Assembly (NCBI GenBank): GCA_027022365.1 | Contig: JALVYU010000026.1 | Span: forward strand, 372,001 to 436,000 | Direction of reading: 5' to 3' | From: Desulfurococcales archaeon | Lineage (GTDB): Archaea > Thermoproteota > Thermoprotei_A > Sulfolobales > Desulfurococcaceae | Length of the DNA stretch: 64,000 nucleotides | In this document: positions 1 to 64,000 of the stretch, piece after piece | Position numbering within the stretch: the stretch's first letter is position 1 | Layout: every line of letters begins with the position of its first letter | Notes under the pieces: generated by a model | The model's database searches: none | What the model saw: the letters and a program-made list of their open reading frames with translations, nothing else | What the model was told of the DNA's origin: nothing | Program-made: the position numbers and the translations under genes

Positions 1-267
1 ATGCAGAATAAACTGGGGCAGATGAACTTAATGATTCCACAGAAATTCCATTTATACCGTATCGGAATCGTTGCCAATGACAGAATGTTCATACCGCTAA
101 CAAGCGATTTATGCTTCATCTTTGATCGTAAGAGACACTTCGTAGAGCTTCACAGCATTAAAAACAAGGGCTTTAGAATAAGACTTTACACAGACGCTAT
201 TAGCGAGTTAGTAGAAAAACTGAAAAGCCTAAAGGTGTCCCAATGTGTCGAGGAAGCAAAGATATAA
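1..267 (+). CDS. Hypothetical protein, possibly cut at the window edge
   Basis: An open frame of 88 codons begins with ATG at the first base of the window, so the true start may lie upstream. I recognise no family. The product is a mixed alpha/beta protein with a basic middle and a C-terminal helix rich in Glu, Lys and Leu. Its end overlaps the start of the next gene by 23 bases, which suggests translational coupling with the L24e-like zinc protein. The reading frame is plausible rather than proven. Confidence 0.45.
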   Translation: MQNKLGQMNLMIPQKFHLYRIGIVANDRMFIPLTSDLCFIFDRKRHFVELHSIKNKGFRIRLYTDAISELVEKLKSLKVSQCVEEAKI

Positions 268-490
268 ATGTATAATGTGTGGCCGAATATTCCCCGAGGG
301 CCAAGGCATAGTAATTACATATGGAAAAACAATACTGTCGTTCCATAGCAATAGATGCGCCTCGAAATTCTTTAGACTGCTCCTGGAACGTGTACCTCCA
401 GAAGAACTTGAAAAATACATTAAGAGGCTTATCGAGGAACAAGAAGATAGGCTTAGATCGCTTGAGGAGATTAAAAAGAAGAAAATATAA
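245..490 (+). CDS. Small L24e/TRASH-like zinc-binding protein
   Basis: The 81-residue product starts at GTG, preceded by GGTGT. Residues 9-12 form CxxC followed by GRIFPEGQG, and a second half at residues 34-38 reads HSNRC before a basic aromatic stretch. This layout resembles the treble-clef zinc domain of ribosomal protein eL24 and the TRASH family, except that the first ligand of the second pair is His instead of Cys. The C-terminal half is a charged helix that may form a coiled coil. It could be an eL24 paralog or a metal-sensing/RNA-binding protein; the exact role is unknown. Confidence 0.55.
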   Translation: MSRKQRYKCIMCGRIFPEGQGIVITYGKTILSFHSNRCASKFFRLLLERVPPEELEKYIKRLIEEQEDRLRSLEEIKKKKI

Positions 491-555
491 TAGGTCTGCT
501 CGCGGTAATGTCATCATCCCTTACGGTCCATGGGGGGCAAGTGTCTTCATCCCTA
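490..555 (-). ncRNA. Weak candidate box C/D sRNA
   Basis: On the minus strand a C-like box (GATGAAGA, 544-551) is followed about 27 nt later by a perfect ATGATGA (511-517), a 12-nt guide-length stretch (499-510) and CAGA (495-498) where the D box would sit. CAGA differs from CTGA by one base, and the internal D' box is poor. It lies in the gap between two convergent genes, a common site for archaeal sRNAs. Low confidence because of the degenerate boxes. Confidence 0.25.
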
Positions 556-583
556 GGGCCAAGATTATTTGGCTAAAGCATTA

Positions 584-820
584 TCAACTATTGTTTTGAT
601 TCCCCTTTGAAAATCTTCTCCTTATTTCATCCACCACTTCTCTACTTAGACCAATTTTTCTCGCCATTTCTAAAGCCTTTTCAAGAGCTTCATCATCACT
701 GATCGCATTGACATTGAATAATATATTTGTCTCCTTCAAACGAACTCTATACCTAGGCTGCCCCAGGAAAACATATCTTTCCAGTATTTCTAGATCCTTC
801 TTGTCAATCAAACCTGACAC
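584..820 (-). CDS. Hypothetical protein, 78 aa
   Basis: A short acidic/basic alpha-beta protein starting at GTG (820), which follows a run of G that can serve as ribosome binding site. It contains a predicted beta segment (YRVRLKETNILFNVNA) and then a helical region with alternating charged residues. It lies 29 bases downstream of the HIT hydrolase gene in the same direction and may be co-transcribed with it. I do not recognise a family. Confidence 0.5.
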   Translation of the reverse strand: MSGLIDKKDLEILERYVFLGQPRYRVRLKETNILFNVNAISDDEALEKALEMARKIGLSREVVDEIRRRFSKGNQNNS

Positions 821-849
821 CCCAAAATCTTAATCGATAAAATCTTCGG

Positions 850-1401
850 TTAAACCCTGCCCTCATCATCAAACATCAGTGATCGAGGGCTTCCACATCT
901 GTTTTCAATATCTTTCCACTTAGATTTTAATATGTGATATCCCTCGTTTAGGGCCATAGGTAGAGTTTTTGTAGAACCTATAATAGCGATGAAATTAGCG
1001 TCGCCAACCCATCTGGGTACTACATGGAAGTGAATATGCCCTGGAACACCAGCACCAGCTGCTCTTCCTATATTGACTCCTATATTGAACCCATCAGGGT
1101 TAAATGCCTTCTTAAGAACTTCGACAGAGCGTCTAATGAGCGTACACATTTCAAGATATTCTTCCTCTGTTAGATCAGATAGTTCTCCGACATGCCTATA
1201 TGGTACTATGAGTAGGTGCCCCGTATTATATGGGTAAGCATTCATAACAACATATGATTTCCTCCCCCGATATATGATCAATGACTGGTCATCACTGTAT
1301 TTAGGTAGTTCGCAGAAGACGCATTTCTTCTCGGAATCTATTTTTCGTATGTACTCGTATCTCCAGGGGTTCCAAAGTAGTTTAAACAATTTATCACCCA
1401 T
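850..1401 (-). CDS. HIT family nucleotide hydrolase
   Basis: The 183-residue protein carries the histidine triad HIHFHVV at residues 122-128, preceded by the glycine-rich stretch typical of the family, and a CxxC pair at residues 27-30 that in HIT proteins of this type helps bind zinc. Such enzymes hydrolyse or transfer nucleotides from dinucleoside polyphosphates or nucleoside phosphoramidates through a covalent nucleotidyl-histidine. The C-terminal 40 residues are an extension. The gene is divergent from the ABC transporter gene and shares with it an intergenic region holding two copies of a 13-nt sequence. Confidence 0.88.
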   Translation of the reverse strand: MGDKLFKLLWNPWRYEYIRKIDSEKKCVFCELPKYSDDQSLIIYRGRKSYVVMNAYPYNTGHLLIVPYRHVGELSDLTEEEYLEMCTLIRRSVEVLKKAFNPDGFNIGVNIGRAAGAGVPGHIHFHVVPRWVGDANFIAIIGSTKTLPMALNEGYHILKSKWKDIENRCGSPRSLMFDDEGRV

Positions 1402-1459
1402 TACTCACTTAATTATGCTCTCGATATTGCTTTCCTTTTATTGAGAAATATACGCCAGC

Positions 1460-1561
1460 TACTTATAGAAGTTATGGAAATATATAACATAATTCATACC
1501 TATTTACGGATACAACGTTTTTATACATGGCGAACTTAGTAAACTACTTACTTATAGAAGT
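1460..1561. promoter_or_regulatory. Two copies of a 13-nt dyad in a divergent promoter region
   Basis: TACTTATAGAAGT occurs exactly at 1460-1472 and at 1549-1561. Its outer bases form a dyad (ACTT/AAGT) around a TATA-like core. Copy 1 lies about 60 bases upstream of the HIT gene start (minus strand) and copy 2 about 60-80 bases upstream of the ABC transporter start. This arrangement fits a shared operator, or two TATA elements with similar flanks. Function is inferred only from repetition and position. Confidence 0.4.
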
Positions 1562-1643
1562 GAAAACAAGGGTGAAAACATTTGTGGAAGAGTCACGAAA
1601 CATGTAAATTATGTAAACAATGACTAATCGAGGTACACTAATT

Positions 1644-3341
1644 ATGGCCGAAACTACTGATCTTCTGAAAGAATCATTTAATATCATGAAGATACTGTCA
1701 ATTGATTCCTTGCTTTCTGTAGTAATATTTCTCTTTGCATCTATCCTGACATATGTTAATGCAAATTTAATGAAATCATTTATCGACTCGTTAATTGGCC
1801 CAAGTAATTTTAACGCGGTTCTTTATAAAGGATTTGGATTATTAGCAGTTGTCTTGATAAGTTATGTTTTAAGTTTTATAGGCGAATACATATTAAGACG
1901 GATTGGTGTCAAAGCTTTTATGGTGTTTTCAAATAAAATGCTAAGCACACTATATAGTGCTAAATACATTCATCTAAAAAGCGGGGATATTTTGACGAGA
2001 TTTATATCAGATCTTTATGAACTTTCAAGCAATCTTGCCGGTGTTATTCCTGCATTACTTATTCAATTATCAAGACTGGGAGTTATGATATATACGTTAT
2101 ATGTTCTCTCTCCAAGGCTTCTCTTATTAGCGATAGGTCTTACTTTTCCAAGCTATATAATCTATAAGATTTCCGTGAAAAGAATAGTTAGGTATTCGAG
2201 CCTAGAGAGATCATATTTATCGAAACTTGTTAATACGTTGAAGAATGTTATTGATAATCTTTTGTTCATTAAGAGATTCAATATTTATGAGTACTTTAGA
2301 GAGAAATTTTCACGCTCATTAAGCGAATGGTCTAGATATCTTATGAGATACATGCTATATACAATCTTCTTTAATAAGTCCTATTTTTACCTAAATTCGA
2401 TCATTAGAATAATTGTCTTAATAATTGGCGGATGGTTAGTATTGAATGGGTACTTCACAGTCGGCACACTTATCGCCTTTACATCAGTACTACCCGAGTT
2501 CTACGAGCCAATCATAAATCTAGCAAATATGCTTACCGGTTTATCTGGTTTGATACCGTATTTGGACAGGTATTATGAGATACTTAACCTGGACAAGGAA
2601 GACCTGTATAAGGGGATCAAACTACAGAAAGTGAATAGAATAGAATTTTCCAGTGTTAGCCTTAGTATTGGGGATAAGAAAATACTCGATAACATATCAT
2701 TTGTTCTGAGTAAGAGAGAATGGATAGGTATAGTCGGTCCAATAGGTTCGGGAAAAACAAGCTTAGCATTAACACTAATAAGATTATATGAGCCGACTAG
2801 TGGAGTCGTCAGAATAAATGGTTTAGATTATAAAGAGTATTCATTGTTCTCCCTTAGAGAAAAAATATTATATATTTCCTCAAAAGAGCCCATCATACAT
2901 GGCTCCCTGAGGGAGAATATATCGTTAGACAAAGAATATGGTAGCGATAAATTAAGGCGCATAATCAATATTGTTGGAATAGATTTTGCGGATCTAGAAG
3001 ACATAATAGATCCAGAAAAATTATCTGAAGGACAAAAACAGAAAATAGCACTAGCCAGAGCATTAATTCGTGATCCCGACGTACTAATACTAGATGAAGC
3101 TACAAATAGCCTCGATCCACAGAATGAATCCCTTATTTTACAGAATATTAGGAAATACCTAGAAGACTCAATAATTATAATTATCTCTCATAGGTTCTCG
3201 TCTCTAAAGAATGTGGATACAATATACGTGCTCCATAACGGGAGATTTATTGCTCGTGGAAAACACGAAGAATTACTGAAAAAATGTCAGCTCTACTCAG
3301 AGCTAATGAAAGAGTATTCGATGTTCCATGTAATGAGTTAA
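1644..3341 (+). CDS. ABC exporter, fused permease and ATPase
   Basis: A half-transporter of about 565 residues. The first 330 residues hold around six hydrophobic segments of an exporter-type membrane domain. The ATPase domain follows, with Walker A GPIGSGKTS, signature LSEGQ, Walker B VLILDEA and the H-loop ISHR. It probably works as a homodimer in the cytoplasmic membrane, expelling a peptide, lipid or drug-like substrate. I prefer the ATG at 1644 because GAGGT precedes it; an in-frame ATG exists at 1620. The gene is visibly more AT-rich than its neighbours and stands alone, which could reflect later acquisition. The substrate cannot be read from the sequence. Confidence 0.9.
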   Translation: MAETTDLLKESFNIMKILSIDSLLSVVIFLFASILTYVNANLMKSFIDSLIGPSNFNAVLYKGFGLLAVVLISYVLSFIGEYILRRIGVKAFMVFSNKMLSTLYSAKYIHLKSGDILTRFISDLYELSSNLAGVIPALLIQLSRLGVMIYTLYVLSPRLLLLAIGLTFPSYIIYKISVKRIVRYSSLERSYLSKLVNTLKNVIDNLLFIKRFNIYEYFREKFSRSLSEWSRYLMRYMLYTIFFNKSYFYLNSIIRIIVLIIGGWLVLNGYFTVGTLIAFTSVLPEFYEPIINLANMLTGLSGLIPYLDRYYEILNLDKEDLYKGIKLQKVNRIEFSSVSLSIGDKKILDNISFVLSKREWIGIVGPIGSGKTSLALTLIRLYEPTSGVVRINGLDYKEYSLFSLREKILYISSKEPIIHGSLRENISLDKEYGSDKLRRIINIVGIDFADLEDIIDPEKLSEGQKQKIALARALIRDPDVLILDEATNSLDPQNESLILQNIRKYLEDSIIIIISHRFSSLKNVDTIYVLHNGRFIARGKHEELLKKCQLYSELMKEYSMFHVMS

Positions 3342-3631
3342 ATCATAAACATGATTGAGTAGTAAAGAATCAATCCTTTAAAATCTATCTTGGGCGACAA
3401 AATTAAAAAGAACATACTGCGTTCCTCAAAAATATCTGTTATAAGATGTGCTTGGCGTCCTCCATGCATGTAATGAAATATGCTTAGGTAAAGCGTTGAA
3501 ACTATTAATGATTGATATTATGTATGATGTAAAAGATATTAATGAGAGTCTATCTGCTTTATCATCCTGGACTTTAGTCTCAAAAAAACGTAGCTTAGTT
3601 AATGGTGTCACATTTATGTGGGTGAATCCGG
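3342..3631. other. AT-rich intergenic stretch
   Basis: About 290 bases between the ABC transporter and the prepilin peptidase. A 63-codon GTG-started frame (3448-3639) overlaps the next gene by 8 bases, but it has no recognisable family and no convincing ribosome binding site. I treat this as spacer and promoter sequence for the downstream gene. No RNA motif was seen. Confidence 0.4.
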
Positions 3632-4432
3632 ATGTTTAATGAATACTTGGTTATGGCTAAGATATTTACCGCCTTATTGTTTCTGATCTGGTTCGGTATA
3701 CTCGATTATAGAACTAGAGATATACCCGACAAGTATATCTGGGTATGGGGCGGCATAAGCATATTTTTCTTTGTAGCGTCCATGATCTTATATAGGAATA
3801 TCCTTAGTTGGTTTATCATCTATACATTGTTATCTTTAATGATAGGGCCGGGGTTATTCGGTCTTCTTTCATATTTTGAGCTTATGGGCTGGGCCGATTT
3901 CTTCGCTGTACTTTGGATTACGCTAATGTTTCCCGTACCAGACATATATTTAGTAAATCTCGTGAATGTGCCATCGTTTTTCCGTTTCCCCCCGATAATA
4001 CCTATTATATTATATTCAAGCCTATCAATCGCATTGATCGCGCTAATTAGGGGATTATACTCGCTTGTAAGATATAGGAAAATGGTACCTCCAAACGCAT
4101 CGTTCCGGGATAAGGTAGCTCTACTCTTTACTGGGAGAGTTGTATCAGTGAAAAAATATCTTGAAATGAAGCACTATTACCCATTAACTATACCCAGGGT
4201 TGAGGATGGAAAAATAGTCTTCAGTATTCGGCGGAGCTTCGATATTTATGAAGAGTACGAGGATTATCAAAGAGAGCTGAAGGAACTCCTAGACAACGGC
4301 CTAATCAAACCTGAGGATAAGATATGGGTTACATATGGTATTCCATTTATCATACCGCTACTACTAGGCTTTGTAATTACAATACTAGTTGGCGACACCC
4401 CGCTTCTTTACTTATTAATGATTATTCGATGA
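3632..4432 (+). CDS. Prepilin/preflagellin-type signal peptidase (A24 family-like)
   Basis: The 266-residue membrane protein has about six hydrophobic segments. An Asp at residue 25 follows the first segment in the context ILDYRTRDIPD, and a second Asp at residue 89 sits in GWAD, matching the two catalytic aspartates of FlaK/PibD-type peptidases (D and GxHD/GxGD). These integral membrane aspartyl proteases remove class III signal peptides from archaeal pilins and archaellins. The pilin at 13457 and its ATPase and membrane platform are the obvious candidate substrate system. A soluble loop of about 70 residues precedes the last membrane segment. The start ATG follows GGTG. Confidence 0.78.
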   Translation: MFNEYLVMAKIFTALLFLIWFGILDYRTRDIPDKYIWVWGGISIFFFVASMILYRNILSWFIIYTLLSLMIGPGLFGLLSYFELMGWADFFAVLWITLMFPVPDIYLVNLVNVPSFFRFPPIIPIILYSSLSIALIALIRGLYSLVRYRKMVPPNASFRDKVALLFTGRVVSVKKYLEMKHYYPLTIPRVEDGKIVFSIRRSFDIYEEYEDYQRELKELLDNGLIKPEDKIWVTYGIPFIIPLLLGFVITILVGDTPLLYLLMIIR

Positions 4433-4481
4433 TTACTAAAACATTATAGTATTGAGTTAGAGCTAATCAACGATATTGTCT

Positions 4482-5435
4482 TTACTCTTCGGGATCACGT
4501 ATTCCTTCATCAACAATAACAAACACTGCTTCGCCCTCAGGCAAATGCGGAGCATCAACTATTTTGGCAATTCTTCTATTACCCTTAGCCTTCCTTAGCT
4601 GTACTCTTACACCAGGCGTGTGTGCTAGGACGTGGCCTCCTACAGCTTGTGTTGGATCACCATAGAATACATCGGGCCTAGCCATGACCTGATTCGTAAC
4701 TACCACTGCAATATTATATGCTTCCGCCAGTCTTACCAATTGGTGCAGGTGCTTGTTGAGCTTCTGCTGCCTGACTGCAAGGTTCTCTCTGCCTGGATAC
4801 TCGGCTCTGAAGTGGCTTGTCACGGAATCAATTATAACCAGCTTTACATTTTCTTTAGGCACTAGAGTGAATAGCTCGTCAACTATCGCCATCTGGTGAT
4901 CACTATTATATGCTCTCTGATATAGTATGTTCTCCATTACCTCATCCGGATCTAGACCTAGACCCCTAGCCATCGCCTCAATACGCTCCCAACGGAATGT
5001 ACCTTCCGTGTCAATGTATACTGCTTTACCCTTGAGACCGCCACGCTCTGGTGGAAGCTGTACGTTTACACTAAGCTGATGACATATTTGTGTCTTACCT
5101 GTCCCGTATTCTCCAAAGAATTCTGTGATCGTTTTAGTCTCAATACCTCCGCCTAGTAGATCGTCTAAGTTCTTGCTTCCCGTGGTTATCTTCCGGACGC
5201 TCAGCCTTTCCATTTTTACTTCCTTGGCTGTCTTAAACCTAATGCCCAAGGCTTTTCTGGCAGCAGCAATTATTTTCTCGGCTGTTGTTACAGGTATTCC
5301 TGCTCTAGCACTAATCTCTTCGGCTCGCGACACTGCTATAGCCCATAGAGTGACGTATCCTGCTTCTTCAAGTTTCTTAGCTATTGTTGCGCCTACTCCA
5401 GGCAGGTCTTTTATCGTCTTAATCTGTTCACTCAT
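4482..5435 (-). CDS. radA: DNA repair and recombination protein RadA
   Basis: RadA is the archaeal RecA/Rad51 recombinase, forming filaments on single-stranded DNA and catalysing strand exchange. The 317-residue protein has the N-terminal helix-hairpin-helix domain (residues 5-65), Walker [10 protein letters not shown] at 108-116, Walker B LVIIDSV near residue 200 and a typical L2/C-terminal region. Length is normal and there is no intein. GGTG lies just upstream of the ATG, and a TATA-like TTTTTAAAAA sits about 25-35 bases before it. The gene is convergent with the prepilin peptidase. Confidence 0.97.
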
Positions 5436-5597
5436 CTTAACACCAACCCAATACTAACATTTTTAAAAAGACCTTTATAAGTCATCATAATACTTTCGCC
5501 CTACTATTTACGACACAACGCTAATAAAATCATTCACCTAAATAGACAATACAATAAAATATCTGTCTATACCCCTATCAAAACCAGGTGTAAAATA

Positions 5598-6032
5598 TTG
5601 ATAACTGTTTCCGTTCAACTAACAAGCATTAATGCTGAACGCCTAGCCGAGGCACTACCACAAAAAATACAATTTAACATCAACCTAGCCCTACCCTCAA
5701 ACCCTCCATATCATCAAGACTCAAAGTTCATCATACCATTCACGTTCACACTCTCATCAATGCCTCCAGTAGTACAGATCATTCTCAAAGGAAACGCTAT
5801 CGTCATCAGTGATAATAAGGAAGAACTAGAAAACCTTGAAAAAGATCTTAAAAAGAAGAATGTTCCACCAATGATAGTTCAGGCCGTATTCACTGCAATG
5901 ATAACGGAATCCATAATTATTAGCCGCTCGCTAGGAACACCTCCACCTATCCCGGGATTACCTCCCATTCCCGGACAACAAGGCAGAGATAGTAAGAAAA
6001 GTCAAGATTTTAGCCCAGGAACCGTGATATAA
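5598..6032 (+). CDS. Conserved-looking hypothetical, possibly SecB-like
   Basis: The 144-residue protein starts at TTG after AGGTGT and ends 30 bases before ThrRS, so the two may form an operon. Residues 1-75 look like amphipathic beta strands with an FTF...PPV..I.LKG pattern, followed by a helix of Glu/Lys and a second hydrophobic helix. The strand pattern recalls SecB-type chaperone folds, but this is a weak visual impression. The C-terminus is a Pro/Gly-rich tail (about residues 115-128). Function unknown. Confidence 0.55.
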   Translation: MITVSVQLTSINAERLAEALPQKIQFNINLALPSNPPYHQDSKFIIPFTFTLSSMPPVVQIILKGNAIVISDNKEELENLEKDLKKKNVPPMIVQAVFTAMITESIIISRSLGTPPPIPGLPPIPGQQGRDSKKSQDFSPGTVI

Positions 6033-6061
6033 TAAGCCCACGTGTATGGGGGTAGAAAGCA

Positions 6062-7906
6062 TTGAAGCTACTGCTAATACACGCCAAAAAATTCAGCTAT
6101 AGTGTCACGGAAAAAGCCATCAATAACCCCGAGGAGCTTGATGAAAAGAACAGGGCTAGAGATCTCGAGAACACGTTGGTCGTGTTCACTTCGGTCGAGA
6201 AAGACGATGACGAGAATGTGGTTAGTAGAGCCGCTGAGGAAATCATTGAGATCGCCAAGAAGATAAAACCATCTTCAATAGTCATATACCCGTATGCTCA
6301 TCTCTCAGCAGAACTAGCCGATCCATTAACAGCGCAGAAAATACTAGCACAACTATATGAGAAGTTATCGGAGAAGGCAGAAATACAAGTATATAAGGCG
6401 CCATTCGGATGGTATAAAGCCTTCACAATAGAATGTTATGGCCACCCATTAAGCGAGCTCTCTAAAACAATAAAGAAGACCAAGGGCGGCGAAATAGTAC
6501 GTAGAGAGATCAAAAAGGAATTCTATATTGTTGCTCCAGACGGAGAAGTATTTAAACCTGAAGAATTCGATTACTCGGAATACCCCGACCTAAAGATACT
6601 GGTCGATAAGGAAGTATTCGGAAAAGTGCTCGAGGGCGGCGAGAACATAGTCAATAAGTACTGTAGGAAGTTCGGATTCGAGTGGGAGCCCATGAGTGAC
6701 CATGGCCATATGCGATACGGCCCCCACGCGACAACTATTATGGAGGCACTATTCCAGTATTCCTGGCAAGTCGCTAGGAGCCTCGGAATACCGGTGTTTA
6801 AAGTCATAGGTACAAACATATTCGATCTCTCCGAGAAACCCGTCCTAGAACACGCGCTATTATTCGGTGATAGACTATACGAGCTCGAAGTAGAGGGCAA
6901 AAAATATGTTATGAGATATGCTGCGTGCCACCAGCAATTCGCGATGCTGAGAGACTGGATCATAAGCTATAAGAATCTGCCATTCGGAATGTTCGAGGTC
7001 GCGGACAGTTACAGATTAGAACAAAGAGGAGAATTAAACCTATGCTTTAGGCTAAGAAAATTCTATATGCCAGACCTACATATTCTCACTAGAGATCTAG
7101 AACAGGCAATAGAGGCCTCAAAAACTGTTCAGAAAAAAATTCTTGAAGAAGTATCTAAAGTAGGGCGCAGATACGTTGCACTATATAATGTAACACGTGA
7201 TTTCTTCGAGAAATACAGGGAGGTACTAGTAGACTTCATAAAGAGAGACAACTACCCAGCACTCGTCGCAGTCATACCTTCTGGAATATACTATTGGGTC
7301 CTAAACGTGGAGTACCACATTATAGATAATCTGAAAAGACCTAGAGAAATAGCGACCTTCCAGATAGATATTGGTAACGGGAAGAGATTCAACATAACAT
7401 ACACTGATGAAAACGGTGAAAAGAAATACCCAGTCATAATACATACCGCGATCCTTGGGGGAATAGAGAGATACATATATATGGTATTGGATACCGCGGC
7501 CCAGATACAACTCAACGGAAAAACACCATACATTCCCACATGGCTATCACCGATCCAAGTTAGGATAATACCGATCAAGAAAGAATACCTTGACTATGCG
7601 AAATCTATAGCTGAAAAACTACTCGCTAAAGGAATACGTGTCGACATAGACGACAGAGAGGAGAGCCTAGGCAAAAGAATACGTGATGCCGGAAGGGAAT
7701 GGATACCATATATCGTTGTCATCGGTGAGAGAGAAATAAAGAGCAATACTATCAACGTGAGGTTTAGAAAGACAAATGACCAGAAAATAATGAGCGTCGA
7801 TGAACTCGTAAAAACGATTGATAAGGAGATAAAAGATTATCCAAGAATACCGCAAACATTACCGGTAATGATCAGCCAAAGACCCATTCCTAGCTATCAA
7901 GCTTAA
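6062..7906 (+). CDS. thrS: Threonyl-tRNA synthetase, archaeal type
   Basis: The 614-residue protein begins with the archaeal D-aminoacyl-tRNA-deacylase-like editing domain (residues 1-145), which removes serine misattached to tRNA-Thr. The class II catalytic core follows, with the zinc-ligand Cys in RYAACHQQFAMLRDW, a motif-2 region FEVADSYRLEQRGEL and MPDLH, and then the anticodon-binding domain from about residue 490 (WLSPIQVRIIP). It is the full-length, single-chain form, unlike crenarchaea that split charging and editing between two proteins. The start is TTG, with a GGGGG-containing ribosome binding site six to eight bases upstream. Confidence 0.96.
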   Translation: MKLLLIHAKKFSYSVTEKAINNPEELDEKNRARDLENTLVVFTSVEKDDDENVVSRAAEEIIEIAKKIKPSSIVIYPYAHLSAELADPLTAQKILAQLYEKLSEKAEIQVYKAPFGWYKAFTIECYGHPLSELSKTIKKTKGGEIVRREIKKEFYIVAPDGEVFKPEEFDYSEYPDLKILVDKEVFGKVLEGGENIVNKYCRKFGFEWEPMSDHGHMRYGPHATTIMEALFQYSWQVARSLGIPVFKVIGTNIFDLSEKPVLEHALLFGDRLYELEVEGKKYVMRYAACHQQFAMLRDWIISYKNLPFGMFEVADSYRLEQRGELNLCFRLRKFYMPDLHILTRDLEQAIEASKTVQKKILEEVSKVGRRYVALYNVTRDFFEKYREVLVDFIKRDNYPALVAVIPSGIYYWVLNVEYHIIDNLKRPREIATFQIDIGNGKRFNITYTDENGEKKYPVIIHTAILGGIERYIYMVLDTAAQIQLNGKTPYIPTWLSPIQVRIIPIKKEYLDYAKSIAEKLLAKGIRVDIDDREESLGKRIRDAGREWIPYIVVIGEREIKSNTINVRFRKTNDQKIMSVDELVKTIDKEIKDYPRIPQTLPVMISQRPIPSYQA

Positions 7907-7960
7907 TTTTCTCTGAACAATATTTTTCAGCCCCACTATCCGCGAACGGTGTAACGTCTT

Positions 7961-8572
7961 ATGGTGGAGAAGAAATTCCTCGGACGACACATTATGATCA
8001 AGGGCGAGTATATCGATGATCTCCTATCCGGCAGGAAAAAAGCAACCATCCGAAAAGGTATCGTTATTCCTAAATACAAAGAAATGATCGTACATGGTGG
8101 AGGAAGGCCTGTAGCAAAGATAAGAATTAACAAAGTATATTACAAAAAGCTCAAAGAACTCAATGACAACGATGCCGTAAAAGATGGGTTCAATAACAAG
8201 GCTGAGCTTATAAAAGCTCTAGAAACAGTATACCCGGGAATTAAACCCGATGACTGGGTAACAATAATAGAGTTTGACGTCATACAACGACTAGACAACA
8301 TAAAGTCCGAAGAACCCTATATGGGACTCACCCCGGGGGATCTAGCTAGAATAGCCCTACGATACCTGCAGGACGAACTCACGGAAAAAGATAGGGAAAT
8401 ACTGCTAGATCTAACGAGGACAAACAGTATAAGAGCCGCAGCCTTGAGACTATTCAATTCACTAGAAAAAAGGTATATCGTAAGAAAAACGTTAAAGAAG
8501 GTATTACGAAAACTTCTAGAAAGAGGTATAATCAAAAACACAGAAAAGAAAAGCAATAGGCGAACAATATGA
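7961..8572 (+). CDS. ASCH-domain protein
   Basis: The first 110 residues carry the ASCH signature (LLSGRKKATIR, then a conserved G in a beta strand and later strands), a PUA-like fold thought to bind RNA. The remaining 90 residues are helical and basic, with a pattern of two winged-helix-like segments. ASCH proteins have been linked to RNA metabolism, and one bacterial member is an amidohydrolase for acetylated cytidine. The stop codon overlaps the ATG of the next small zinc-ribbon gene (ATGA), suggesting coupled expression. Start ATG follows GGTGT. Confidence 0.75.
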   Translation: MVEKKFLGRHIMIKGEYIDDLLSGRKKATIRKGIVIPKYKEMIVHGGGRPVAKIRINKVYYKKLKELNDNDAVKDGFNNKAELIKALETVYPGIKPDDWVTIIEFDVIQRLDNIKSEEPYMGLTPGDLARIALRYLQDELTEKDREILLDLTRTNSIRAAALRLFNSLEKRYIVRKTLKKVLRKLLERGIIKNTEKKSNRRTI

Positions 8573-8721
8573 CCTACTGGATACTAAAATGCCGCTCATG
8601 CGGAAAGGAATGGAAGCTCAACGTCAGCTACCCGCTCAAAAAGGAATTCACAAAGCTTTATCACTATTGTCCATTCTGTAAAAAGAACACATTCCACGAT
8701 ATAATAGAGTACGTAGAGTAG
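8569..8721 (+). CDS. 50-aa zinc-ribbon microprotein
   Basis: A very short gene whose ATG overlaps the stop of the ASCH gene (ATGA). The 50-residue product has two CxxC knuckles, C8/C11 and C34/C37, separated by 22 residues, the layout of a single zinc ribbon. Aromatic and basic residues dominate the linker. The overlapping start and paired cysteines support a real gene. The tie to an ASCH protein points to an RNA-related role, but no function can be assigned. Confidence 0.7.
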   Translation: MTYWILKCRSCGKEWKLNVSYPLKKEFTKLYHYCPFCKKNTFHDIIEYVE

Positions 8722-8732
8722 GAAGAACCTCG

Positions 8733-8794
8733 AAATGATGAATCCACGGGAATGACCCAAGCAGGGGATGAGAACACCTGTCTCAGCTGATCTT
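8733..8794 (+). ncRNA. Candidate box C/D guide sRNA
   Basis: C box ATGATGA at 8735-8741, C'-like GGGATGA at 8765-8771 and D box CTGA at 8787-8790; a degenerate D' (ATGA) is at 8752-8755. The spacing fits archaeal box C/D RNAs, which guide ribose 2'-O-methylation with L7Ae, Nop5 and fibrillarin. The gene follows the zinc-ribbon gene by about 12 bases. Targets were not identified. Confidence 0.5.
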
Positions 8795-9091
8795 AAATAA
8801 TTATTTCAATCAATAAATAGAGGAATTAATACCGTAGATACGAGTAATATAGTATAGTGGTATAAATGCCCAAAGTAGGTATTTGGTCAAAATCACTAGT
8901 AAAAAGTACAAACAATAAATAGTAGAGAAATAAAGATCTTGAGAGTGTTAAATAATAATATTACGGTTCTAATTGTGCAAATCTAACTGATTTCCTTACG
9001 GAAATACTTTGGTCTTTTGGGATAGACAGATATTTTTGTGCAGTAGAACAATATAGTTATGACAATATAATCCGACGAACGGTGATCTAGT
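8795..9091. other. AT-rich intergenic region before the CDF gene
   Basis: Nearly 300 bases without a convincing gene. It holds several TATA-like stretches, two copies of CAATAAATAG and the GGTGAT ribosome binding site for the downstream TTG start. I see no tRNA, guide RNA or large repeat. Confidence 0.45.
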
Positions 9092-10378
9092 TTGAATACT
9101 TTGCAGATACCGCGGAGAGCATTGTTTTTTCTAGTTTTATCATTTATCTTACTATTTATGATCTCGGCGATGAGGATTACTGCGGGAATGTTACTTGATA
9201 GCCCTTTATTAAATATTGAGGGGTTTCACGCACTTATAGATACTGTGATCTCGTTCTTTATTGTTTTCACAATATTTATTGTAAGGTCATCCATTTCTCA
9301 GAGGTTTCCCTACGGACTATATAAGCTAGAAGACCTAGTAGCCATCCTATTGAGTATGATCATCTTATTTACGCTTTTCACAAGCATTGATGAAATATTT
9401 TATAAGCCATCAACACCTAATCTCACTGTACTTCTAGTCCAAGCATCAACAATACCTTTACTAGTTTTGTCTGTCTTATCCAAATACAAATCTGCCTATA
9501 TCCTGCACTCTCCATCCCTGAAGGCAGATGCCGCACACATGTTCGTTGATGTAATTGAAACATCCTCCGTTACATTTGGGCTACTGTTGTTCATGATCAC
9601 GCGTTACGGGTTCATCTACACATTATCATTAATTATTGCTCTTATAGGTCTATTACTGGCCGCATACGAGGCAGCGCATGACTCTATCCTAGCAATCCTA
9701 GATCTGCCGAAAGATAAGAAGTTTTTAGAAGAATTAAAAAATTATATACGAGAACTGATCAGGGGTAAAGCAGAGCTGATTGATCTGAAGGCAAGATGGG
9801 CAGGTCCTATTGTTTTTGTCGAGATGCTCCTACGTTCACACCCCCTAAATACGCTTGAATCCATTGGGCGTTTGACTAGATGTATAGAAGAAAATATTCG
9901 TAAGAGATTTGAGGATGTAAAATACATTATTGTAACAGTCAAGCCAACTATTAGGAGTCGTCTAAAAGTTGCGGTACCAGTAGAAGATGCAGGCCCAAAC
10001 CCATCGTTATCTGACCATTTTGGCAAGGCACACTATTTCCTCATAGTTGAAGTAAATAATGAGCAGATAATCAGCAAACAAATTATTAGCAAGAACACAA
10101 TACTCGGCCACCCACCAGGGAAAGCAACTAAAGTTAATGTTCCACAGAGTCTCTTGAGAGGAGCCGAAATCGCCGAGAATCTTCATAATATGGGTGTAAC
10201 CGATGTAATTGTGAAGAATATTGGTGAAATAGCATATTCCCTCTTATTGCGCCATAAGATAGTTGTTTGGAAAGGTCGTGACGGTAATGCCATAGATAAT
10301 ATAAAGTATCTTATTAGAGGCTATCTAGAAGTCCTAGATCAACCAACACATGAGGCTAGCTGGAAGAAGAACTTATAA
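9092..10378 (+). CDS. CDF-type cation efflux protein fused to a NifX/NifB-like domain
   Basis: Residues 1-205 contain about six membrane segments with the two metal-site motifs of cation diffusion facilitators, HALID (H46, D50) and AHMFVD (near residue 150). Residues 210-300 are a cytoplasmic domain of the CDF type. From about residue 310 a dinitrogenase iron-molybdenum-cofactor (NifX-like) domain follows (KVAVPVEDAGPNPSLSDHFGKA, given here from its N-terminal strand onward, then GVTDVIV near its end). CDF proteins exchange divalent metals for protons; the NifX-like domain probably binds a metal or cluster and could sense or deliver cargo. Starts at TTG after GGTGAT. Confidence 0.85.
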   Translation: MNTLQIPRRALFFLVLSFILLFMISAMRITAGMLLDSPLLNIEGFHALIDTVISFFIVFTIFIVRSSISQRFPYGLYKLEDLVAILLSMIILFTLFTSIDEIFYKPSTPNLTVLLVQASTIPLLVLSVLSKYKSAYILHSPSLKADAAHMFVDVIETSSVTFGLLLFMITRYGFIYTLSLIIALIGLLLAAYEAAHDSILAILDLPKDKKFLEELKNYIRELIRGKAELIDLKARWAGPIVFVEMLLRSHPLNTLESIGRLTRCIEENIRKRFEDVKYIIVTVKPTIRSRLKVAVPVEDAGPNPSLSDHFGKAHYFLIVEVNNEQIISKQIISKNTILGHPPGKATKVNVPQSLLRGAEIAENLHNMGVTDVIVKNIGEIAYSLLLRHKIVVWKGRDGNAIDNIKYLIRGYLEVLDQPTHEASWKKNL

Positions 10379-10379
10379 T

Positions 10380-11684
10380 TTAATCAATCCAGTCGCCCGT
10401 CTCGATCTTTGTTGGTATATATGTGTCAGCTAGGAATTTTAGTCCCTTACTAGCCATGGCTTCAATCTCCAGCTTGGCCAGTTTTGAGAAGAATATACTG
10501 ATTTCTTTGATCCACTCGGGCGTTCTAAACCATGGATAGCCTGATACTCCGAGTTTCTTCTGACGGATATACTTCTTGATCTCTGGATTGCTTATGAGTT
10601 TATCTGCTACATCGTAGCCTACCAACTCAACTGCTCTCTCAACGTCTTTTTTCTTGGCCTTGATGATATAGTTTCTTCTTTCCTTTTCTGAGAGATACGC
10701 TTTCTTCCTAGGCTTTGATATAGCATCCTTGATTTCTTTTCCAAAAATCGATGTAAGTTTGTTTATGTTCTTGGCGGCTTCTTCTTCGCCGAAGATATCA
10801 GTCATTGATACACCTATAAATTTCGCATCGGGAGTAGCTAGTCTCTCGCTCTCATATGATAATGTTATCGAGCCTATTTTGAACACACTATATATATACC
10901 ATCCATAAGGATCCGCGTCTGTAAGTATGTATATTGGTAGTTTCAATTCCTCGCTTAGCCTTCTAACAAATCTACGTGTTGCTCTGTCAGGCTGACCAGC
11001 ACTCGTTATAAGTATCGCCTTATACTTTTTCCAAAAACCATATCTGTGCAACTGTTGGAATACGGCATCCTTCTCGACGACGAGAACAAATTCGGCGTCA
11101 ATATCCTTGAATTCTATTAGGTCCGGTGTAGGCTCTATAGCATAGGCGCCATGCCCCATCTTGCTTAGATCAATAACATCATCGCCGCTCTTAATGATTA
11201 AATTACCTACAACCTTTCCTTTTTCCTTGCTCAAGATCAGCATCTCCTCTCTTAGTACGCCAAGAAATACCTCGATATCCCTTATCACAGCATCTGATTC
11301 TCTCTGTTCATCCCAAGTGTTCTCATGATGCATTTTACCCGATATGTCGCGATAGCTTATCGTGTGTTTTCCTCTGTAATAGAGATCACGTATGGTCGGG
11401 TATTCGTCGTTAACAAGAGCCTCATAAATTATTGACGCCATTAACAGTGTCTGCATGAATTTCCTTGCTTCATTGACGTCGAGGAGACTACGTCTTTTCA
11501 TCTCTGGGCCTAGAAGGAGAAGCTTCTTCTTCATATCATATATTGTGTTACTTAGAACCCTCTTAGGCATTATCAATACAGGTTTTTTACCCTCAAGTAT
11601 TCTTTTAGCTATTGATGCAAACTTTTTCCTTAATATCTCAAGGCTCCTCTGTCTCGCGTACTTGTCAACCGATGATATTGCCAT
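10380..11684 (-). CDS. top6A: DNA topoisomerase VI subunit A
   Basis: This is the Spo11-like subunit of the type IIB topoisomerase, which cuts both DNA strands through a tyrosine. The active-site motif RDLYY lies at residues 100-104, and the Toprim metal-binding residues lie in VVEKDAVF and LTDADPYGWYIY. The 434-residue length is somewhat above the common 360-390. It lies 13 bases downstream of subunit B in the same direction, forming a topoisomerase VI operon. Start ATG has GGTGAG just upstream. Confidence 0.96.
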   Translation of the reverse strand: MAISSVDKYARQRSLEILRKKFASIAKRILEGKKPVLIMPKRVLSNTIYDMKKKLLLLGPEMKRRSLLDVNEARKFMQTLLMASIIYEALVNDEYPTIRDLYYRGKHTISYRDISGKMHHENTWDEQRESDAVIRDIEVFLGVLREEMLILSKEKGKVVGNLIIKSGDDVIDLSKMGHGAYAIEPTPDLIEFKDIDAEFVLVVEKDAVFQQLHRYGFWKKYKAILITSAGQPDRATRRFVRRLSEELKLPIYILTDADPYGWYIYSVFKIGSITLSYESERLATPDAKFIGVSMTDIFGEEEAAKNINKLTSIFGKEIKDAISKPRKKAYLSEKERRNYIIKAKKKDVERAVELVGYDVADKLISNPEIKKYIRQKKLGVSGYPWFRTPEWIKEISIFFSKLAKLEIEAMASKGLKFLADTYIPTKIETGDWID

Positions 11685-11697
11685 CTCAGCTCACCCG

Positions 11698-13293
11698 TTA
11701 TACACCTATTTCAACACTCCTAACAACCTTGTACACTTCATCTTTAGGAAGACCTGTTCGAAGTGATACTATTTCAACTAATTTTTCTTCAAGAAGCTTT
11801 GCTTTCCCACCCTGTCCGTCACCAAGGATTATGGTGAGAGCCCTCACTATTTCTGGAACATATTTTGCTAGGCTTACAACTCTCTTTTTCTTCTCCTCCT
11901 CCTTAATCTTCTTGGACAAGTATACCCTTAGTCTTCGTGCAACTTCTTGTATTGCAAGCTTTATCTCGTTCCTGATCTCCTTGACATCCGCAATACTTTC
12001 TTTGCCGACACCCTTGAATGGGACTTTTGTGCTGCATATATGAACCAGAACGATTATGGGGGCAGGTAATTTAACGAGGTATTGATCCCATGATATGTCT
12101 TCCTTAACGACCGCTGTGCTTACATCACTTCCCTCATCGTAGAGCAACGGTATTTTGTTAGCGTATCTAAGGAGAGTTGGATACTTATCATTACTCAGAG
12201 GGACCTTGCCGCCAAAAGCTATTCCTACCTCAACTATGAATGGGTGGCCCTGGTAAGCAGACGGCTTCCTCGTAACCGCTTCGACAAATTCAGGTTCATA
12301 GATTCTCTTGAGCCCCGCTTTTATGACTTCTTCGCCTAGCGGGGACAATGCCTCTGATGTAGGAGCTCTAAATCTCTTATAGTTTTTCATAGCATTTACT
12401 AGTTCAAGTAGTTGTCTGTCATTGAGGGATTTAGGGCTTAGATCAGGGCTTATACCAGCTATTTCGAGAAGTGATAATGCTGTGACACTGCCTATTCCTT
12501 GAAAGCTCTTCATGAGCATTTCCTTGACTGTGGAGAACGAACCACTATCCCTTATTCTCTTCATGAGCTCGAGATCAACGCCATATGGATGGGGTTTAAC
12601 CTCTTTCGGCGGTCGAGGAAGCTTATCAATTACGCGCTCATAATAGTATATCTCACCATCAGGGGTCATGAAAACAATATTTGCATAGGGCGTTACAACG
12701 GCTGTTCGCAGTATGTAGTCTTTTATTCTCTGTTTGGCTCTGCTCCAATCACCTTCAAGCGTCATCGAAACTATTGTGCCGTGCCAATCCCTGTTTTTAC
12801 GCCAACTACCGCGCTCAATGATTATAGGCTCGTTCTTATTGATATCTATCCTTAGCTTGAAGTAATAGATTCTCCTAAGATTAGGCTGACTAGTTATTAC
12901 CTCGACAGGCCTACCCGTCGTCATCTGCCCATAAAGAATGGCTACCTTCGCACCTAAACCAAACATCCCACGTGTTTGTCTCAGAATGTATTTTGAGCTG
13001 AAAAGTACTCTACCAAATGCCTCGGGTACTACGTGTGGGGGAAGCCCTATACCGTTATCCTCAACCGTTACTCTATAGAATTCCCTATTCTCATCAGCTT
13101 TTTCGATAATGATCTTAATATTAGGTAGTATTCCATGGGAATCCGTTGCATCAAGAGCATTTTCCACAAACTCCCTTACAGCCTGATATAGTGCCCTAGC
13201 AGGATTAGAGAAGCCTGCTATCTCTCTATACTTGTAGAAGAACTCTGCAGGGCTGATAGCCCTGTAGCGTTCTGCCGGCGCGACAGCACTCAT
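11698..13293 (-). CDS. top6B: DNA topoisomerase VI subunit B
   Basis: The ATPase subunit that partners with Top6A. The GHKL fold shows the N box (EFVENALDA), G1 box (EDNGIGLP) and G2 box (GMFGLGAK), followed by an H2TH segment near residues 230-300 and the transducer domain. Length is normal at 531 residues. I choose the ATG at 13293, which has GGGGTTG upstream, over an in-frame TTG at 13302. The gene is transcribed away from the pilin gene. Confidence 0.97.
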   Translation of the reverse strand: MSAVAPAERYRAISPAEFFYKYREIAGFSNPARALYQAVREFVENALDATDSHGILPNIKIIIEKADENREFYRVTVEDNGIGLPPHVVPEAFGRVLFSSKYILRQTRGMFGLGAKVAILYGQMTTGRPVEVITSQPNLRRIYYFKLRIDINKNEPIIIERGSWRKNRDWHGTIVSMTLEGDWSRAKQRIKDYILRTAVVTPYANIVFMTPDGEIYYYERVIDKLPRPPKEVKPHPYGVDLELMKRIRDSGSFSTVKEMLMKSFQGIGSVTALSLLEIAGISPDLSPKSLNDRQLLELVNAMKNYKRFRAPTSEALSPLGEEVIKAGLKRIYEPEFVEAVTRKPSAYQGHPFIVEVGIAFGGKVPLSNDKYPTLLRYANKIPLLYDEGSDVSTAVVKEDISWDQYLVKLPAPIIVLVHICSTKVPFKGVGKESIADVKEIRNEIKLAIQEVARRLRVYLSKKIKEEEKKKRVVSLAKYVPEIVRALTIILGDGQGGKAKLLEEKLVEIVSLRTGLPKDEVYKVVRSVEIGV

Positions 13294-13456
13294 TACCCCC
13301 AACCCCTTTTACCCTAAAAAATATCCCCTTATAATTACTTTTAAGATACTGGTTCTATCAACAAATAGTTTCGATTGCCCCAGGCTCTTCCATCAGTATT
13401 TAACCATATAGCCCATTTTCTTACCATAAACACTTCTCTTCTATAACGGTGGGAAC

Positions 13457-13879
13457 ATGAAGGCTATATCCCCGCTCGTCGCAACAGCCATACTTCTCAT
13501 AATAACGATAGCCGGCGGGGTACTCCTATACAACTACATGATGAACACCCTATCAGCACCCCAAGAGTACGCCAATATCGCTGTAACCTCGGCCAAGATA
13601 TACCAAGTCAACACCACGACCGCGGTGCTAAACATACAAGTAGTCAACATGGGGACACGCACGGCAACAATAAATAGTATAACAATAATCCCGGGGAACT
13701 ACACATTCAGCCTCAGCAATACATTAGTAAAACCCGGTACATCGAAGAACATAAACATAGTCATCGATAACGCAACGGTTGTATCATCGCTTCTTACAGG
13801 CAACCACCTCGTCATAGTGAATTATAATAATGGAGTACAGACTAAGCCGGTCCAGATCGAAGAGGCGAGTACAACTTAA
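13457..13879 (+). CDS. Type IV pilin-like protein with class III signal peptide
   Basis: The 140-residue protein opens with a short basic N-terminus, then ISPLVATAILLIITIAGG, the class III signal/hydrophobic helix of archaeal pilins and archaellins. The rest is a beta-rich, Asn/Thr-rich domain with several N-glycosylation sequons, as expected for an exported fibre subunit. It is followed at once by the secretion ATPase and the membrane platform. Maturation is probably by the A24-type peptidase encoded at 3632. Confidence 0.85.
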   Translation: MKAISPLVATAILLIITIAGGVLLYNYMMNTLSAPQEYANIAVTSAKIYQVNTTTAVLNIQVVNMGTRTATINSITIIPGNYTFSLSNTLVKPGTSKNINIVIDNATVVSSLLTGNHLVIVNYNNGVQTKPVQIEEASTT

Positions 13880-13911
13880 TAAGCAAGATTAATACGGGGT
13901 GTCTTAATCCA

Positions 13912-15447
13912 GTGAGATTTTTTAAATCAATAAACTCAATAAGACTCAATAGGATCTTTAAATCCTCGTTCTCCTCATTCGACATAGACAACGCTGTAGA
14001 GCTTATCAAACTAGTAGTGGAAGACACTAGACTAGCAGAAAAACACAGCCTTAACACAATAGAAGAATACACAATTGACGATATAATTACAGTTCGCATA
14101 ATAAAGAATAGGAACAAACTGGAATACGTGATAACCGAGCCCGCCCTAGAAGAAGATGTTATAGAAGCTATAGCTAGACTCTACTTAGAAAACCCACGTT
14201 GTAAAGATATAGCTTGTATTGAAGACACTATAAGAAGTCTTTCGGATCAATACATCGAGCGGATCTATACGGAAAAACCCCTCGAAGTTATCTATAATTA
14301 TTTCAAACTATCAAGCGGTTATGGCCCGCTATACCCGCTAACCCGTGACCCCCACATAGAGGAGATAGCGGCGAGTAGCGAAGACAGATACGTAAGCATA
14401 ATTCATAGGAAGTACAGCTGGTACGGCTGGATGTCCACAAACATAACAATAACGCAAAAACTCATGGATAGACTCGTTCTAAGCCTAGCAAGGATCATCG
14501 GACGTCACCTAAGCATAGCACAACCAATAGCCGAGGGATTAACGCCCGAAGGCCTTAGACTAGCACTCACATTTGGCCACGAAGTCTCACGTAAAGGCAG
14601 TAGCTTCGTCATTAGGAAAAAACCATCACAACCAATAACTATAACCAAGCTAATCGATCAAGAAGTCATATTAGCTGAGCTAGCAGCATATGCTTGGCTT
14701 GTACTGGAGCTCAAGGGTTCAATACTAATAGTAGGCGGTATGAGCACTGGTAAAACCACGTTACTCCAAGCATTACTAACACTCATTCCACCAACAAGGA
14801 GAGTTGTGACAATAGAGGATACTCCAGAAATAACCGGGACAACGGGTCTATGGGATCCACTCGTTGAAAGAGTAAGCACCATCGGAGACAAACTCAGTAT
14901 CAACATGTATGATCTACTAAAATTCAGCCTTAGACGGAGGGCAGACTACATAGTTGTAGGAGAAGTACGAGGGAGAGAGGCAAGACTCTTAGTGCAGGCA
15001 TCACGTTTAGGGCACGGCGTTCTCGCGACAATGCACGCAGACACGGCACAGTCAGTTATAGAAAGACTGACCGCACCACCCATATCTATACCAAAGAATC
15101 TACTGAGAAGTATTTGGTCCATATTCGTTATGGATGCAACCAACGGCCGTAGACATGTTAGAGAGATCTTTGAAATAGATCATAGGACCAGAGCACATAG
15201 AATCGCGGGGTTAAATGAAGATATCGAGCCATGTGTGAAGACAATAGCGGAAAACACTATACGGTTAAAAGAAATTCTGGATGAAGATACTATAATATCA
15301 GAGCTCGCGTCGAGGACAGCTTTCCTACAAATGCTTGTTAACAAAGGGGTTTTCGACATCTATTCCTTAGGCGAAAAACTCATTGAATACTATAGCTTGG
15401 AGGAGGAAGAATATGAAGGCCCGGGCATTTTTGAGGAAAATAATTAA
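13912..15447 (+). CDS. Type II/IV secretion ATPase of the archaeal pilus (GspE/TadA-like)
   Basis: The 511-residue protein carries Walker A GGMSTGKTTLL, the Asp-box region TIEDTPEI and Walker B DYIVVGEVRGRE, the hallmark of VirB11/FlaI-type hexameric ATPases that power assembly of archaeal pili. It begins at GTG with GGTGT upstream, 32 bases after the pilin gene. Its 3' end overlaps the start of the membrane platform gene, which argues for translational coupling. It could serve pili or a secretion system; no archaellum accessory genes are present. Confidence 0.9.
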   Translation: MRFFKSINSIRLNRIFKSSFSSFDIDNAVELIKLVVEDTRLAEKHSLNTIEEYTIDDIITVRIIKNRNKLEYVITEPALEEDVIEAIARLYLENPRCKDIACIEDTIRSLSDQYIERIYTEKPLEVIYNYFKLSSGYGPLYPLTRDPHIEEIAASSEDRYVSIIHRKYSWYGWMSTNITITQKLMDRLVLSLARIIGRHLSIAQPIAEGLTPEGLRLALTFGHEVSRKGSSFVIRKKPSQPITITKLIDQEVILAELAAYAWLVLELKGSILIVGGMSTGKTTLLQALLTLIPPTRRVVTIEDTPEITGTTGLWDPLVERVSTIGDKLSINMYDLLKFSLRRRADYIVVGEVRGREARLLVQASRLGHGVLATMHADTAQSVIERLTAPPISIPKNLLRSIWSIFVMDATNGRRHVREIFEIDHRTRAHRIAGLNEDIEPCVKTIAENTIRLKEILDEDTIISELASRTAFLQMLVNKGVFDIYSLGEKLIEYYSLEEEEYEGPGIFEENN

Positions 15448-16927
15448 TCCAAAAGTACTCGTATCGATTATCATATTTTCACTTTTATTAGATATCCTAG
15501 CACTTACAACCCACTGCTACTACTTATTGCTCAGCGTATCAATACCTATAACTCCGCCTCTCATTATTATAGCCAAAAGACTATCATTCAAGAAAAAGCT
15601 TGAAGAAGAATTCCCCGATTTCCTTGCCCTAAACCTTACGATGGAAGCAAACGGGTTAAGACTAGATAATGTATTCGATGAAGCTCTGAAGCATAAATTG
15701 AAATTACCACCCGCTTACGAGATCATAGCAAGAATATACAGTCTTATCAAGACGTTAAATCCAGACCCATATACAGGGCTTAGATATCTAGCCAAACTAG
15801 TGCCTAGTGAGAGAATATCTAGGTTCTTCAGAGGCTACACAGAGATACTCGTGACTACGAATGATACTCTAACATATGTTGAATCGAAACTTGATGAAGA
15901 ACTGGCTAGTCTGGAGCAACGAATAAGCCATAGTCTATCAGGCCTCGACACGCTCTATGAGGGATTATTAATTATCTTAATGTCGATAATAACGTTCATG
16001 CTTATACCCGTAGCTTATGTCCCAAAAGAACTTATAGCATTCATTGTTTCAATTACAGGTATCTCGGCATATATGCTCTCTTCTTCACTTACATCTCGGA
16101 CTTACAGATACGAGACTCAAGTGTCCCAATTAATCTCACTAATACTATTAACAATAACACCATTCATAATGCTCAATATAGGGCTTAGGGGGATGATCAT
16201 ATATACGTTCCTTATAATTTTCTTAACACTTATATTCAGGAAGATCGAAAAATCATCGGAAGATATAGAGAACAATGTTATTAGTCTCCTTGACGACCTT
16301 TACAGCGAGGCTAAACAAGGCATACCCATTGACCACGCCTTAATGAAGAAAGAGAACCTGATACATCCACTCAAGAAAATTCGGGATCTCCTAAGACTGG
16401 GCATCCCTATACCATCTATACTTGAGAAGCTAAGAATGCCGCCTTTCTCAAAGAAATTATTGGGTCTAGCTTTTTCCCCTCTAGAGTATAGTAGGTATCA
16501 TGAAAAACATTTAGGATATACTTTAAAGATCATGGATTATATTGTGAGGCTCCGACGCATACTTTCTGAAAGGGGAAAGATGTATTTCTTCTATGCATTA
16601 ACGCTACCCATCATAACTATTGTGATGATCAAAGGTATGACCACTATACAATCTAGTCTAAACAGTATGTTTGATCCCGAGCTAGCAGTGGGGCTTACAT
16701 ACTCGATATCATTAATAGCAGGGATAATCGCTTCAAAAATATCTAGTGGTAAGAGCCTGTATAGCGTTCTAACCCCTTTATTATTAGTAGTAACACTAGC
16801 CTCATTTTATCTAGCAAACATGATCATCCCTAACAACAGCGCTATAACGCCACATCCTTTACATCAGCCTTTGACAACACCTATAGGCCTCATCTTCACT
16901 ACCAGCCTAGCAATACCAACACGATGA
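15413..16927 (+). CDS. Pilus membrane platform protein (TadC/FlaJ-like)
   Basis: A 504-residue membrane protein with about eight hydrophobic segments in two groups, separated by cytoplasmic helical T2SSF-like domains (residues 60-170 and 300-390). This is the plan of archaeal pilus assembly platforms that partner with the adjacent ATPase. The ATG at 15413 is chosen because GGAGGAGG lies six bases upstream. It overlaps the ATPase gene by 35 bases. The last 64 bases run antisense over the 3' end of rtcB, so the C-terminal 20 residues are encoded opposite conserved rtcB codons. Confidence 0.85.
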   Translation: MKARAFLRKIINPKVLVSIIIFSLLLDILALTTHCYYLLLSVSIPITPPLIIIAKRLSFKKKLEEEFPDFLALNLTMEANGLRLDNVFDEALKHKLKLPPAYEIIARIYSLIKTLNPDPYTGLRYLAKLVPSERISRFFRGYTEILVTTNDTLTYVESKLDEELASLEQRISHSLSGLDTLYEGLLIILMSIITFMLIPVAYVPKELIAFIVSITGISAYMLSSSLTSRTYRYETQVSQLISLILLTITPFIMLNIGLRGMIIYTFLIIFLTLIFRKIEKSSEDIENNVISLLDDLYSEAKQGIPIDHALMKKENLIHPLKKIRDLLRLGIPIPSILEKLRMPPFSKKLLGLAFSPLEYSRYHEKHLGYTLKIMDYIVRLRRILSERGKMYFFYALTLPIITIVMIKGMTTIQSSLNSMFDPELAVGLTYSISLIAGIIASKISSGKSLYSVLTPLLLVVTLASFYLANMIIPNNSAITPHPLHQPLTTPIGLIFTTSLAIPTR

Positions 16928-18315
16928 GCAACCATGGCTACCCGGTCAACATCCTTATAGGCCCCAGGAGCTTCCTCGCTTATAACTCTCCTAGTAGCAG
17001 CTCTCAGTATTACACCCTTCCTAGCGAGCTCATCCACTACTCTTTCCGGCCTGTATGTTCTTATGGCTGCACCTCTGCTCATCCACCTGCCAGCACCATG
17101 TGGCGCGCTATGCCATGTCCTGGCACCCTTTGCTGTGCCGACGAGAATATAGCTAGCGGTACCCATTGAACCAGGTATTAGAACTGGTTGTCCAATACTC
17201 CTATATTTATCAGGTATTTCTGGGTGTCCCGGCGGGAATGCTCTTGTAGCGCCCTTCCTATGGACTACGACGTGGTATTCTTTACCTTCCACAACGTGTT
17301 TCTCGATCTTAGCGATGTTGTGAGCTACATCATAAATTAGCTTTAGACCAAGATCCTCGGGATCCTTATGGAATACTGCCTTGAAGCTCTCGCGAACCCA
17401 GTGCATGATCAGCTGCCGGTTGGTCCAAGCAAAGTTCGCTGCCGCTGCCATGGCTTTGAAGTAGTCCTGCGCCTCTGGGGACTTGAACGGTAGACTTGCA
17501 AGCTCCCTATCGGGGGGCCTGATACCGTATTTCCGCATAGCACGCTCCATTATGAGTAGATAATCGCTCGCAACCTGATGGCCTAGGCCACGGCTACCAG
17601 TATGTATCATTACTGTTACTTGTCCTTCATGCGTGATCCCCATGACCTTCGCCGTCTCCGGATCATATATTTTGTCTACAACCTGTACCTCGAGGAAATG
17701 ATTACCTGCACCAAGCGTTCCGAGCTGGTTGTGCCCCCTCTGTTTAGCCCTACGGCTAACCTTTGATGCATCCGCAGCTCTCCATGAACCGTGTTCCTCT
17801 ATGAATTCCATGTCTTCCTCCCATCCAAAGCCGTGCTCCACAGCCCATTCGACACCCCGGTTAAGCACTTCATCCAGCTCGGAGAAGCTCAGCCTTATCT
17901 TACCAGTGCTACCGACACCGCTTGGCACGTTTCGGAACAGTGTGTCAACCAGCTCCTTCAATCTCGGCCTTACATCTTTTTCATCAAGATCTGTCTTGAG
18001 AACCCTTACGCCACAGTTTATGTCGTAACCTACACCTCCAGGGCTGATAACACCCGTGTCTACGTCGAAGCCTGCAACCCCACCTATCGGGAACCCATAG
18101 CCCTGGTGGCCGTCCGGCATTACGTACATGGATATTTGTATCCCTGGCAGACACGCCACGTTCGCAGCCTGTACAAGCGTTAGATCACTACGCATTTTCT
18201 CAAGGAGATACTCATCCGCAAATATGATGGCTGGAACCCTCATACAGTGCTTAGTACCCTTCGGTATCATGTACTCATATTCGCCAATCTTTTCTAACCT
18301 CATATGATGACTCAT
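16864..18315 (-). CDS. rtcB: RNA-splicing ligase RtcB
   Basis: RtcB joins tRNA halves after intron removal, using GTP and Mn2+ with a 3'-phosphate or 2',3'-cyclic phosphate end. The 483-residue protein shows the metal and nucleotide motifs DGHQGYGFPIGGVAGFD, DINCGVR and GAGNHFLE, and ends in RPIGVVKG as in other RtcB proteins. No intein is present. The start ATG has GGTGAG five bases upstream. With at least four intron-containing tRNAs in this window it is a core part of tRNA maturation. Confidence 0.97.
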   Translation of the reverse strand: MSHHMRLEKIGEYEYMIPKGTKHCMRVPAIIFADEYLLEKMRSDLTLVQAANVACLPGIQISMYVMPDGHQGYGFPIGGVAGFDVDTGVISPGGVGYDINCGVRVLKTDLDEKDVRPRLKELVDTLFRNVPSGVGSTGKIRLSFSELDEVLNRGVEWAVEHGFGWEEDMEFIEEHGSWRAADASKVSRRAKQRGHNQLGTLGAGNHFLEVQVVDKIYDPETAKVMGITHEGQVTVMIHTGSRGLGHQVASDYLLIMERAMRKYGIRPPDRELASLPFKSPEAQDYFKAMAAAANFAWTNRQLIMHWVRESFKAVFHKDPEDLGLKLIYDVAHNIAKIEKHVVEGKEYHVVVHRKGATRAFPPGHPEIPDKYRSIGQPVLIPGSMGTASYILVGTAKGARTWHSAPHGAGRWMSRGAAIRTYRPERVVDELARKGVILRAATRRVISEEAPGAYKDVDRVAMVAHRVGIARLVVKMRPIGVVKG

Positions 18316-18432
18316 CAGATCTCACCCGACCATTTATTAATTATCTATTGATCCAAAACAGCCAATAATTGTCCTAGAATATCTATTAGTGGACAGGCTA
18401 ATATAGGTATAAAGTACTCTGTTAATATTTGA

Positions 18433-19722
18433 TTATATCCTTGCTAGTTTCTCCACGATCTCCCTGACTACTTCATCACTAGCTACACGTGTCTGATGCC
18501 CGGTTCTAAGATCCTTTACTGTTACTACTTTTTCCTCAAACTCTTTCTTACCGATGATCAATGCTAGATCATAGCCGGCTTTAGACGCTGTGCTCAATGC
18601 TTTCTTGATCTTGCTATGATGGTATAATGTTGATTCAGCCCCTATGTCTTCAACGATCCTCTTAATCTTGAACGCATAGCCTACTAGATTGTGATCCAAG
18701 ACTATTATCAACACTCTAGGACGATATGGTGGTTTAACTCCTTTAATCGACAATGCTATCCTGTCAAGACCCAGTGCCAGGCCCGTAGAATATTCAAATG
18801 GCCCGCCGTACACAGTTGTTAATCCATCATATCTTCCACCGCCGCCTATACTGAGCTCTAAACCTCCTATAGCCTTGTACTCGAATATGAGGCCAGAATA
18901 ATATGCGAGGCCCCTGACGAGGTTGGGATTATATACTGCCTTGTATCCCATATCGCCGAGTATTTCGATGAACCTGGTTGTTCTATCCAGTTCTTCTTCT
19001 AGTTTTTCAAGATAATTACTCAGTACATCATTGTACTCATCAATATACTGCCTTACATCATCGAGGCTAAGCTCTATCAGTTTCTTCATGGCATCCGCTG
19101 CGTCGCTATTAACGTTTCTTAGCTCCTCTATGGCCTTGTCATTCATTCTTTTATCGATTAGATGGAGCACGTGGTCCTGTGTCTCCACAGGGATCCCGAA
19201 TCCTGACATGATGGATCTGTGTAACGATACGTTGCTTACCTCGTAGAAGTGCTCGAGCCCAATCTTGTCTAGAAACGATGAAGCCGTTAGCGCTGCCTCT
19301 AGATCACCCTCAACACCCCTAACACCTATAACTTCGAGGCCTGCCTGCCAGAACTCCCTGTATCGGCCATGCTGTGGTTCCTCATACCTGAAGCACTGGG
19401 CGACATAGTATAGCTTTACGGGTTTGGGAAGGCCTCTAAGGAGGCGAAGATATATCCGTACAATACTTGCTGTTATCTCCGGCCTCAGTGATAATAACCT
19501 GCCGGCCTTGTCTTCGAAGACGTACATAGAACGCTTTATTTCTTCACCGCTCTTCTTTTCAAACAATTTGAAATACTCGAGCGTAGGCGGTATAACTGGT
19601 TTGAACCCGTTTATCCTAGCATAGTTTTTGAACTCGTTGAAAAGATATTCTAGGATCTCGGCGTCCTCGCCAACTAGGTCCCGCATGCCACGAGGCGGTA
19701 GGAGAGAGAAATCCCCCACCAT
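18433..19722 (-). CDS. hisS: Histidyl-tRNA synthetase
   Basis: A class II synthetase of about 429 residues. The N-terminus reads LLPPRGMRD, motif 2 includes FRYEEPQHGRYREFWQ, the histidine signature appears as LVRGLAYYSG, and motif 3 as TGLALGLDRI. The C-terminal anticodon-binding domain follows from about residue 335. I prefer the ATG at 19722 because GGTGA lies just upstream; in-frame TTG and ATG codons at 19749 and 19734 would extend the protein. The splicing endonuclease-like gene lies upstream on the same strand. Confidence 0.95.
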   Translation of the reverse strand: MVGDFSLLPPRGMRDLVGEDAEILEYLFNEFKNYARINGFKPVIPPTLEYFKLFEKKSGEEIKRSMYVFEDKAGRLLSLRPEITASIVRIYLRLLRGLPKPVKLYYVAQCFRYEEPQHGRYREFWQAGLEVIGVRGVEGDLEAALTASSFLDKIGLEHFYEVSNVSLHRSIMSGFGIPVETQDHVLHLIDKRMNDKAIEELRNVNSDAADAMKKLIELSLDDVRQYIDEYNDVLSNYLEKLEEELDRTTRFIEILGDMGYKAVYNPNLVRGLAYYSGLIFEYKAIGGLELSIGGGGRYDGLTTVYGGPFEYSTGLALGLDRIALSIKGVKPPYRPRVLIIVLDHNLVGYAFKIKRIVEDIGAESTLYHHSKIKKALSTASKAGYDLALIIGKKEFEEKVVTVKDLRTGHQTRVASDEVVREIVEKLARI

Positions 19723-19811
19723 AATAGTCACCATTCCCGCCGGTCTCAACGCTATAGGGTATGTATTTAGACAATGTCTTATCAGCCAGCCATATAACTG
19801 TTATCTTAACA

Positions 19812-20321
19812 TTATTTCTTGGGATCCATGCGTCCGACCTCATAGTATGTTATATCGCCCTGTAGGCTAACTACCGCTATGACGAGAGACAACGCGTTAT
19901 CCACCGCCTTCTCGATACTGGAAACTATTCCGTCAAGCGTGATCCTATGTCCTTCCTCAAGCACCTTGATCATCCTGAGCGCACCATGCTTATCCTTGAT
20001 CACAAACTCACCATCCTGTATGACCCTTATTCTCCGCCCCCGATCCCTTAGATCCTTGTAGACAAGGAGGCTTGGCCAAAAGAATTCTCGCAGACAATTA
20101 TAGGCTTTCTCCATGAATTCCTCGAGACCCGATATCTCTTCATCACATATGACTATTTTTGCGCGCTCACTGATCAGTAGGTATGCCGTCTCGATTATAC
20201 TCAGCTCTAAACCCTCCTTGGTTTCCCTGCCGAACCACTTATTGGATAGATCATAGTAGTTGTCCTTGATAAGCCCCTTGCAGGTATCTGTATCAAAGAT
20301 TATCCTATGTATTTTCGGCAT
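19812..20321 (-). CDS. tRNA-splicing endonuclease, structural (non-catalytic) subunit
   Basis: The C-terminal half has the EndA pattern: YKDLRDRGRRIRV opening the catalytic-type fold, and AVVSLQGDITYYEV at the end. The first half matches the EndA N-terminal domain (ETAYLLISERAKIVI). The conserved Tyr and His of the active site are not apparent, which matches the structural subunit of crenarchaeal heterotetrameric enzymes; the catalytic subunit would be encoded elsewhere. The ATG at 20321 has GGTG seven bases upstream; a TTG at 20348 would add nine residues. Divergent from mtnA. Confidence 0.75.
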   Translation of the reverse strand: MPKIHRIIFDTDTCKGLIKDNYYDLSNKWFGRETKEGLELSIIETAYLLISERAKIVICDEEISGLEEFMEKAYNCLREFFWPSLLVYKDLRDRGRRIRVIQDGEFVIKDKHGALRMIKVLEEGHRITLDGIVSSIEKAVDNALSLVIAVVSLQGDITYYEVGRMDPKK

Positions 20322-20415
20322 ATACTGCACCACGCAAGCACTGATCAACGTTACATCTTTTTCCCTAGAGTACCAGATATTACAACAATAATATATTATT
20401 GCAGGTGTACCGTCT

Positions 20416-21489
20416 ATGGATTACCCATATCCAATCAAGATCAGGGCCGTATGGTGGGAGGACAACCAGGTCTGCTGGATAGACACATCTAAACTACCAT
20501 TCGAGGAGAAAACCTACTGTACAGATGAGCCTAAGAGACTGGCCAGAGCCATTATCGCCATGGAGATAAGGGGTGCGCCAGCCATAGGTGTTGCTGCCGC
20601 TCTCGGCATAGCCGCCTACGCCATAAAAATAGCGTCTAGCAGTAGAGAGGAGTTCATCGATAGGATAGAGGATGCTATTAAAACACTGTGGAATACCAGG
20701 CCTACAGCTCATAATCTGTTCTGGGCGCTAACACGTATGCGCAACACACTGAGATCAGCAGCGGAGGAGGGACTGAACACCGGCGAGATAGCCGATAGGC
20801 TCCGCGAGGAAGCAATAAGAATAATGGACGAAGACATACGCGCCAATATACGTATGGGTGAATACGGGGCCGAGCTGGTCCCTGACAATGCAACAATCCT
20901 AACACACTGTAATGCTGGTGCATTAGCAACAGCTGCCTTCGGCACTGCCGAAGGAATAATGCGTGTCGCCTGGTACAAGGGCAAGAAGATTAAGGTAATA
21001 GCAACCGAGACCAGGCCCGTTCTCCAGGGCGCGAGGCTGACTGTATGGGAATTGATGAGGGAAGGAATACCCGTGACTCTCATAACCGATAACATGGCCG
21101 GGTACGTTATACGTAAGGGGCTCGTCGATCTAGTGATCGTTGGAGCGGATCGTATAACGAGGGAAGGCTATGTCATAAACAAGATAGGTACATACATGAT
21201 AGCGCTCGCCGCCAAGAGGAATAATGTGCCTTTCTACGTCGCGGCTCCAACGAGCACGATAGACTTGAACTCTTCAATCGACGATGTCGTAATAGAGGAA
21301 CGCGACCCTAATGAAGTCAAGAAGGTCCTAGGAAAGCCAATTACGTTAGAGGAGGCAAAAGCACTGAACTACGCCTTCGACATAACAGATCCTGATCTAG
21401 TAACAGCTATAATAACTGAGAGAGGAATAGTAAAACCGCCCTTCCCCGAGAACCTTAAACACGTTGTTGAGAGAAGGTTAAATATATAA
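20416..21489 (+). CDS. mtnA: Methylthioribose-1-phosphate isomerase-like protein (eIF2B-alpha family)
   Basis: The 357-residue protein matches MtnA, which converts 5-methylthioribose 1-phosphate to the ribulose form in methionine salvage. Motifs seen are IRGAPAIGVAAALG, RPTAHNLFWAL, ILTHCNAGALAT with the catalytic Cys, ETRPVLQGARLT, GADRI with the catalytic Asp, and NKIGTY. The loop after GADRI reads TREGYVI where NGD is usual, a small deviation. Related archaeal enzymes include ribose-1,5-bisphosphate isomerase, but the motif set favours MtnA. Confidence 0.9.
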   Translation: MDYPYPIKIRAVWWEDNQVCWIDTSKLPFEEKTYCTDEPKRLARAIIAMEIRGAPAIGVAAALGIAAYAIKIASSSREEFIDRIEDAIKTLWNTRPTAHNLFWALTRMRNTLRSAAEEGLNTGEIADRLREEAIRIMDEDIRANIRMGEYGAELVPDNATILTHCNAGALATAAFGTAEGIMRVAWYKGKKIKVIATETRPVLQGARLTVWELMREGIPVTLITDNMAGYVIRKGLVDLVIVGADRITREGYVINKIGTYMIALAAKRNNVPFYVAAPTSTIDLNSSIDDVVIEERDPNEVKKVLGKPITLEEAKALNYAFDITDPDLVTAIITERGIVKPPFPENLKHVVERRLNI

Positions 21490-21519
21490 TTTCTCTACCT
21501 CAACAATCTGAAATATGGT

Positions 21520-21629
21520 GGGCCCGTCGTCTAGCTTGGACTAGGATGCGGGGTTCGGGACCCGAGAGATCCCGCCGCTGGGACGGGCGAAACTCCCCGT
21601 GACCCGGGGTTCAAATCCCCGCGGGCCCA
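21520..21629 (+). tRNA. tRNA-Pro (CGG) with a 34-nt intron
   Basis: The acceptor stem GGGCCCG/CGGGCCC closes a cloverleaf. The D arm pairs GTCT with GGAT, the anticodon stem is CGGGG/CCCCG and the T arm CGGGG-TTCAAAT-CCCCG. The anticodon loop reads TTCGGG then T38, giving anticodon CGG. The insert at 21560-21593 sits at the canonical 37/38 position and would be removed by the splicing endonuclease and joined by RtcB. CCA is not fully encoded. Confidence 0.88.
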
Positions 21630-21656
21630 CCTCTTATTCCTTTCTAGGTGCTGGAA

Positions 21657-22136
21657 ATGGATATTAGGACGACCGTGAAGTATATTGCTGGCCTGAGCGC
21701 CGAGGAACTATCCAGTACTCCTGAGGTATCCTCGATCTCGGCGCTAAAAAGAATAGTCAAACCAGTACTGGCCGGATTCGGGGAAGGGCCTGCATGGTTC
21801 TATGTGTCTCCTAGAAGAGACCATGTAGTCGTCCCTCATTATTTCTGCACTTGCAAAGACTACACCATAAGGGTTATGACAAGAAGACATAGCCTCTCCT
21901 GCAAGCATGTCTTAGCACAACGATTATCGGAGATCACCGGGGTCTACAGGATAGTTGTATTAGATATTAACGAATACATTAGGATACTCACTGAGATACT
22001 CAGAATGGGTATAAGCCCTACGTTGAGAAGATTATTATATAAACAAAAAACTAGACATAAGGGATCAGGTAGGATAGGAGGGAAGAAGAATGGGTCGACG
22101 CAGGAAAAAATACAAGAAAGTGGTAAAGAAGATTAG
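21657..22136 (+). CDS. SWIM zinc-finger protein, Sws1-like
   Basis: The 159-residue product has the SWIM pattern CTC-x19-CKHVLA near residues 63-88, i.e. CxC...CxHxxA, which is the variant described for the Shu2/Sws1 family that assists Rad51 paralogs. The C-terminal tail is basic. ATG at 21657 follows AGGTG by seven bases; an in-frame GTG lies at 21648. The gene begins 28 bases after tRNA-Pro and overlaps elf1 by 47 bases. A recombination role with RadA is inferred from the motif only. Confidence 0.7.
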   Translation: MDIRTTVKYIAGLSAEELSSTPEVSSISALKRIVKPVLAGFGEGPAWFYVSPRRDHVVVPHYFCTCKDYTIRVMTRRHSLSCKHVLAQRLSEITGVYRIVVLDINEYIRILTEILRMGISPTLRRLLYKQKTRHKGSGRIGGKKNGSTQEKIQESGKED

Positions 22137-22395
22137 AAGGATACCAAAGATCTTCCAGTGCCCCAACTGTGGCTCTAGGACGCTCACGATAAGGTTCAGG
22201 AAATCCGAAGTAGAAGGGATGAAAAAAGCAGTGATCACTTGCGGGACCTGCGGCCTGTACTACGAGATGGATGTACCGGAGATACTTGAGCCCGTCGACG
22301 TGTATGGAAAGTTCATTGACCTCTTCGAAGAGGGAAGCATCGAACCCGAGTTCAGAAAGCCGGAGGAAGAGGAGATCAGCTCTGAAGGTACATAA
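22090..22395 (+). CDS. elf1: Transcription elongation factor Elf1 homolog
   Basis: The 101-residue protein starts with a strongly basic tail (MGRRRKKYKK) and then two zinc knuckles, CPNC (24-27) and CGTC (51-54), with GLYYEMDVPEI following the second, as in Elf1. Elf1 binds the RNA polymerase clamp and aids elongation. A GGAGGGA ribosome binding site precedes the ATG. It overlaps both the SWIM gene and, slightly, the GGGP synthase gene, forming a tight three-gene unit. Confidence 0.9.
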   Translation: MGRRRKKYKKVVKKIRRIPKIFQCPNCGSRTLTIRFRKSEVEGMKKAVITCGTCGLYYEMDVPEILEPVDVYGKFIDLFEEGSIEPEFRKPEEEEISSEGT

Positions 22396-23116
22396 GTACA
22401 TCATGGACAAGCTTTCTTCAGGAGAGAAACTACATTTTACGCTCATAGACCCGGACAAGCCCGGCGATCTAAGGAGAATCGCAGAGAAAATGATAGAAGC
22501 AGGGACAGACGCGTTCCTTATAGGTGGGAGCCTGGCTGTAACACCCGAGGAGGCTGGTAAGGTAGCTAAGACCCTACGTGGGATGGGTAAGCCCGTAATA
22601 GTATTTCCCGGCAATCTCAACTGCTTAACACCTGAGGCTGACGCGGTCCTCTACATGATGCTCATGAACAGCCTCGATCCCTACTACCTCGTGGAGGCAC
22701 AAGTATCAGCCGCACCAATAATTAAGAAGTACGGGCTAGAGGTCCTCCCTACAGCCTATATCGTTGTGTATGGGGATACGGCTGTAGCTCATGTTGGGAG
22801 AATACACCCTATACCTGCGGGGAAGCCGGAGATCATAGGCGCGTATGCTCTTGCGGCCGAGTTCATGGGTATGAAGTACGTCTATCTAGAAGCTGGGAGT
22901 GGGTCGGGCAGACCAGTACCGCCCAGCTTCCCCCGCACAGTAAAGAAATACACTAGTCTCATTGTGATCGTAGGTGGCGGTATCAAATCACCTCTTATAG
23001 CCCACGAAATTGTCAGGGCTGGCGCAGACATTATTGTGACAGGCACTATTGTCGAAGAAAATCCGGAGGCCGCGGCAGGCATCGTAGAGGCCGTTAAAAC
23101 CGCTATTCATCGCTAG
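22382..23116 (+). CDS. Geranylgeranylglyceryl phosphate synthase
   Basis: This TIM-barrel prenyltransferase makes the first ether bond of archaeal lipids from sn-glycerol 1-phosphate and GGPP. Motifs are HFTLIDPDK, IGGS, FPGN, YLEAGSGSG and VGGGIKS. The start is unusual. The first downstream ATG is at 22403, but conserved residues VHKYI lie before it, and a CTG at 22382 has GGAG seven bases upstream. Longer in-frame starts would overlap elf1 by 90 bases or more. I place the start at the CTG with reservation. Confidence 0.92.
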   Translation: MKVHKYIMDKLSSGEKLHFTLIDPDKPGDLRRIAEKMIEAGTDAFLIGGSLAVTPEEAGKVAKTLRGMGKPVIVFPGNLNCLTPEADAVLYMMLMNSLDPYYLVEAQVSAAPIIKKYGLEVLPTAYIVVYGDTAVAHVGRIHPIPAGKPEIIGAYALAAEFMGMKYVYLEAGSGSGRPVPPSFPRTVKKYTSLIVIVGGGIKSPLIAHEIVRAGADIIVTGTIVEENPEAAAGIVEAVKTAIHR

Positions 23117-23363
23117 TCTTTCCACAATATTTCTTCTTGAAGGCTTCCTCGACGTCTATGTCCACGAGGTTGGCGACGCTTAGGAGCCAGGCAAATAGAT
23201 CTGCCAGTTCTTCCTCTAGGCTGCGTCGATCCATTTTTAGGAGAGCATCTGCTACTTCTCCAACTTCTTCAACGAGCCAAGTAAATGTTGCAAAAACCCC
23301 CCTGCTATTGTCTCGCTCATAATATCTCCTCCGTATAAGGTCTTGCGCTTCCCTGATCTCCAT
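23103..23363 (-). CDS. MazG-like nucleotide pyrophosphohydrolase
   Basis: The 86-residue protein is an all-alpha NTP pyrophosphatase with the metal-binding pattern EEVGEVADAL (about residues 31-40) and EELADLFAW (about 50-58). Such enzymes remove non-canonical or excess nucleotides by releasing pyrophosphate. It is single-domain, as in many archaea. It is convergent with the GGGP synthase gene and the two overlap by 14 bases. Confidence 0.9.
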   Translation of the reverse strand: MEIREAQDLIRRRYYERDNSRGVFATFTWLVEEVGEVADALLKMDRRSLEEELADLFAWLLSVANLVDIDVEEAFKKKYCGKTSDE

Positions 23364-23468
23364 TCGTAGGCACCCCGCTAAAAAGTATCAATGGTGCCCG
23401 AATGAAATATATTGTGGGTTAGAATATATTGGTAGCAGGCAAGAAGCATCCCTATACAGGTGCCAGCC

Positions 23469-23660
23469 ATGCCTAAAAGTAAAGCTAAGAGGAAGAGCAG
23501 GGGTAAGAGAGAAGCGCCAGGACCTTTCACAGCAGCAGGTCTCATTAGATTCTATGAGGAGGCCGATATAGGGATTAAGATGAAGCCACAGGTACTAATA
23601 ATAATGGCTATTGCTTTCACTGTTGCGGTCATAGTATTACAGAAGCTCGTAGGATTCTAA
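23469..23660 (+). CDS. Preprotein translocase subunit Sec61-beta (SecG)
   Basis: The 63-residue protein has a basic N-terminus, the conserved sequence GLIRFYEEADIGIKMKPQ and one C-terminal membrane helix, the standard form of archaeal Sec61-beta. It stabilises the SecY channel in the cytoplasmic membrane. ATG at 23469 follows GGTG by six bases; an in-frame GTG at 23460 is less likely. It is convergent with the oxidoreductase operon. Confidence 0.93.
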   Translation: MPKSKAKRKSRGKREAPGPFTAAGLIRFYEEADIGIKMKPQVLIIMAIAFTVAVIVLQKLVGF

Positions 23661-23718
23661 AGCAATATACTGCACACTGGACTAGATGGGAAAAATATAG
23701 TGTAATTATGGATACGAT

Positions 23719-24624
23719 CTACATATGTCTCTTGATCCAGTCCCAGTACATTTCAGCGTACTTCTTTATCTCCTCGATCTTCTCAGGCGTCATCTTCTTG
23801 AATCTTCCCTGAAGCTTCAGATATTCTTCTACCGGCTTCCTCTTTGCCGGGTCCATGTAGGGCCTGCTCGGCCCCGATAAGTGAATCTTGCCATCATAGT
23901 ACTCGTAGAGTATCCATAATCCTGTCTCGACAGCCAGCTTCGCGATCTCTACTGTGTACTTCGGGTCGAACCTCCAGCCCGTAGGGCACGGCGCGTGCAG
24001 GTGTATGAACTTAAAGCCCCTGATCCTTCTAGCCTTCTGTAGTTTCGCGTAGAAGTCATGCGGGTATGCTATGCTTGCCGTCGCGACATATGGTACTCCA
24101 TGGGCTATCATTATCCTGGCCACATCTTTCTTGTGCTCAGTCTTACCTATGATAGGCGTAGTCGTCGTCCATGCGCCGAAAGGTGTTGAGCTGCTACGCT
24201 GTATACCGGTGTTCATGTATGCCTCGTTATCGTACATTATGTATATCATGTCGTGGTTTCTCTCGGCCGCTCCGGAGAGGCTCGCCATGCCTATGTCTGC
24301 CGTTCCACCGTCGCCCGCCCAAGCTATCACCTGTACATCGTTTACTCCACGCTTCTTGAGCGCCTCCGCTATGCCTGAAGCCACGGCAGCCGCTGAGGCG
24401 AAAGCCACGTGTACAACACTGGCTTTTATCGAGTTGCCCGGATAAGCTCCTACCACGACCGAGGAGCAGCATGCCGGTATTACCAGGATCATTTTATCCC
24501 TGAATACTGCCGCTAGTACTTTCCAGGCCATCGGTATCGGGCATCCTGGGCAGGCCGCGTCTCCTGGGAGCACTATGTCTCTCATACGATAGGGTAGTGG
24601 GGGTTTTGGACGGGTCTGGGCCAT
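23719..24624 (-). CDS. porB: 2-oxoacid (pyruvate):ferredoxin oxidoreductase, beta subunit
   Basis: The thiamine-diphosphate-binding subunit. It shows an N-terminal CPGC pair (DAACPGCPIP), further cysteines near residue 53 for a [4Fe-4S] cluster, and the TPP signature GDGGTADIG...DNEAYMNTG. The enzyme oxidatively decarboxylates pyruvate (or a related 2-oxoacid) to acyl-CoA with ferredoxin as acceptor. Length 301 residues is normal. GGTGAT precedes the ATG. Last gene of a gamma-delta-alpha-beta operon. Confidence 0.93.
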   Translation of the reverse strand: MAQTRPKPPLPYRMRDIVLPGDAACPGCPIPMAWKVLAAVFRDKMILVIPACCSSVVVGAYPGNSIKASVVHVAFASAAAVASGIAEALKKRGVNDVQVIAWAGDGGTADIGMASLSGAAERNHDMIYIMYDNEAYMNTGIQRSSSTPFGAWTTTTPIIGKTEHKKDVARIMIAHGVPYVATASIAYPHDFYAKLQKARRIRGFKFIHLHAPCPTGWRFDPKYTVEIAKLAVETGLWILYEYYDGKIHLSGPSRPYMDPAKRKPVEEYLKLQGRFKKMTPEKIEEIKKYAEMYWDWIKRHM

Positions 24625-24630
24625 AGGGGA

Positions 24631-25809
24631 TCACCTCTTGTGGTACCATGTGAAAACAGGTGGTTGCTCGCCCTTCTCGACTATATCTACGAAGTTCTTG
24701 ACGAGCTTGTAGAAGTCTGTATGTGTCACGTTGACTCCTCCTATCCCCGCAACTATATTGGATATTACTGGTAGGTTCCTCGTGTACTGCGCCAGACCCG
24801 CTACTAAGTCGGTGTATATTTGTCCCCATGCACCAAAGCTTATTGCGCGGTCGAGCACTATTACTCCTTTGACGCCATTTATTATCTTCCAGAGATCCTC
24901 TATTGGGAACGGCCTCACAAACCTTATCCTGGCGACGCCTACAGGGTATCCCTCCTCGCGTAGTTTCTGGACCGCTTCTATCAGGTCTCCCGCCCACGCG
25001 CCCATCGCTATGGCTATATATTTAGCGTTGCTGCACCCAACACACTGTATTAGGCCCCCATACTTCCTGCCGGTGAGCTTGCCGTAGCTCTCATCAACTT
25101 CTTTTATAACCTGTTTCGCCTCCTCCATTGCTTTCTGTATATCCATGAACATCTCCTCCGTGTCCTCGGGCCAAGCGAGGTTCCCGATCGCTAGGGGCTC
25201 ACGACCGTCTATAACGTATCCCTGTCTTCTCGGGCCAAGCCAGTCGTCCAGCTCCTTCTGGTCGGGTAGCTCAACGGGCATTGTTGTGTGGCCTAGGATG
25301 AAGCCCTCAAGCCCGATCATTACCGGCAGATATACTCTCGGATCCTCGCTTATCTTGAACGCCTGCACTGTCAGGTCGAATACCTCCTGGTTGTCCATGC
25401 CGAAGCCCAGTATCCAGCCCGTATCTCTCTGGTCCATGAAGTCGCTGTGGTCCGGCCATATGTTCCAAGGAGTACCGATTGTCCTCGTAACTATTGCCAT
25501 GACAACTGGTACCCGGGCCCTGCTCGTCCAGTGCACCCATTCATGCATATATAGTAGTCCATGGCTACTCGTCGCCGTGAAGGCCCTAGCACCCGCCAGG
25601 GCTGCGCCGAAAGTGGCTGCAAGGGCTGAGTGCTCGCTCTCAACACGTATCATGACCGCGTCGAGCTCGCCTGACTCTATGAACTCTGCCAGTTTCTCAA
25701 CAATGCTTGTCTGGGGCGTTATCGGGTATGCCGCCACCACTTGTACACGTGCCATTTTAGCCGCGTATGCGACCGCGTAGTTACCCGTTATGGGTACAAC
25801 CTTGCCCAT
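24631..25809 (-). CDS. porA: 2-oxoacid (pyruvate):ferredoxin oxidoreductase, alpha subunit
   Basis: The 392-residue subunit carries domain I/II of the enzyme, with YPITPQTSIVEKL near the N-terminus and RVESEHSAL and TATSSHGLLYMHEW lining the active site. It pairs with the beta subunit to bind TPP and the 2-oxoacid. GGTGAG precedes the ATG; the stop is six bases before porB. The substrate (pyruvate against 2-oxoisovalerate) is inferred from overall resemblance and not certain. Confidence 0.93.
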   Translation of the reverse strand: MGKVVPITGNYAVAYAAKMARVQVVAAYPITPQTSIVEKLAEFIESGELDAVMIRVESEHSALAATFGAALAGARAFTATSSHGLLYMHEWVHWTSRARVPVVMAIVTRTIGTPWNIWPDHSDFMDQRDTGWILGFGMDNQEVFDLTVQAFKISEDPRVYLPVMIGLEGFILGHTTMPVELPDQKELDDWLGPRRQGYVIDGREPLAIGNLAWPEDTEEMFMDIQKAMEEAKQVIKEVDESYGKLTGRKYGGLIQCVGCSNAKYIAIAMGAWAGDLIEAVQKLREEGYPVGVARIRFVRPFPIEDLWKIINGVKGVIVLDRAISFGAWGQIYTDLVAGLAQYTRNLPVISNIVAGIGGVNVTHTDFYKLVKNFVDIVEKGEQPPVFTWYHKR

Positions 25810-25825
25810 CCAGATCTCACCCCCT

Positions 25826-26110
25826 CTACTCCTCGGGAACCATTGTTATCGCGCCTGACGGACAAACGTTTGAACATACACCACATCCCTTACAGTAGTC
25901 GTAGTCTATGGTTGGCCCCGTCTCTGGCTCTACTCTTATCACGTCGACGGGGCAGTAGATCTCGCATAGCCAGCACTTGACGCACTTCTCCTTATCCACC
26001 ACCGGTTTCTCTGTTCTCCAGAAACCCGTCTTGCCGGCCACTCCCTTCTCGGGCCTTGAGAGAGGTACGCGGTACTTTATAGGCTCTATGATCAGGTCCT
26101 GCCCGGCCAT
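25826..26110 (-). CDS. porD: 2-oxoacid:ferredoxin oxidoreductase, delta (ferredoxin-like) subunit
   Basis: A 94-residue 2x[4Fe-4S] protein with two CxxCxxCxxxCP motifs (CVKCWLCEIYCP and CKGCGVCSNVCP). It passes electrons from the TPP site to ferredoxin. ATG at 26110 has GGAGGTG seven bases upstream, so the longer GTG start at 26131 is less likely. It sits between the gamma and alpha genes with almost no spacing. Confidence 0.94.
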   Translation of the reverse strand: MAGQDLIIEPIKYRVPLSRPEKGVAGKTGFWRTEKPVVDKEKCVKCWLCEIYCPVDVIRVEPETGPTIDYDYCKGCGVCSNVCPSGAITMVPEE

Positions 26111-26111
26111 T

Positions 26112-26693
26112 CTAGCACACCTCCGCCTCACGTGTTTGCTTATATGCCTCTACGGCTGCCTCCGCGTTGGTTTCTCCTATTGGACCGTGGAAGTACTCCT
26201 TGATCGCCTCGGCGACGCTGTTTATGGAGACCAGGCCCGTGGCCCGTGCGAACGCGCCGAGCATCGATGTGTTCACCACGGGCCACCCCGCTATGACGAG
26301 CTTCTTCTCGAGCGCTATCCTGGTCGCATTGACTCTATAGAACTTCGCGGAGCCCTTCAGCGTGAAGGCTTTCTTCTCCAACACCATGTTGTCCGGCGCA
26401 TTAACAACCACTACCCCACGATCCCTTACCTCTATCCTCTTGGTCAACCCGAGCGAGACGAGCTTGGGATCCAGGACTACTAGTACGTCACAATCATAGA
26501 ACATGCCGTGCCTCAGTATGGGCTTATCGCTTATCCTGCTGAAAGCCATGACGGGGGCCCCTCTACGCTCAGCGCCGAAGAACGGGAATCCCTGGCCATA
26601 TAGGCCTTCCCTGAGCACGGCACTGACCAGTATATTGGCGGCAGTAACTCCTCCCTGACCACCCCTACCATAGAATATAATCTCCTTAAGCAA
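26112..26693 (-). CDS. porG: 2-oxoacid:ferredoxin oxidoreductase, gamma subunit
   Basis: First gene of the operon. The N-terminal EIIFYGRGGQGGVTAA is the signature of the gamma domain, which binds CoA. I place the start at TTG 26693, where GGTGGTT lies seven bases upstream and the protein begins MLKEIIF; an in-frame ATG at 26723 would add ten unconserved residues. A TATA-like TTTTTATTC lies near 26770. About 193 residues. Confidence 0.92.
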   Translation of the reverse strand: MLKEIIFYGRGGQGGVTAANILVSAVLREGLYGQGFPFFGAERRGAPVMAFSRISDKPILRHGMFYDCDVLVVLDPKLVSLGLTKRIEVRDRGVVVVNAPDNMVLEKKAFTLKGSAKFYRVNATRIALEKKLVIAGWPVVNTSMLGAFARATGLVSINSVAEAIKEYFHGPIGETNAEAAVEAYKQTREAEVC

Positions 26694-26794
26694 GGCTCTC
26701 AACCACCAGAAACAAGGGGACATATCACGTGTCGTTTTCCTTGCTCAAGACAATATATCTGGGAAAAAGAATAAAAAGAATTGCATAACCCGGG

Positions 26795-27141
26795 GGCGCC
26801 GGGGAAGAGCTCGTAACCCGCATTCTGTTAACGGCTACATTCGACTAAGCGGCCCCCACAGGGGATCGCGTGGGCCTCATCCCCCCGGAGCCGCCGGGGG
26901 CCTTGCTCCCCACGGGACGGCCGTTTCAACGCAACCACCGCCGTACTCGACGGGTTGCCGCCGCCCCGTCGCCGGGACGGCCACGCCGCCTCATCGCCAT
27001 CCAAGCGGTGGACGTGCCGTTTCTGTGCCGTTGCCACGGGTCCTACCCGTGCCCCGTTTCGGGGCCGTGGCCCCACGGGGAGTGCGGAGTTTCCTCACCC
27101 CCTACGCGGGGGCGTGGGTAGCCCGGCCCTTCCCCGGCGCC
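26795..27141 (-). ncRNA. rnpB: RNase P RNA, archaeal type
   Basis: A GC-rich block in an AT-leaning region. On the minus strand the ends pair as P1 (GGCGCCGGGGAAG with CTTCCCCGGCGCC). The universally conserved region GAGGAAACTCCGC (complement of 27084-27096) lies near the 5' side, and ACAGAATGCGGGTTAC (complement of about 26813-26828) near the 3' side. About 347 nt, similar to archaeal type A RNase P RNA. Its product trims tRNA 5' leaders with the Rpp proteins. Several frames here are shadows. Confidence 0.92.
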
Positions 27142-27560
27142 ATCGAATACTACTTATAGCAGACCCCCTTTAATTTCGTATAGACCCGTGTATTACTCTG
27201 TTGGAGCGGAAACAATAGAGTTGAACTCCCCAGTTAGCAAATCATACAACATATAAACATTACCCAGAACACCCAGACCCCACTCTTTCCAGTGGACAAG
27301 CAAATAGAACAGCGAGTTATAGAATAGAGATTAACATTATGCCTATAAATTATTATTTATTTAATATCCAAGATAATCACAGTATCATTATACAAACTAA
27401 ATATTAATTAGTTATATGTGATAAGAGTTCATAAATAAAATAACAAAATCAATTATAATTATGCCGATTAATCCTACTCTTTCCAGTCCTAGCTGATGCT
27501 TTCTCCAAAAGAAATATAGGGGTGACTGACGTTAGTATGTTTAGTTCGGTTCTTCCAGCC

Positions 27561-27589
27561 GAAACCATAGGGTATAACCGGGGAGTTAC
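27561..27589. repeat. 29-nt direct repeat, copy 1
   Basis: Starts GAAACCATAGGGTATAACC and continues with GGGG, A and GTTAC. It matches the copy at 27659-27687 at all but one position; the two starts are 98 bases apart. Here the inner palindrome (TAACC/GGTTA) has one mismatch. Confidence 0.7.
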
Positions 27590-27658
27590 CAAGCCACACT
27601 TAACCCCGGTCAAATACTTATTAAGATGTCTGATGTAGTGTCGGGGCCTCATGGAGTG

Positions 27659-27687
27659 GAAACCATAGGGTATAACCGGGGGGTTAC
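27659..27687. repeat. 29-nt direct repeat, copy 2
   Basis: Second copy of the repeat. Its right part, TAACCGGGGGGTTACAC (27673-27689), is an imperfect palindrome with arms TAACC/GGTTA around GGGG. The same 17 bases recur at 31297-31313 about 3.6 kb away. It lies just outside the 3' end of the Tsr3 gene. Confidence 0.7.
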
Positions 27688-27698
27688 ACATGCACAGA

Positions 27699-28217
27699 TC
27701 AACAGAGCACACGATCACCCCAGAAATCACGTATGATGCGCCGGAGCGCCTCGGGGTTCTCCGCCCTGCTATATTCCCTTAATAGTTCCTCGTTAAGAGT
27801 ATGGAACGTGTTCATCCACTTGTAGAGGCCGAGGAGCTTCCCGTAGAGATCATGGTAGCCCGTAATGTATAGTGCTGCGGCGACGGCCTCGATCGACGAT
27901 AACATGCAGGGCCTTGCATAGTTGATGGGGTTTCCGGGTAGGAGGGGCGGCAGTTTCCTGTGGAGCCCCTTGACATGTACTGTTCTGTGTCTTGCTAGTT
28001 TTTTCCAGCTGCAGTCGTATACTAGTAATCCGTGCTTCTCGATAACCCCCCGGTTCCACGGGCCAAGGTACTCGCCGCTGTAAGGGTCGAGGACCAGGGG
28101 CCATCCCTTGACCCTTCTCGGGTGGACACGGAATGCTAGGCCGTGTCTGACCATTTTCAAACTCGTGTTCTTCCTCGGATCATCCTCGGCCATGTAGACT
28201 ACCATTATTCTCGGCAA
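27699..28217 (-). CDS. tsr3: rRNA aminocarboxypropyltransferase Tsr3 homolog (DUF367)
   Basis: The 172-residue protein has the Tsr3 hallmarks: MVVYMAEDDPRKNTSLKMV at the N-terminus, DPYSGEYLGPW, LLVYDCSWKKL and GNPINYARPCMLSSIEA. Tsr3 transfers an aminocarboxypropyl group from S-adenosylmethionine to a hypermodified uridine of small-subunit rRNA; archaeal homologs modify the same region. The TTG at 28217 is the longest start and the ATG at 28205 an alternative. It is divergent from the next gene, with a 43-base gap. Confidence 0.92.
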   Translation of the reverse strand: MPRIMVVYMAEDDPRKNTSLKMVRHGLAFRVHPRRVKGWPLVLDPYSGEYLGPWNRGVIEKHGLLVYDCSWKKLARHRTVHVKGLHRKLPPLLPGNPINYARPCMLSSIEAVAAALYITGYHDLYGKLLGLYKWMNTFHTLNEELLREYSRAENPEALRRIIRDFWGDRVLC

Positions 28218-28272
28218 GCCGCGTCGCCAAACTATATATTCCGCAGAACCCAGTATATTCTTGGGGATAATA

Positions 28273-28530
28273 ATGGCTAAGGCCGCAGCAATAGTCCTGA
28301 TCCAGACCGAGATCGGGGCCGAATCAAGGGTTATGGAGAAGCTCTACGAGATACCCGAGGTAACCGAGGTATACATCGTCTATGGAATATACGATGTAGT
28401 AGCCAAGGTAGAGGCCGAGAGCCTAGAGAGAATAAGAGAGGTTATAACGAGCAAGATAAGGAAGTTCCCAGAGATAAGGACGACCAGCACAATGGTCGTC
28501 GTTGAGGGTAAGCTCAAGAAGCAGGAGTAA
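28273..28530 (+). CDS. Stand-alone Lrp/AsnC ligand-binding (RAM) domain protein
   Basis: An 85-residue alpha-beta protein matching the regulation-of-amino-acid-metabolism domain: AIVLIQTEIGAE, VTEVYIVYGIYDVVAKVEA and IRTTSTMVVVE. There is no DNA-binding domain. Such proteins assemble into rings and may bind amino acids or modulate Lrp regulators. ATG at 28273 follows GGGGAT by four bases; the TTG at 28261 is in frame but unlikely. Confidence 0.85.
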   Translation: MAKAAAIVLIQTEIGAESRVMEKLYEIPEVTEVYIVYGIYDVVAKVEAESLERIREVITSKIRKFPEIRTTSTMVVVEGKLKKQE

Positions 28531-28655
28531 GACTAACCTCCTAGGCTTTACTAAACCGTTTTTCTCCCCCAGCAAATGAATTCCTGCACAGTCAATCCTA
28601 TCCAGAAAAAGAATAGACCATGCATGTCTCGGGAGGACCAGGTAGGATGAGGTGG

Positions 28656-28764
<109 letters not shown>

Positions 28765-28821
28765 ATCTCCATGTTCTTTAATAGAGTCCCTCAGCAGCCT
28801 TATATCCTTTATCTCGTCGTT

Positions 28822-30030
28822 TCACCTGGTTATCTGGTATTTCCTGACCTCCTCGTACAGCTTCTTCCCCGGCCCCTCCTCGAAATACTGTCTTATCGGC
28901 GCTATCAGCTGGTCTAGGGCATCTGCTAGTGCGTTCTTGAGGTCTAGTGGATGTATTTTACCTGTATCATAGTCTTTGACTAGGTCGTCGTAGCTGGTAT
29001 AGGTCTCCTCGCCCTCCCTTGTCTTGACCGTGAACGAGTCCCGTGTCCTGAACACTATCTCCTTAACATATACTAGGACGGGGTTCTCAATGGTTAGACT
29101 GTATTCCTCCGTCCTACCATTAACTGTCCTGATAACCCTATGCTCTACGATGCTTTTCGGCGGGCAATACGCCTTCCTGATCTTTCTAAATATCTTCTTA
29201 CGGCTATCATGGATGAGAATCGTTGTCTCGGGCTTAGACTTGCTCATCTTACTCGCTATGATGAAGTCCTTCCACGGATCATCGTCAAACCCGGGCAGAG
29301 TCGTTGGCGGAGGCGTCAGGGATGGGAGGAGCCTATGGTGGACGGCGACGGGCTTTCCGTTTACCCCGTAGTCCTCGTAGCCGAGGAGCTTATACATCTT
29401 GTATCTCCGGCCGGCGAGCTCTATAGATTTACCCGCCACGTCCCTGGCCAACATGTTCACTTTCCGCTGATCAATCCCGAGCTGGGGAACATCCACTGGT
29501 AGGTGGAAGATGTCGGCTGCCTGCATTGAGGGATAGAAGAAAATAGCTGTCTCCTTCTCCTCCGCCGCTATCCTTCCAGCTATGGTTAATGCACGCTTGG
29601 TTCTACGGAGGCTGTGGGCCTTAGCTATCAGTATTACTTTCCTCCAGTACTCGGGGTCCGAGAAGAAGTCCATATGCCATACAATCTCTATCTTGTCGAA
29701 AGGTACTCCGAGGACCTCGCACGACCTCCTCCAGACCTCGCGGAAATACTCCCCAGCCCTCCTGATCCTCTCTAGGTCGCCTCCCAGCTTATTGTTTATC
29801 CATGCATAATCGTCGGCCAGCAGGTACTTCATCCTAAAGCCTGCTTTGAGAAGATAGCCAGTAAGTATTGTGCGGTAGATGGCGATAGGGATGTGTGCCA
29901 GGCCGGATGGCTCGAAGCCGTCGTAGGCCCATGGATGCTCCTTTGTCTCAAGAAGAATCCTCAAGTCCTTCTCGGTCACGATCTCTCTGGCGAACTCCTT
30001 GATATAGGATAGCCGTGTCTCAACATCCAA
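28822..30030 (-). CDS. tyrS: Tyrosyl-tRNA synthetase
   Basis: A class I synthetase of 402 residues. The substrate pocket reads YDGFEPSGLAHI, with HIPIA in the HIGH position, and KMSKSKPET is the second signature. The region MQAADIFHLPVDVPQLGIDQRK is conserved in archaeal TyrRS. The C-terminal helical domain binds the anticodon. It lies downstream of the eL37/LSm pair on the same strand, with a 109-base gap. Confidence 0.94.
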   Translation of the reverse strand: MDVETRLSYIKEFAREIVTEKDLRILLETKEHPWAYDGFEPSGLAHIPIAIYRTILTGYLLKAGFRMKYLLADDYAWINNKLGGDLERIRRAGEYFREVWRRSCEVLGVPFDKIEIVWHMDFFSDPEYWRKVILIAKAHSLRRTKRALTIAGRIAAEEKETAIFFYPSMQAADIFHLPVDVPQLGIDQRKVNMLARDVAGKSIELAGRRYKMYKLLGYEDYGVNGKPVAVHHRLLPSLTPPPTTLPGFDDDPWKDFIIASKMSKSKPETTILIHDSRKKIFRKIRKAYCPPKSIVEHRVIRTVNGRTEEYSLTIENPVLVYVKEIVFRTRDSFTVKTREGEETYTSYDDLVKDYDTGKIHPLDLKNALADALDQLIAPIRQYFEEGPGKKLYEEVRKYQITR

Positions 30031-30139
30031 TACGTATACACCCCGTAGACTATAGTATGGAGATTGTCTTGAACCAAAGATATCGTTATCGCCCTAAGGA
30101 TGGATTGTCGGAGAGGATTATCTTGGAGCCTGATAGAGG

Positions 30140-30328
30140 CTAGACGATCCTTACACGGTTGACCTTCTTGTTCTGCCAACTATACCTCCTGATCCTCTTG
30201 CTTCTCCCAAAACCACATGCAGCACAGTAGCCCTTAGCGACGTTGAACGCGTGTCTACCGCACCGCCTACATCTTATGTGTGTCTTGCTCCTCCCGTGCT
30301 TACCCATTGAAGGCGTTCCTTTACCCAT
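30140..30328 (-). CDS. rpl37e: Ribosomal protein eL37
   Basis: The 62-residue basic protein begins [17 protein letters not shown] and has two zinc knuckles, CRRC and CAAC, 15 residues apart, as in all eL37 proteins. It is a structural component of the large subunit. It follows the LSm gene by 34 bases; the LSm-eL37 pair is widespread in archaea. Confidence 0.97.
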
Positions 30329-30362
30329 ACATGATCACCCCGGCTGGGCTTCTCGGCCATGA

Positions 30363-30596
<234 letters not shown>

Positions 30597-30808
30597 TCAT
30601 CTCCGTCTAGTGCTTGTTCCCTCCATTCAATCATAACGTCTATGCCTAGGAGTATTGGGTAATGTATCCAAGTATATAAGTACTATGGATCACATGTGTA
30701 TGTGACAAGTAATAAGTCTCCCTCCACAATATTATCTCGAAGGATATGTGGAGGGGATCCCTGGCTGATCTTATGATGAGCTTTCGGTCGCCCCGAAGGT
30801 GATCCGTA

Positions 30809-31288
30809 TTGCCTAGGCGGTGGGTGTTATCCAAGAAGGAGAGGAAACAGCTCGTCAAGGAATTGTCCAGTCTTTATCCGGGCCTGGAGCTCGACCCGTC
30901 CTCGAAGATCGAGTACTACCAGTCCAGAGAACTACCCCTAATCATAATAGTTGATGATGTCCCAGCATTCTTCAAGTACGAGGATAAATGGGTACCACAT
31001 CTGAAATACCTGCTCAGTAAAGGATACGAGTGGATCCCACGGATCGTTGTGGATATGGGGGCCGTCAAGCCCCTGGGCCGAGGAGCAGACGTTATGGCCC
31101 CAGGCATAAGGAGAGTTGTCGGGGAGTTCCGGGCAGGCGATCCCGTAGCGGTCGTGGATGAAAAGTATGGAAAACCATTCGTTGTAGGAATAGCTCTTGT
31201 AGACTCAGTCAGAATCCCCGGTATGAAGAGGGGGAGGGTTGTTAGGAATATCCATCGTGTCGGTGATAGGATTTGGCGTTTACTCTAG
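30809..31288 (+). CDS. PUA-domain RNA-binding protein (MCTS1/Tma20-like)
   Basis: The 159-residue protein has an N-terminal pre-PUA domain (residues 1-75) and a PUA domain with the pattern RIVVDMGAVKPLGRGADVMAPG...GDPVAVVDEKYGKPFVVG. This layout matches MCTS1/Tma20 homologs, which act in translation with the ribosome. The TTG start is supported by GGTGAT six bases upstream. It is divergent from the LSm gene. Confidence 0.85.
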   Translation: MPRRWVLSKKERKQLVKELSSLYPGLELDPSSKIEYYQSRELPLIIIVDDVPAFFKYEDKWVPHLKYLLSKGYEWIPRIVVDMGAVKPLGRGADVMAPGIRRVVGEFRAGDPVAVVDEKYGKPFVVGIALVDSVRIPGMKRGRVVRNIHRVGDRIWRLL

Positions 31289-31296
31289 CTCTGTGT

Positions 31297-31313
31297 TAAC
31301 CGGGGGGTTACAC
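31297..31313. repeat. Third copy of the 17-nt palindromic repeat core
   Basis: TAACCGGGGGGTTACAC is identical to 27673-27689. Preceded by GTGT, it can fold as GTG-TAACC/GGTTA-CAC with a GGGG loop. It sits in the gap between the PUA gene and the FKBP gene, a few bases after the PUA stop, so it may be a terminator-like hairpin or a protein-binding site. Confidence 0.55.
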
Positions 31314-31417
31314 GGGATCGCATCCTCTGGAACAGACATGATATTTTTATAAAGACTACAACACCGTAGATATGCCTAGCATAGACAAAACAAGATAAGC
31401 AGAGGTGAACGCCTAGA

Positions 31418-32212
31418 ATGCCTTTCAATGAGGGCGACTTCATAGTACTCGAGTACACGATCAGGGTAAAGGAGACGGGCAACATAGTTGATACAACGAA
31501 TGAGGAGCTCGCTAAGAAAGAAGGTGTTTACGAGTCGGGCAGGCTGTACGGGCCGACCCTAATAGTTCTCGGTAAGGGCTGGCTCAACAAGTATGTTGAG
31601 GAGAAGATCAAGGAGCTCGACGTGGGTGGAGAGGCCGAGATAGAGGTTCCACCCGAAAAAGCGTTTGGTGAAAGGGATCCCGGCAAAGTAAGGGTGTTTA
31701 GTATAAGAGAGTTTAGGAAGCGGGGATACAGGGTCCGGGTTGGAGACGTTGTAGAGGTTGGCGGCGAGAAAGGCATTGTAAAAAGCATAACTGGCGGCAG
31801 AGTGATCATTGACTTCAACCACCCACTAGCGGGTAAGACCCTCATCTACAAGGTCAAGATAGTTAGGAAGCTTGAGGGAACAGAGGAGAAGATCAAGGGC
31901 CTTGCGAGGAGGTATCTGCAGATACCGGAGGAAGAGCTCAAGATAGAGTATGATCCTGAGGAGAAGAAGGTCGTCATAGAGATCCCGACGAAATACATGG
32001 CTAGAAGAGATATACAGTACGCCAAGATACTCCTGGTCACAGACATTTACGATATGCTGAAAGACGAGGTAGATAAGGTAGTGTTCCAGGAAGTATTCAC
32101 GAGGCGGAAGGAAGAGAAGGTGGGGAAACAAGAAGAAGCCGAGAAGAGGGAAGCCGAGGAGAAGACGGGAGAAGCACCTAAGGAAGAAGAAGCTGCAGAG
32201 GAGAAGGCTTAG
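31418..32212 (+). CDS. FKBP-type peptidyl-prolyl isomerase, SlyD-like with acidic tail
   Basis: The 264-residue protein carries an FKBP core split by an insert-in-flap domain (residues 1-155, with EKAFGERDP, GDVVEVGG and IDFNHPLAGKTL), then a second alpha-beta domain (about 155-225) and a highly charged Glu/Lys tail. This is the long archaeal form, which combines prolyl isomerase and chaperone activity. The tail is a low-complexity coiled region. It stands as a single gene with its own promoter region. Confidence 0.92.
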   Translation: MPFNEGDFIVLEYTIRVKETGNIVDTTNEELAKKEGVYESGRLYGPTLIVLGKGWLNKYVEEKIKELDVGGEAEIEVPPEKAFGERDPGKVRVFSIREFRKRGYRVRVGDVVEVGGEKGIVKSITGGRVIIDFNHPLAGKTLIYKVKIVRKLEGTEEKIKGLARRYLQIPEEELKIEYDPEEKKVVIEIPTKYMARRDIQYAKILLVTDIYDMLKDEVDKVVFQEVFTRRKEEKVGKQEEAEKREAEEKTGEAPKEEEAAEEKA

Positions 32213-32238
32213 CCCGAGCTGTAACAGCTCAACTTATG

Positions 32239-33333
32239 TTACTCTATAACACCTGTTTCTTTAGCAAGTCTCCAGGCCGCTTCCGGGGTAAGGCCGTTCT
32301 CGCCCAGTATCGTGTATCTCTCCGGCCTAATACGGTGCGCTATGGTTAGAGCCTTAACAATGATCTCAGCCGGTATACCCAGTTCTCTCGCAGTTACGGG
32401 TAATCCGATCCTTTTCATTACGGATCTGACCTTCTTCCACCGCTTATCGCCGTAGAGGTATAGCATCATAATCGTCCCAACTCCTACCTGTTCTCCATGT
32501 AGTGCCTTCCCTGGAGCAAGTATGTCCAGGGCGTGGCTAAACAAGTGCTCAGAACCGCTTGCAGGCCTGCTTGAACCAGCTATGCACATCGCTACACCAC
32601 TGCTTATCAGTGCCTCGACAAGGATTCTGATACCGTCCGGGTTACCGCTCCCGATGAGCTCGTGGTATCTCAGCACATGTTTCGCCGATAGGAGTGCTAG
32701 CTGCGCGGCGTACTCGCCATAGTATTCTCCTTTAAGCCTATGCGCTAACTGCCAGTCCTTAACAGCTGTGAGTTTCCCTATGAGGTCTCCTACACCGCTG
32801 AGATTTAGTCTTCTAGGAGCTCTTGATATGATCGATATGTCGGCGAGGATCAGTGTGGGTGTGACGGCCGGCATACTGGTCGGCTTATCCCTGCCCTTAA
32901 GACTTGCGAAAGGAGATGTTATCCCGTCGTGGCTGGCGGCCGTTGGAACACTTACCAGTAACCCGTTATTCCTGGATGCAGAATACTTGGCTATATCTAT
33001 GGATTTGCCTCCGCCGATACCTAGGTATATGGTTATACCTTGCTCCCTCGTCTCGGCAGCTACTTTCTCAGCGACGGATATATGGGGGGATTCAACAATC
33101 CATGTGCCCACCTTTAAGCCGGAAGCCTTAAGACGCTCCTCTATTTTACGGGATATTTTTTCATATACGTGGGGCCCTGTTATCAGGGCGATGCGGTCAT
33201 CTGTTGAAACATTTATTTCCTCGAGATAACGCGTTATGTTCGATGCAATATTGTTTCCCACAACAACGAGTTTCGGTAAGATGATCTTATGTTGTTTGGC
33301 GCTGTTCACTTCTAATACACCATTTACATACAA
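32239..33333 (-). CDS. egsA: sn-glycerol-1-phosphate dehydrogenase
   Basis: This enzyme reduces dihydroxyacetone phosphate to sn-glycerol 1-phosphate, fixing the stereochemistry of archaeal lipids. The 364-residue protein shows the NAD-binding GIGGGKSIDIAK, AASHDGITSP with the zinc-ligand Asp region, SGSEHLFSHAL and ALHGEQVG with the zinc-ligand histidines. TTTATAAATA lies about 25 bases before the TTG at 33333, compatible with a leaderless start. Divergent from the proteasome gene. Confidence 0.95.
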   Translation of the reverse strand: MYVNGVLEVNSAKQHKIILPKLVVVGNNIASNITRYLEEINVSTDDRIALITGPHVYEKISRKIEERLKASGLKVGTWIVESPHISVAEKVAAETREQGITIYLGIGGGKSIDIAKYSASRNNGLLVSVPTAASHDGITSPFASLKGRDKPTSMPAVTPTLILADISIISRAPRRLNLSGVGDLIGKLTAVKDWQLAHRLKGEYYGEYAAQLALLSAKHVLRYHELIGSGNPDGIRILVEALISSGVAMCIAGSSRPASGSEHLFSHALDILAPGKALHGEQVGVGTIMMLYLYGDKRWKKVRSVMKRIGLPVTARELGIPAEIIVKALTIAHRIRPERYTILGENGLTPEAAWRLAKETGVIE

Positions 33334-33418
33334 TTTATCGGTGGCTACAAGTGTATTTATAAATAAGCATAATTAGATAGTTTGTGCATGGCATTATCTC
33401 TGGTAGCGGTGGGTGTTA

Positions 33419-34042
33419 ATGACTAGTAAGACCGCGTCTAAGACGACGACCGTTGGGCTCGTGGTAAGAGATTATGTTGTCCTAGCAGCTGATAAGCGTG
33501 CCACAGCGGGCACTATGGTCGCACATAATAGGGTTATGAAGATACAAAAGATAGATGATCATGCAGCGATGACTATCTCAGGCCTAGTCGCTGATGCTCA
33601 GTACATTGTTGAGCAGGCCAGATATATATCGCGCAAATACAGCCTCGACATGGGGAAACCCATAAGTATTAGAGGGCTTGCCTCGCAGATCTCCATTATA
33701 TTACAGGCGTACCTTAGGATGAATCCGTTCATAGTCCAGCTTATCATAGGCGGATATGATGTGGCGCCTCACATATATTATGTAGACTTATTCGGTAGCC
33801 TTAGTGAAGAAAAATATATAGCTACGGGCTCGGGTTCGCCGGTTGCATATGGCGTTCTAGAGTCGGGCTATCGAGAAGATCTAAGTCTCGAGGAAGCGAA
33901 AGATCTGGCGTACAGAGCTGTCAGGGCTGCTACTGAGAGGGATAGCTATAGTGGTGAAGGCGTGGACATAGTTGTGATCGGTAAGGACTTGTATGAGGAG
34001 GAAACAAGGCTTTTCCGGAAAAAGGTAGTGAGTCTCTTATAG
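33419..34042 (+). CDS. psmB: Proteasome subunit beta, catalytic type
   Basis: The 207-residue precursor has a short propeptide of eight residues ending SK, then TTTVGL with the catalytic Thr1. Asp in VVLAADKR and Lys33 in the same stretch are present, and GSGSPVAYG and DSYSGEG complete the active site. It forms the active inner ring of the 20S core. The residue before Thr1 is Lys where Gly is common. ATG at 33419 follows GGTGGGTG. Compare the second, inactive-looking beta gene at 39702. Confidence 0.95.
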   Translation: MTSKTASKTTTVGLVVRDYVVLAADKRATAGTMVAHNRVMKIQKIDDHAAMTISGLVADAQYIVEQARYISRKYSLDMGKPISIRGLASQISIILQAYLRMNPFIVQLIIGGYDVAPHIYYVDLFGSLSEEKYIATGSGSPVAYGVLESGYREDLSLEEAKDLAYRAVRAATERDSYSGEGVDIVVIGKDLYEEETRLFRKKVVSLL

Positions 34043-34209
34043 GCTAATACGTTCTCCGAGGCCTAGAATATAATAAGGTATATTAAGTAAACAATCATAA
34101 CTCACATATTGATAATAATCGGGCACACTATGTGCTCGTGTTTCTAGTTAGTTAAACATACTGATGTTCTAGCTAATCAACTCGATCAACGATATAATGG
34201 TGTTGGAGT

Positions 34210-36165
34210 GTGAAAAGACTGATAATAGATCGAGGGAGAACAACACTACTCCGCCAGATCCTCGCGGAATTACCGCCCGATATAGGGCTGACAAACATCG
34301 AGTTCGAGGGACCGGAGATAGTCCTTTATGTTAAGAATAGGAAGGCTATTGCCAACAAACTAGATCTGGTCAAGAACATCGCTAAGAAGGTCAGGAAGAG
34401 GGTAGTGATACGAGTACACCCAGACGCCAGGCTTCCACCGCAAGAGGCTAAGGAGAAAATACTAGAGCTTGTTCCTAAGGATGCCGGAATCGATCCTAAC
34501 AGTATAGTGTTTGATAAAACCCTGGGGGAGGTATGGATCAAGGCCGAGAAGCCCGGAATGGTTATAGGTAAGGGGGCGGTGCTCCATCATCTAATTCTAG
34601 CGGAGACGGGTTGGCGCCCCGAAGTATTCAGAGCGTCACCGCTGGAGTCGAAAACACTTAACGTCATCATGACGAACCTGTTAAAGCAGAGTGATTATAG
34701 GCTGAGGTTCCTCAGGTACATAGGCGAGAGAATACATCGAGACGTGATCTTTAAGAACAATTATGTCAGGATAACAGCGCTAGGAGGGTTCATGGAGGTC
34801 GGGAGATCAGCCATCCTCGTCGAGACTAGGGAGAGCAGAGTCCTCCTAGATCTTGGCGTAAATGTCGGCGCAGGATCAGATCCTAACAGGGCTTATCCAT
34901 ACATAGACATAAGCCAGATAAGAATATCGGAGCTCGACGCCGTAGTAGTTACTCATGCTCATCTAGACCACTGCGGCTTGGCACCGCTCCTATTCAAATA
35001 CGGCTATCGAGGCCCCGTATATGTTACTAAGCCCACGAGAGAGCTCATGGCAATCATGATCAAGGATTATATAGAGGTAACGCAGCGCGAGGGAAAATAC
35101 CTGCCCTACGGCGAGAAAGAGCTCATGACGATGATACTTCACACGATACCGCTGGGATATAATGAAGTGACTGATGTAGCTCCCGATATAAAGGTTACAA
35201 TGTATAATGCCGGCCATATCCTCGGATCAGCCATTGTCCACCTACACATAGGGAGCGGGCTCCACAACATAGTCTACACAGGCGACTTCAAGTACGCTAA
35301 CACCAGGCTCCTCGAGAGAGCCAACGACAAGTTCCCCCGTGTGGAGACCCTAATAATGGAGTCAACATACGGTGCTACAAGGCAACAGAATAGGCGTGAG
35401 GCGGAACAAGAACTAATCAGTATTATCAAGAGAACTATCGAGAGGCAGGGCATAGTCCTTATACCTGTTTTCGCCGTTGGTAGGGGCCAGGAGATAATGC
35501 TTGTATTAAGCGACGCCATACAGCGCGGGCTACTGCCCAGAGTTGACGTGTTTATCGAGGGCCTAGTAAACGAGGTTACAGCGATACATACACAGTACCC
35601 CGAATACCTGAACCGCAATCTGAAAGACATGATATACCGTGGCGAGAACCCCTTTGTGGCTGATTACTTCCACATCATAGAGGGGCATAAGGCTAGGCCT
35701 GATATCGTGGAGACAAGGCCATCCATAATAATTGCTACCAGTGGTATGCTGACCGGCGGGCCAGCAGTGGAGTACCTAAGACTAATAGCAAGCGATCCAA
35801 GGAACTCCCTCGTCTTCGTTGGCTACCAGGCGGAGGGAACATTGGGGAGGAGGATCAAGGATGGTCTCCGGGAGCTCCAAATGGTGATTGATAACAAGGT
35901 AGAGATCGTTAGGATAAACCTCGAAGTATACAGTGTCGAGGGCTTCTCAGGGCATAGCGACCAGAGCGAACTACTGAGGTATGTCCGCAACATCGCGCCG
36001 AGACCCCGCAACATCGTGCTAAATCACGGCGAGCCCACAGCCATTATGACGCTTGCAAGGCTTGTGTCACGCCTCGTATCTAATCCTAGAAGTGGCTATG
36101 TTGGTTCGACACAAGTGTTCACACCGAATATTCTCGACTCTATACACTTGACTGCGCGGAGGTGA
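34210..36165 (+). CDS. fttA: Transcription termination factor FttA (aCPSF1)
   Basis: The 651-residue protein has an N-terminal KH pair (residues 1-145) followed by a metallo-beta-lactamase/beta-CASP nuclease. Zinc motif HAHLDH lies near residue 248, GHILGSA near 340, STYGA near 385 and the beta-CASP motif SGHSDQ near 580. FttA cleaves nascent transcripts and is the main archaeal termination factor. The GTG start lies 168 bases after psmB. It is followed within ten bases by nadM. Confidence 0.95.
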   Translation: MKRLIIDRGRTTLLRQILAELPPDIGLTNIEFEGPEIVLYVKNRKAIANKLDLVKNIAKKVRKRVVIRVHPDARLPPQEAKEKILELVPKDAGIDPNSIVFDKTLGEVWIKAEKPGMVIGKGAVLHHLILAETGWRPEVFRASPLESKTLNVIMTNLLKQSDYRLRFLRYIGERIHRDVIFKNNYVRITALGGFMEVGRSAILVETRESRVLLDLGVNVGAGSDPNRAYPYIDISQIRISELDAVVVTHAHLDHCGLAPLLFKYGYRGPVYVTKPTRELMAIMIKDYIEVTQREGKYLPYGEKELMTMILHTIPLGYNEVTDVAPDIKVTMYNAGHILGSAIVHLHIGSGLHNIVYTGDFKYANTRLLERANDKFPRVETLIMESTYGATRQQNRREAEQELISIIKRTIERQGIVLIPVFAVGRGQEIMLVLSDAIQRGLLPRVDVFIEGLVNEVTAIHTQYPEYLNRNLKDMIYRGENPFVADYFHIIEGHKARPDIVETRPSIIIATSGMLTGGPAVEYLRLIASDPRNSLVFVGYQAEGTLGRRIKDGLRELQMVIDNKVEIVRINLEVYSVEGFSGHSDQSELLRYVRNIAPRPRNIVLNHGEPTAIMTLARLVSRLVSNPRSGYVGSTQVFTPNILDSIHLTARR

Positions 36166-36174
36166 AGATACACG

Positions 36175-36696
36175 ATGGTAAGAAGAGTGTTATTTCCCGG
36201 GAGATTCCAGCCGTTCCATAACGGGCATTTAAAGATCGTTAAATATCTCGCCGATAAATTTGATGAAGTCGTCATAGCTATCGGGAGCGCGCAGGAGGGA
36301 TTTACTTGTAGGAATCCGTTTACGGCTAGTGAGAGAATAGAGATGATCGATGAAACGTTAAGGGCCTCCGGTATGTCTAGAGACGAGTATCTCTTGATCC
36401 CGGTACCTGATATACATAAACCCATGGCATGGACTACATATGTACTAGGTATGATTCCGAGAGTAGAAGCTGTAGCAACTGGGAACCCTCATGTAGAGTT
36501 TCTTTATAGATGGCTCGGCATCGATGTCGTAAAGATCGAGCTATACAATCCACATCTCTACAGCGGCACTGTTATACGTAGGCTCATGATGGTTAGTGAT
36601 ACGTGGCGTGAAAGAGTACCCAAACCTGTTGCGAGATATATTGATAACATAGATGGCGTAGAGCGTGTTAAGAGGGTGTGCAGAAATACTTGTTGA
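36175..36696 (+). CDS. nadM: Nicotinamide-nucleotide adenylyltransferase (NadM)
   Basis: The 173-residue nucleotidyltransferase has the archaeal GRFQPFHNGH motif at residues 9-18 and SGTVIRRLM near residue 125, both ATP-binding. It makes NAD from NMN and ATP. It is nine bases downstream of fttA and overlaps rtcA by 32 bases, suggesting a fttA-nadM-rtcA transcript. Confidence 0.95.
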   Translation: MVRRVLFPGRFQPFHNGHLKIVKYLADKFDEVVIAIGSAQEGFTCRNPFTASERIEMIDETLRASGMSRDEYLLIPVPDIHKPMAWTTYVLGMIPRVEAVATGNPHVEFLYRWLGIDVVKIELYNPHLYSGTVIRRLMMVSDTWRERVPKPVARYIDNIDGVERVKRVCRNTC

Positions 36697-37756
36697 GATC
36701 GATGGGAGTATAGGCGAGGGCGGGGGGCAGATACTGAGGTACAGCATAGCTCTCTCAGCCGTTCTCCAGATCCCGGTGAGGATATACAATATAAGGGCCA
36801 AGAGGAGAAACCCTGGTTTAAGGCCCCAGCACTTAACAGCCGTTAGGGCTCTTGCAAAAATAACTGATGCTGTTGTACGTGGGGATAGAGTTGGTAGTAT
36901 GGAAATAGTCTTTGAGCCTAGGACGAGAAAATCAGGTATTTTCGAGTTTAATATAGGGACTGCTGGTAGCGTAACGCTGGTCCTTCAAGCACTTCTGCCA
37001 GTTCTTCTCTTCGTCGATCATACTTCGAGAGTAACTATAATTGGTGGCACAGATGTTCCTTGGAGCCCCCCGATAGACTATATGATCTTTGTCTTCAAGC
37101 ATAATCTGCAGTTATTTGGCGCAAAAATTGAGGTGAAGCTACTAAGGCGGGGCCATTACCCGAGGGGCGGTGGCAGAGTAGTTGTTGAAGTAGAGCCTGT
37201 GAAGGATTACTTGAAGCCGATCAATATTGTGAAGCATAACGGCATAGTAGCGATACGTGGCAGAAGCCACGCCGTGAGACTGCCTAAACATGTGGCTGAG
37301 AGGCAGGCACGTGCAGCCTCTGCTATTATAGCTGAAAAGCTCGGCCTAGAGCCGCTTATCGATATAGAGTACTATGAGAAGGGAAGGGATCCTCATCTAG
37401 GTCCTGGCAGTGGGATAGTGGTTTACGCCGAGACAAGAACGGGTACTAGGCTCGGAGCTGATAGTCTTGGAGAGAAAGGCAAGCCTGCCGAGAAGGTGGG
37501 CCGTGAGGCCGCGTTGAAGCTTGTAGAAGACATAGGTACAGGTATGGGTTTTGACAGGCATATGGCGGACATGCTCATTCCCTACATGTTTCTCGCAAGG
37601 GGATCCAGTGTTGCAGGTGTTGCTAGGCTCACTAGTCACGCACTGACAGCGATCAGGATCACGAAGATGTTTCTAAGGGATGCGGCTGTAGAGGTGGATG
37701 GCGAAGAGGGTGAGCCAGGCATTATCAGGATAGATGGGATCGGATTTTCTCGATAA
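36665..37756 (+). CDS. rtcA: RNA 3'-terminal phosphate cyclase
   Basis: RtcA turns an RNA 3'-phosphate into a 2',3'-cyclic phosphate with ATP. The 363-residue protein shows IDGSIGEGGGQILRYS at the N-terminus, RRNPGLRPQHLTAV, YYPRGGG-like HYPRGGG, and the catalytic-His context GFDRHMADMLIPY near residue 300. The GTG start is inside nadM. The 3' end overlaps the convergent GTPase gene by 32 bases. With RtcB at 16864 it covers RNA end repair. Confidence 0.94.
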   Translation: MLRGCAEILVEIDGSIGEGGGQILRYSIALSAVLQIPVRIYNIRAKRRNPGLRPQHLTAVRALAKITDAVVRGDRVGSMEIVFEPRTRKSGIFEFNIGTAGSVTLVLQALLPVLLFVDHTSRVTIIGGTDVPWSPPIDYMIFVFKHNLQLFGAKIEVKLLRRGHYPRGGGRVVVEVEPVKDYLKPINIVKHNGIVAIRGRSHAVRLPKHVAERQARAASAIIAEKLGLEPLIDIEYYEKGRDPHLGPGSGIVVYAETRTGTRLGADSLGEKGKPAEKVGREAALKLVEDIGTGMGFDRHMADMLIPYMFLARGSSVAGVARLTSHALTAIRITKMFLRDAAVEVDGEEGEPGIIRIDGIGFSR

Positions 37757-38786
37757 GTTTATTCTCGAGTATCTCAAGCAGTTTGCCGAGACCATACCCC
37801 TTGTCAGCCGAGATAAGCAGTGGTTCACGCCCTGTTGTATCCGCTATTTTCTTCCTTGATTCCTCCAGGATATCCTCTGGCGTTATATCGATCTTGTTTA
37901 TTGCTACTATGATGTCGTCCGAACCGATAATGTTTATGACATCCCTGTACACGGCTAGTTGTTCATCGAGACTATAGTAGGTATTAGGATTCGTGTCGAA
38001 CAAGTAGAGTAGGATATCTGACAGGTGTTTGAGCGCTAGAACCGCTTTCATTTCTATCTCGTTTCTTTTGTCGAGGGGTCTATCGAGTAGGCCGGGCGTA
38101 TCTATGAGTGTTATTTTACCGTAAGGCTTCACCTCTATATGTCCTGCGATTATTGTCTTCGTCGTAAAGGGATAGGGGCTTATCTCGGGCTCAGCCCTCG
38201 TGAGCTTCTTGAGCAGTGTTGATTTTCCTACTTGGGGCATTCCAACAATTATAACTACTAGATCGCCCGTGACATCTGGCATCCCCGAGATCTCTTTTAT
38301 GGCTTCTTTGACGGCCTCTAGTAGTGCTCGGTCTCTCTTGAGCAGCGATAGCATTCTCCCTAATCCTCCTCTAAAGGCTCTCTTCGCCTCGCCTCCTGTT
38401 AGGCTGGATTTTATCCCTGTCCTTGTATCACGGTATATTCTGTTGAGGATCCTCCTCTTAGCCCTGTATCTGCCCAGCAGATCTGCTGGGCTTCTACCCG
38501 TTTTTATTATGAATAACTCTTTGTAGAAATCATGCATCTTATCTACGGCTTCGAGGGCCTTCACGATTTTCTCCATGTTTGAGTCTAGGACAGTATATGC
38601 TGTCCCTAGTTTTGCGAGTAGTGTGTTCTTGAATTGGAGCAACGTGTTCTTACCAGTACTTCGTGGGGGTGGCGGGATAGGCGTTGACCGCATACGGTTG
38701 TCTACGCGTCTGTATATGTCCTCATATAATGGTATCCAGTATTTCTTGAGCTTGTCGGGGGTTATTGTTTGTTCATTGTTTTTCAT
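37725..38786 (-). CDS. Nog1/Obg-type GTPase
   Basis: A 353-residue protein with an N-terminal helical domain of about 170 residues, as in Nog1, and a G domain: G1 GMPQVGKST, G3 DTPG, G4 NKID. Nog1-like GTPases act in large-subunit ribosome assembly. It lacks the long C-terminal extension of eukaryotic Nog1. Convergent with rtcA and 39 bases downstream of the TFB-like gene, possibly one transcript. Confidence 0.85.
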   Translation of the reverse strand: MKNNEQTITPDKLKKYWIPLYEDIYRRVDNRMRSTPIPPPPRSTGKNTLLQFKNTLLAKLGTAYTVLDSNMEKIVKALEAVDKMHDFYKELFIIKTGRSPADLLGRYRAKRRILNRIYRDTRTGIKSSLTGGEAKRAFRGGLGRMLSLLKRDRALLEAVKEAIKEISGMPDVTGDLVVIIVGMPQVGKSTLLKKLTRAEPEISPYPFTTKTIIAGHIEVKPYGKITLIDTPGLLDRPLDKRNEIEMKAVLALKHLSDILLYLFDTNPNTYYSLDEQLAVYRDVINIIGSDDIIVAINKIDITPEDILEESRKKIADTTGREPLLISADKGYGLGKLLEILENKLIEKIRSHLS

Positions 38787-38825
38787 GGTTCATCTCTGTT
38801 TATGTTGTTTTCTCTAAACATGATG

Positions 38826-39434
38826 TTATGGCGGGTTAATATTTGCTGGTTTTATCCTCTCATGTATTTTCTTGGCGAGTCTTAGGAGGCGCTTATAGCT
38901 TGTGGGGCTTATATTGAATATCTCGGTAACTCTGTGCTCGAGGGGAGGTCTTCTCTTCTTATCTAGGAATGAGAGTATATATGCTAGTGCATACTTGCTT
39001 CTCTCGGTTCTAGCGAGGGCTGCAGGGTAGACTCTCTCTATTAGCTCTATATAGTGTTGTAGCTCACGGCGAATTCCTAGCTCCTCGATGTTTTTCTCGG
39101 CATTGATAGTAGCGTCCGACTTTATTGTTTTCACGAGCTTCCCGCTGTGGAGATATTTATCGTAGTCTATATGTAGCCATGGTCTGCCTGTGACGTATTT
39201 TTGCGCTGTATTATACCTCCTTATATGTATATAGTATTGCCTGTGTTGTCTCCTGTGTTTGGGATTTTCGAGCTTCTTTGCCTGGCATTGATATATGGTG
39301 TCCTCCCTCCTGTACGGCGGGCTATAATCATATATTGTATCAATAACTGTTCCGCAGGAACTACAGGTTATTTCTCCCTTCTCGTAGTCCCAGATCAGAA
39401 TGCCTCCGCATATGGGGCACGTGTTTTCTCTCAT
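38826..39434 (-). CDS. Half-size TFIIB-like zinc-ribbon protein
   Basis: The first 30 residues form a TFIIB-type ribbon (CPIC and CSSC, then GTVID). The middle is basic and His/Tyr-rich, and the last 75 residues look like one cyclin-type helical repeat (ERSKYALAYILSFLDKKRRPP... then SPTSYKRLLRLAKKI). A normal TFB has about 300 residues and two cyclin repeats; this has 202 and one. It may act as a TFB competitor or specialised factor, like the shortened TFB3 of Sulfolobales, or be unrelated to initiation. Confidence 0.65.
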   Translation of the reverse strand: MRENTCPICGGILIWDYEKGEITCSSCGTVIDTIYDYSPPYRREDTIYQCQAKKLENPKHRRQHRQYYIHIRRYNTAQKYVTGRPWLHIDYDKYLHSGKLVKTIKSDATINAEKNIEELGIRRELQHYIELIERVYPAALARTERSKYALAYILSFLDKKRRPPLEHRVTEIFNISPTSYKRLLRLAKKIHERIKPANINPP

Positions 39435-39570
39435 CTACTGACACCGTTACATTGGTAGGGCTTCTCTGTTATTTCTCGAGAACAGTGTATGGTAGCGCGC
39501 TCTGAGGGTGTAACGAAACTATTTGTTTATCTTTGCGCGAAGAATAATTAGGCCGTTCTAGAATACCTGA

Positions 39571-39625
39571 GTATGACGCCCCCCTGACACCCCTTCATCG
39601 AGGGCTAAGGGGATGAGGGCGGGGC
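39571..39625. ncRNA. GC-rich structured RNA candidate with K-turn-like internal loop
   Basis: In an AT-leaning divergent intergenic region, CCCCTT (39590-39595) pairs with AAGGGG (39607-39612) and GCCCC (39578-39582) pairs with GGGGC (39621-39625). Between the helices CTGA faces GATGA, the arrangement of a kink-turn as bound by L7Ae. GC-rich islands of this kind often mark stable RNAs in hyperthermophiles. No ACA box or second guide element is clear, so class and strand are undecided. Confidence 0.4.
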
Positions 39626-39644
39626 CTCTGTTCCCCGGGCCAAC

Positions 39645-39655
39645 CTATTTAAGCC
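39645..39655 (+). promoter_or_regulatory. TATA box of the second proteasome beta gene
   Basis: CTATTTAAGCC lies about 50 bases before the ATG at 39702, placing a transcription start near 39680. GGGGAAAG between them serves as ribosome binding site. Confidence 0.5.
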
Positions 39656-39701
39656 AATAACTTCTTACTAGTTTCACGGATAATTCAATGGGGAAAGAAC
39701 A

Positions 39702-40292
39702 ATGAATGGTGTAGGAACCGTTCTCGGTATCAGAGCCAGGGATGGTATCGTATTAGCTGGTGAAAAGAGATTAACCTATGACGGCTTTGTGCTCAGTAAG
39801 AACGTGAGAAAAGTGCATCCAATAACGGATCATATAGGTATAGGAGTCGTAGGGCTTATGGGTGATGCGCAGGTATTATTAAAGATGCTGCGGTTCGAGG
39901 CTAAGAGTTATGAGCTTCAGCACAATAGGAAGATACGTGTTAGATCGATGGCGAAAGTGGCATCTATAATACTTTACTCATACAAGCTAATGCCCATGAT
40001 GACTGAAACAATAATTGCAGGAGTTGATGATAAAGGCCCGCAGCTTTTCGTCCTAGATCCTGTGGGTAGCTATATAGAAGACAAGTACGCGGCGCTCGGC
40101 TCGGGCGGGCCCTTAGCACTAGGTATTCTGGAGAAAGAATATAAGGATGAAATCAGCGTTGATGATGCATCTCATCTAGCAGTAAGTGCTATTGAGGCCG
40201 CGTTGAAAAGAGACGCTGTCTCGGGCGATGGTATAGACCTATTGATCATAACGAGGGACGGCTATGAGCTGAAAGAATACTTGTTCAAATAA
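39702..40292 (+). CDS. Proteasome subunit beta, non-catalytic type
   Basis: A 196-residue beta subunit with normal fold motifs (LAGEKRLTYDG, GSGGPLALG, DAVSGDG) but almost no propeptide: it starts MNGVGTVLGI. When the Gly of VGL is aligned with the Gly of LGI, the position of the catalytic Thr1 is Gly5. The same loss occurs in one of the two Sulfolobus beta subunits, which is structural. It probably shares the beta ring with the active subunit encoded at 33419. Endonuclease V follows after 22 bases. Confidence 0.9.
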   Translation: MNGVGTVLGIRARDGIVLAGEKRLTYDGFVLSKNVRKVHPITDHIGIGVVGLMGDAQVLLKMLRFEAKSYELQHNRKIRVRSMAKVASIILYSYKLMPMMTETIIAGVDDKGPQLFVLDPVGSYIEDKYAALGSGGPLALGILEKEYKDEISVDDASHLAVSAIEAALKRDAVSGDGIDLLIITRDGYELKEYLFK

Positions 40293-40314
40293 CCCGGGAG
40301 TTAGGGCTTGTGGT

Positions 40315-40977
40315 TTGCCCAAATACTTTGACTATAAGAGGGCCGTAAAGATACAGAGGATCCTTGCCGAGAAAGTCTTTAAAAGCCTGGAGAACCCCTC
40401 CTTATTGGATCCTGATAATGTCAGGTATGTTGTAGGTGTTGATGCTGCTTATTCTAAAGGGTTAATGTACGGCGTCGCAGTTCTTATAGACTATTGTTCT
40501 GGGGAGCTAATACGATATAGTGTTGTTAAGAAGAAACCACCTATTCCATATGTTCCGGGCCTACTAGCTTTCAGAGAAGCACCAGCATACATATCCGCTG
40601 TAAGGAAACTAGGTATTCTACCAGATATTATTGTTGTGGATGGTCACGGCGTCTCTCATCCTAGGGGGCTCGGTATAGCCAGTCATATCGGATTGGTACT
40701 AGACGTACCCAGTATAGGTGTTGCTAAGAAGAAGCTATACGGCGAAGTAAGGGAGGAAAACGGCGAGGTATTCCTCTATGCGCATGGACTGAGGGCTGCC
40801 AAGATCGTTAGTCATCGTGGGCAAACACTGTACATAAGCATGGGGTACAAGATAAGCCTAGATGATGCATGGCGGATCATACAAAGAATGCTTACACCTA
40901 GATACAAGCTACCCATACCAACAGCGCTGGCCGACAGAATATCTAAGGAAATCGCACACCGCCGTAGGGGGCACTGA
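40315..40977 (+). CDS. nfi: Endonuclease V
   Basis: The 220-residue nuclease cuts DNA one base 3' of deaminated adenine (inosine). It has VVGVDAAYS with the first metal-ligand Asp, YVPGLLAFREAPA with the Tyr wedge region, and VDGHGVSHPRGLGIASHIGL with further metal ligands. Start TTG. It lies directly after the proteasome gene and is followed by tRNA-Arg. Confidence 0.95.
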   Translation: MPKYFDYKRAVKIQRILAEKVFKSLENPSLLDPDNVRYVVGVDAAYSKGLMYGVAVLIDYCSGELIRYSVVKKKPPIPYVPGLLAFREAPAYISAVRKLGILPDIIVVDGHGVSHPRGLGIASHIGLVLDVPSIGVAKKKLYGEVREENGEVFLYAHGLRAAKIVSHRGQTLYISMGYKISLDDAWRIIQRMLTPRYKLPIPTALADRISKEIAHRRRGH

Positions 40978-41018
40978 TAACCATTATATAGGCGTGTAAA
41001 AATCCACAAAAACTAGGT

Positions 41019-41113
41019 GGGCCCGTAGCCTAGCCTGGATAGGGCGCTGGCCTGCGGCCTAGGAGTAAGGGGTGGATAGCCAGAGGTCCCGGGTTCAAAT
41101 CCCGGCGGGCCCG
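41019..41113 (+). tRNA. tRNA-Arg (GCG) with a 20-nt intron
   Basis: The acceptor stem is GGGCCCG/CGGGCCC with discriminator G. D stem GCCT/GGGC, anticodon stem CTGGC/GCCAG, T arm CCGGG-TTCAAAT-CCCGG. The loop CTGCGG..A gives anticodon GCG. The intron is 41058-41077 at position 37/38. Confidence 0.88.
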
Positions 41114-41115
41114 CT

Positions 41116-41172
41116 ACACTCAGTGCTCCGCCATTCTCATCATCTTCAGCCCCAAAGATCCTCATCACAGCC
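41116..41172 (-). ncRNA. Box C/D guide sRNA
   Basis: All four boxes fit: C GTGATGA (complement of 41162-41168), 12-nt guide (41150-41161), D' CTGA (41146-41149), a 2-nt spacer, C' ATGATGA (41137-41143), 13-nt guide (41124-41136) and D CTGA (41120-41123). It would direct 2'-O-methylation of two RNA positions. It starts three bases after tRNA-Arg, on the other strand. Confidence 0.78.
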
Positions 41173-41218
41173 GCGCAACAATATTATCCTGCCTAGCCAG
41201 ATATTATCGATGTACCGC

Positions 41219-41276
41219 GGGGATGATGACAACCTCCGACACTGAAAACGTGTTGAGGCCCTGCGATACTGACTCG
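41219..41276 (+). ncRNA. Box C/D guide sRNA
   Basis: C ATGATGA (41223-41229), 12-nt guide (41230-41241), D' CTGA (41242-41245), C' TGTTGA (41251-41256, one mismatch) and, after a second 12-nt guide (41257-41268), D CTGA (41269-41272). It is divergent from the preceding C/D sRNA; the AT-rich 45-base gap between them probably holds both promoters. Confidence 0.8.
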
Positions 41277-41291
41277 TAGTGGGAACCCAGG

Positions 41292-41804
41292 CTAAGTCGA
41301 AGTACATTCTCTTAGTAACTTGTATGTTTTAACCACTCGGCTCGCCAGCTTATATGGTATACTGAGAGTATCAACTAGATCCTTAGGCGTGAATTCTGCT
41401 CCTCCAGCATTAGTAGTCAGCTCGTCTAGTTTCTTGATCAGTTTTTCTGGCACAGTATAGGATGTTATCTTTGTTCTCCTCACGGCTATAACGAAATACG
41501 TGGCGCCAAGCTTCAGCACATATACTCGTCCCTGTTTACATAGCAGGAGCTTCAGCTCGTCCACGACAGGCCTGTATTCCTGGCTTATGACATATTTCTC
41601 GCCTGATTTCTCGAGCACGCCGTATTTTTGGAGCCACCATAATGCCCTCTTTATAATCGGTGTTCTGACGCCGAGTAGTTCTCTTAGTTCGCCGATACTT
41701 GTTCCTCCCAGACTATGTATCTCAGCTATAAATGGAGTTAGCCACGGCCTCCTAGTTATTAGAACCAGTATTGTTTCCCGCTTAGTGGGTTCTCTTTTAA
41801 GCAT
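41292..41804 (-). CDS. Winged-helix protein, probable transcriptional regulator
   Basis: The 170-residue protein shows a winged-helix pattern in the N-terminal half (FIAEIHSLGGTSIGELRELLGVRTPIIKRALWWLQKYGVLEKSG, summarised from residue 25 onward) and a second helical region at the C-terminus (TPKDLVDTLSIPYKLASRVVKTY) that could be another helix-turn-helix. I recognise no specific family. It is divergent from the SAH hydrolase gene, so it may regulate that gene or itself. Confidence 0.6.
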   Translation of the reverse strand: MLKREPTKRETILVLITRRPWLTPFIAEIHSLGGTSIGELRELLGVRTPIIKRALWWLQKYGVLEKSGEKYVISQEYRPVVDELKLLLCKQGRVYVLKLGATYFVIAVRRTKITSYTVPEKLIKKLDELTTNAGGAEFTPKDLVDTLSIPYKLASRVVKTYKLLRECTST

Positions 41805-41884
41805 TATTATCTACCCGGTATACCTTAATATTTAAGGCATAATAACTATGCTTTTAAACAAAGAGTAGCTTGGGTGCTAGAACA

Positions 41885-43153
41885 ATGAGCACGGGTGATT
41901 ATAAGGTTAAGGATATGGGGCTGGCGGAAGCCGGTAAACTGAAAATTTACTGGGCAGAGAAACATATGCCTGTCCTAATGCTTCTCAGGAAGAAGTATAT
42001 GGACGAGAAACCATTCAAAGGATTAAGAATATCTGCCGTCCTACACGTAACTAAAGAAACCGCCGTCCTAATGAAAGCGATCAAGGATGCTGGAGCAGAG
42101 GACGTCGTGCTAGCAGCGAGCAACCCGTTATCCACACAGGACGACGTGGCAGCGGCACTAGTAGAGTACGGCATAAGAGTATATGCGTGGAGAGGACAGT
42201 CAAGCGAGGAGTATTACTGGTGTATTAGGAAAGCAGCTGAGAACGAGCCCGATATAATATTGGATGATGGCGGAGATTTTCATGCACTTATACATAAGGA
42301 GTATCCCAAACTAGCATCAAAAATGATCGGCGGTACCGAGGAGACTACAACGGGTGTGATAAGGCTAAGAGCCCTTGAGCGCGATGGACTGCTCAAGTAC
42401 CCGGTCATAGCTGTAAACAATGCTTATACAAAACACTTGTTCGACAACAGGTACGGTACCGGGCAGAGCACATTCGACGGTATACTTAGGGCTACTAACA
42501 TACTGGTCGCTGGTAAAGTAGTTGTGGTAGCTGGTTATGGATGGGTAGGCAGAGGAATAGCCATGAGGGCACGTGGACTAGGAGCTAGAAGGGTTATAGT
42601 TACAGAGGTGGATCCTATTAGGGCTCTTGAAGCAGTCTTCGATGGATTCGAGGTAATGCCTATGATCGAGGCTGCCAGGGTTGGAGACATATTTATCACA
42701 GCAACGGGAGACAAAGCCGTGATCAGGCGGGAACACCTCGAGGTTATGAAGGACGGTGCAATACTCGCTAATGCTGGGCACTTCAACGTAGAGATATGGA
42801 TACCTGATCTCGAAGCCCTGGCCGTATCCAAGAGGGTTATCCGCCCCAACGTTACGGAGTACATACTACGTGATGGTAGATCGTTATACCTATTGGCTGA
42901 AGGAAGACTCGTAAATCTCGTTGCCGCTGAGGGTCATCCAAGCGAGGTCATGGATATGAGTTTCGCGAACCAGTTCCTAGCAGTCAAATATCTGAACGAT
43001 AATAGGGGCAGGCTGCCGCCAAGAGTCCTGAATCCGCCGAGAGAGCTCGACGAGAGGATAGCGAGGCTCAAGCTCGAATCAATGGGTATAGAGATCGATA
43101 GATTGACAGCGGAGCAAGAACGGTACCTAAAGTCTTGGCAGCTCGGAACATAA
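41885..43153 (+). CDS. ahcY: S-adenosylhomocysteine hydrolase
   Basis: The 422-residue enzyme breaks S-adenosylhomocysteine into adenosine and homocysteine, keeping methyltransferases active. Motifs include [28 protein letters not shown], the NAD-binding [14 protein letters not shown] and GHFNVEI. It has the shorter archaeal C-terminus without the KxxHY tail of eukaryotes. ATG at 41885 follows GGTG by eight bases. Confidence 0.96.
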
Positions 43154-43222
43154 TTGTTTTTATCATGTTTATCGTTAAAGCTATATATCCCCCTAGCTAG
43201 AATCAAGATAAAATGGGCCTGG

Positions 43223-43296
43223 GGGCCCGTAGCTCAGCCAGGTAGAGCGCCGGGCTCATAACCCGGTGGTCGGGGGTTCGAATCCCCCCGGGCCCA
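43223..43296 (+). tRNA. tRNA with CAT anticodon (elongator Met or Ile2)
   Basis: A 74-nt intronless tRNA. Acceptor GGGCCCG/CGGGCCC, D stem GCTC/GAGC, anticodon stem CCGGG/CCCGG with loop CTCATAA, T arm GGGGG-TTCGAAT-CCCCC. The first pair is G-C, so it is not the initiator. CAT could be elongator Met or the Ile isoacceptor whose C34 is modified to agmatidine; the sequence alone does not decide. Confidence 0.9.
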
Positions 43297-43371
43297 CCTT
43301 TTAATTCCATAATAAATTAATAGAATTTAGGTTTCTCTGGATATGAATAGATCGGAGCAGTAGGATAGAGG

Positions 43372-44373
43372 TTATGTATTGTTTCTTTGTGAAAACTTGT
43401 ACATGATATATTTAAATGCTGCATCAGCTGCTTTAGCTCCTTCTGCTGCAGCTATTATTATTTGTTCGAATCTATACTTGCAGGGACCCCCAGCGGCATC
43501 GCCAGCGACGTATATTCCCGGTAGATTGGTGCTTTGATCAGGGTTTACCTTGGCGTATCCGTTCTCGTCGGTTTCTATGCCAACTGATCTGAAGAATTCC
43601 GTCGGGGGAACTAATCCTATCTCTATGAATACTCCATCTACTTTGAGTATCTTCTCGTTTCCGGTCTTCTTGTTCTTAATCCTTATGCCTTCGACTCTTT
43701 CTTTTCCTAGTATTTCGGTTACAACATAGTTCTTGAGAATAGTGATTTTTGGATTATTTTCTGCTTTGCTTACATATACTTTGAACGCCCTGAACTCGTC
43801 TCTCCTGTGTATAAGGTATACTTTACTAGCGATCTCGGCAAGGTATAATGCTCCTGTTACTGCTGAGTTACCTCCTCCTATTACAGCGACGACTTTATCC
43901 TTAAATAATGGGCCGTCACACGTGGTACAATATGAAACTCCTCTCCCTACTAGTTTATCTTCTCCTGGAACACCGAGTTTCCGCTTCTTACTCCCTATAG
44001 CGATAATCACAGCTTTGCCCACATACTCCTTGCCCGATAAGGTTCTCACGATCCATTTATCATCTTTCGGTACGACTTCTACTGCTTTCTCAACTATTAT
44101 TGGCACGTCATACTTCTTGACATGGTTCACAAATTTTTTCACTAATTCATTTCCCGGCATGTCAGGTAATCCTGGATAGTCGTCGACTAGTGGTGCTTCC
44201 GACATATATCCACCGATGAGCTCCGTTATCACTATAGAGCTTAGATTATACCTAGCGGAATATAGTGCCGCTGTGAGGCCCGCCGGGCCTCCACCTATTA
44301 TAACTATGTCGTATTCTTTCTTCTCTTGACCAGAATCTATTGACAAGCCTGAAAGGCTAAAGCGTAGGCTCAT
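43372..44373 (-). CDS. trxB: Thioredoxin reductase-like FAD/NAD(P) disulfide oxidoreductase
   Basis: The 333-residue flavoprotein has the FAD-binding GGGPAGLTAA, the redox pair CTTC in SYCTTCDGPLFKDK, the NAD(P)-binding GGGNSAVTGA and the second FAD motif YVAGDAAGG. The short N-terminal extension before the FAD domain is about 20 residues. It probably reduces a thioredoxin or glutaredoxin-like protein. ATG at 44373 is preceded by GGCGAT. Divergent from the aldo/keto reductase gene. Confidence 0.92.
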   Translation of the reverse strand: MSLRFSLSGLSIDSGQEKKEYDIVIIGGGPAGLTAALYSARYNLSSIVITELIGGYMSEAPLVDDYPGLPDMPGNELVKKFVNHVKKYDVPIIVEKAVEVVPKDDKWIVRTLSGKEYVGKAVIIAIGSKKRKLGVPGEDKLVGRGVSYCTTCDGPLFKDKVVAVIGGGNSAVTGALYLAEIASKVYLIHRRDEFRAFKVYVSKAENNPKITILKNYVVTEILGKERVEGIRIKNKKTGNEKILKVDGVFIEIGLVPPTEFFRSVGIETDENGYAKVNPDQSTNLPGIYVAGDAAGGPCKYRFEQIIIAAAEGAKAADAAFKYIMYKFSQRNNT

Positions 44374-44484
44374 TTTCACATCGCCTTCTTACATGGATTC
44401 GTATAGGGGTTTATTTTTCTGTCTCAAATGCCTAATTATTTAAATGTAAATACAATCAAATAACGTAATACTAAATAATATGAG

Positions 44485-44493
44485 TTTTTAACA
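44485..44493 (+). promoter_or_regulatory. TATA box for a leaderless transcript
   Basis: The T-rich TATA-like sequence TTTTTAACA is about 26 bases before the ATG at 44515. No Shine-Dalgarno sequence is present, so the mRNA probably starts at or next to the start codon. Confidence 0.5.
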
Positions 44494-44514
44494 AAACATC
44501 TACTAGTGAAGAAC

Positions 44515-45468
44515 ATGGAATACGTTGATCTCGGTAATACCGGGCTACAAATATCTAGGATCGGGCTTGGAACATGGCAGTTCAGTGAAACATGGGGAGT
44601 AACAGACTATAAAATTGCAAAAGATATTGTAGAGAAAGCAGTTGAGATGGGCATTAATCTATACGACACAGCAATGGTTTACGGTAATGGGCTAAGCGAA
44701 GAATTCCTGGGAAAAGCGCTCCGGGAAATTGGTGTTAAACGCGACGAGGTAGTGATCGCCACCAAAATACCTGGGGATTACCTTAATCCGGGGGATGTAT
44801 TCAGGGCAGTAGAGAGATCGCTCAAAAGGCTTCAGACAACTTATATAAATATATTACAACTACACTGGCCGCCATGCTGGCATAATTTTCCCACTTGCAA
44901 ATATATGAGAGCGCTTGAGCGACTCGTAAAGCTGGGCCTTATAAACCACATTGGTGTCAGTAATTATCCGATAGCACTCGTGGATGAGGTAAGAAGTTGT
45001 CTCTCAACAATAGATATTGTCAGCATGCAGTACAGATATAATATCATTGAGAGACAGGCAGAGGAAGAACCTATCCCGTACGCCGAAGAGAACGATCTTG
45101 TATTCTTGGCGTGGAGTCCACTCACTAAAGGAGCTGTAACTGGTAAATACACGTTAGAAAACCTCCCAGTATTCAACGATGTACGCAGAACTGATCCCAT
45201 ATTCCATCCCGAAAACTTTCAGAAAATAAAGCCATTGGTGGACAAACTTACTGAACTCGCGGAAAAATATGGTAGAACACCAGCTCAGATAGCACTTAAT
45301 TGGATCATCATGTATAGTGACTCTATAATCCCTATACCAGGTGCCAAGAAACCAGAACAAGTCGTGCAAAATGCTGAAAGCGTGGGGTGGCGGATGAGCA
45401 TACATGACTGGCTAGAGCTTGAGAAGTTGTCTAGAAATATTATGATAGAATACTCTGTATATTACTAG
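44515..45468 (+). CDS. Aldo/keto reductase
   Basis: The 317-residue TIM-barrel oxidoreductase shows the catalytic tetrad contexts YDTAMVYGNG (Asp, Tyr), ATKIPGD (Lys) and LQLHWP (His), and a C-terminal NADPH-binding IPIPGAKKPEQV. It reduces an unknown carbonyl compound. The start at 44515 is taken from the TATA position; a GTG at 44506 is in frame. Its stop lies 37 bases from the end of the convergent unknown gene. Confidence 0.9.
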   Translation: MEYVDLGNTGLQISRIGLGTWQFSETWGVTDYKIAKDIVEKAVEMGINLYDTAMVYGNGLSEEFLGKALREIGVKRDEVVIATKIPGDYLNPGDVFRAVERSLKRLQTTYINILQLHWPPCWHNFPTCKYMRALERLVKLGLINHIGVSNYPIALVDEVRSCLSTIDIVSMQYRYNIIERQAEEEPIPYAEENDLVFLAWSPLTKGAVTGKYTLENLPVFNDVRRTDPIFHPENFQKIKPLVDKLTELAEKYGRTPAQIALNWIIMYSDSIIPIPGAKKPEQVVQNAESVGWRMSIHDWLELEKLSRNIMIEYSVYY

Positions 45469-45505
45469 GCGAAATACTGGCTGGTCAAGCTACGTATTTA
45501 ATGTT

Positions 45506-45940
45506 TTAATGTATTAGCTCTTTTTTAATAACCATTAAGGCTGAGACTAGGGCAGGGCTTGGCAGATTATTTGGTATTCCAGCCAATCTAATCGGTTCGA
45601 CGGTTAGGAGTTCCTTCTTGCTTGGCTCCTGATCCCCTCCATTAATTATAATACATGATCCTTCCTCGATATCCTCGATTTTCTTCTCGGAACCCCGGTC
45701 CGTGATAAAGTATCTCTTGCTAATGCCCAGCGTGGTTTCTAGATCCTCGATCTCCGGGACTAGAATAAGGGGTTTACCAAGTCTATAGGATATCCTGAAA
45801 GCCTCAGGTACACCGATCTGTGAGGCGGCGCCATAGGGCCTTATAATTATTGGGATCACATCGTTGAAAGCATACACTGTCTTGACAAAGTCCACGACTC
45901 TTTGAACACTCGATGGTGCATACAATGCTATATATAGCAT
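45506..45940 (-). CDS. Unknown protein, last gene of the MBF1-HflX-Trm56-TFE operon
   Basis: The 144-residue alpha/beta protein starts within TAATG, sharing one base with the stop of the methyltransferase gene. The C-terminal part (GGDQEPSKKE...AGIPNNLPSPALVSALMV) has the look of a Rossmann-like or SPOUT-type nucleotide-binding end. I do not recognise a family. Its position suggests it works with RNA modification or transcription, but this is only context. Confidence 0.65.
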   Translation of the reverse strand: MLYIALYAPSSVQRVVDFVKTVYAFNDVIPIIIRPYGAASQIGVPEAFRISYRLGKPLILVPEIEDLETTLGISKRYFITDRGSEKKIEDIEEGSCIIINGGDQEPSKKELLTVEPIRLAGIPNNLPSPALVSALMVIKKELIH

Positions 45941-46914
45941 TAGATATCACCCTCGTTAAGTAGTCTGGCAACGTATTCCGCTATAGCTCTTGAAAGGGGG
46001 ACGGGGACAGCCTCACCCACTTGATTATATTGTTCGTCTCTCCCTCCATAAAATACGAATTGGTCTGGAAAACCCATTAAACGTGCTTGTTCTCTCACCG
46101 TTAGAAGCCTATTCTCATAGGGATGGATGAACCGGGAACATCCAAGCACTGTCGGGGCGGGTTTTGAGGGATCTAGACGTATTAGATTCGGTAACCTGCG
46201 TCTTGCCCCTTCATAATAGATGAGGGCCTCTCCATATCTCAGTCTCGATACGCGTTTGAGCTTCCTTAAGGGTAAAGGAGGCGGGGGCTCATGGTTTGGG
46301 AGAAGCATGCCTGGTTTGGGCATGTTGGAAAGCGCTTCTCCTACTGTTACTAATCTCTTATGCTTCTTAGGAGTGATCTTAATATTTGATATGAACACTC
46401 TAATTCTATGGCTAGGGGTCCCATAATCTTCTGCTCTCAGCACATTAAAGTAGATCTTATCATATCCTGCTCTTCTGAATTCTCTCATTAGCGCGTACTT
46501 GAGGCCGTTATCCATTATTGCCGGAACGTTTTCCATGATAAATACTCGGGGCTTGAGAATCCCAATTACTCTTATAAAATGTAGTGTCAATTGACCCTGC
46601 GGGTCTTTATAAAGCCTATTAATAGGGTCTTTCTGTCTGCGAGGGTTTGCGCCCGTATATGGCTCACAAGGGGGTGAACCGATAACCAGGTCTATTTCTT
46701 CGCTACCTAGAAGCTCATAAAGAATGGAGCTACTTATCTTCTTTATATCTTCCATTACCACAAGTGTTTGAGGAAAGTTTGCCGAAAAACTCAGGGCTGC
46801 GGGCCGGAAATTATCGATTGCTAGCAAACACTTAAATCTGCCTTGCTGATGAAATCCTTCGGAGAATCCTCCTGCTCCAGAAAATAAATCTACATATTTA
46901 TACACGTTCCCCAA
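45940..46914 (-). CDS. C5-cytosine methyltransferase fold protein
   Basis: The 324-residue protein has the motifs of the DNA C5-methyltransferase family: I DLFSGAGGFSEGF, IV GSPPCEPYTGANP with catalytic Cys83, VI ENVP, VIII HRIRVFI and X NQVGEAVPVPLS. Motif IV has Glu where Gln is usual (PPCQ). The target-recognition region is short. No restriction enzyme is nearby. It is two bases after TFE in an operon with Trm56, HflX and MBF1, so an RNA substrate is possible as well as DNA. Confidence 0.88.
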   Translation of the reverse strand: MGNVYKYVDLFSGAGGFSEGFHQQGRFKCLLAIDNFRPAALSFSANFPQTLVVMEDIKKISSSILYELLGSEEIDLVIGSPPCEPYTGANPRRQKDPINRLYKDPQGQLTLHFIRVIGILKPRVFIMENVPAIMDNGLKYALMREFRRAGYDKIYFNVLRAEDYGTPSHRIRVFISNIKITPKKHKRLVTVGEALSNMPKPGMLLPNHEPPPPLPLRKLKRVSRLRYGEALIYYEGARRRLPNLIRLDPSKPAPTVLGCSRFIHPYENRLLTVREQARLMGFPDQFVFYGGRDEQYNQVGEAVPVPLSRAIAEYVARLLNEGDI

Positions 46915-46916
46915 AA

Positions 46917-47465
46917 CTAGATCGCACCCAGGAAAGCCAGATCAGCTTCGATTTCTTTTATCTTCTTCCTTAAGACCTTAATTGATTCTGAGGGATCATA
47001 TTCGTCTAGCGGTGCACCGTCTATTGGACATATGTAATCGTAGTCCATCGCCTCATCTAATGAGTATCTTCTACCACAGACCGGGCACTCGTAGAGAATA
47101 GTGTTCTCTTCATATTCTAGTCTTGTCTTGAGTTTATCTAATGTCTTCTTCAATCTGCTTATGAGTACTCCTTCTAGCTGTTCTCGATTAAGGATCCAGC
47201 CGTGAATAGTTCTATCATCTAGTTTAACCTTCCTGTACGAAATAATTGCTTCTTCGGCCAGCTTTTGGAGAATTCTGCGAGCCTCATTAGATTTTATGCC
47301 GAGTTCTTTACCCAGAGTTTCTTCGGCGACAACACCCCTGCTTCTAATAATATGTGTAATTACTTTTCTAGCATTAGGCCCGTACATCCTAGTTATTAGT
47401 TCTACTATGGCATCCTCGATGATTTTCTCACGATCTCTAATTCTTCCTTGTTTCTTTTTCGCCAA
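46917..47465 (-). CDS. tfe: Transcription factor E alpha subunit
   Basis: The 182-residue factor has the winged-helix domain (residues 15-85, with [17 protein letters not shown]) and a zinc ribbon (CPVC...CPID near 125-145). TFE-alpha aids promoter opening with RNA polymerase and TBP/TFB. It overlaps the Trm56 gene by 29 bases and precedes the methyltransferase gene by two bases. Confidence 0.94.
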
Positions 47466-47991
47466 CGTTGATCACCTTTTTACCATGAGCACAGGGCTCT
47501 ATGATAACTTTAGCGTTTGGAAATGATAAATGTAGTTCACGGCCCTCGAACAGTCTGTCCAGAAACACAGCTAAGGCGGCAACCTCGGAGTGAGGCTGAT
47601 GTCCGATAGCGACATTATAGTCGGCAATATCGTAGAAATATCTAGGCACTTTCTCTGCACCCACGACGATTAATAAGTCCCTATTAGTATTTCTTATCTT
47701 GTCTATCACATCGTCGATGTGAAGCCCATACATTGTCAGATGAACAATAATTCCATTTTCTCGTTTCCATTTCTCCATATACCTCCTATGGTCAACGCCC
47801 ATCTCTACGTGGAGCTTACCGCCCCATCTCTCTTCCACCTTCCTAATAGTCTCCATTATTTTCTTGTCAACTACGTCTGTAAGGATAAACCCATTAGCGC
47901 CGAAAGCCCTGGCGACCAGTGCCACATGTGTTGTTATTCTTTTATCTCGCCCCGGTCTATGCCCGTATCTCAACACATATATTCTCCGCAT
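47437..47991 (-). CDS. trm56: tRNA (cytidine-56) 2'-O-methyltransferase
   Basis: The 184-residue SPOUT enzyme begins [21 protein letters not shown], the archaeal aTrm56 signature, and contains [10 protein letters not shown] and VVGAEKVP with the knotted SAM-binding core. It methylates C56 in the T loop of tRNAs. It overlaps both hflX (35 bases) and tfe (29 bases). Confidence 0.94.
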
Positions 47992-49048
47992 TTAGATCAC
48001 CACTTGAAATATCGTTGATAAGCCTCTTGAGCAATTCTATATTATAGCCCGTTCTAGCAGAGATCATTATGGGTATTTCGGAAGGCTCTAATAGCTTATC
48101 GAGTTTTCTGAGTATTCCCGTCAAGTCTTGCAGATCTATAAGGTCGATTTTATTCAATGCGATAATTACTGGTTTTCCGTGAATACCTAGGCCGAGTAAA
48201 ATCTTTCTCGTCTCTCTAAGCTCTTTTAAAGTTTCATCAATCCCCTTAGAAATATCAATTACATTAACTATTATATCGGAGTAAACTATTTCTTCCAGTG
48301 TTGCATAGAATGCATCAATGATCTCGGGAGGAAGATCTCTGATAAACCCGACAGTATCTATAACAATGAATTTCTTCCCATTGAAAAAGAAGGAGCCAGT
48401 CTTAGGATTGAGTGTTGTAAACGGCTCGGGTCCTACTGGTTTATTATAGCCTGTTAATGTATTGAATAGTGTGGTTTTACCTGAGCACGTATATCCTACT
48501 ATAGAGACGTGAGGCAAGCCATATTTGATCCTCTTTTTCCTTCTTATCTCTCTCGTCTTACTCAATTTACGTAGTTCTCTCCTTATCCGTGCTTCACGCT
48601 CTTTCGCCATTTTATAGTATTTTTCATAGCCATAACGTCCCGAGCCGAGGAATCCGTGAAGTTCGCCTAGTTTTGCTCTTCTAATAGCTTCTTTGATAAT
48701 TGGCAACCTATGCTTTAATCTTGCTAATTCTATCTGCATCTTTGCTTCTTTGCTCCCAGCATGTAACGCAAATATTTCGAGGATTAGGTCGATCCGATCA
48801 ACGGGTTCTTTCCCGGTTGTCCGTAGTAGATTGATCTTTTGAACGGGTCTAAGTCTGTCTAAAACTATGATCTCAGACTCAGTATTTTTGATGTATTCAA
48901 GCCTATTCATGGGAATATAGTACTTTGGATTAGGTCTACGCACATATATTATGTCTTCGATTTCAGTATAAACCGTTCTTACCAGGGCGAGTTCTTCCTC
49001 GAGGTGACCCCTGTATTTATGCGGTATGAAAACCAGTGCTGTGTTCAT
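47957..49048 (-). CDS. hflX: GTPase HflX
   Basis: The 363-residue GTPase has the HflX N-terminal domain (about residues 1-120), a basic helical linker (130-185) and the G domain: G1 [11 protein letters not shown]3 DTVG, G4 NKID. HflX binds the large ribosomal subunit and can split stalled ribosomes. Downstream of MBF1 by five bases in the six-gene operon. Confidence 0.94.
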
Positions 49049-49053
49049 TGGAA

Positions 49054-49581
49054 CTACTTCCCTTCTTTCCTAATCTTTATCAAGTCACCTATGGTGAAGT
49101 AGTCGTCCCCCTTCCTACTCTTATAGTCAAATTCAACCTCGTCTGCAATAGGCTCTAATAGAGTTATTCCCAGTACTTTTTCGAGTCTTCTAGCAAGCTC
49201 GATGCTTGGTTTTAGGCGTCCAGCCTCAATTCTCTTTATCACATTCTCTTTTTCTCTAACTTTTTGCGCCAGTACTTTCTGGGTCCATCCAAGTCTTTGT
49301 CTAGCCCTTCTTATTCTCTCGGCATAGTCTTCTATAATCTCGTAATCGTCCTCAAGTATTCTTCTAGGTATTCTCCTCGGCGGCCTGGGCTTTACGGGTC
49401 TGGGCTTCCGAGTTGCTAATGATGGGGTAGTAAATGTTCTTTGGGTGGGAACGCCTCTTTTCTTCATTAGCCTGTTATAGCATTGCGGACAAACAGTCAT
49501 TACTACTCCTTCAACCATAACAGTTCTACATAGTCGTTCATCTGGGATCTCTCTGCCGCACAACTCGCAGTAGCAGGGCAT
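49054..49581 (-). CDS. Multiprotein bridging factor 1 homolog (MBF1)
   Basis: The 175-residue protein has an N-terminal zinc ribbon (CELC and CPQC) and a Cro-type helix-turn-helix (RQRLGWTQKVLAQKVREKENVIKRIEAG). Archaeal MBF1 binds the ribosome and may link transcription with translation. Probable first gene of the operon that continues with hflX; divergent from the PAN gene. Confidence 0.93.
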   Translation of the reverse strand: MPCYCELCGREIPDERLCRTVMVEGVVMTVCPQCYNRLMKKRGVPTQRTFTTPSLATRKPRPVKPRPPRRIPRRILEDDYEIIEDYAERIRRARQRLGWTQKVLAQKVREKENVIKRIEAGRLKPSIELARRLEKVLGITLLEPIADEVEFDYKSRKGDDYFTIGDLIKIRKEGK

Positions 49582-49662
49582 TTTCTCATCCTCAGATAGT
49601 GATATTAGATACTATGGTTTTTAGGGGTAGATATAACCATTAGTACTTAGGGGTTGATGCTT

Positions 49663-50871
49663 ATGAGCACTAATGAGCCTAAGGACACGTTAACAGGTAA
49701 GATGAGCACTGATGACTATATTAGGTTCTTGGAGTCGAAGCTGAGATGGTTGGAAGTCGAGAAGGAGAGACTGAAAATGCAGATAAAGTATTATCAGACC
49801 GAGATTGAGAAACTATTATCTCCCCCACTCGTAGAGGCAATAGTGATCGATGTACTCGATGATGGAAGAGCTATTGTTAAAAGCACTACTGGGCCAAACC
49901 TGATTGTGAGTATCAGCGAGAAGATAGATAAGGAGAAGCTTCATCCGGGGATGCATGTCGCGTTAAACCAGAGGGGTTCAACGATCGTTGAAATACTTCC
50001 GGATTACGAAGACCCATACGTTAAATCGATGGAAGTGATCGAAAGACCGGAGGTTTCATTCAGTGATATAGGAGGTCTTAAGAGCCAGATCCAAGAGCTT
50101 AGAGAAGTTGTAGAACTACCCTTGAAGAACCCGGACTTATTTAGAGAAGTCGGTATTGAGCCTCCGAAGGGAGTACTCCTCTATGGCCCACCGGGATGCG
50201 GAAAAACGCTTCTAGCGAAAGCTGTAGCTCATGAGGCTGGTGCAACGTTTATCAGTATTGTTGGGAGCGAGCTTGTTCAGAAATTCATAGGTGAAGGTGC
50301 AAGAATAGTAAGAGAAGTCTTTAGACTAGCCAGGAAGAAAGCCCCTGCAATAGTATTTATTGACGAAATAGATGCTATAGCTGCAAGAAGACTTGATATC
50401 GGAACCAGTGGTGAGAGAGAAGTCCAGAGAACCCTTATGCAGCTACTTGCAGAAATAGATGGGTTTAAGTCTCTCGATAATGTTAAGATAATAGCAGCTA
50501 CTAATAGAATAGACATACTTGACCCGGCTATTCTGAGGCCTGGAAGATTTGACCGGCTAATCGAGGTTCCACTACCCGACCTAAATGCCAGGTACGAGAT
50601 ATTCAAAGTACATACACGTAGGATGAAGCTCAAAGGCGTGGATCTGTACGAATTAGCTCGCCGCACTGAAGGAGCTACGGGAGCCGAGATCAAGGCTATA
50701 GTTACCGAGGCCGGATATAATGCTATACGTGATGGACGCAAATACGTTACTATGACTGATTTCATTAGGGCTGTCGACAAGGTTATGTCGAAGAAACACA
50801 TACGTGATAATAATATGAAGTATCTGGACAACGAGCGTGAGAAAAGAAGATTCTCACCGATATTCCAGTAG
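49663..50871 (+). CDS. pan: Proteasome-activating nucleotidase PAN
   Basis: The 402-residue AAA+ ATPase has an N-terminal coiled coil (about 15-50), an OB domain, Walker A GPPGCGKT, Walker [10 protein letters not shown] and the second region of homology with RPGRFD. It unfolds substrates for the 20S core. The C-terminus is SPIFQ: the last three residues (I-F-Q) fit hydrophobic-aromatic-any but with Phe in place of the Tyr of the HbYX docking motif. ATG at 49663 follows GGGGTTGAT; two upstream in-frame starts exist. Confidence 0.95.
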
Positions 50872-50885
50872 AACGGTGTTGGTTT

Positions 50886-51371
50886 TTGCTAGTTCGTCCT
50901 CCAACTCTTTCTGAACTGAGAGAGCTAAGAACAATAGCTAAACTACAGTTTAGAGGGATACCTGATGCTTTTATTCCTGAAGATATACGTCTCGTATTGA
51001 GTCCATCTACGCATAAAATAAGATATCTTATTCTTGATGGTAAACATTATTTGTCGGTGAGAGCTAGTGATTATAGATTCGTACTTCATATTCCTGCGGG
51101 GCTAACATTACATAAATTGTTGCCTCAGCCATTCTGTAGAGTTTATGTTAGCCATAAATATGCTGGTTTCATAGCTGATGGGGGAAACGTGTTTACCAAG
51201 CATGTTGTATGGGCGGATCCAGATATAAGACCCGGCGATGAAGTTGTTGTGATAGATTATGATACAGGAGAAGTTATTGGTGTAGGGAAAGCCTCTAAGC
51301 CCGGATGGGAAATGATATATTATGGATGGGGCGAGGGAGTTAGGATTAGGGAGGGAATAAACGAGGTATAA
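50886..51371 (+). CDS. PUA-domain protein resembling the C-terminal half of archaeosine TGT
   Basis: The 161-residue protein has the layout of the C-terminal domains of archaeal tRNA-guanine transglycosylase: KLQFRGIPDAFIPEDIRL...KIRYLILDGK, then a PUA with GGNVFTKHVVWADPDIRPGDEVVVID and a closing GVGKASKPGWEM. Start TTG. It is 14 bases after PAN. The catalytic TGT gene is 0.7 kb away in the opposite direction and lacks an evident PUA, so the enzyme appears split into two genes. Confidence 0.75.
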   Translation: MLVRPPTLSELRELRTIAKLQFRGIPDAFIPEDIRLVLSPSTHKIRYLILDGKHYLSVRASDYRFVLHIPAGLTLHKLLPQPFCRVYVSHKYAGFIADGGNVFTKHVVWADPDIRPGDEVVVIDYDTGEVIGVGKASKPGWEMIYYGWGEGVRIREGINEV

Positions 51372-51375
51372 AATC

Positions 51376-52125
51376 TTGGTTGCAAGGATAAAGGCCTTTA
51401 TGCTTAAGGGATTTGATCCATCAGAACTCAAAGGCTCGATCTTCGTGACGGGTTATCAGGGCTTTGGAATGGTCGGATATCTAGCTAGTAGACACATAGC
51501 TATGGAACTGAGTCTTCAACGCGTAGGCTTTATAAAAACACAGCACATGCCCGAAGCAACATTCTATAAAAAAGGATATGGGCTCACCTATCCTTTCGAA
51601 CTGTATTATGGTGTTGTAAATAATAAGAAACTACTGGTACTCGTTAACCACGGTACACCCCATGTACGTGAAAGAACAAGATACGCCGAATATCTGGGCT
51701 CTTGGCTTAAAAGTGTAGGTGTTAGCGAAGCCATACTTATAGGCGGTTTGGACCCTGCTGTAAGGGAGAAAGAAGATGAGAAATACCGGTGGATCCCGAT
51801 AGGAGATTGTAAGAGACAGCTGGATGCACCATTGCTCGAAGAAAAACACGTTATAGGACCTCTTGCTCTAACAATGTTGTTCCTAGAAGCCAACGATATT
51901 CCAGGCGTGGCTATATTTGCTTATACGGAGCTGTACCGCCCGGATCCTAGGGCTACTGCTGTTGCTGTCGATATTATCTCAGATATACTGGGGGTTAAGA
52001 TAAAGACTGATCGCCTCCTGGAAGAAGCTAAGGTTATAGAGAGGATCGAGGAGAAGAAAAAAGAGATGCTCAAGGCTCTTGAAGGCGAGGTTGAGACCGA
52101 ACGAGAACATCCAATGTATGTCTAG
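51376..52125 (+). CDS. PAC2-family proteasome assembly chaperone-like protein
   Basis: The 249-residue protein has the PAC2/DUF75 pattern (GSIFVTGYQGFGMVGYLASRHI, described from residue 20, then GGLDPA and TELYRPDPRA). The C-terminal 45 residues are a charged helix ending HPMYV, so the last three residues (M-Y-V) are a HbYX motif as used to dock on proteasome alpha rings. Start TTG after GAGGT. In the same direction as PAN. The 3' end overlaps tgtA by 56 bases. Confidence 0.85.
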   Translation: MVARIKAFMLKGFDPSELKGSIFVTGYQGFGMVGYLASRHIAMELSLQRVGFIKTQHMPEATFYKKGYGLTYPFELYYGVVNNKKLLVLVNHGTPHVRERTRYAEYLGSWLKSVGVSEAILIGGLDPAVREKEDEKYRWIPIGDCKRQLDAPLLEEKHVIGPLALTMLFLEANDIPGVAIFAYTELYRPDPRATAVAVDIISDILGVKIKTDRLLEEAKVIERIEEKKKEMLKALEGEVETEREHPMYV

Positions 52126-53653
52126 CGCATTTAATACCGTGCCCTAAAAGCATATCACATACTGTTTCTGATAGGCTTTCGGACCAGGAATCCCCAACAT
52201 AATATATTATTACCTCAACTATACTCTTTCCAACCTCCTCGAGTCTTATTATTGTATCAGCAATCTCATTTGAGCTTTCGATAATGGTATAACGGTCGAT
52301 GTTGTCATTGTATTCATGCTGGAAGAACGGGTAAGTGTTGGAAAGACTTGGTGAAAATACGCCTAGGAATGGATGATAAAATAGGCATTTTTCATCGGGA
52401 ATTATTTCTTTAACTAACTCGATGATGTTGCTATAAGGTTTCCTAATAGCTGGTACTAAGTAAATGGTATTTCCAAGATTTAGCTTAGACAAGACGAAGT
52501 CGTATACGTTCTTTTTAATTACTCTGAGTCTTGGATGATATAAGCTATCGTAGTCGTTCATCATTATAGCGAAGGTATTAGGTTTTGTGAGAGGATTATA
52601 TTTTTCGAGTAGCCTAACGTATTTCTTAACTATATTAAACGCTGATCTAAGCGATGGGTGAGCTTTGCTCTTATATTCGAGATACTCCCATAACCTACCT
52701 TCCTTTATATGTTCCTTGATTTTCCTGAGCTCCTCCATGAGGACGTATAGATTATGGGTCGCTAATAATTTGATCTGCTCTTTTCTCTTTAGACTCTTTA
52801 GCTCTGCCAGTGTATATCTGGAACATACTGGGCAATTGCATGGAAGATAGGTTAGCTCGTCTAACCGTCTTGTCCCTGTCTCAGTCATGTAGCGGCCGTC
52901 TCGAGCGTATAGAATATAGCTCGCACTATCAAAAAGATCTGCACCCAAGGCTACTAGAAAAGGTAGAATCATCGGGTGCCCGACACCGAATACGTGGAGT
53001 GGTTTCTGAGGGGGCAAATGTAATCTTGCTAGTGCGACAAGCTCTACTATGTCCGCATAATCATATCTTTCGAGAAGTACTGTAGGAGAACCTAGTGCGT
53101 GGATGTGGTAGGGATACTTCCATGCGCGTAGGCTGGAGTAGAGCACGAGATCCCTATATGGTGCCCCTTGAATAGGGAGAACCCATAATTGATCAGTATC
53201 CATTATTAGAGGTAAGGCTTCTGTTGCTCTATCAAAAGTCTCAAAGACAGCTCTACGTGCTTCTTCCCATGACATTTTAGTTCCTGTTGGTACATCAAGT
53301 ATAACGCCGATGTCAACGCCGATCTGTTTCTCATACTCGATTATTGTCTTATTATCTATTTCAATGTCTCCATAAACCAGTACTTGGTATCCCCCAGAAT
53401 CGGTCATAATTACTTTGTTCCATTTTAGCGTGTCGTGTATGTTCTTGGGTCTTCCTCTATTTCTTCTGTAGAAGAGGTATGCATTTGTAATGAAGGCGTT
53501 AAAACCCATTTTCTCGATTACATATAAGGGCACATCTTGTCGAGTAGGATCAACTACGGGAAAAAGGTAGGGTGTTTCCATTGTTCCGTTTTTTGTTTTT
53601 AGCTTTGCTATCCTTCCAGCTAGATCATATTCTTTTGGGTCATAGTATTCCAA
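52070..53653 (-). CDS. tgtA: Archaeosine tRNA-guanine transglycosylase, catalytic part
   Basis: This enzyme exchanges G15 of tRNA for preQ0. The 527-residue protein has the catalytic-Asp context TDSGGYQ, DVPTGT, GVGHP and the zinc site CNCPVC with a distant His. The C-terminal 190 residues form an extra domain, but the usual terminal PUA domain is not seen; a PUA protein of the right type is encoded at 50886. TTG start one base after the SmAP3 stop region. Convergent with the PAC2 gene. Confidence 0.92.
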   Translation of the reverse strand: MEYYDPKEYDLAGRIAKLKTKNGTMETPYLFPVVDPTRQDVPLYVIEKMGFNAFITNAYLFYRRNRGRPKNIHDTLKWNKVIMTDSGGYQVLVYGDIEIDNKTIIEYEKQIGVDIGVILDVPTGTKMSWEEARRAVFETFDRATEALPLIMDTDQLWVLPIQGAPYRDLVLYSSLRAWKYPYHIHALGSPTVLLERYDYADIVELVALARLHLPPQKPLHVFGVGHPMILPFLVALGADLFDSASYILYARDGRYMTETGTRRLDELTYLPCNCPVCSRYTLAELKSLKRKEQIKLLATHNLYVLMEELRKIKEHIKEGRLWEYLEYKSKAHPSLRSAFNIVKKYVRLLEKYNPLTKPNTFAIMMNDYDSLYHPRLRVIKKNVYDFVLSKLNLGNTIYLVPAIRKPYSNIIELVKEIIPDEKCLFYHPFLGVFSPSLSNTYPFFQHEYNDNIDRYTIIESSNEIADTIIRLEEVGKSIVEVIIYYVGDSWSESLSETVCDMLLGHGIKCARHTLDVLVRSQPRLQEP

Positions 53654-53654
53654 A

Positions 53655-54107
53655 TTACTTTCCCTTTAGAACCTTCTTTCTTTCCTCCATATATTTCTGG
53701 AAGAACTCATAGATTGTCTGTGCTAATGGGCCTGTGCCTTCCACGCCTTTCTCTGTCACCTTGTAGCGGCTCTGGATAATCACAGCTCTAGCTTCAGGTA
53801 TTATCTTGATTAAATGCTCAGGTATACGCATGTTTCTCATGATGAACTCCTTAAAGTCTTCGGGCTCGAATAATGGTATTTCTGTTGTCAGTATCTCCGA
53901 GACTCTTTCTCCCTTGATAAATACTTTAGGATACGTATTACCATTGTTATCAACAGCGTTTTCCAACAATAGGTTCAGACTCGGATGATCGAAACCAACT
54001 AGTTTTCCCTCGTAATATCGTCCATCAGCAAGAATAACCTTGATCTTCTTGTCAACTAGGCCGGCGAGCTCAGCCGCTAATCGTCTGGAAGCATCGATTA
54101 TGCCCAT
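53655..54107 (-). CDS. SmAP3-type LSm protein with C-terminal domain
   Basis: The 150-residue protein has an Sm fold in the first 75 residues (KIKVILADGRYYEGKLVGFD and VFIKGERVSEI) and a second alpha-beta domain (about 80-150), the two-domain layout described for SmAP3 of crenarchaea. Likely RNA-binding. It is followed at once by tgtA, suggesting co-transcription. ATG follows AGGTGAT. Confidence 0.88.
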   Translation of the reverse strand: MGIIDASRRLAAELAGLVDKKIKVILADGRYYEGKLVGFDHPSLNLLLENAVDNNGNTYPKVFIKGERVSEILTTEIPLFEPEDFKEFIMRNMRIPEHLIKIIPEARAVIIQSRYKVTEKGVEGTGPLAQTIYEFFQKYMEERKKVLKGK

Positions 54108-54136
54108 ATCGTATCACCTTTAGGGAAAACTAATAT

Positions 54137-54186
54137 CCGAGTAGGGATATATTGAAATTGCGCTTATAATGATATGCCCTACTCGG
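54137..54186. promoter_or_regulatory. 10-bp inverted repeat across a divergent promoter
   Basis: CCGAGTAGGG (54137-54146) and CCCTACTCGG (54177-54186) form a perfect inverted repeat, 30 bases apart, each next to ATAT. They flank the TATA-like elements of the divergent SmAP3 and Rpo8 genes (ATATATTG on the left, CTTATAATG at about 54163 on the right). A symmetric operator, or paired promoter elements, is the likely explanation. Confidence 0.6.
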
Positions 54187-54196
54187 GGGTTACAAG

Positions 54197-54547
54197 ATGC
54201 CAATATACAAGTGTAGGATTGATAGTATTGAGCCGCTCAGGTTGCCCGATGTTTATAGGGCTAAGCTTAGCTGTGATAATGTATCAATGGAAGTAGAGCT
54301 TCATGAAAAGATAATGAAGTTAAAACAAGGGACGGATGTTGAGGTATATATTGATAAGAGTAAGGATAAGTGTCTGCAACATGATTTCTGTGGCCGAGCA
54401 CATGTAGTTTCGATCAATAAATTCGAAGACTATTATCGTGTGGTATTATCTATTGCGGGGCTTCTTGTTGTTATCAAGCTTCGTGAACAGCCTAGGGCAC
54501 CGTTTAAAGTTATGAATGAAGTATATGTTGGTATTAGATATGTTTAA
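54197..54547 (+). CDS. rpo8: RNA polymerase subunit Rpo8 (RpoG)
   Basis: The 116-residue protein is beta-rich and matches the crenarchaeal Rpb8 ortholog: KCRIDSIEPLRLPDVYRAKL, SCDNVSMEVELHEKIMKL, DFCGRAHVV, SIAGLLVVIKL and EVYVGIRY. Rpo8 is an OB-fold accessory subunit near the polymerase pore. Found mainly in Thermoproteota. GGGGGTT precedes the ATG. It heads a row with the next two genes. Confidence 0.75.
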   Translation: MPIYKCRIDSIEPLRLPDVYRAKLSCDNVSMEVELHEKIMKLKQGTDVEVYIDKSKDKCLQHDFCGRAHVVSINKFEDYYRVVLSIAGLLVVIKLREQPRAPFKVMNEVYVGIRYV

Positions 54548-54656
54548 GTTATGATATAATACCTTTCTTAGCAAAAATACTCCATTCTTGATCATGTATT
54601 TAAGCATATGTAAGATAATCTTCCTAAATAAGGGAGCCAATTATAGAGGGGCGATA

Positions 54657-54992
54657 TTGAAACGTGAGACTACGATATTGGTCGAACTGCTTAGGTACTA
54701 TGATTCCACCGATGACAAGGTATTCGAAGAGCTTCTCGAGCTACAGCGGTATATAGCTCTCCGGACAGCCAAAAACAAGGATTTAGAATACTATATTATA
54801 TCTTATAGTAAGAACAAGGGGAAAGATAAGGGCGTTGTAATAGTAATTCGAGGAATACCTGAAATGACATATAGAGAATCAGAACTACTTGTAGACTATA
54901 TCAAGAGCAGATTCACCACGATCACTTGTAACCGCCTAAATCGTGGCAAGACAGTAAAGCTAGAACTTCCTGTGCCGCAAAATTTTTTCTAA
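54657..54992 (+). CDS. Unknown protein, 111 aa, upstream of the HerA-like gene
   Basis: Starts at TTG (54657) with GAGGGG upstream; an ATG 69 bases earlier is in frame but lacks a ribosome binding site. The product has an N-terminal helical segment (VELLRYYDS...), a beta strand VVIVIRGIP and a closing basic strand. No family recognised. It lies 110 bases after Rpo8 and 42 bases before the HerA-like gene, on the same strand. Confidence 0.65.
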   Translation: MKRETTILVELLRYYDSTDDKVFEELLELQRYIALRTAKNKDLEYYIISYSKNKGKDKGVVIVIRGIPEMTYRESELLVDYIKSRFTTITCNRLNRGKTVKLELPVPQNFF

Positions 54993-55033
54993 GGCTCTTT
55001 AGGAGAAGATATGATCAAATAAAAGGATTTGTT

Positions 55034-56107
55034 GTGGTCAATTTTATGCAGGCGAGTATTAGATATCCTGTACAACTTATTGGTAGAAGTATTGAGAACC
55101 GCATGGGGAATAATGGAATAGTTCTAGGGAAGGCCCTCGGCTGTAAGCAGGAGCCACTTATTGTAATGCCAGTTAGTGTGCTGTATAGACATATTCTCGT
55201 GGTGGGGGCAACTGGTTCTGGCAAGACTAGGACAACGGCATTCATTATTAACTCATTACAACACGCCTATCCAGACAAGTATAGGGTGATAATCCTAGAT
55301 TGGCATGGTGAGTACAGTTCTCTTTTGAAAAAATATATTTATATAAATCCTTATAATGCCCCCATCAATATCGTTGATACTAAAACATTATCATGGATAG
55401 AAACATTATATGATGTACTGGGGCTAACAGATCCTCAAGCGTATGTTCTCCAGAAAATAATCGAGAAATCGAATATTGCTCCAAGTATTGATATCAAGAA
55501 ACTATATAGGCTAATCGAAGAAATGAATACCGAGAATGCTAAATGGATGAAAGAAGTAAAATACGCATTACTAAGAAGACTCGCCCCACTGGCCTACGGT
55601 GATAATTATAAACTCTTTACAGGGACCAAAGACTTTCTCGAGCTGTTCAAAAATAGGACTACCTATGTTATAGATCTAAGTATGATACGGGAGACAAGGA
55701 TTAAGAGAATATACGCTACATTCATTATTCGTTATGTTTTCGACTATGCTTTAAGGAATAGTATGCGCGACACTGTACTTGTGATCGAAGAAGCACATAA
55801 TCTTATGAAGAAGAGTGATTCTCTAGAAATAATTACACGTATGTTATCAGAGATACGTAAGTTTGGTGTTGGTGTTATAATAGTTTCTCAGTCCCCCAGC
55901 GGACTTAGTGATGATATTATGAAGAACACTGCTTCCAAGATAATTCACTCAATAAAATCCTCCGTAGACTTAGAAACTATATCTAGATCGCTCGTATTGG
56001 ATAAAGAACTCATTAGCATAATTCCTTATCTCGAACCGGGAGAAGCAGTCGCGGCACTACCTAATTATAAAAAGCCATTATTGGTTAAAATAGGGGGGTT
56101 TACCTGA
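55034..56107 (+). CDS. HerA/FtsK-like ATPase
   Basis: The 357-residue ATPase has an N-terminal beta barrel-like segment, Walker A VGATGSGKTRT near residue 60, ILDWHGEYSS, Walker B TVLVIEEAHNL near 250 and IIVSQSPSGL, the pattern of the HerA-type DNA-pumping ATPases. Those normally work with NurA nuclease in end resection, but no NurA-like gene is adjacent. It could instead be one of several HerA paralogs. GTG at 55034; ATG at 55046 is possible. Convergent with the thermosome gene, 15 bases apart. Confidence 0.85.
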   Translation: MVNFMQASIRYPVQLIGRSIENRMGNNGIVLGKALGCKQEPLIVMPVSVLYRHILVVGATGSGKTRTTAFIINSLQHAYPDKYRVIILDWHGEYSSLLKKYIYINPYNAPINIVDTKTLSWIETLYDVLGLTDPQAYVLQKIIEKSNIAPSIDIKKLYRLIEEMNTENAKWMKEVKYALLRRLAPLAYGDNYKLFTGTKDFLELFKNRTTYVIDLSMIRETRIKRIYATFIIRYVFDYALRNSMRDTVLVIEEAHNLMKKSDSLEIITRMLSEIRKFGVGVIIVSQSPSGLSDDIMKNTASKIIHSIKSSVDLETISRSLVLDKELISIIPYLEPGEAVAALPNYKKPLLVKIGGFT

Positions 56108-56122
56108 AAAACTTTGAAGAAC

Positions 56123-57757
56123 TTACTCTTCTTCCTCTTCACCGCTCTTTCCAGTCTCTTCGGGTTTTTCGACCTTACTTGCTGCTATAATGTCATCGAT
56201 TCTTAGAATTATTGTTGCGGCCTCTGTTCCTGCCTTTAGCGCGTTAGCTTTTATGCTTACTGGCTCAATTACGCCTAGCTCCATCATATTGGCAAGATCT
56301 CCTGTGAATACATTGACACCCGTCCACTTACCCTCTGGTGTCTCGTGGGCTGCCCTCAGCTTCATTATTATTTCTACTGGGTCTAGTCCAGCGTTCTCTG
56401 ATAGTGCCATGACTAGTCCTTCTAGTGCCTTTGCAAAAGCCTCGATTGCCAGCTGCTCCTTGCCTCCGACAGTCTTTGCAAATTTTCTGAGATGCTTTGC
56501 TAGCTCGGTCTCAACGGCTCCTCCGCCTGCAACGATCTTCCCGTCCTTGATAGCATCTGCAACAGCTGCCAGAGCATCTCGTAGGCTTCTCTCAGCCTCA
56601 TCAACCAGTCTCTCGAGTCCTCCACGTATCACTATGCTTACCGCCTTGGGGTTCTTGCATCCCTCAATGAACACCATTTTGTCTTCTCCAACTTTTCTCT
56701 CTTCAACAAGCTTTGCTTCGCCGAGATCCTCGGGTCTTAGGTCGTCGATGTTGCTTACTATTCTTCCTCCTGTTGCTCTTTCTAGTTTTTCCATGTCGCT
56801 TCTCTTTACTCTTCTTACTGCTAGTATTCCTTTCTTGGCGAGGAAGTGCTGGGCAACCTCATCAATACCCTTCTGACAAATCACAACATTAGCACCAGTC
56901 GAAGCAATCTTCTCAACCATCTTCTTGAGGATCTCTTCCTCCTGCTCCAGGAATGCTTTTAGCTGTGAAGGGTCGGTTATTCTGATCTCTGCATCGATCT
57001 CGGGCTTTTCTATCTCTAGTGGTGCATCAATTAATGCTATCTTGGCGTTTTCAACTTTTCTAGGCATACCCGGATGGACTACTTCTTTGTCAAGAACTAC
57101 ACCGTATACTAGCATCGAGTCAACTAAGCTACCGCCATACTTCTTTATGATCTGTACGTTGTCTAGGTCGATGTAGTATTTGTTACCTCTTTTCTCAACG
57201 ATCTGTTTGACGGCCTTGACGGCTAGTTCGGCGAAGTATTCTCTTGCATCGTGCACAGCTTTACTTGTGAGGCTAGTCTTAGCGATCTTCTTGAGGGTTT
57301 CCTCATCGTTTATGTCTATGGGCTCCGCGATCTCGTAGAGATACTTGAGTGCCTCATCAAGTGCCTTTCTATAACCGCTGACTATGACTGTTGGATGTAT
57401 GTTCTTATCTAGAAGCTCCTCGGCATGTCTCAATAGTTCGCCAGCAAATATTACAGCAGTCTTAGTTCCATCACCAACTTCTTCGTCCTGACCCTTTGCA
57501 ATCTGTACTAGCATTTTGGCTGCTGGATGCTGAACCTCCATTTTATCGAGAATTGTTGCGCCGTCATTGGTTATTGTTACATCTCCTAGGGCATCTACAA
57601 GCATTTTATCCATTCCTTTCGGGCCGTAAGTTGTTCTTAGGGTTTCTGAAATGGCTCTTACAGCCATTATGTTTGTTCTTAGGGCCTCTCTTCCTACGGT
57701 TCTCTTAGTGCCTTCCTTGAGTATTAGTACAGGTATTCCCATAGGCTCGACTACCAT
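56123..57757 (-). CDS. Thermosome subunit (group II chaperonin)
   Basis: The 544-residue chaperonin shows [22 protein letters not shown] and GDGTKTAVI, and closes with an acidic EEEEE tail typical of archaeal thermosomes. It folds proteins in an ATP-driven hexadecameric or octadecameric double ring. I choose ATG 57757 because GGTGATC precedes it. The promoter has a strong TATA followed by a 12-nt dyad. Which subunit class (alpha or beta) it is cannot be told from the window. Confidence 0.97.
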
Positions 57758-57809
57758 TGTGATCACCTAAGCTTGTAATGGTTATGTATTACCTCTTTTG
57801 CCATTATAC

Positions 57810-57834
57810 CACATAAATGTGCTTCTATATAAAG
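57810..57834 (-). promoter_or_regulatory. Thermosome promoter with dyad
   Basis: On the minus strand CTTTATATAGAA (57834-57823) is a strong TATA box, followed at once by CACATTTATGTG (57821-57810), a 5-bp dyad near the expected transcription start. It may bind a heat-shock or other regulator. The start codon is at 57757. Confidence 0.5.
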
Positions 57835-57911
57835 TTAACTCTCGCAGGAGAACAATAATTTTAAAACCACATATATCATTCAAAATCAACAGTGCCTAAG
57901 TGGTGATAGGA

Positions 57912-58124
57912 ATGGGTAAAGTAAGAACGAAAATGATCAAAAGAACCGCTAGAGAGCTACTTGAGAAGTATCCTGACGTATTCACAAATGATTTTGAGCA
58001 CAACAAGAAAGTAGTTAGTCAGCTCGTTATAACAGGATCAAAACGTGTGAGAAATCAGATAGCGGGTTACATAACGCACCTAGTGAATATAAGGCTTAAG
58101 CGTGAAGCACGTACAATTTCTTAA
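57912..58124 (+). CDS. rps17e: Ribosomal protein eS17
   Basis: The 70-residue basic protein has MGKVRTKMIKRTARELLEKYP and ends in TRNQIAGYITHLV-type sequence (here RNQIAGYITHLVNI), the standard eS17. It is a small-subunit ribosomal protein. ATG at 57912 follows GGTGATAGG; an in-frame GTG at 57900 is inside that motif. Followed after 23 bases by the next gene. Confidence 0.95.
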   Translation: MGKVRTKMIKRTARELLEKYPDVFTNDFEHNKKVVSQLVITGSKRVRNQIAGYITHLVNIRLKREARTIS

Positions 58125-58147
58125 CATATCTTAGCAATCAAGGTTAG

Positions 58148-58675
58148 TTGAAATTGGATAAAATTAAAGCATCTAATGATACATCACATCTTTCAATCAA
58201 TATCGAGATTCAAGGAAGCAGAATCCTAATTAACTACTTGGGTAAAGAGATCAAGGCATACATTTATGTATGTAATGGAACAAGAAAGACTATCGATGAA
58301 GAACTAAAGGAACTAGATATCTCCCCATATCATCCCATAGCTATTATACCTTTTACTATGATAAATTCCATTTGGCAAATAATATTTGGTATAATCAGTT
58401 ACGAAATTATATACACATATCGGAAAAACCTATATAATAAAATTAAAAACAAGGGGCTACTCCTATCTATGCTGATAACGGGCGAGCGACAGCTAAGTGA
58501 TATTATCAATAGACTAAGAGAGGAGTATGCCCGCTCTAACTCAAGATACTTTGTGGTTTCTCTTCAAGACCCCGTAATCCTGCCTGATAAATGTAGTGAA
58601 GATGTTCAGCTCAATACATCTATTGAGCCGATGCATCTTGTAAAAAACGTAAATAATTATCTGAGATTAGTATGA
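58148..58675 (+). CDS. Unknown protein, possibly Cgi121-like KEOPS subunit
   Basis: The 175-residue protein starts TTG after AGGTTAG. The middle (IIPFTMINSIWQIIFGI..., then KGLLLSMLITGERQLSDIINRL) resembles Cgi121/TPRKB, the KEOPS subunit that binds tRNA for t6A synthesis, where an L.G.RQI motif is typical. The match is partial and includes no strict signature, so treat it as a guess. It is AT-rich and lies 23 bases after eS17 on the same strand. Confidence 0.5.
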   Translation: MKLDKIKASNDTSHLSINIEIQGSRILINYLGKEIKAYIYVCNGTRKTIDEELKELDISPYHPIAIIPFTMINSIWQIIFGIISYEIIYTYRKNLYNKIKNKGLLLSMLITGERQLSDIINRLREEYARSNSRYFVVSLQDPVILPDKCSEDVQLNTSIEPMHLVKNVNNYLRLV

Positions 58676-58689
58676 GGGCCCGGTAAAAA

Positions 58690-58782
58690 TTACCATTCTT
58701 CCTCTTCTTCCCACCACTCTTCTTCCTCTTCCCATTCTTCCTCTTCTTCTTCCCACCATTCCTCCTCGAGGTATACCACCAT
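58690..58782 (-). CDS. 30-aa Glu/Trp-repeat microprotein
   Basis: A minus-strand ATG frame of 30 codons with TAA stop. After MVVYL every residue is Glu or Trp: Trp at 9, 10, 17, 23, 24 and 30, and 19 Glu in runs of 3, 6, 5 and 5. Trp spacing is seven in two interleaved series (10-17-24 and 23-30). GGGGGAT is a good ribosome binding site before the ATG, and TTTTAATATC (about 58833-58842 complement) a plausible TATA. Other frames give Arg/Gly or low-complexity Phe/Pro without such signals. No family known to me. Confidence 0.6.
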   Translation of the reverse strand: MVVYLEEEWWEEEEEEWEEEEEWWEEEEEW

Positions 58783-58975
58783 AAATTATCCCCCGTGTAT
58801 CTGTTGGCCCATAATGGAATTGGCTCCTAAATGATATTAAAACGTATGGTTGTATCAAAAAGGCCGCCTACTATATATAGTAAGGTTCTTGTTGATAGGC
58901 AATTTTTAATAACCCATATGTTACAATCCATATGCGTAACTCTTGGTAAAAGATTAACAGTTAATGGGGACAGAT

Positions 58976-59260
58976 ATGGTCAGATTTTGTCCCAGATGTG
59001 GTGGACCAATGGTTCCCGTCAAGAAAGACAAGCAAGTATATCTTAGATGTCTCAGATGCGGCTACACGATCAGGGCCGATAAAAAAGCTGCGGAATCCTA
59101 TAGAATGAAGTACCAGGTTGAGGAAGATAAGAGAGTTATAACTTCAAAAGCCACGGAAGCTAAACGCCTTGCCCTTTCCCCAGAAGAGAGAGAAATTCTT
59201 AGGGAATACTACGAAGTATTTCTTGAAACGTTTCAGGAAGAGGAAGGCGGTGAGGATTAA
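58976..59260 (+). CDS. RpoM/TFS N-ribbon-like protein lacking the catalytic ribbon
   Basis: The 94-residue protein starts MVRFCPRCGGPMVP and has one zinc ribbon (C5, C8, C25, C28), as at the N-terminus of TFS and RPB9. The C-terminal TFIIS-type ribbon with its acidic Asp-Glu loop is absent; instead there is a charged helix ending EEEGGED. It might bind RNA polymerase without cleavage-inducing activity. ATG at 58976 follows GGGGA by five bases; an in-frame ATG at 58964 is less likely. TTTTTAATA near 58905 may be its TATA box. Confidence 0.8.
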   Translation: MVRFCPRCGGPMVPVKKDKQVYLRCLRCGYTIRADKKAAESYRMKYQVEEDKRVITSKATEAKRLALSPEEREILREYYEVFLETFQEEEGGED

Positions 59261-59269
59261 AAGAGATAT

Positions 59270-59340
59270 GTTATCAGTACCTCACCCGAAGTCATCATTA
59301 GCCGTTAAGGCCTCTGTGCCGTCACCAATCATCATTTAGT
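59270..59340 (-). ncRNA. Box C/D guide sRNA
   Basis: Read on the minus strand: C ATGATGA (59329-59335), 12-nt guide (59317-59328), D' CAGA (59313-59316, one mismatch), C' ATGATGA (59292-59298), 14-nt guide (59278-59291), D CTGA (59274-59277). Two perfect C-type boxes with correct spacing give good support. It lies between the ribbon protein and ABCE1 genes, antisense to both. Confidence 0.68.
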
Positions 59341-59469
59341 CCGGCATAAATTACTCTACTAAAATATCCTTTAATAACTAGATTCTCGGTTTTTCTTGAA
59401 TTGAATGGATTGAACTAAGTAAACTACTCTAGGCTTTGCCTGAACATTACATATAGCGGGTTGATATCA

Positions 59470-61293
59470 ATGACAAGGATAGCTGTGGTCGACAGAGAAT
59501 ACTGTAAACCTAATAAGTGTGGCTTAGAATGCATACGCTTCTGCCCAGTAAACAAGAGTCGCCGAGGAACTGCGATTGAATTATCCAACGATGGGCGCCA
59601 TGTAATAATACATGAAGATACATGTATAGGGTGCGGGATATGCGTTAGAAAATGCCCGTTCAAAGCGATAAGCATAGTCAATCTACCGGATGAGCTCGAG
59701 AAAAACGTTATCCATAGGTATGGCGAAAACATGTTCAAACTCTATAATCTCCCAATGATCCGGCCCGGTAAGATAATGGGCATAATAGGGCGGAATGGAA
59801 GTGGTAAAACGACCAGTGTGAAAATTCTGTCTGGATTATTAAAGCCGAACCTTGGGAGATACGATGATCCCCCCGAATGGGACGAGATAATTAAGGCCTT
59901 CAGAGGTACTGAGATACAGAACTATTTGAAGAAACTAGCCAATGGCGAGATCAAAGCAGTTGTTAAAATACAGTATGTCGAGCTCGCAAAACGTATGCTG
60001 AAGGGCCGTGTCGGCGAATTATTGAAGAAGGCTGATGAAAGAGGACTATATAGGGAAATCGTTGAAGCATTAGGACTTAAGCACTTGTCCGATAGAAAGA
60101 TAACCAATCTTAGTGGCGGTGAGTTGCAGAAGTTCTTAGTTGCTGCTGTACTGTTGAAAGACGCCGACTCATACTTCTTTGACGAGCCATGCAGCTATCT
60201 AGACATCAGAGAACGAATGCGTGTTGCTAGAGCTATTAGAGAATTCATCGATGTAAGTAAGAAGTATGTTGCAGTAATAGAGCACGACCTAATGATCCTC
60301 GATTACATTAGCGATCAAATATCGGTCATCTTTGGCGAGCCAGGAGTCTACGGCATTGTTTCTAAGCCCTACGGTACCAGGGCAGGTATTAATAATTACC
60401 TTGAGGGCTATCTGCCGGCGGAGAACATGAGGATTCGGAGAGAACCAATAATATTCAAGATAACTGTATCCCAACAACAACAGAGTACAGAAGAGTATCC
60501 TATTGTTAAATGGACAGATATGATGAAAAAGTATGAGAGTTCAGGTTTCATTCTACGTGTTGAGGGCGGAGAAATATATCCCGGTGAAGTATTAGGTGTG
60601 CTGGGTCCTAACGGAATAGGTAAAACAACATTTGTAAAAATACTAGCCGGGATACTCAGGCCCGATGAAGGGGATGTCATTATATCTGTCGAAAAGATAA
60701 GCGTTAAGCCTCAAGAACTTTCACCAAAGATTTTCCCCGAGGAAACAGTTGCGGCTAATCTTCGTAGAGCGTCACCAGAGGCGGTGAACCCAGCGTCTTG
60801 GATCTACGCCGAACTAGTAAGAAAACTCGGCCTTAACAAAATGATGGAGAGACGAGTTGATGAGCTCAGTGGTGGTGAGCTACAAAAATTAGCTGTTGCG
60901 GTCGCATTGGCGACGCCTGCAGATTTATATTTACTTGATGAACCATCGGCTTATCTCGATATTGAGGAAAGACTGGCTATTGCTAAAGTGATCCGGAGAA
61001 TCATTGAGGAGAAAAGGAAAACAGCGCTCGTAGTAGAGCATGATCTGATGTTGCAAAACTTTGTGGCAAATAGAATTATGGTCTTCAAAGGTATACCTGG
61101 GAAAGAAGGATACACGACATCACCGCTGGATATTAGCGCGGGATTCAATGAACTCTTGAAAGAGCTGGATGTTACGGTAAGAAGGGATCCGCAGACCGGC
61201 AGACCTAGAGTAAATAAACCGGGCTCTTATCTCGACAGGTACCAGAAAAGTATTGGACAATACTACCTCCCCGAGATTGTGTCGGAGAAATAA
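59470..61293 (+). CDS. Ribosome recycling ATPase ABCE1 (Rli1)
   Basis: The 607-residue protein has an N-terminal iron-sulfur domain (CxxxxC...CP and CIGCGICVRKCP for two [4Fe-4S] clusters), then two ABC domains: Walker A GRNGSGKTT and GPNGIGKTT, signatures LSGGELQ in both, and FDEPCSYLD / LDEPSAYLD. It splits ribosomes after termination. ATG at 59470 follows GGGTTGAT; a TTG at 59461 is within that motif. Highly conserved and of normal length. Confidence 0.97.
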   Translation: MTRIAVVDREYCKPNKCGLECIRFCPVNKSRRGTAIELSNDGRHVIIHEDTCIGCGICVRKCPFKAISIVNLPDELEKNVIHRYGENMFKLYNLPMIRPGKIMGIIGRNGSGKTTSVKILSGLLKPNLGRYDDPPEWDEIIKAFRGTEIQNYLKKLANGEIKAVVKIQYVELAKRMLKGRVGELLKKADERGLYREIVEALGLKHLSDRKITNLSGGELQKFLVAAVLLKDADSYFFDEPCSYLDIRERMRVARAIREFIDVSKKYVAVIEHDLMILDYISDQISVIFGEPGVYGIVSKPYGTRAGINNYLEGYLPAENMRIRREPIIFKITVSQQQQSTEEYPIVKWTDMMKKYESSGFILRVEGGEIYPGEVLGVLGPNGIGKTTFVKILAGILRPDEGDVIISVEKISVKPQELSPKIFPEETVAANLRRASPEAVNPASWIYAELVRKLGLNKMMERRVDELSGGELQKLAVAVALATPADLYLLDEPSAYLDIEERLAIAKVIRRIIEEKRKTALVVEHDLMLQNFVANRIMVFKGIPGKEGYTTSPLDISAGFNELLKELDVTVRRDPQTGRPRVNKPGSYLDRYQKSIGQYYLPEIVSEK

Positions 61294-61431
61294 TATTATC
61301 AATTTTGTTTTAATCAATATATTAAACTCATATATGTAATTTATTGCTGGGATACAAAGCTAGATTTAAAACCATCATTTTAATATAATATATATGGCAC
61401 AATTGTAATCGTTGAAAAATGGGTGATTGTA

Positions 61432-62580
61432 ATGGCTGAGAAGATAACTCTTTCCGTGATAAAAGCAGATGTAGGGAGCCTAGCCGGGCATCACATGCCG
61501 CATCCTGACCAATTAGCAGCTGCGACAAAGGTTCTTGCTGAGGCGAAACAGAAAGGATTGATCATTGATTTCTATGTGACACACGTAGGTGACGACATAC
61601 AGCTCATAATGACGCATAGAAAGGGTGTAGATAGCCCAGAAATACATGAACTAGCTTGGAACGCTTTCCAGGCTGCTGCAAAGGTCGCACGAGAACTAAA
61701 ACTATATGCAGCTGGGCAGGATCTACTAAGCGATGCTTTCTCCGGGAATGTTAGGGGATTAGGTCCCGGAGTAGCCGAGATCGAGATGGAGGAGCGTAAA
61801 GCCGAGACCGTGATAACGTTTCACGCTGACAAGACAGAGCCTGGAGCGTTTAACCTTCCCATATTCAGGATATTCGCAGATCCGTTCAACACTGCAGGAC
61901 TGGTAATAGATCCCAGGATGCATGAAGGCTTCATCTTCGAGGTATATGATGTATTCGAAGGCAGGAGCGTCAAGCTCAAGAGCCCCGAAGAGATGTACGA
62001 CATTCTCGCATTAATTGGTACGCCAAGCCGCTATGTAATCAGACGTGTGTATAGAAAGGACGGCCTACAGGCAGCAGTTGTGAGCGTTGAAAGGCTCAAT
62101 CTCATCGCGGGCAAATACGTTGGTAAAGATGACCCGGTGGCCATTGTACGTGCACAGCACGGCCTACCAGCAGTCGGTGAAGTGCTTGAGGCATTTAGCT
62201 TCCCGCATCTAGTGGCTGGCTGGATGCGTGGAAGTCATCATGGCCCAATAATACCGGTGCCGCTAAAGTATGCTAGAGTAACAAGGTTCGATGGACCACC
62301 AAGAATAATTGCGCTGGGCTGGAACATTTGTAAGGGCAGGCTGATCGGCCCAGCAGACTTGTTCGACGATGTTGCATTCGATGAAACCAGGAGGCTAGGA
62401 AACCTGATAGCAGAATACATGAGGAGACATGGCCCATTCATGCCGCACAGACTAGGGCCTGAAGAGATGGAGTATACAACACTGCCTCAAGTACTTGAGA
62501 AGCTTAAAGACAGGTTCGTAAAGACGGAAGAAGTACATGTGATAAAGAAGCATAGTGAGCTGTTGAGCGGGAGTCAGTAA
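61432..62580 (+). CDS. Fructose-1,6-bisphosphate aldolase/phosphatase
   Basis: This bifunctional archaeal enzyme condenses triose phosphates and dephosphorylates the product, committing carbon to gluconeogenesis. The 382-residue protein starts MAEKITLSVIKADVGSLAGHH and has the multi-metal pocket residues (HVGDDIQL, AGQDLLSDAFSGN, PVPL) and the Schiff-base/Tyr region of the family. ATG at 61432 follows GGGTGAT. The adjacent tpiA gene makes a functional pair. Confidence 0.96.
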   Translation: MAEKITLSVIKADVGSLAGHHMPHPDQLAAATKVLAEAKQKGLIIDFYVTHVGDDIQLIMTHRKGVDSPEIHELAWNAFQAAAKVARELKLYAAGQDLLSDAFSGNVRGLGPGVAEIEMEERKAETVITFHADKTEPGAFNLPIFRIFADPFNTAGLVIDPRMHEGFIFEVYDVFEGRSVKLKSPEEMYDILALIGTPSRYVIRRVYRKDGLQAAVVSVERLNLIAGKYVGKDDPVAIVRAQHGLPAVGEVLEAFSFPHLVAGWMRGSHHGPIIPVPLKYARVTRFDGPPRIIALGWNICKGRLIGPADLFDDVAFDETRRLGNLIAEYMRRHGPFMPHRLGPEEMEYTTLPQVLEKLKDRFVKTEEVHVIKKHSELLSGSQ

Positions 62581-62656
62581 ATAATCTAAAATTCTAGTTT
62601 TTTATTTGACTTTGTGTTAATGTAAAACAATATTTTATAACTTCCAAGGTGACAAA

Positions 62657-63352
62657 ATGCCCCGCCCAATAATTGCCGTTAACTTCAAGGCATATTATCC
62701 CTATAGCTTCGGTGAGCATGCACTTAGGATAGCCCGGGATGCAGTCAAGATTGTTGATGAGTATGATGTAGACGTTATACTTGCCCCTCCTTTCACCGAA
62801 ATATACAGGATACTAGAGATTGTACGGGGAAGCAGAGTAAAGGTCTATGCGCAACACGCTGACCCTGTGGAGCCCGGCGCTAGAACAGGCTTCATACCCG
62901 TAGAAGCAGTAAAAGAGATCGGTGCTAATGGCTTAATACTGAATCATAGCGAGCACAGGTTAAAGCTGGCGGACATTAATTGGTTGATCAAGAAAGCAAG
63001 GAAATTGTCTCTCGAGCAAATAGTCTGTGCAGACGTGCCTGAAACAGCGGCAGCAGTATCGGTTCTCAATCCCGACATCGTGGCTGTCGAGCCTCCTGAG
63101 CTCATAGGGACAGGTATCCCTGTTAGTAAGGCTAAGCCTGAAGTGATAACGAGAAGCGTTGAACTCGTTAAGAAACATAACCCGGACATAGTACTGCTAA
63201 CAGGTGCTGGTATAAGCAAAGGTGAAGACGTTTATGCCGCAATTAGACTAGGAACACTAGGCGTTCTCGTCGCTTCAGCCATAGTAAAAGCAAAGGATCC
63301 CTACACAGTTATGAAGGATATGGCGGAGAATGCATTGAAAGCATTAAAGTAA
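62657..63352 (+). CDS. tpiA: Triosephosphate isomerase, archaeal type
   Basis: The 231-residue short archaeal TIM has NFKAY with the active-site Lys near residue 11, NHSEHRL with the catalytic His, and AVEPPELIGTG with the catalytic Glu, ending in the phosphate-binding GVLVASAIVKA. It interconverts the two triose phosphates and supplies the FBP aldolase/phosphatase upstream. ATG follows AAGGTGACAAA. Confidence 0.96.
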   Translation: MPRPIIAVNFKAYYPYSFGEHALRIARDAVKIVDEYDVDVILAPPFTEIYRILEIVRGSRVKVYAQHADPVEPGARTGFIPVEAVKEIGANGLILNHSEHRLKLADINWLIKKARKLSLEQIVCADVPETAAAVSVLNPDIVAVEPPELIGTGIPVSKAKPEVITRSVELVKKHNPDIVLLTGAGISKGEDVYAAIRLGTLGVLVASAIVKAKDPYTVMKDMAENALKALK

Positions 63353-63394
63353 ATTTTAATTTTTCCCGTAACACTAAATCCTTTCCTAGAGTCT

Positions 63395-63498
63395 GCCGCC
63401 GTAGCTCAGCCGGTAGAGCGCCGGCCTCGTAACGGGTTCCTAAAAAGCTCCGAGGTCGAGATAGCCGGTGGTCGCGGGTTCAAATCCCGCCGGCGGCT
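63395..63498 (+). tRNA. tRNA-Thr (CGT) with a 31-nt intron
   Basis: Acceptor stem GCCGCCG/CGGCGGC, discriminator T. D stem GCTC/GAGC, anticodon stem CCGGC/GCCGG, loop CTCGTA..A giving anticodon CGT, T arm GCGGG-TTCAAAT-CCCGC. Intron 63432-63462 between positions 37 and 38. Confidence 0.88.
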
Positions 63499-63508
63499 TT
63501 ACTCTTAT

Positions 63509-64000
63509 CTATATAACTTGCCTGATCTTTATGGAATGTATCTCTGTTTCTTTCCTCCCGTAAGCCTCTGCTATAATGTCTCCGTATTCGATTTCTCCTA
63601 TTTGTTTCAGCATGTTATAGAGTAGCTGAACTCCCTTGTCATAGTCTATCCGCTTGTCTTCCTTCACCACTCTAATCCTATATGGCCTGATACCGTATCT
63701 AATCGTTAATTCCTCCGAGATCTTATGATCTGCCGAGCCGGCATATACATCCACTTGTGGACGGTATCTAGAAATGAGCGAGGGTATTGTTCCCGTTTTT
63801 GTATAGACCAGTATCTTTGCATTGATATGTTCGGCTAGTAAGGTTAGTCCAAGTGCATATTTTTCGCGCAGTGTGCTGGCAGAATCGGATCTTATCGACT
63901 CTATACTTGTCTTGTTGATATTTGCTTCAGCTATACGCACTATTCTTTTCAACCATCTAATAGTTTCTATCGGATATTTGCCTGTAGCGGTCTCGTTTGT
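63509..64000 (-). CDS. pyk: Pyruvate kinase, C-terminal part (cut by the window edge)
   Basis: The reading frame stays open to the right edge. The first residues seen are TNETATGKYPIETIRW, the conserved segment that closes the catalytic barrel of pyruvate kinase (usually SGETAxGKYPVE), followed by the C-terminal domain with AKILVYTKTGTIPSLISRYRP and ITIRYGIRP-like sequence. The N-terminal catalytic two thirds lie outside. An internal TTG at 63952 is not the true start. Confidence 0.88.
   Translation of the reverse strand, partial: TNETATGKYPIETIRWLKRIVRIAEANINKTSIESIRSDSASTLREKYALGLTLLAEHINAKILVYTKTGTIPSLISRYRPQVDVYAGSADHKISEELTIRYGIRPYRIRVVKEDKRIDYDKGVQLLYNMLKQIGEIEYGDIIAEAYGRKETEIHSIKIRQVI

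Follow-up and report, generated by a model that had tools for sequence, protein, structure and literature searches.

A glutamate- and tryptophan-built microprotein family linked to the ABCE1 gene in Thermoproteota

In bacterial SSB and T7 gp2.5, acidic C-terminal tails carry a terminal aromatic residue, which docks on basic pockets. DSS1/SEM1 is a DNA/ssDNA-binding-protein mimic, which occupies a surface of RPA. The N-terminus of yeast eIF3j (Hcr1), MSWDDEAINGSMGNDDAVLMDSWDAEIGDDEPVMQSWDAEEEE, is acidic and contains three SWD motifs; in a 2021 cryo-EM paper, the eIF3j N-terminus reportedly contacts ABCE1 on the 43S complex. Archaea, to our knowledge, are without eIF3. In eukaryotic recycling, eIF3j/Hcr1 assists ABCE1, and the modulator of ABCE1 release from the archaeal 30S subunit has been stated as an open question (PMC7196836). 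Translation is aborted by N-terminal Asp/Glu runs, in eukaryotes as well as in bacteria; the MgtL leader exploits them, and pauses at acidic runs are a target of EttA, an ABC-F ATPase (PMC9718836, PMC11282234).

The sequence analysed here, indicated as "the window", is the whole 64,000-nucleotide stretch from a Desulfurococcales archaeon. Its minus strand contains, at 58690..58782, a gene for a 30-residue microprotein, called EW in the following. The ORF, running from 58782 to 58690 with an ATG start, is translated into MVVYLEEEWWEEEEEEWEEEEEWWEEEEEW, followed by a TAA stop: five ordinary residues (MVVYL) precede 19 Glu and 6 Trp, the latter at positions 9, 10, 17, 23, 24 and 30. The ORF translation bears out this composition as the original prediction had given it, with no strand named.

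EW resembles eIF3j/Hcr1 in its short acidic segment with repeated Trp (SWDDE, DSWDAE and QSWDAEEEE in the latter), and eIF3j is functionally linked to ABCE1 (PMC7196836). The eIF3j chain, however, is 258–265 aa long in PDB and features dimerising helices and a basic C-terminus, absent from EW, whose median length is 29 aa; spacing and residue choice also differ, EW using Glu and eIF3j Ser-Trp-Asp. Because of these differences in length and domains, EW is not a member of the eIF3j family. Sequence homology between the two does not rise above noise in PDB searches up to E=10, a test limited by low complexity, which likewise prevents homology tests of EW with DSS1 and with the Asgard ORFs described below. 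DSS1/SEM1 is, like EW, small, acidic and Trp-containing, and it is a disordered partner protein, as EW may be; but it has about 70 aa, a C-terminal helix and a motif of fixed sequence, neither of which was found in EW by Pfam and PDB searches. MgtL and other leaders of intrinsic ribosome destabilisation share with EW the form of a short acidic frame upstream of a gene, and are tied to ribosome stability; MgtL acts in cis and is not built of Glu and Trp, whereas EW persists away from any conserved downstream gene. The SSB and gp2.5 tails combine, as EW does, an acidic run with a terminal aromatic residue, but are parts of larger proteins, while EW stands alone.

Coding potential and conservation of the EW gene

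Within the 64 kb, the longest run of Glu and Trp is the one of 25 residues in the EW frame, against 4 elsewhere; in 60 Markov-shuffled windows such runs never exceed 4, and the EW run is thus far beyond chance. The original prediction had also placed a Shine-Dalgarno sequence and a TATA-like element upstream of the gene. Both are present on the minus strand: a weak Shine-Dalgarno-like element, GGGGGAT, at 58788..58794, 5 nt upstream of the start and kept in congeners, and a TATA box, TTTAATA, at 58835..58841, which gives EW a promoter of its own and is found at the same position in congeners. In other genera of the family, TATA boxes fall between -52 and -65 relative to the start codons taken for the scan, with Shine-Dalgarno matches after them; the scan start for the window is one codon inside the ATG, hence its TATA box is at -59 from the ATG. 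In three Pyrobaculum/Thermoproteus-like genomes the EW TATA box is closer, at -27 or -28, a distance typical of leaderless transcripts. Of 173 distinct EW starts, 64 show a contiguous Shine-Dalgarno match of at least 6 bases, compared with 5.7 expected from shuffles.

Syntenic DNA from related genomes was retrieved by using the RpoM-like gene as anchor. The comparison of the same locus in relatives, which the original prediction had proposed, shows the frame to be conserved: E/W-only sequences recur in the congeneric genomes L003, L005, L007 and L008 and, beyond the genus, in the family members L011-L015, L021-L023, L028, L029, L031 and L032. EW and the RpoM-like gene occupy different strands in every case, and the frame invariably closes with Glu-Trp-stop. 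Within the E/W part, five congeners differ at 8 codons, each time by a GAA/GAG switch, which is synonymous (8/8); under neutrality, about a quarter of the changes is expected to be synonymous (one change per codon, transitions only, no selection). EW is almost certainly a real, conserved protein.

Distribution of the family and its genomic neighbourhood

Genomes were searched at the DNA level with the pattern W-E-E-E-(0-3)-W-(stop or W). Of 214 genomes from the order, 121 match it, as do 139 of 398 sampled from the phylum Thermoproteota; the reversed control gave few matches. The matches are stand-alone ORFs, usually of 20–45 aa (longer in some families), where a short hydrophobic start is followed by an E/W body. 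The acidic part consists of 63% Glu, 16% Trp and 13% Asp; in Sulfolobaceae-like and Bathyarchaeota members Asp, Phe, Leu and Gly are mixed in. Trp is the C-terminal residue in 136 of 173 members, while the spacing between Trp residues ranges from 1 to more than 12, mostly 4–9, with many WW pairs. When 30 ABCE1 loci from pattern-negative genomes were inspected, ten further EW variants were found beside ABCE1, by synteny alone, and a looser pattern revealed longer E/W/F/L forms in two further families. Four named Bathyarchaeota records also feature EW upstream of ABCE1. In families f5 and f6 (L230, L231, L233, L234, L237-L240), proteins of about 45–75 aa made of E/W/F/L/P are present; they look like enlarged forms of the microprotein, and an internal duplication can be seen in some.

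Searches with EW gave no match in Pfam, NCBIfam or PDB (the latter up to E=10), and literature searches found no protein like it, in agreement with the original prediction, to which no described family of this kind was known. A viral origin, or a role as viral decoy, is rejected: a related pattern, run on 2.9 million viral contigs, produced 10 matches, none of them an E/W protein. EW is an undescribed, ancient family, written in a near two-letter alphabet of Glu and Trp, to which Asp and a few Phe or Leu are added in some lineages.

In the window, four genes around EW, all on the plus strand, were considered. Ribosomal protein eS17 (57900..58124; PF00833, E=1.7e-21) belongs to the same conserved neighbourhood. 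A 175-aa ORF (58148..58675), conserved in the window's family, converges on EW; it is possibly, and tentatively, a diverged Cgi121, a KEOPS subunit, since CGI-121 is assigned to the syntenic gene, the usual left neighbour of EW in other families, and hhalign gives a weak match to Cgi121 (probability 54%, P=1.3e-4). On the other side, a 98-aa RpoM-like zinc-ribbon protein (58964..59260) is divergent from EW; in several other families its gene separates EW from ABCE1, all being co-oriented. It is a second, shorter paralogue, as a different TFS/RpoM-type match is found elsewhere in the genome, at G000:C26:568985-569209, and its vicinity to ABCE1 suggests a function different from the cleavage of transcripts. 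The ribosome-recycling ATPase ABCE1/Rli1 follows at 59461..61293 (PDB 6tmf chain d, E=1.6e-199) and is the most constant neighbour of EW. The original prediction had placed EW next to ribosomal and polymerase-like genes: eS17 and the RpoM-like gene are indeed there, but the telling neighbour is ABCE1, adjoining in about 20 families.

Neighbourhoods were compared in 41 context loci, one or few for each family, picked non-randomly, by pattern alone, to cover the families. ABCE1 is the commonest neighbour, within 1.4 kb of EW in 28 of the 41, across about 20 families. In 26, EW is directly upstream of ABCE1, or of the RpoM-like gene plus ABCE1, on the same strand, with a gap to ABCE1 that is often 46–130 nt, or else includes the RpoM-like gene. 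The remaining 13 loci, including Pyrobaculum-like and Saccharolobus-like ones, do not have ABCE1 beside EW; two of them (L186, L191) are short records. The wider gene order is eS17, a ThiS/MoaD-like gene, a phosphoribosyltransferase, Cgi121, EW, the RpoM-like gene, ABCE1, fructose-bisphosphatase and triosephosphate isomerase. The window retains it, with EW alone reversed; in its family, EW is separated from ABCE1, often inverted and under its own promoter, and its composition is still E/W-only. EW is under selection for its amino-acid sequence, is widespread and is linked to ABCE1.

In Asgard genomes, the strict pattern gave mostly chance matches. A looser D/E-W pattern was positive in 46 of 119 Asgard genomes; the outgroup, the phylum to which an Archaeoglobus MAG belongs, gave 10 positive genomes out of 120. 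Many of the Asgard matches are clear Asp/Glu/Trp ORFs of 30–75 aa, for which homology to EW is undemonstrable at such complexity. They are not located beside ABCE1. A basic family of about 250–320 aa, with no significant Pfam match, is neighbour to these ORFs in 13 of the 34 context loci from Asgard, and to EW in one Thermoproteota family (for example L360:6365-7256 and relatives, and L169:6131-6880). As a universal partner of EW this basic neighbour, of about 280 aa, is rejected: among 45 genomes searched, confident matches are found only in f23 genomes and in one Asgard genome. Where ABCE1 is not a neighbour, genes of polyamine/hypusine metabolism recur (L167, L194; L345, L347, L349; L358-L360, L369-L372). 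Genes like those for AdoMet decarboxylase, pyruvoyl arginine decarboxylase and MTA phosphorylase were recognized by eye, and deoxyhypusine synthase, assigned by Pfam, is found among these neighbours together with a pyruvoyl arginine decarboxylase-like gene. Their recurrence near W-acidic ORFs may be due to chance.

Alternative explanations

A 21-nt tandem repeat, called by TRF at EW, is what could be expected if the frame were non-functional, purine-rich DNA of low complexity, open by accident. This explanation can practically be dismissed: codon changes in the E/W part are restricted to synonymous third positions; start, Shine-Dalgarno, TATA box and Trp-stop end are conserved across a phylum, in a fixed neighbourhood; and none of the viral contigs contains an E/W protein. 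The codon, promoter and spread tests thus reject the chance, or purine-repeat, model. Very improbable, too, is a model in which Trp lines one side of an amphipathic helix and the peptide decoys a basic partner. AlphaFold does predict a single helix for the 30-mer alone (pLDDT 93.6), but the heptad, one-face arrangement of Trp claimed in the original prediction fails: the helical moment of Trp is no better than in shuffled order, either for the window peptide (p=0.14) or for the family (mean p=0.52), and Trp spacing is variable. When EW was fused in frame to the ABCE1 of L156, whose single TAG was read as Gly, the EW part was non-helical (pLDDT about 29) and had no confident contact with ABCE1. 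AlphaFold predictions, going from one helix alone to a pLDDT near 29 when fused, are uninformative for EW; it is the negative Trp moment test that rejects the helix face. Variable spacing, WW pairs and the Trp C-terminus fit better with a multivalent disordered binder than with one face of a helix.

In 26 of the 41 loci EW is placed just ahead of ABCE1, or of the RpoM-like gene plus ABCE1, and co-oriented, as anticipated for a leader that encodes an acidic peptide. Its Glu-rich frame, when translated, would destabilise or pause the ribosome (intrinsic ribosome destabilisation), report recycling capacity and control the downstream ABCE1, the peptide being a by-product. Known aborts at acidic runs, the MgtL leader and the action of EttA on such pauses (PMC9718836, PMC11282234) make this conceivable, if rather unlikely. 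The cis position is lost in the window's family, where EW, inverted or displaced and with its own TATA box, is still E/W-only, as well as in Saccharolobus-like genomes and in Pyrobaculum-like ones, where EW looks leaderless, is far from ABCE1 and is no less E/W-only; moreover, a leader needs neither a C-terminal Trp nor a conserved Trp count. A strict cis-leader is rejected, as displaced or inverted copies retain their sequence; a dual role, as leader and as protein, is possible. We give a similarly low chance to a mimic of nucleic acids or basic proteins, an aromatic-stacking polyanion lying on the RNA/DNA-binding surfaces of ribosomal proteins, RNA polymerase or chromatin proteins, in the way of DSS1/SEM1 on RPA, for which the linkage to ABCE1 would reflect a general role in translation. 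The Glu, Trp and Asp content of EW, the basic family of about 280 aa adjoining the Asgard ORFs and a weak match of the human eIF3j N-terminus to SEM1 (E=0.8) are in its favor, but no nucleic-acid protein accompanies EW nearly as constantly as ABCE1 does, and the basic family is absent from most EW-bearing genomes.

A candidate partner of ABCE1

The favoured reading, held with a little less than even confidence, takes EW for a disordered Trp-acidic chain that makes multivalent contacts with ABCE1, or with the 30S-ABCE1 complex, in the manner of the SWD-motif N-terminus of eIF3j/Hcr1. Since EW may stand apart from ABCE1, or inverted to it, with its own promoter, and yet remain E/W-only, it probably acts in trans; conservation of displaced and inverted copies, together with the phylum-wide linkage, points to a trans-acting protein serving ABCE1. 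As the eIF3j/Hcr1 N-terminus is both acidic, with SWD motifs, and of assistance to ABCE1, EW may work like that segment. The partner of EW would be either ABCE1 or the post-splitting 30S-ABCE1 complex. Trp side chains would provide short sticky anchors, spaced by acidic residues, and EW would dock on basic patches of ABCE1 or of the ribosomal GTPase centre, tuning ATP turnover or release of ABCE1, as the acidic N-terminus of eIF3j/Hcr1 assists its eukaryotic counterpart. We infer that EW is expressed, binds ABCE1 and affects recycling. Points against a partner of ABCE1 are the 13 loci without a nearby ABCE1, the separation of Asgard W-acidic ORFs from it, the absence of docking in the fusion model and the frequent grouping, in archaeal neighbourhoods, of housekeeping genes with a merely loose relation to each other.

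Being short and low in complexity, a phylum-wide family built almost exclusively of two amino acids apparently escaped annotation: low-complexity filters, as EW shows, hide real genes. It is a speculative and rather improbable extension that EW, which would control recycling throughout Thermoproteota and have Asp/Trp versions in Asgard, could have foreshadowed in archaea the Trp-acidic segment by which eIF3j binds ABCE1, as its functional forerunner and perhaps its ancestor. EW may bear on the origin of the eukaryotic link between eIF3j and ABCE1 and, located beside ABCE1, is a candidate, concrete and open to test, for the so far missing modulator of ribosome recycling in archaea.
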